Below are positions 1-9,437 of a DNA stretch of 9,437 nt, in pieces. The DNA lies in the NCBI GenBank assembly GCA_021129445.1, contig JAJOLG010000076.1, positions 4,497 through 13,933 of the forward strand, given 5' to 3'. This stretch comes from Candidatus Altimarinota bacterium (lineage in GTDB: Bacteria > Patescibacteriota > Gracilibacteria > GCA-2401425 > JAJOLG01). The number at the start of each line of letters is the position of its first letter. Position 1 is the first letter of the stretch. The notes beneath the pieces were generated by a model. It was given only the letters and a program-made list of their open reading frames with translations. It was not told the origin of the DNA and made no database searches. The translations under genes were made by a program, and so were the position numbers.

Positions 1-1
1 T

Positions 2-1408
2 TCTGAGTGAGTTGAGGCCTTAAAAGAGGTTTATGAAAATGAGGAATATTCAATTTCTTTAATTTGAGCACATATTAAAACTAAAATTCAGTCGTCTGTT
101 TGAATTTGATGAAATCAAGATTTTGTAAAAAAATTTTTACCACTTGTTTTGAAAAAAGTTGAAAAATGTTTAGATTTTGCTCAAAATAAAATTGAAGATT
201 TTATAATTTTTCTTTCAAAAAAAACTGGGCATAGTTATGAAAAAGTGCAAAAAATGTTTGTTTTAACAGTATTTTTGTGATTTATATTTATTTTAATTAC
301 TTTTATTTCTCTTTCATCGCAATCAGAAAAATTTTCAAAAGATGTTTATGAAAAATATAAAATTGAGGTTTTAAAAATTGAAAAAAATCTTGATGTTGCA
401 GAAAGCAGGGCTTTGATGGGGTCAAATATTGAGGCAAATGCAATTTTGGATAAATCTGAATCTAAATTAGATGTAATTTTGGAAAAATGAATTTTAAGAG
501 AGAAGGCTTTGGAGCTTTTAAATAAAATTTCTAAAATGAGAGATGAAATCAATAAAATTACAAGATTTGATAATTTAGAAACTAAAAAAATGGTTGATTT
601 TTCAGATTTTTTATGAGAATGAGAGGTTTTAAAATGAATGTTTAAAATGAATTGATTTGTTTTTACTTACACAGAAAATAAAATTTTCAAGGTTGCGGTG
701 AATAAAGTTGAAAAAACAATTAATTTTATAGAGTGAGAAAAAATCAGAATTATAAAATCAGCACCTGGTATGTGACTTGCTTTGGTTTTTTCAGAATGAA
801 ATATTCTTTATACTTTCAATTGAAAAACTTTTGCAAAACAAGAATTTGTAAAAAATGAAAAATTGAAAAAATTTAATGATGTTGAAACTTATTCAAGATT
901 TTTTTACTTACTTGATAATTGACAAAACTGAAAAAAATCAACTTGAACATGAGAAGAGTTGGTTTGAAATTGAGGTAAATGACATGTTTGGAAATATTGA
1001 AAAAAACGTAAATGATTTTCATTACCATTTGATTCTTTAAAATGAGAAGATTTAAGTACAGCAATTTGAATTGCAATTGATTGAAGTGTGTACATTTTGC
1101 ATAAAGATTGATTGATTTCTCAATATTATTCAGGAAAATCTGTAAATTTTCAATATAAATGAGTTTCGAGTATAATTAAAGATGCTGAAAAAATTTATAC
1201 AAAACCAAATTTTTCAAAAATTTATTTGCAAGATTTTAAAAATAATAAAATTATTTTAATTCAAAAAACAAAAAGCTGATGAGAATTTTTGAGGCAATAT
1301 ATTTTTGAATGAGAGAAAATTATTGATTTTAAAGTTGATAAAAATGAACAAGAAATGATTATTGAGTGAGAAAAAGCAATTTATAAGATTTCTTTGATGG
1401 GTTGATAA
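2..1408 (+). CDS. Membrane-anchored protein with probable extracytoplasmic propeller-like domain, 5'-truncated
   Basis: The frame is open from the window edge to TAA at 1406-1408, 468 residues if UGA is read as Gly; the true start lies outside the window. I do not recognise a named family. Residues 1-84 are soluble and would be cytoplasmic. One strong transmembrane helix follows at about residues 85-106 (MFVLTVFLGF then FILITF). Residues about 107-195 are a charged helical stalk with a repeating Ala/Asn/Leu-rich helix (VAESRALMG, EANAILDKSESKL). The rest is beta-rich with repeated short blades, such as GIAIDGSVYILHKDGLISQYY and IYLQDFKNNKIILIQK, which resembles a beta-propeller. A helix, stalk and propeller layout is common in uncharacterised CPR proteins, some of which carry a PP2C-like phosphatase domain in front of the helix. 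The visible N-terminal piece is too short to test that. Several UGA codons sit in turns of the propeller-like part, where Gly is expected. A hairpin terminator follows directly. Confidence 0.85.
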
Positions 1409-1422
1409 AATCAATAAAATAC

Positions 1423-1454
1423 AAAAAACAGACTTTAAAAAGTCTGTTTTTTTT
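1423..1454. terminator. Rho-independent, bidirectional terminator between convergent genes
   Basis: An inverted repeat with core CAGACTT / AAGTCTG and loop TAAA is flanked by six A on the left and eight T on the right, so both strands show a stem followed by a U-tract. It starts 14 bases after the stop of the upstream plus-strand gene and ends 15 bases before the stop of the minus-strand ndk. It therefore probably ends transcription from both sides. Confidence 0.85.
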
Positions 1455-1469
1455 AATGTTTAAAATGAA

Positions 1470-1934
1470 TTAACTTAATTCATCTTCTGAGTAAATGTGC
1501 ATGTATTCAGCTTTATCGTAATCGAAGAAATCTTCTGGATTGAAAAACCTTGCAAGTTCGTCTTTTGCATCATCTGTATTTTCAGAAGTGTGAACAACAT
1601 TACATTGGTATCACATTCATAAATCTCATCTAATTGTTCAAGGTGCCGCTTTTCTTGCAGAAGTAATTCAGCACATATTTCTCACAGACTCAACTGCATC
1701 AACTCATTCAAATGCAAGTGCAATTACTGGTGAAGATTGCATAAAACCTGATACTGATGGGAAAAATGGCTTATTAACAATGTGAGAATAATGTTCTCTT
1801 AAAACTGCATCTGATAATTTCATCATTTTCATTGCAACAAGTTTTAATCATTTTTTTTCAAATCTTCAAATAACTTCTCAAATAAGTCATCTTTGAACTG
1901 CATCTGGTTTAATAATTACAAAGGTTTTTTCCAT
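1470..1934 (-). CDS. ndk: Nucleoside diphosphate kinase
   Basis: The gene encodes 154 residues and ends in TAA. The product transfers the gamma phosphate from ATP to nucleoside diphosphates through a phospho-histidine, supplying NTPs and dNTPs in the cytoplasm. The whole family pattern is present: the N-terminal KPDAVQRGLIGE (residues 9-20), HY at 48-49, KPFFP at 55-59, the nucleotide-binding APGTIRGDLG (97-106), and NVVHTSEN (112-119) with catalytic His115. In bacteria this last motif is usually NxxHGSDS, so Thr116, Glu118 and Asn119 are mild departures. The length is slightly above the typical 140-150 residues because of an acidic C-terminal tail (FNPEDFFDYDKAEYMHIYSEDELS region). Gly16, 19, 29, 103 and 106 are UGA codons at family-conserved glycines. 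The ATG at 1934 gives the normal N-terminus (MEKTFVIIKPD), although no Shine-Dalgarno sequence is visible. A candidate promoter lies about 30 bases upstream. The gene appears monocistronic, divergent from the giant gene and convergent with the membrane protein. Confidence 0.97.
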
Positions 1935-1964
1935 AGTTTTTTTGTTAAATGATAATTTTTTTAA

Positions 1965-1993
1965 GATATAAAATATTTTTTTTCTTTATTCAA
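1965..1993 (-). promoter_or_regulatory. Candidate sigma-70-type promoter for ndk
   Basis: Reading the minus strand, TTGAAT (1993-1988) is followed after exactly 17 bases by TATATC (1970-1965), four of six matches to each consensus hexamer. Transcription would start about 25 bases before the ndk ATG. The surrounding DNA is so AT-rich that chance matches are common, so this is a candidate only. Confidence 0.4.
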
Positions 1994-2060
1994 GTGTTTT
2001 TTTAAATTTTTTTTAAAAAAATAAAAATAAAATATTTTTCAAAACTTGCAATTTTTTTTT

Positions 2061-2089
2061 AAGGTGATAAAGTTTTTTTTGTGTAAAAT
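2061..2089 (+). promoter_or_regulatory. Weak candidate promoter for the giant-protein gene
   Basis: TAAAAT at 2084-2089 matches five of six bases of a -10 box and lies 24 bases before the ATG. No good -35 hexamer lies 17 bases upstream; TTGCAA at 2046-2051 is too far away. A promoter is expected here because the upstream gene is divergent, but the exact position is uncertain. Confidence 0.22.
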
Positions 2090-2113
2090 TTGTTGATTAA
2101 AAAATTTTTTTTA

Positions 2114-5100
2114 ATGTTAATAAAAAATTTGATTTTATCGGGATTTGCTGAGAAAAATTTTTTTGATGAGAAAAAAGTTTTTTTTGCGATGGAAAATGGT
2201 GTTTGAGAGGGTAGGGTTGAGGATGTTAAAGAGAATAAAATTAGAGAGAAAACAGATAAGTTAAAATTTTCAGTAAAACATTGACACCCAGAAGAGGAAT
2301 TTAGTTTTTTTTCAAAATCAGAATGAGGGGCAGAAGCTTCTTATTTAACAAGAGAAAAAATTGAAAAACAAGATCTTTTAAAGAATTATATCTTATTTTC
2401 AACATGAAATCTTTATAGTGATGCAATTGAAAAAAAGAAAGATGATGTCAAGAAAGATAATGAAGAAATTGATAAACAAATCGCTGAATTAAGAGGAAAA
2501 CAAAAGGAAGGCGATTTATCTAATGGTCAATTGTTAAACTCATTAATATCAGCATTAGAAGATGAAAAAGAAAGAAATAATAAAATTTTATCTAATGATT
2601 TTGATTTGTTAAGATGAGATTTAGAAAATGATTTTAAAAGAGATGTGGAAAATTTGAGAAGTAATTTTGATAATTTTTTTGAATGAGAAAGAGATAAAAT
2701 TGAATGAAAAATTTCAGAAATTGAAAATTTATCAAGAAGCATTTGATCAGATATTCCCGTATCAATATCTACTAAGATAAATGGATTACATGAAAAATTA
2801 AATAATTTTTCTCAAATTAGAGATAAATTTTTTTGAGAAAATTGAAAAATGAATTTTGATGTTTTTAAAAAAGAAATGAGGAATTTTTGAGCAAATGAAT
2901 ATAATAGAGAATTTGATAAATTAAAAAGAAAATATTCAGATAAATCTGATTATGATATTTGAAACGAGGCTTTTGATAATATTGTAAATAGATTTTTTGA
3001 TGATTATTTTAAATGATTTGATGATATTGATTATTCTAAAATAACAACTGATGTTGTGTTGGATGAGATTGATAAAGAAATCGAATTTTGAAAATTATGA
3101 AAAACCTTTGAAGATTGTCAAAATATGTGCAATGAAATCCCGTGATTTGAATGAAAATGTGATGAAATTTTTGAATCAAAAAATAGTGTTGATTTATCAG
3201 TATTGGATGGTTTATTTTCAGATTCAGAAAAAGAAGAAGTGGGTTATTTTAATAAAGTTAAAGATGAATTAGAAAAAAGTGAAATTTCTAATAAAAATAA
3301 TTTATTTTTAACTTGAAAAATGTTTGTTTTAATGTCAAAATTAAGAGATTTGATATTTCATAAAATGTCAGAAGAGCCAAGTCTTAAAAAATTTATTGAG
3401 ACAAATAATTTAGATTTAAATAATTATGAGGATAGAATAAAATTAAAAGAAAAATTTTTAGAAAAAGTTAAACTGGAATGAATAAAATTAGATTTTAGCA
3501 TTAATTATGATGATGATCAAAAACATATTGAACAATTAGATGTTACTTGATTAAAACATTTAATTTTTTGAGATATTAAAGAAGGTACTGAATGAGATAT
3601 TCAAGAATGTTATGATGCGAATAAGGTTTTTTTTGATAAAAAAAATGCAGATTTTATTTTAGGTGAAAAAACTAATGATTGAAAAGAAATCAAAATGGAA
3701 AGAGATAGAGTTAAAGGGATTTATGAATGAAATAATAAATTTTTAAATTATTTAGATGAATATTTTAAGGGTGAATTTGATAAATTACATGAAATGGAAA
3801 ATGTAATAAAATGAGAAACAGATCCTATAAAAAAAGATTATCATGAAAGACTTTTAAAAGATAAGCTAAATCATTTAAAAAATGATTATTTACAAGAGTT
3901 ATTAAGTGTTAAAAAAACACTTCTTGCTTCAAAAGCAGATGTTATAAACTTGAAAAATGAACATGAGAAATATTTAAAAGAAGAATGACCGCAAGCCGTA
4001 AGTATTGCATCTATTTGGCATATGATGAAAGAAGTTTATGGTGAATGGAAATGAAATAAGGATTTTGGTAGAGAAGTTGAAAGGGATCTTCAAGCATGAG
4101 TTATGGCAAAATCAATTTGACAATGAATGTGATTTACAGATGCATTAAATAAATGAGAAGCATTGTTAAAAAATACAAGTGCAAAAATGAATAAATTTTA
4201 TTGAGAAAATAAAGAAAAATATTCATCATTTGATACAAAATGATTAAAAGATGAATTAAATAATTTTGCAAAAAGAGGGAATGGTGATTTTAATTGAACG
4301 GCACTTTATTGAGTATTAGCAAATATGGTTGATAAATGAATTTTTAATAAGGATAATATAGATTTTTTAATTGCATTACATAGAAAAACATGATTTTTAT
4401 GAGATAAATGAACTAATTACGAAGATTTAAAAGTGGCAGCAATTAATTTTGTGAAGTCAAAATCTGAATTAGATAAAATAAACATTTTAACACCTTTGGT
4501 TTGAGATTTATTTGAAAATAGTGATTTATATTGAGAATGGACTCAGCAGTCAATAAATAATTTTGAAAAAAATTGAGAAAAAGCAACAAGCTATAGAGCT
4601 GCTTTTAAAGATCAGCCTTTTATAGATTATAGAAATGAATATTTAAAGGTGGCAAATGATAATTGATTATTGGAAAGAAACTGATGTATAAAAGACTGAT
4701 TAACTGTTCCACTTGATAATGTTTGACAGATTGATAATTCTATGTATAAAAAACGGTTGAATAATTTTGTATTACAAAAGATTGTAGATTGAAAATTATG
4801 ATTTTATGCACTTCTTGAATGAATTTGAACTTGAATGATTCCAAAGGATTTAGCTGTTTCACATTGATTTGAATGAGGTTTAGCAGATACTTTTTGATGG
4901 CTTGATAAATTTAAAAAAAGTTTAATACCTTATGATAAATTAAGATGAATGTTTGCAAGAATTTCAAAACCAATAAAGGATTGATGAAAACCAATTTTTT
5001 ATACTTATTGAGAAAATTTAAATTTAGACGAAGAAAAAAATAACAGGATTATAAATAAAAGAATTTGACTCTTAATAAAAGAGTTGTCAGATGAAGAACA

Positions 5101-5785
5101 TACTGAGGTTGATAAGTCTTTTAGGACAAATCCAAAAAAAAGTAAATGGTGGATGGAAACTGTGGCATGAAAAGTGTCTTACGATACATTTGAAGCAGAT
5201 GTTATTTGAAAATGAAATAATATTTGAATGAGAAATCCAGATGATCTTTCAGCATTTATAAATTGAATTTGATATGAGCTTGAAACATTTTGAGTAGATG
5301 GTGTTGATGATGAATGAAATTATACTCATAAGAACAATATTACTAATTTAGATAAAAATTTAATCAAGGAGTCTTTTAAATCATTTTTAGCATATAATTC
5401 TTGGTATATTGAAAAAAGTTATAATGATAAATGAAAAGGAGTTAATTCTGCTACAACAACAATTGATGATTTTTTTGATAAAAAACCTGCAAAATATGCT
5501 TGAACTACATTATTATGACAAAAGCCAACCTTAAAAGATCAAGCGAAAACATTTTATAATATTTTTAAGGAAATAGATAAATGATGAATTGTTTGTTCAG
5601 AGTTAGAAAAGAAAACTTGAGAAACAAGAGATAATTATGAAAAAAGGGTTTCAGATTATTTTTGAAGGTGATCTTGAAAATTTGTAAGTGATATGAATGA
5701 TGTATTTTCTTCTATTGATAATAAAGAATTACTAGAAATAATTATTAAAGCAAAAAAAAGTAGTGATTTCCCTCAAAGAGTATAA
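2114..5785 (+). CDS. Giant uncharacterised helix-rich protein (1223 aa)
   Basis: One uninterrupted frame runs from ATG at 2114 to TAA at 5783-5785 when UGA is read as Gly. I count about 77 in-frame UGA codons against about 20 GGN codons. I do not recognise any domain. There is no signal peptide and no convincing transmembrane helix, so it is probably cytoplasmic or exported by an unknown route. Residues about 100-210 are very rich in Lys, Glu, Asp and Asn, with heptad-like spacing (AIEKKKDDVKKDNEEIDKQI), and probably form a coiled coil. The middle part stays charged and helical. A more hydrophobic, conserved-looking segment occurs near residues 630-680 (ASIWHMMKEVYGEW). The C-terminal third (about 750-1200) looks globular, with Trp- and Gly-containing stretches such as GFYALLEGIGTGMIPKDLA near 895 and KWWMETVAGK near 1012. 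The first ATG of the frame is used; no Shine-Dalgarno is seen. The gene stands alone, with divergent ndk upstream and a terminator 20 bases after its stop. A structural, surface-associated or cytoskeletal role is possible, but nothing in the sequence decides it. Confidence 0.9.
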
Positions 5786-5804
5786 TACTAAAAATAAAAC
5801 AATC

Positions 5805-5828
5805 AAAAAAGCCACAAAGTGGCTTTTT
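5805..5828. terminator. Rho-independent, bidirectional terminator between giant gene and aroQ-like gene
   Basis: GCCAC (5811-5815), a three-base AAA loop and GTGGC (5819-5823) form a perfect stem, flanked by six A and five T that extend it and give a U-tract on either strand. It begins 20 bases after the stop of the plus-strand giant gene and ends 4 bases before the stop of the minus-strand chorismate mutase gene. It can end both transcripts. Confidence 0.85.
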
Positions 5829-5831
5829 GTT

Positions 5832-6116
5832 TTACATATTATCCCCCTGAATTTTTTTAGATTCTTCAATAATATTAAAAAAAATTTTTACCAAAACTTT
5901 TGCATCAATTCATTTTTCACTAGCCAGTTTTTTATATTTTTCATAAATTTCAAGCTCCCTTTCCTTGTGTTCAAGCGGTAAATTATTTTCTTTTTTAAAT
6001 TTTCACAAATCTGGCATCAGAGCAAATCTTGCTTCAATTAAATCGATAATATCATTATCAATTTGATTTATCACTTGTCTAAAACTTCAAAGTTGTAAAT
6101 TTCCTTCTCTTTTCAT
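5832..6116 (-). CDS. Chorismate mutase, AroQ class (type II), stand-alone
   Basis: The gene encodes 94 residues and ends in TAA. The family converts chorismate to prephenate, the committed step to Phe and Tyr, as a small all-helical cytoplasmic dimer. The helix pattern is clear: SFRQVINQIDNDIIDLIEAR, then GKFKKENNLP, then HKERELEIYEKY, and a C-terminal IFFNIIEESKKIQ. In my alignment to the E. coli P-protein mutase domain the active-site residues keep their exact spacing: Arg13 (Arg11), Arg30 (Arg28), Lys41 (Lys39), Arg53 (Arg51), Glu54 (Glu52), Ser86 (Ser84) and Gln90 (Gln88). The one visible change is His50 where E. coli has Asp48. Keeping Glu54 and Ser86 argues for a mutase over a PchB-type isochorismate-pyruvate lyase. 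There is no fused prephenate dehydratase, dehydrogenase or DAHP synthase domain. It is the last gene of the minus-strand cluster, 9 bases after the aminopeptidase, and is followed by a terminator. No Shine-Dalgarno is visible; the ATG at 6116 is the first after the upstream stop. Confidence 0.88.
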
Positions 6117-6125
6117 TGCTAAAAA

Positions 6126-7541
6126 TTATTTTTTTAAAAATTCAGTCATCAAAGTTATCATTGTTCAAGTTCAAAATGAATTTGGTAAATCATAATCTTG
6201 TTTTTGAGTTTCTCTAATTCAAGTTCATGCGATGTCGCAATGTACCCATTTTTTTGTATCTTTTACGAAATTTGATAAAAATGCAGCGGCTTCTCATGCT
6301 CACATAAATTTAAATTTTCAAACATTTGATAAATCTGCTTGCTTGTGTTTTACAGCTTCTTTTATTCTTTTATCAAATGGAAGTTGCCGACATAAATCAT
6401 TTGTTTTTCTTCAAAGTTCTTCAATTTTATCTAATAATTTTTTATCATCAGAAAAAATTCAAGTGTACATTTCTCAAAGAGAATGATGGCAAGATCAAGT
6501 TAAAGTTGCAAAATCAAAAATCATTTTTGGCTTAAAAGTATCATCTGCATAAGATAAACAATCTGCCAAAACAAGTCTTCATTCGGCATCAGTATGTCAA
6601 ACATAAACAGTTTTTCAATTTCTCGCAGTTAAAATATCTCAATTTTTATAAGAATTTGCATCAACCATATTTTCTGTAACTCAAATAATTCAAACAACAT
6701 TTTTCTTAATTCATAATTTTTTCAAACTTGCCATAATTCAAATTACAGTCGCAGCTCATCACATATCTCAATTCATTTCATTCATGTGTGGATATCATTT
6801 CATATAATATCATCAAGAATCGTAAGTCAATCATTTTCAAATTAAAACCACCGGCGCCTCTCATTTTTTTCATCAATTATATTCAAATTGAATCATTTTT
6901 GCCCTGTCCTTTGAACCCTGATTTACAGCTAAAAATAATCACATTTTTTCTTTCCCCAAAAAATCTTGTTGATGATATGTTATTTTTAATCAAAATTCTT
7001 TTTTATCGATATTTTTTTTGATGTATTCTTCAAGTGTAACTGGTGTAATTTTATTTGATGGCTTTGATTGAATTTCTCTTGCAATATTTATTGCTTCAAC
7101 TAATTCTCTTAAATTTTTTGTAATTACTCATTTTATTTCAATTGTTCAAGATTTTTTTGCATTTTTTTCTTTTGATTTGTACCAATCATCCTTCATTTCT
7201 GCCATTAAAGCTCATTTTTCAATAAATTTTCTTTCTTCTCTTGAAAAATTTTGTTCAAACATCAAATTTATTTCAATGTCGTCTTCTCATTGAAATCAAA
7301 TTGCTTTTCTGACTCATTTTGCTCACAAATTTTGCAAGTCATTGAAATCATACTCATTTGTTCACAAATGTGTTAAAATTGAATAATTATTTTTTCTGTC
7401 AAAATTTGCAAAAACTCATCAATTTTTTATTTTAAAATCTGAATTTTTTATTCTTGCTTTAAAAAAATTTTCTGAGTTTGCAGAAAATTTTTTTAGCTTT
7501 GGAAATTTTGATTTTGAGAATAAAATTTTTATTTTTTTCAT
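6126..7541 (-). CDS. M17 family leucyl-type aminopeptidase
   Basis: The gene encodes 471 residues and ends in TAA, close to the usual 480-500 of the family. M17 enzymes are cytoplasmic hexamers with two metal ions that remove N-terminal residues, often Leu, from peptides. The catalytic domain is intact: GKGLTYDSGG (residues 235-244), MNGDMCGAAT around 259, HTDAEGRLVLADCLSY (316 onward) and FDFATLTGSC. Aligned to E. coli PepA, metal ligands Lys236, Asp241, Asp259, Asp318 and Glu320, and catalytic Lys248 and Arg322, all fall at the expected spacing. The first Gly of GKG and the Gly in AEGRL are UGA codons, good evidence for the recoding. The N-terminal domain (about 1-150) is Lys/Asn-rich and divergent, as is usual in M17. 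There is no signal peptide. It lies 22 bases after the S41 protease gene and 9 before the chorismate mutase gene, so it is probably co-transcribed with both. It could complete degradation of peptides; substrate preference cannot be read from the sequence. Confidence 0.96.
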
Positions 7542-7563
7542 AATTATTTTTTATTTTTATAAA

Positions 7564-9000
7564 TTATTTTTTTTCTTCGTTTCAAAAAATTTCTTCCTTA
7601 ATTTTTTCAATTTTTTCTTTTTCTTTTTCTTTTTTATCCAAATCTGTCACTAAAATTCATGAAGAATTAAATTTCATAACAGCGCTTCAAGTTAAAAATT
7701 TTTTTTCTTCAAAAAATTGTTTTAAATTTCAATTTTCTAAAATTTCAATAGCTTTATCAAGTTGTGGGTCTTTTTTTGCAACCATATCATCAAAAGTTTT
7801 TCAAATTTTTACATCTGGATTTATTCAAACCTGATGAATATCTTGATCATTTGGAGTAAACCATTTTGCGATTGTTAATTTTAAATTCGATCAATCATCA
7901 AATGGAACAAGTGTTTGAACAGATCATTTTCAAAAAGATTTTTCTCAAACTAAAATTGCTTTTTCGTGATCACGAAGCGCTCAGGAAACGATCTCTGATG
8001 CAGATGCTGAACCTCAATTTATTAAAACAGCCATTGGTAAATTTGGAAATCATTTTCAAAATGGAATTGATCTGAGTTCTTTATTTCATTCCTTTGACTT
8101 GATTGTTGTGATTAATGCTCATTTTTCTAAAAATGGTGATGCGATCCAAACTGCTCAATCTAAATAGCCTCAACCATTAAATCTTAAATCTAAAATTAAA
8201 TATTTTACATCATCTTTTTCAGCTTGTTGCAGTCAAGTGTAGAATTCCTCAATAGTTTTATCTCAAAATTGATTTATTGAAATATATCAAACATTTTCTC
8301 ATTTTGGAGATTTTTTTAATTCATATTTTACTGAGTTTATGTGGATTGTGTCGCGAATTATTTTGATATCAATTTCTTTTCAAAATTTTTCCTCTTCATT
8401 TTTTCTAAAAACCGTTAAAACAACTTCTGTTCACTTTGGACCTCTTATTTTTTTTACAACATCTGATAAATTTTGCCCTAAAATATCTTCTCAATCAACT
8501 TTCAAAATAATATCTTTTGGCATTAGTCAGGCTTTTATTGCAGGAGATCATTTTAAAGGAGAGGTGATTATTATCATTCAGTCTTTTGTTTGCAATTCTG
8601 CTCAAATTCATTCGAAGTTTCATGCCATTTCTTCTTTAAAATCTTCTGTTTGTTTTGCTGGCATATAGCTTGAAAATGGGTCTCAAAGTGTTGCAACAAC
8701 TCATTTTAAAATATTATCTTCAAGTTTTTTATTATCATTTAATTTTTCAGATTCGTATCATTTTTTTTCAATAATATTCAGGATTTTATTGATTTTTTCT
8801 AAATTTATTTTTTGTTTTTCTTCAATTTCTTTTTTATCTTCATTTTCTGGTAAAAAATTTTTATCTTCGAGAAAATAATTAAAACACAAATAATGAGTTT
8901 TGCATAAATTTTCTAAACTTGAAAAATTTTTCAAAGCAAAAATATTTCACGAAATAAAAAAAATCGCAATTACAATTGAAATTGTAAGTTTGTTTTTCAT
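7564..9000 (-). CDS. S41 family C-terminal processing protease with PDZ domain, exported
   Basis: The gene encodes 478 residues and ends in TAA. CtpA/CtpB/Prc-type proteases use a Ser-Lys dyad to cut envelope or periplasmic proteins near their C-termini. Residues 1-22 look like a signal peptide (MKNKLTISIVIAIFFIS, then GNIFA), with a likely cut after Ala22 or retention as an anchor. A helical region with Lys/Glu repeats follows, then DPFSSYMP near 110, typical of the family just before the PDZ domain. The PDZ domain (about 125-210) has GIGAEL and SPAIKAGLMPKDIILKVDG. The protease core holds YLILDLRFNGGG, GGSASASEIVSGALRDH (329 onward) and GEKSFGKGSVQ (352-362). By alignment to Prc and CtpB, catalytic Ser333 and Lys358 are 25 residues apart as expected, with Gln362 the third conserved residue. 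A Lys/Glu-rich tail (DLDKKEKEKEKIEKIKEEIF) ends the protein. It sits 8 bases after the small basic gene and 22 before the M17 gene. Many conserved glycines are UGA codons. Confidence 0.96.
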
Positions 9001-9008
9001 AAAATTTT

Positions 9009-9368
9009 TTATTTATTTTGGTTTAATCAATGCAAATGTCAAAAAAATTTGAAATACAAATCTTTTACATCTGCTGGTTTTTTATTTATTAAATCTTTAA
9101 AAAGTCTTGTTTCGTCTCTCATTTTTCAAATATTTTCAATTACAAATTTGTGATTTTTTTTGTTTTTTAAAACTTCCTTGAAAAGTTTTTTCCTTTTATT
9201 TTTAATAAATCTGATGGTTTTTGTTTTCATCAAATTTAAAGATGGAAGTTTTTTTGTTTTCTTTTGTGATTTTTTCTTTTTTTGAACAGGTTTTTTTTCT
9301 GTAATTTCAATATTATTGACAATATTTTTTAAATCATTATTTGCCGATGTTAAGATTTTTTCTGACAT
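9009..9368 (-). CDS. Small Lys-rich hypothetical protein (119 aa), first gene of the protease cluster
   Basis: The frame runs from ATG at 9368 to TAA at 9009-9011, through UGA codons at 9126-9128 and twice near the C-terminus; reading UGA as stop would cut it to 80 residues. I do not recognise the family. It is strongly basic: residues about 25-45 are almost all Lys with a few Gln, Pro and Thr (KKPVQKKKKSQKKTKKLPS). Residues 50-119 look helical and more conserved (IRFIKNKRKKLFKEVL, KMRDETRLFKDLI, KDLYFKFFGHLHG). There is no signal peptide or membrane helix. The charge suggests nucleic-acid, ribosome or acidic-membrane binding, but no diagnostic motif is present. It lies 8 bases upstream of the S41 protease gene, so the two are probably co-transcribed and might be linked in function. 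No Shine-Dalgarno is visible. The other possible starts lie inside the Lys-rich part, so the first ATG is preferred. Confidence 0.72.
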
Positions 9369-9437
9369 TTAAAAATTTTTTTCTTTATAAAAATAAAAAA
9401 ATTTTTTTTTGCAAAATTATTTTTTTTTTTTAAATTT
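9369..9437. other. AT-rich leader upstream of the minus-strand cluster
   Basis: These 69 bases are almost pure A and T tracts. On the minus strand, TTGCAA (9414-9409) followed after 17 bases by TTTATA (9391-9386) is a weak promoter candidate that would place a start site close to the ATG at 9368. Nothing else is recognisable, and the window ends here, so the true upstream neighbour is unknown. Confidence 0.25.

Follow-up and report, generated by a model that had tools for sequence, protein, structure and literature searches.

A bacterium of order GCA-2401425 uses UGA as its main glycine codon and very probably CGG as a second tryptophan codon, with a UGA change most likely separate from that of JAEDAM01

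Results

Seven genes with in-frame UGA codons

The window, which is the whole stretch of 9,437 nt that was analysed, corresponds to positions 4497-13933 of contig 16 (C16) of genome G000, a draft of 672,893 bases in 77 contigs. Read with translation table 25, it contains seven long, non-overlapping genes. These genes and two CGG codons within them are listed below, with positions given in the window.

2..1408, plus strand: gene 1, truncated at its 5' end by the window edge, 468 aa with 34 in-frame UGA, no recognised family
1470..1934, minus strand: nucleoside diphosphate kinase (NDK), 154 aa, 10 UGA; Pfam NDK 164.9 bits with UGA as Gly, 133.9 with UGA as Trp
2090..5785, plus strand: large protein with no assigned function, 1231 aa, 77 UGA, UAA stop
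4754..4756, plus strand: CGG codon of the large 1231-aa protein, predicted to encode Trp (no homologue for comparison)
5832..6116, minus strand: chorismate mutase (AroQ type), 94 aa, 3 UGA; Pfam CM_2 72.9 bits
6126..7541, minus strand: M17 leucyl aminopeptidase, 471 aa, 42 UGA; Pfam M17 346.3 bits with UGA as Gly, 245.5 with UGA as Trp
6387..6389, minus strand: CGG, codon 385 and the one CGG of the M17 aminopeptidase gene, where 12 of 13 standard-code homologues have Trp
7564..9000, minus strand: S41/PDZ C-terminal processing peptidase, 478 aa, 35 UGA; Pfam S41 172.9 bits with UGA as Gly, 121.8 with UGA as Trp; TIGR00225 348.5 bits
9009..9368, minus strand: small lysine-rich protein, 119 aa, 3 UGA; an 80-aa piece under the standard code

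All seven genes end at UAA, and all contain, as the original prediction had claimed, UGA in frame. The count comes to 204 UGA codons versus 37 GGN codons, UGA making up 85% of the glycine codons, and there are 12 UGG codons. Under table 11, frames in the window reach at most 109 aa, and the only one of them that belongs to a real gene is an 80-residue piece (9126-9368). A standard-code annotation would indeed miss or fragment every gene apart from this piece. The window was also considered as phage or mobile DNA, and this was rejected; the three genes of unknown function have no PHROG match.

UGA codons fall on conserved glycines

Alignment of the NDK, M17 and S41 proteins to their families under table 25, proposed together with the original prediction, gave the best scores with UGA read as glycine. 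The M17 score was 346 bits with glycine, compared with 290 with alanine, 281 with cysteine, 273 with arginine and 246 with tryptophan. The NDK score was 165 bits with glycine, 139 with cysteine and 134 with tryptophan, and the S41 score was 173 bits with glycine versus 122 with tryptophan. The non-glycine readings (Ala, Cys, Arg, Trp) cost about 25-100 Pfam bits. UGA had also been placed on invariant glycines of the family motifs, and every glycine in them is encoded by UGA: three of three in GTIRGDLG of NDK, four of four in GKGLTYDSGG and the single one in HTDAEGRL of M17, and the single one in SEIVSGAL and both in SFGKGSVQ of S41.

The ribosomal-protein operon of G000 contains 233 UGA versus 17 GGN codons, such that 93% of its glycines (233/250) are encoded by UGA. 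When column conservation was measured against 28 standard-code genomes, the UGA sites in the ribosomal proteins (n=232) coincided with glycine at all 90 invariant columns and at 149 of 156 columns with ≥80% conservation. Among 1488 aligned UGA sites, 1058 (71%) meet glycine, compared with 182 of 258 (71%) for GGN. Over 265 kb of G000, frames of ≥100 aa cover a fraction of 0.20 under table 11 versus 0.895 under table 25, and UGA accounts for 4598 of 5446 glycine codons (84%). Gene ends over the same 265 kb comprise 150 UAA and 22 UAG, with UGA as an end excluded by frame length only. UGA is the main glycine codon of this genome and no longer a terminator; UAA and UAG are its stops. Because the UGA sites match glycine columns of standard-code relatives, the alignments establish beyond reasonable doubt that UGA is read as glycine throughout G000.

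Two other explanations have next to no probability. UGA might be read as tryptophan or cysteine (table 4 type) or as selenocysteine, and tryptophan is the commonest bacterial reassignment of this codon; but columns of tryptophan or cysteine at UGA, set beforehand as grounds for giving up the glycine reading, were the main match at only one and two of the 1488 sites, respectively, Pfam scores are lost, and the tryptophan columns of the alignments are occupied by UGG, which confirms the predicted distinction from the Mycoplasma-type code. The stop-rich genes might instead be pseudogenes or products of sequencing errors, as their broken frames under the standard code would suggest, but the interruptions are UGA only, never UAA or UAG, the active-site motifs are intact, and the pattern is uniform over 265 kb.

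CGG as a likely second tryptophan codon

All fetched G000 genes with a good local alignment yielded only nine CGG sites. Tryptophan is found at four of the nine and an aromatic residue or histidine at four others; none of the nine is arginine. By comparison, the other arginine codons of G000 meet tryptophan at 2 of 811 sites (Fisher p = 1e-7 versus CGG). The tRNA(CCG) of G000 has an A1:U72 pair and G73, features used for tryptophan acceptors in PMC8629427, and seems to have A20 too, an arginine feature. The CGA sites in G000 are two arginine and two glutamate. Judged from the aligned sites, CGG is likely a second tryptophan codon in G000. The assignment of table 25 therefore stands in part. 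UGA as glycine, UGG as tryptophan and UAA/UAG as stops agree with it, but it is not the whole code of G000 because CGG aligns with tryptophan; all other codons are standard in table 25, and at the nine CGG sites the standard arginine was not found.

G000 groups with a relative that uses the standard code

In the grouping of the genome collection, G000 shares its order with only one other genome, G192, which is NORP126, a ‘Candidatus Peregrinibacteria’ MAG (NVTB00000000). In trees of 20 ribosomal proteins, of which NORP126 contributes 11, the two genomes are joined with 100% bootstrap and 95-100 aLRT, and the LG+R4, LG+G4 and C20 models all give this pair. The known recoded families (f100-f103) form one clade apart from it, and forcing G000 into that clade costs 70 lnL (p-AU 0.00125). 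The 16S rRNA is a check independent of the code, because rRNA is free of codon effects. The 16S of G000 is 85% identical to that of NORP126 and groups with it, and constraining G000 to the recoded families costs 60 lnL (p-AU 0.0043). The deeper position of the pair is poorly supported in both trees, and the E-values and tests are model-dependent. G000 is a patescibacterial genome on the ‘Peregrinibacteria’ side and a member of order GCA-2401425 (a name taken from PMC9793634) by its grouping with NORP126, and by the marker-gene trees it is not a member of JAEDAM01. The known table-25 groups to which the original prediction had pointed, Gracilibacteria and Absconditabacteria, thus do not include G000; the AU tests on ribosomal proteins and 16S both reject this.

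Contamination or a mixed bin was rejected as a source of the pattern. Foreign contigs are no explanation because C4 (ribosomal proteins), C19 (16S) and C16 (the window) are each recoded, and the 16S and ribosomal proteins place with NORP126. The M17 aminopeptidase of G000 is 42% identical to its standard-code homologue in NORP126. In the M17 tree, G000, NORP126 and the recoded genome G222 (f100) form one odd branch, which was read as gene transfer and left out of the species placement.

The code of NORP126 is the standard one. Under table 11, 91% of it lies in long frames, and it has both RF1 and RF2, each with its own motifs. There is no UGA in 1410 ribosomal-protein codons. Of its 513 long ORFs, 56 have UGA as their terminator, and beyond it the next stop follows after a median of 11 codons. 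CGG is found at arginine columns.

Decoding components in the draft genome

A tRNA-Gly(UCA) was not found in G000 with the Rfam tRNA model, with ARAGORN on 265 kb or with pattern searches; the sole tRNA-Gly found has the anticodon UCC. The pattern search for UCA tRNAs gave two matches, neither of them tRNA-like. Next to tRNA-Ile on C13 lies a tRNA-like element, which was rejected as a UCA tRNA because it has no usable anticodon loop. RF1 (prfA) and RF2 (prfB) were both not found in this incomplete assembly, nor were tRNA-Met, tRNA-Glu and tRNA-Arg(UCU), all three of which the genome needs. Because the draft is without other essentials too, the absence of tRNA-Gly(UCA), RF1 and RF2 is missing data and not counter-evidence. 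RF1 must exist in G000, since UAA and UAG serve as stops.

Low-level UGA glycine in a third lineage

G335 belongs to another family of the class, and its ribosomal-protein genes are free of in-frame UGA. It encodes a tRNA with the anticodon UCA that carries complete glycine identity elements (G1:C72, C2:G71, G3:C70, U73 and a short variable loop). About 3% of its glycines are encoded by UGA, and UGA lies on conserved glycines at several sites, e.g. in a KefC-like exchanger and in DSNGDG-type motifs. Frames ‘joined’ through UGA also arise by chance in GC-rich standard genomes; G335 was therefore judged by aligned sites and stop spacing, not by frame length. Frames that stop at UGA in G335 stay open for a median of 140 further codons, compared with 11 in NORP126, and UGA may still be the stop of one gene. 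Three release-factor-domain matches were found, and the one that was read is RF1.

Discussion

Our analysis leads to a reading in which we have considerable confidence: UGA is the main glycine codon of G000, CGG is very probably a second tryptophan codon, and the UGA change is most likely separate from that of JAEDAM01. The use of UGA for glycine in the G000 lineage probably arose separately from JAEDAM01, so that the change would have happened more than once. A separate origin is likely because the closest relative, NORP126, keeps the standard code and because the tests reject joining G000 to the known recoded clade.

The placement of G335 bears on the number of such origins. As G335 lies in the same tree region and reads UGA as glycine, there may have been one origin outside JAEDAM01, with a reversion in NORP126. 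The change would then date back to an ancestor shared by G335, G000 and NORP126, in which UGA was perhaps ambiguous, with RF2 and tRNA-Gly(UCA) side by side. G000 would have carried it to completion, G335 would have retained it at a low level, and NORP126 would have lost it. The UCA tRNA of G335 with its glycine identity elements, the UGA codons at conserved glycines in several of its genes and its three release-factor-domain matches are consistent with this history, and some analyses of the ribosomal proteins place G335 in that same region. On the other hand, a sister relationship of G335 and G000 is disfavoured (p-AU 0.039), standard-code lineages may stand between them, and a sense reassignment is less likely to be lost than gained. 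We consider a shared ancestor of this kind unlikely, though a serious competitor. Since the pairing of G335 with G000 is only mildly rejected, one or two origins outside JAEDAM01 may have occurred. A tentative extension, to which we give slightly more credit than to the shared ancestor but which we still doubt, is that UGA was reassigned to glycine at least two more times outside JAEDAM01, once in the G000 lineage with a convergent change of CGG to tryptophan and once in G335. G335 would then represent an extant intermediate that has both tRNA-Gly(UCA) and RF2, and in which about 3% of the glycines, and essentially none of those in ribosomal proteins, are encoded by UGA.

It is improbable that G000 is an ordinary member of JAEDAM01 and that its pairing with NORP126 is a tree artefact. 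Both UGA as glycine and CGG as tryptophan are shared with Absconditabacteria (PMC8629427), the GC content is similarly low, and the M17 aminopeptidase falls with those of NORP126 and of G222, a recoded f100 genome. However, the ribosomal proteins and the 16S both reject this membership, the three substitution models agree on the pair with NORP126, and the grouping of the collection puts G000 in the order of NORP126. Furthermore, shared AT-richness should draw G000 to the AT-rich recoded clade, not to the more GC-rich NORP126.

A possible course of events starts with strong AT pressure (25% GC), which may have driven UGA out as a stop codon. A tRNA-Gly(UCA) would have appeared and RF2 become dispensable, and the A/T-rich UGA could then have replaced GGN codons. 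Codon capture at a late stage would agree with the very low GC content and with the takeover of nearly all GGN positions by UGA. Decoding most likely proceeds as in SR1, with a tRNA-Gly(UCA) charged by GlyRS that reads UGA and with RF2 gone. The tRNA(CCG), with some tryptophan features, would decode CGG as tryptophan.

A separate origin, if true, is the repeat needed to ask why UGA came to encode glycine, not tryptophan, in small AT-rich bacteria. G000 and NORP126 belong to the same order and have opposite codes, and the pair could make the order of the steps testable, i.e. RF2 loss, tRNA gain and codon takeover. There are also consequences for annotation. With table 11 nearly all genes of these genomes are lost, and with table 25 alone CGG would be misread; ribosomal proteins alone miss low-level use of UGA for glycine as in G335.

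The use of code 25 in order GCA-2401425 is already on record. In PMC9793634 (2022), the MAG 4559-240_metabat1_scaf2bin.085 from a hydrothermal vent deposit was reported to need code 25, under which its ORFs had a mean length of 277 aa, compared with 85 aa under code 11, and the GTDB order then held only this MAG and NVTB00000000. G000 is very probably the same genome or species. Code 25 is a methods remark in that paper, and its main text does not deal with the origin of the code, the tRNA or the release factors. The paper leaves undecided whether NORP126 is recoded too; here, NORP126 was found to use the standard code. The position outside JAEDAM01, CGG as tryptophan in this lineage and the G335 case appear to be new, within a literature coverage of few subscription journals and no bioRxiv in which an earlier report was possibly missed.

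Table 25 is used in Absconditabacteria/SR1 and Gracilibacteria/BD1-5 (GTDB JAEDAM01), according to Campbell et al. 2013 and Rinke et al. 2013 as cited in PMC8629427 and PMC13293708. A 2026 review restricts the change of UGA to glycine to JAEDAM01, with one origin in its ancestor (PMC13293708); our data argue against this restriction. In Absconditabacteria, CGA and CGG both encode tryptophan, and CGG does so in some Gracilibacteria (Shulgina & Eddy 2021, PMC8629427). G000 resembles these cases in that CGG aligns with tryptophan and the tRNA(CCG) has G73 and A1:U72, but differs in its CGA sites, which are split between arginine and glutamate, in its lineage and in the A20 that its tRNA may have. 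Like the table-25 organisms of JAEDAM01, G000 has UGA as glycine, UGG as tryptophan, UAA and UAG as stops and a low GC content. Unlike them, it lies outside the clade and adjoins a standard-code relative, and UGA accounts for 93% of its ribosomal-protein glycines, compared with at most about 67% in the sampled known recoded genomes.

Discussion

A tRNA with anticodon UCA and full glycine identity is encoded in G335, a genome from another family of the same class as the window's genome.

L257:4485-4561, tRNA with anticodon UCA, G335 contig 1

Despite this tRNA, the ribosomal proteins of G335 contain no UGA. In-frame UGA codons do occur at glycine positions in its other genes, where they are sparse. 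It is possible that G335 represents an early stage of UGA reassignment.

The draft genome of the window (G000) encodes the following tRNAs and tRNA-like element.

L179:3026-3102, tRNA(CCG) with A1:U72 and G73, contig 5
L181:1944-2019, tRNA with anticodon CCA, contig 8
L123:12830-12904, tRNA with anticodon CCA, contig 4
L183:2043-2150, minus strand, tRNA-like element of ~105 nt, contig 13

The tRNA(CCG) probably decodes CGG as Trp. Two CCA-anticodon tRNAs are present while UGG codons are scarce; one has G73 and resembles a Trp tRNA, and the other carries C1:G72, A73 and G37, features inconsistent with Trp. The tRNA-like element lies directly 3' of tRNA-Ile. Its 3' part has a good T-arm and a CCA end, a clear anticodon loop is absent, and neither ARAGORN nor the Rfam tRNA model called it.

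Searches of Pfam and PHROG gave no match for two large proteins of the window, and NCBIfam gave none that was confident.

2-1408, protein of at least 468 residues
2090-5785, protein of 1231 residues

The M17 peptidase (6126-7541) falls on an odd branch with its homologues from NORP126, a standard-code relative in the same order, and G222 (L113), a recoded genome from the Absconditabacteria side. This shared branch suggests that the gene moved between lineages by transfer.
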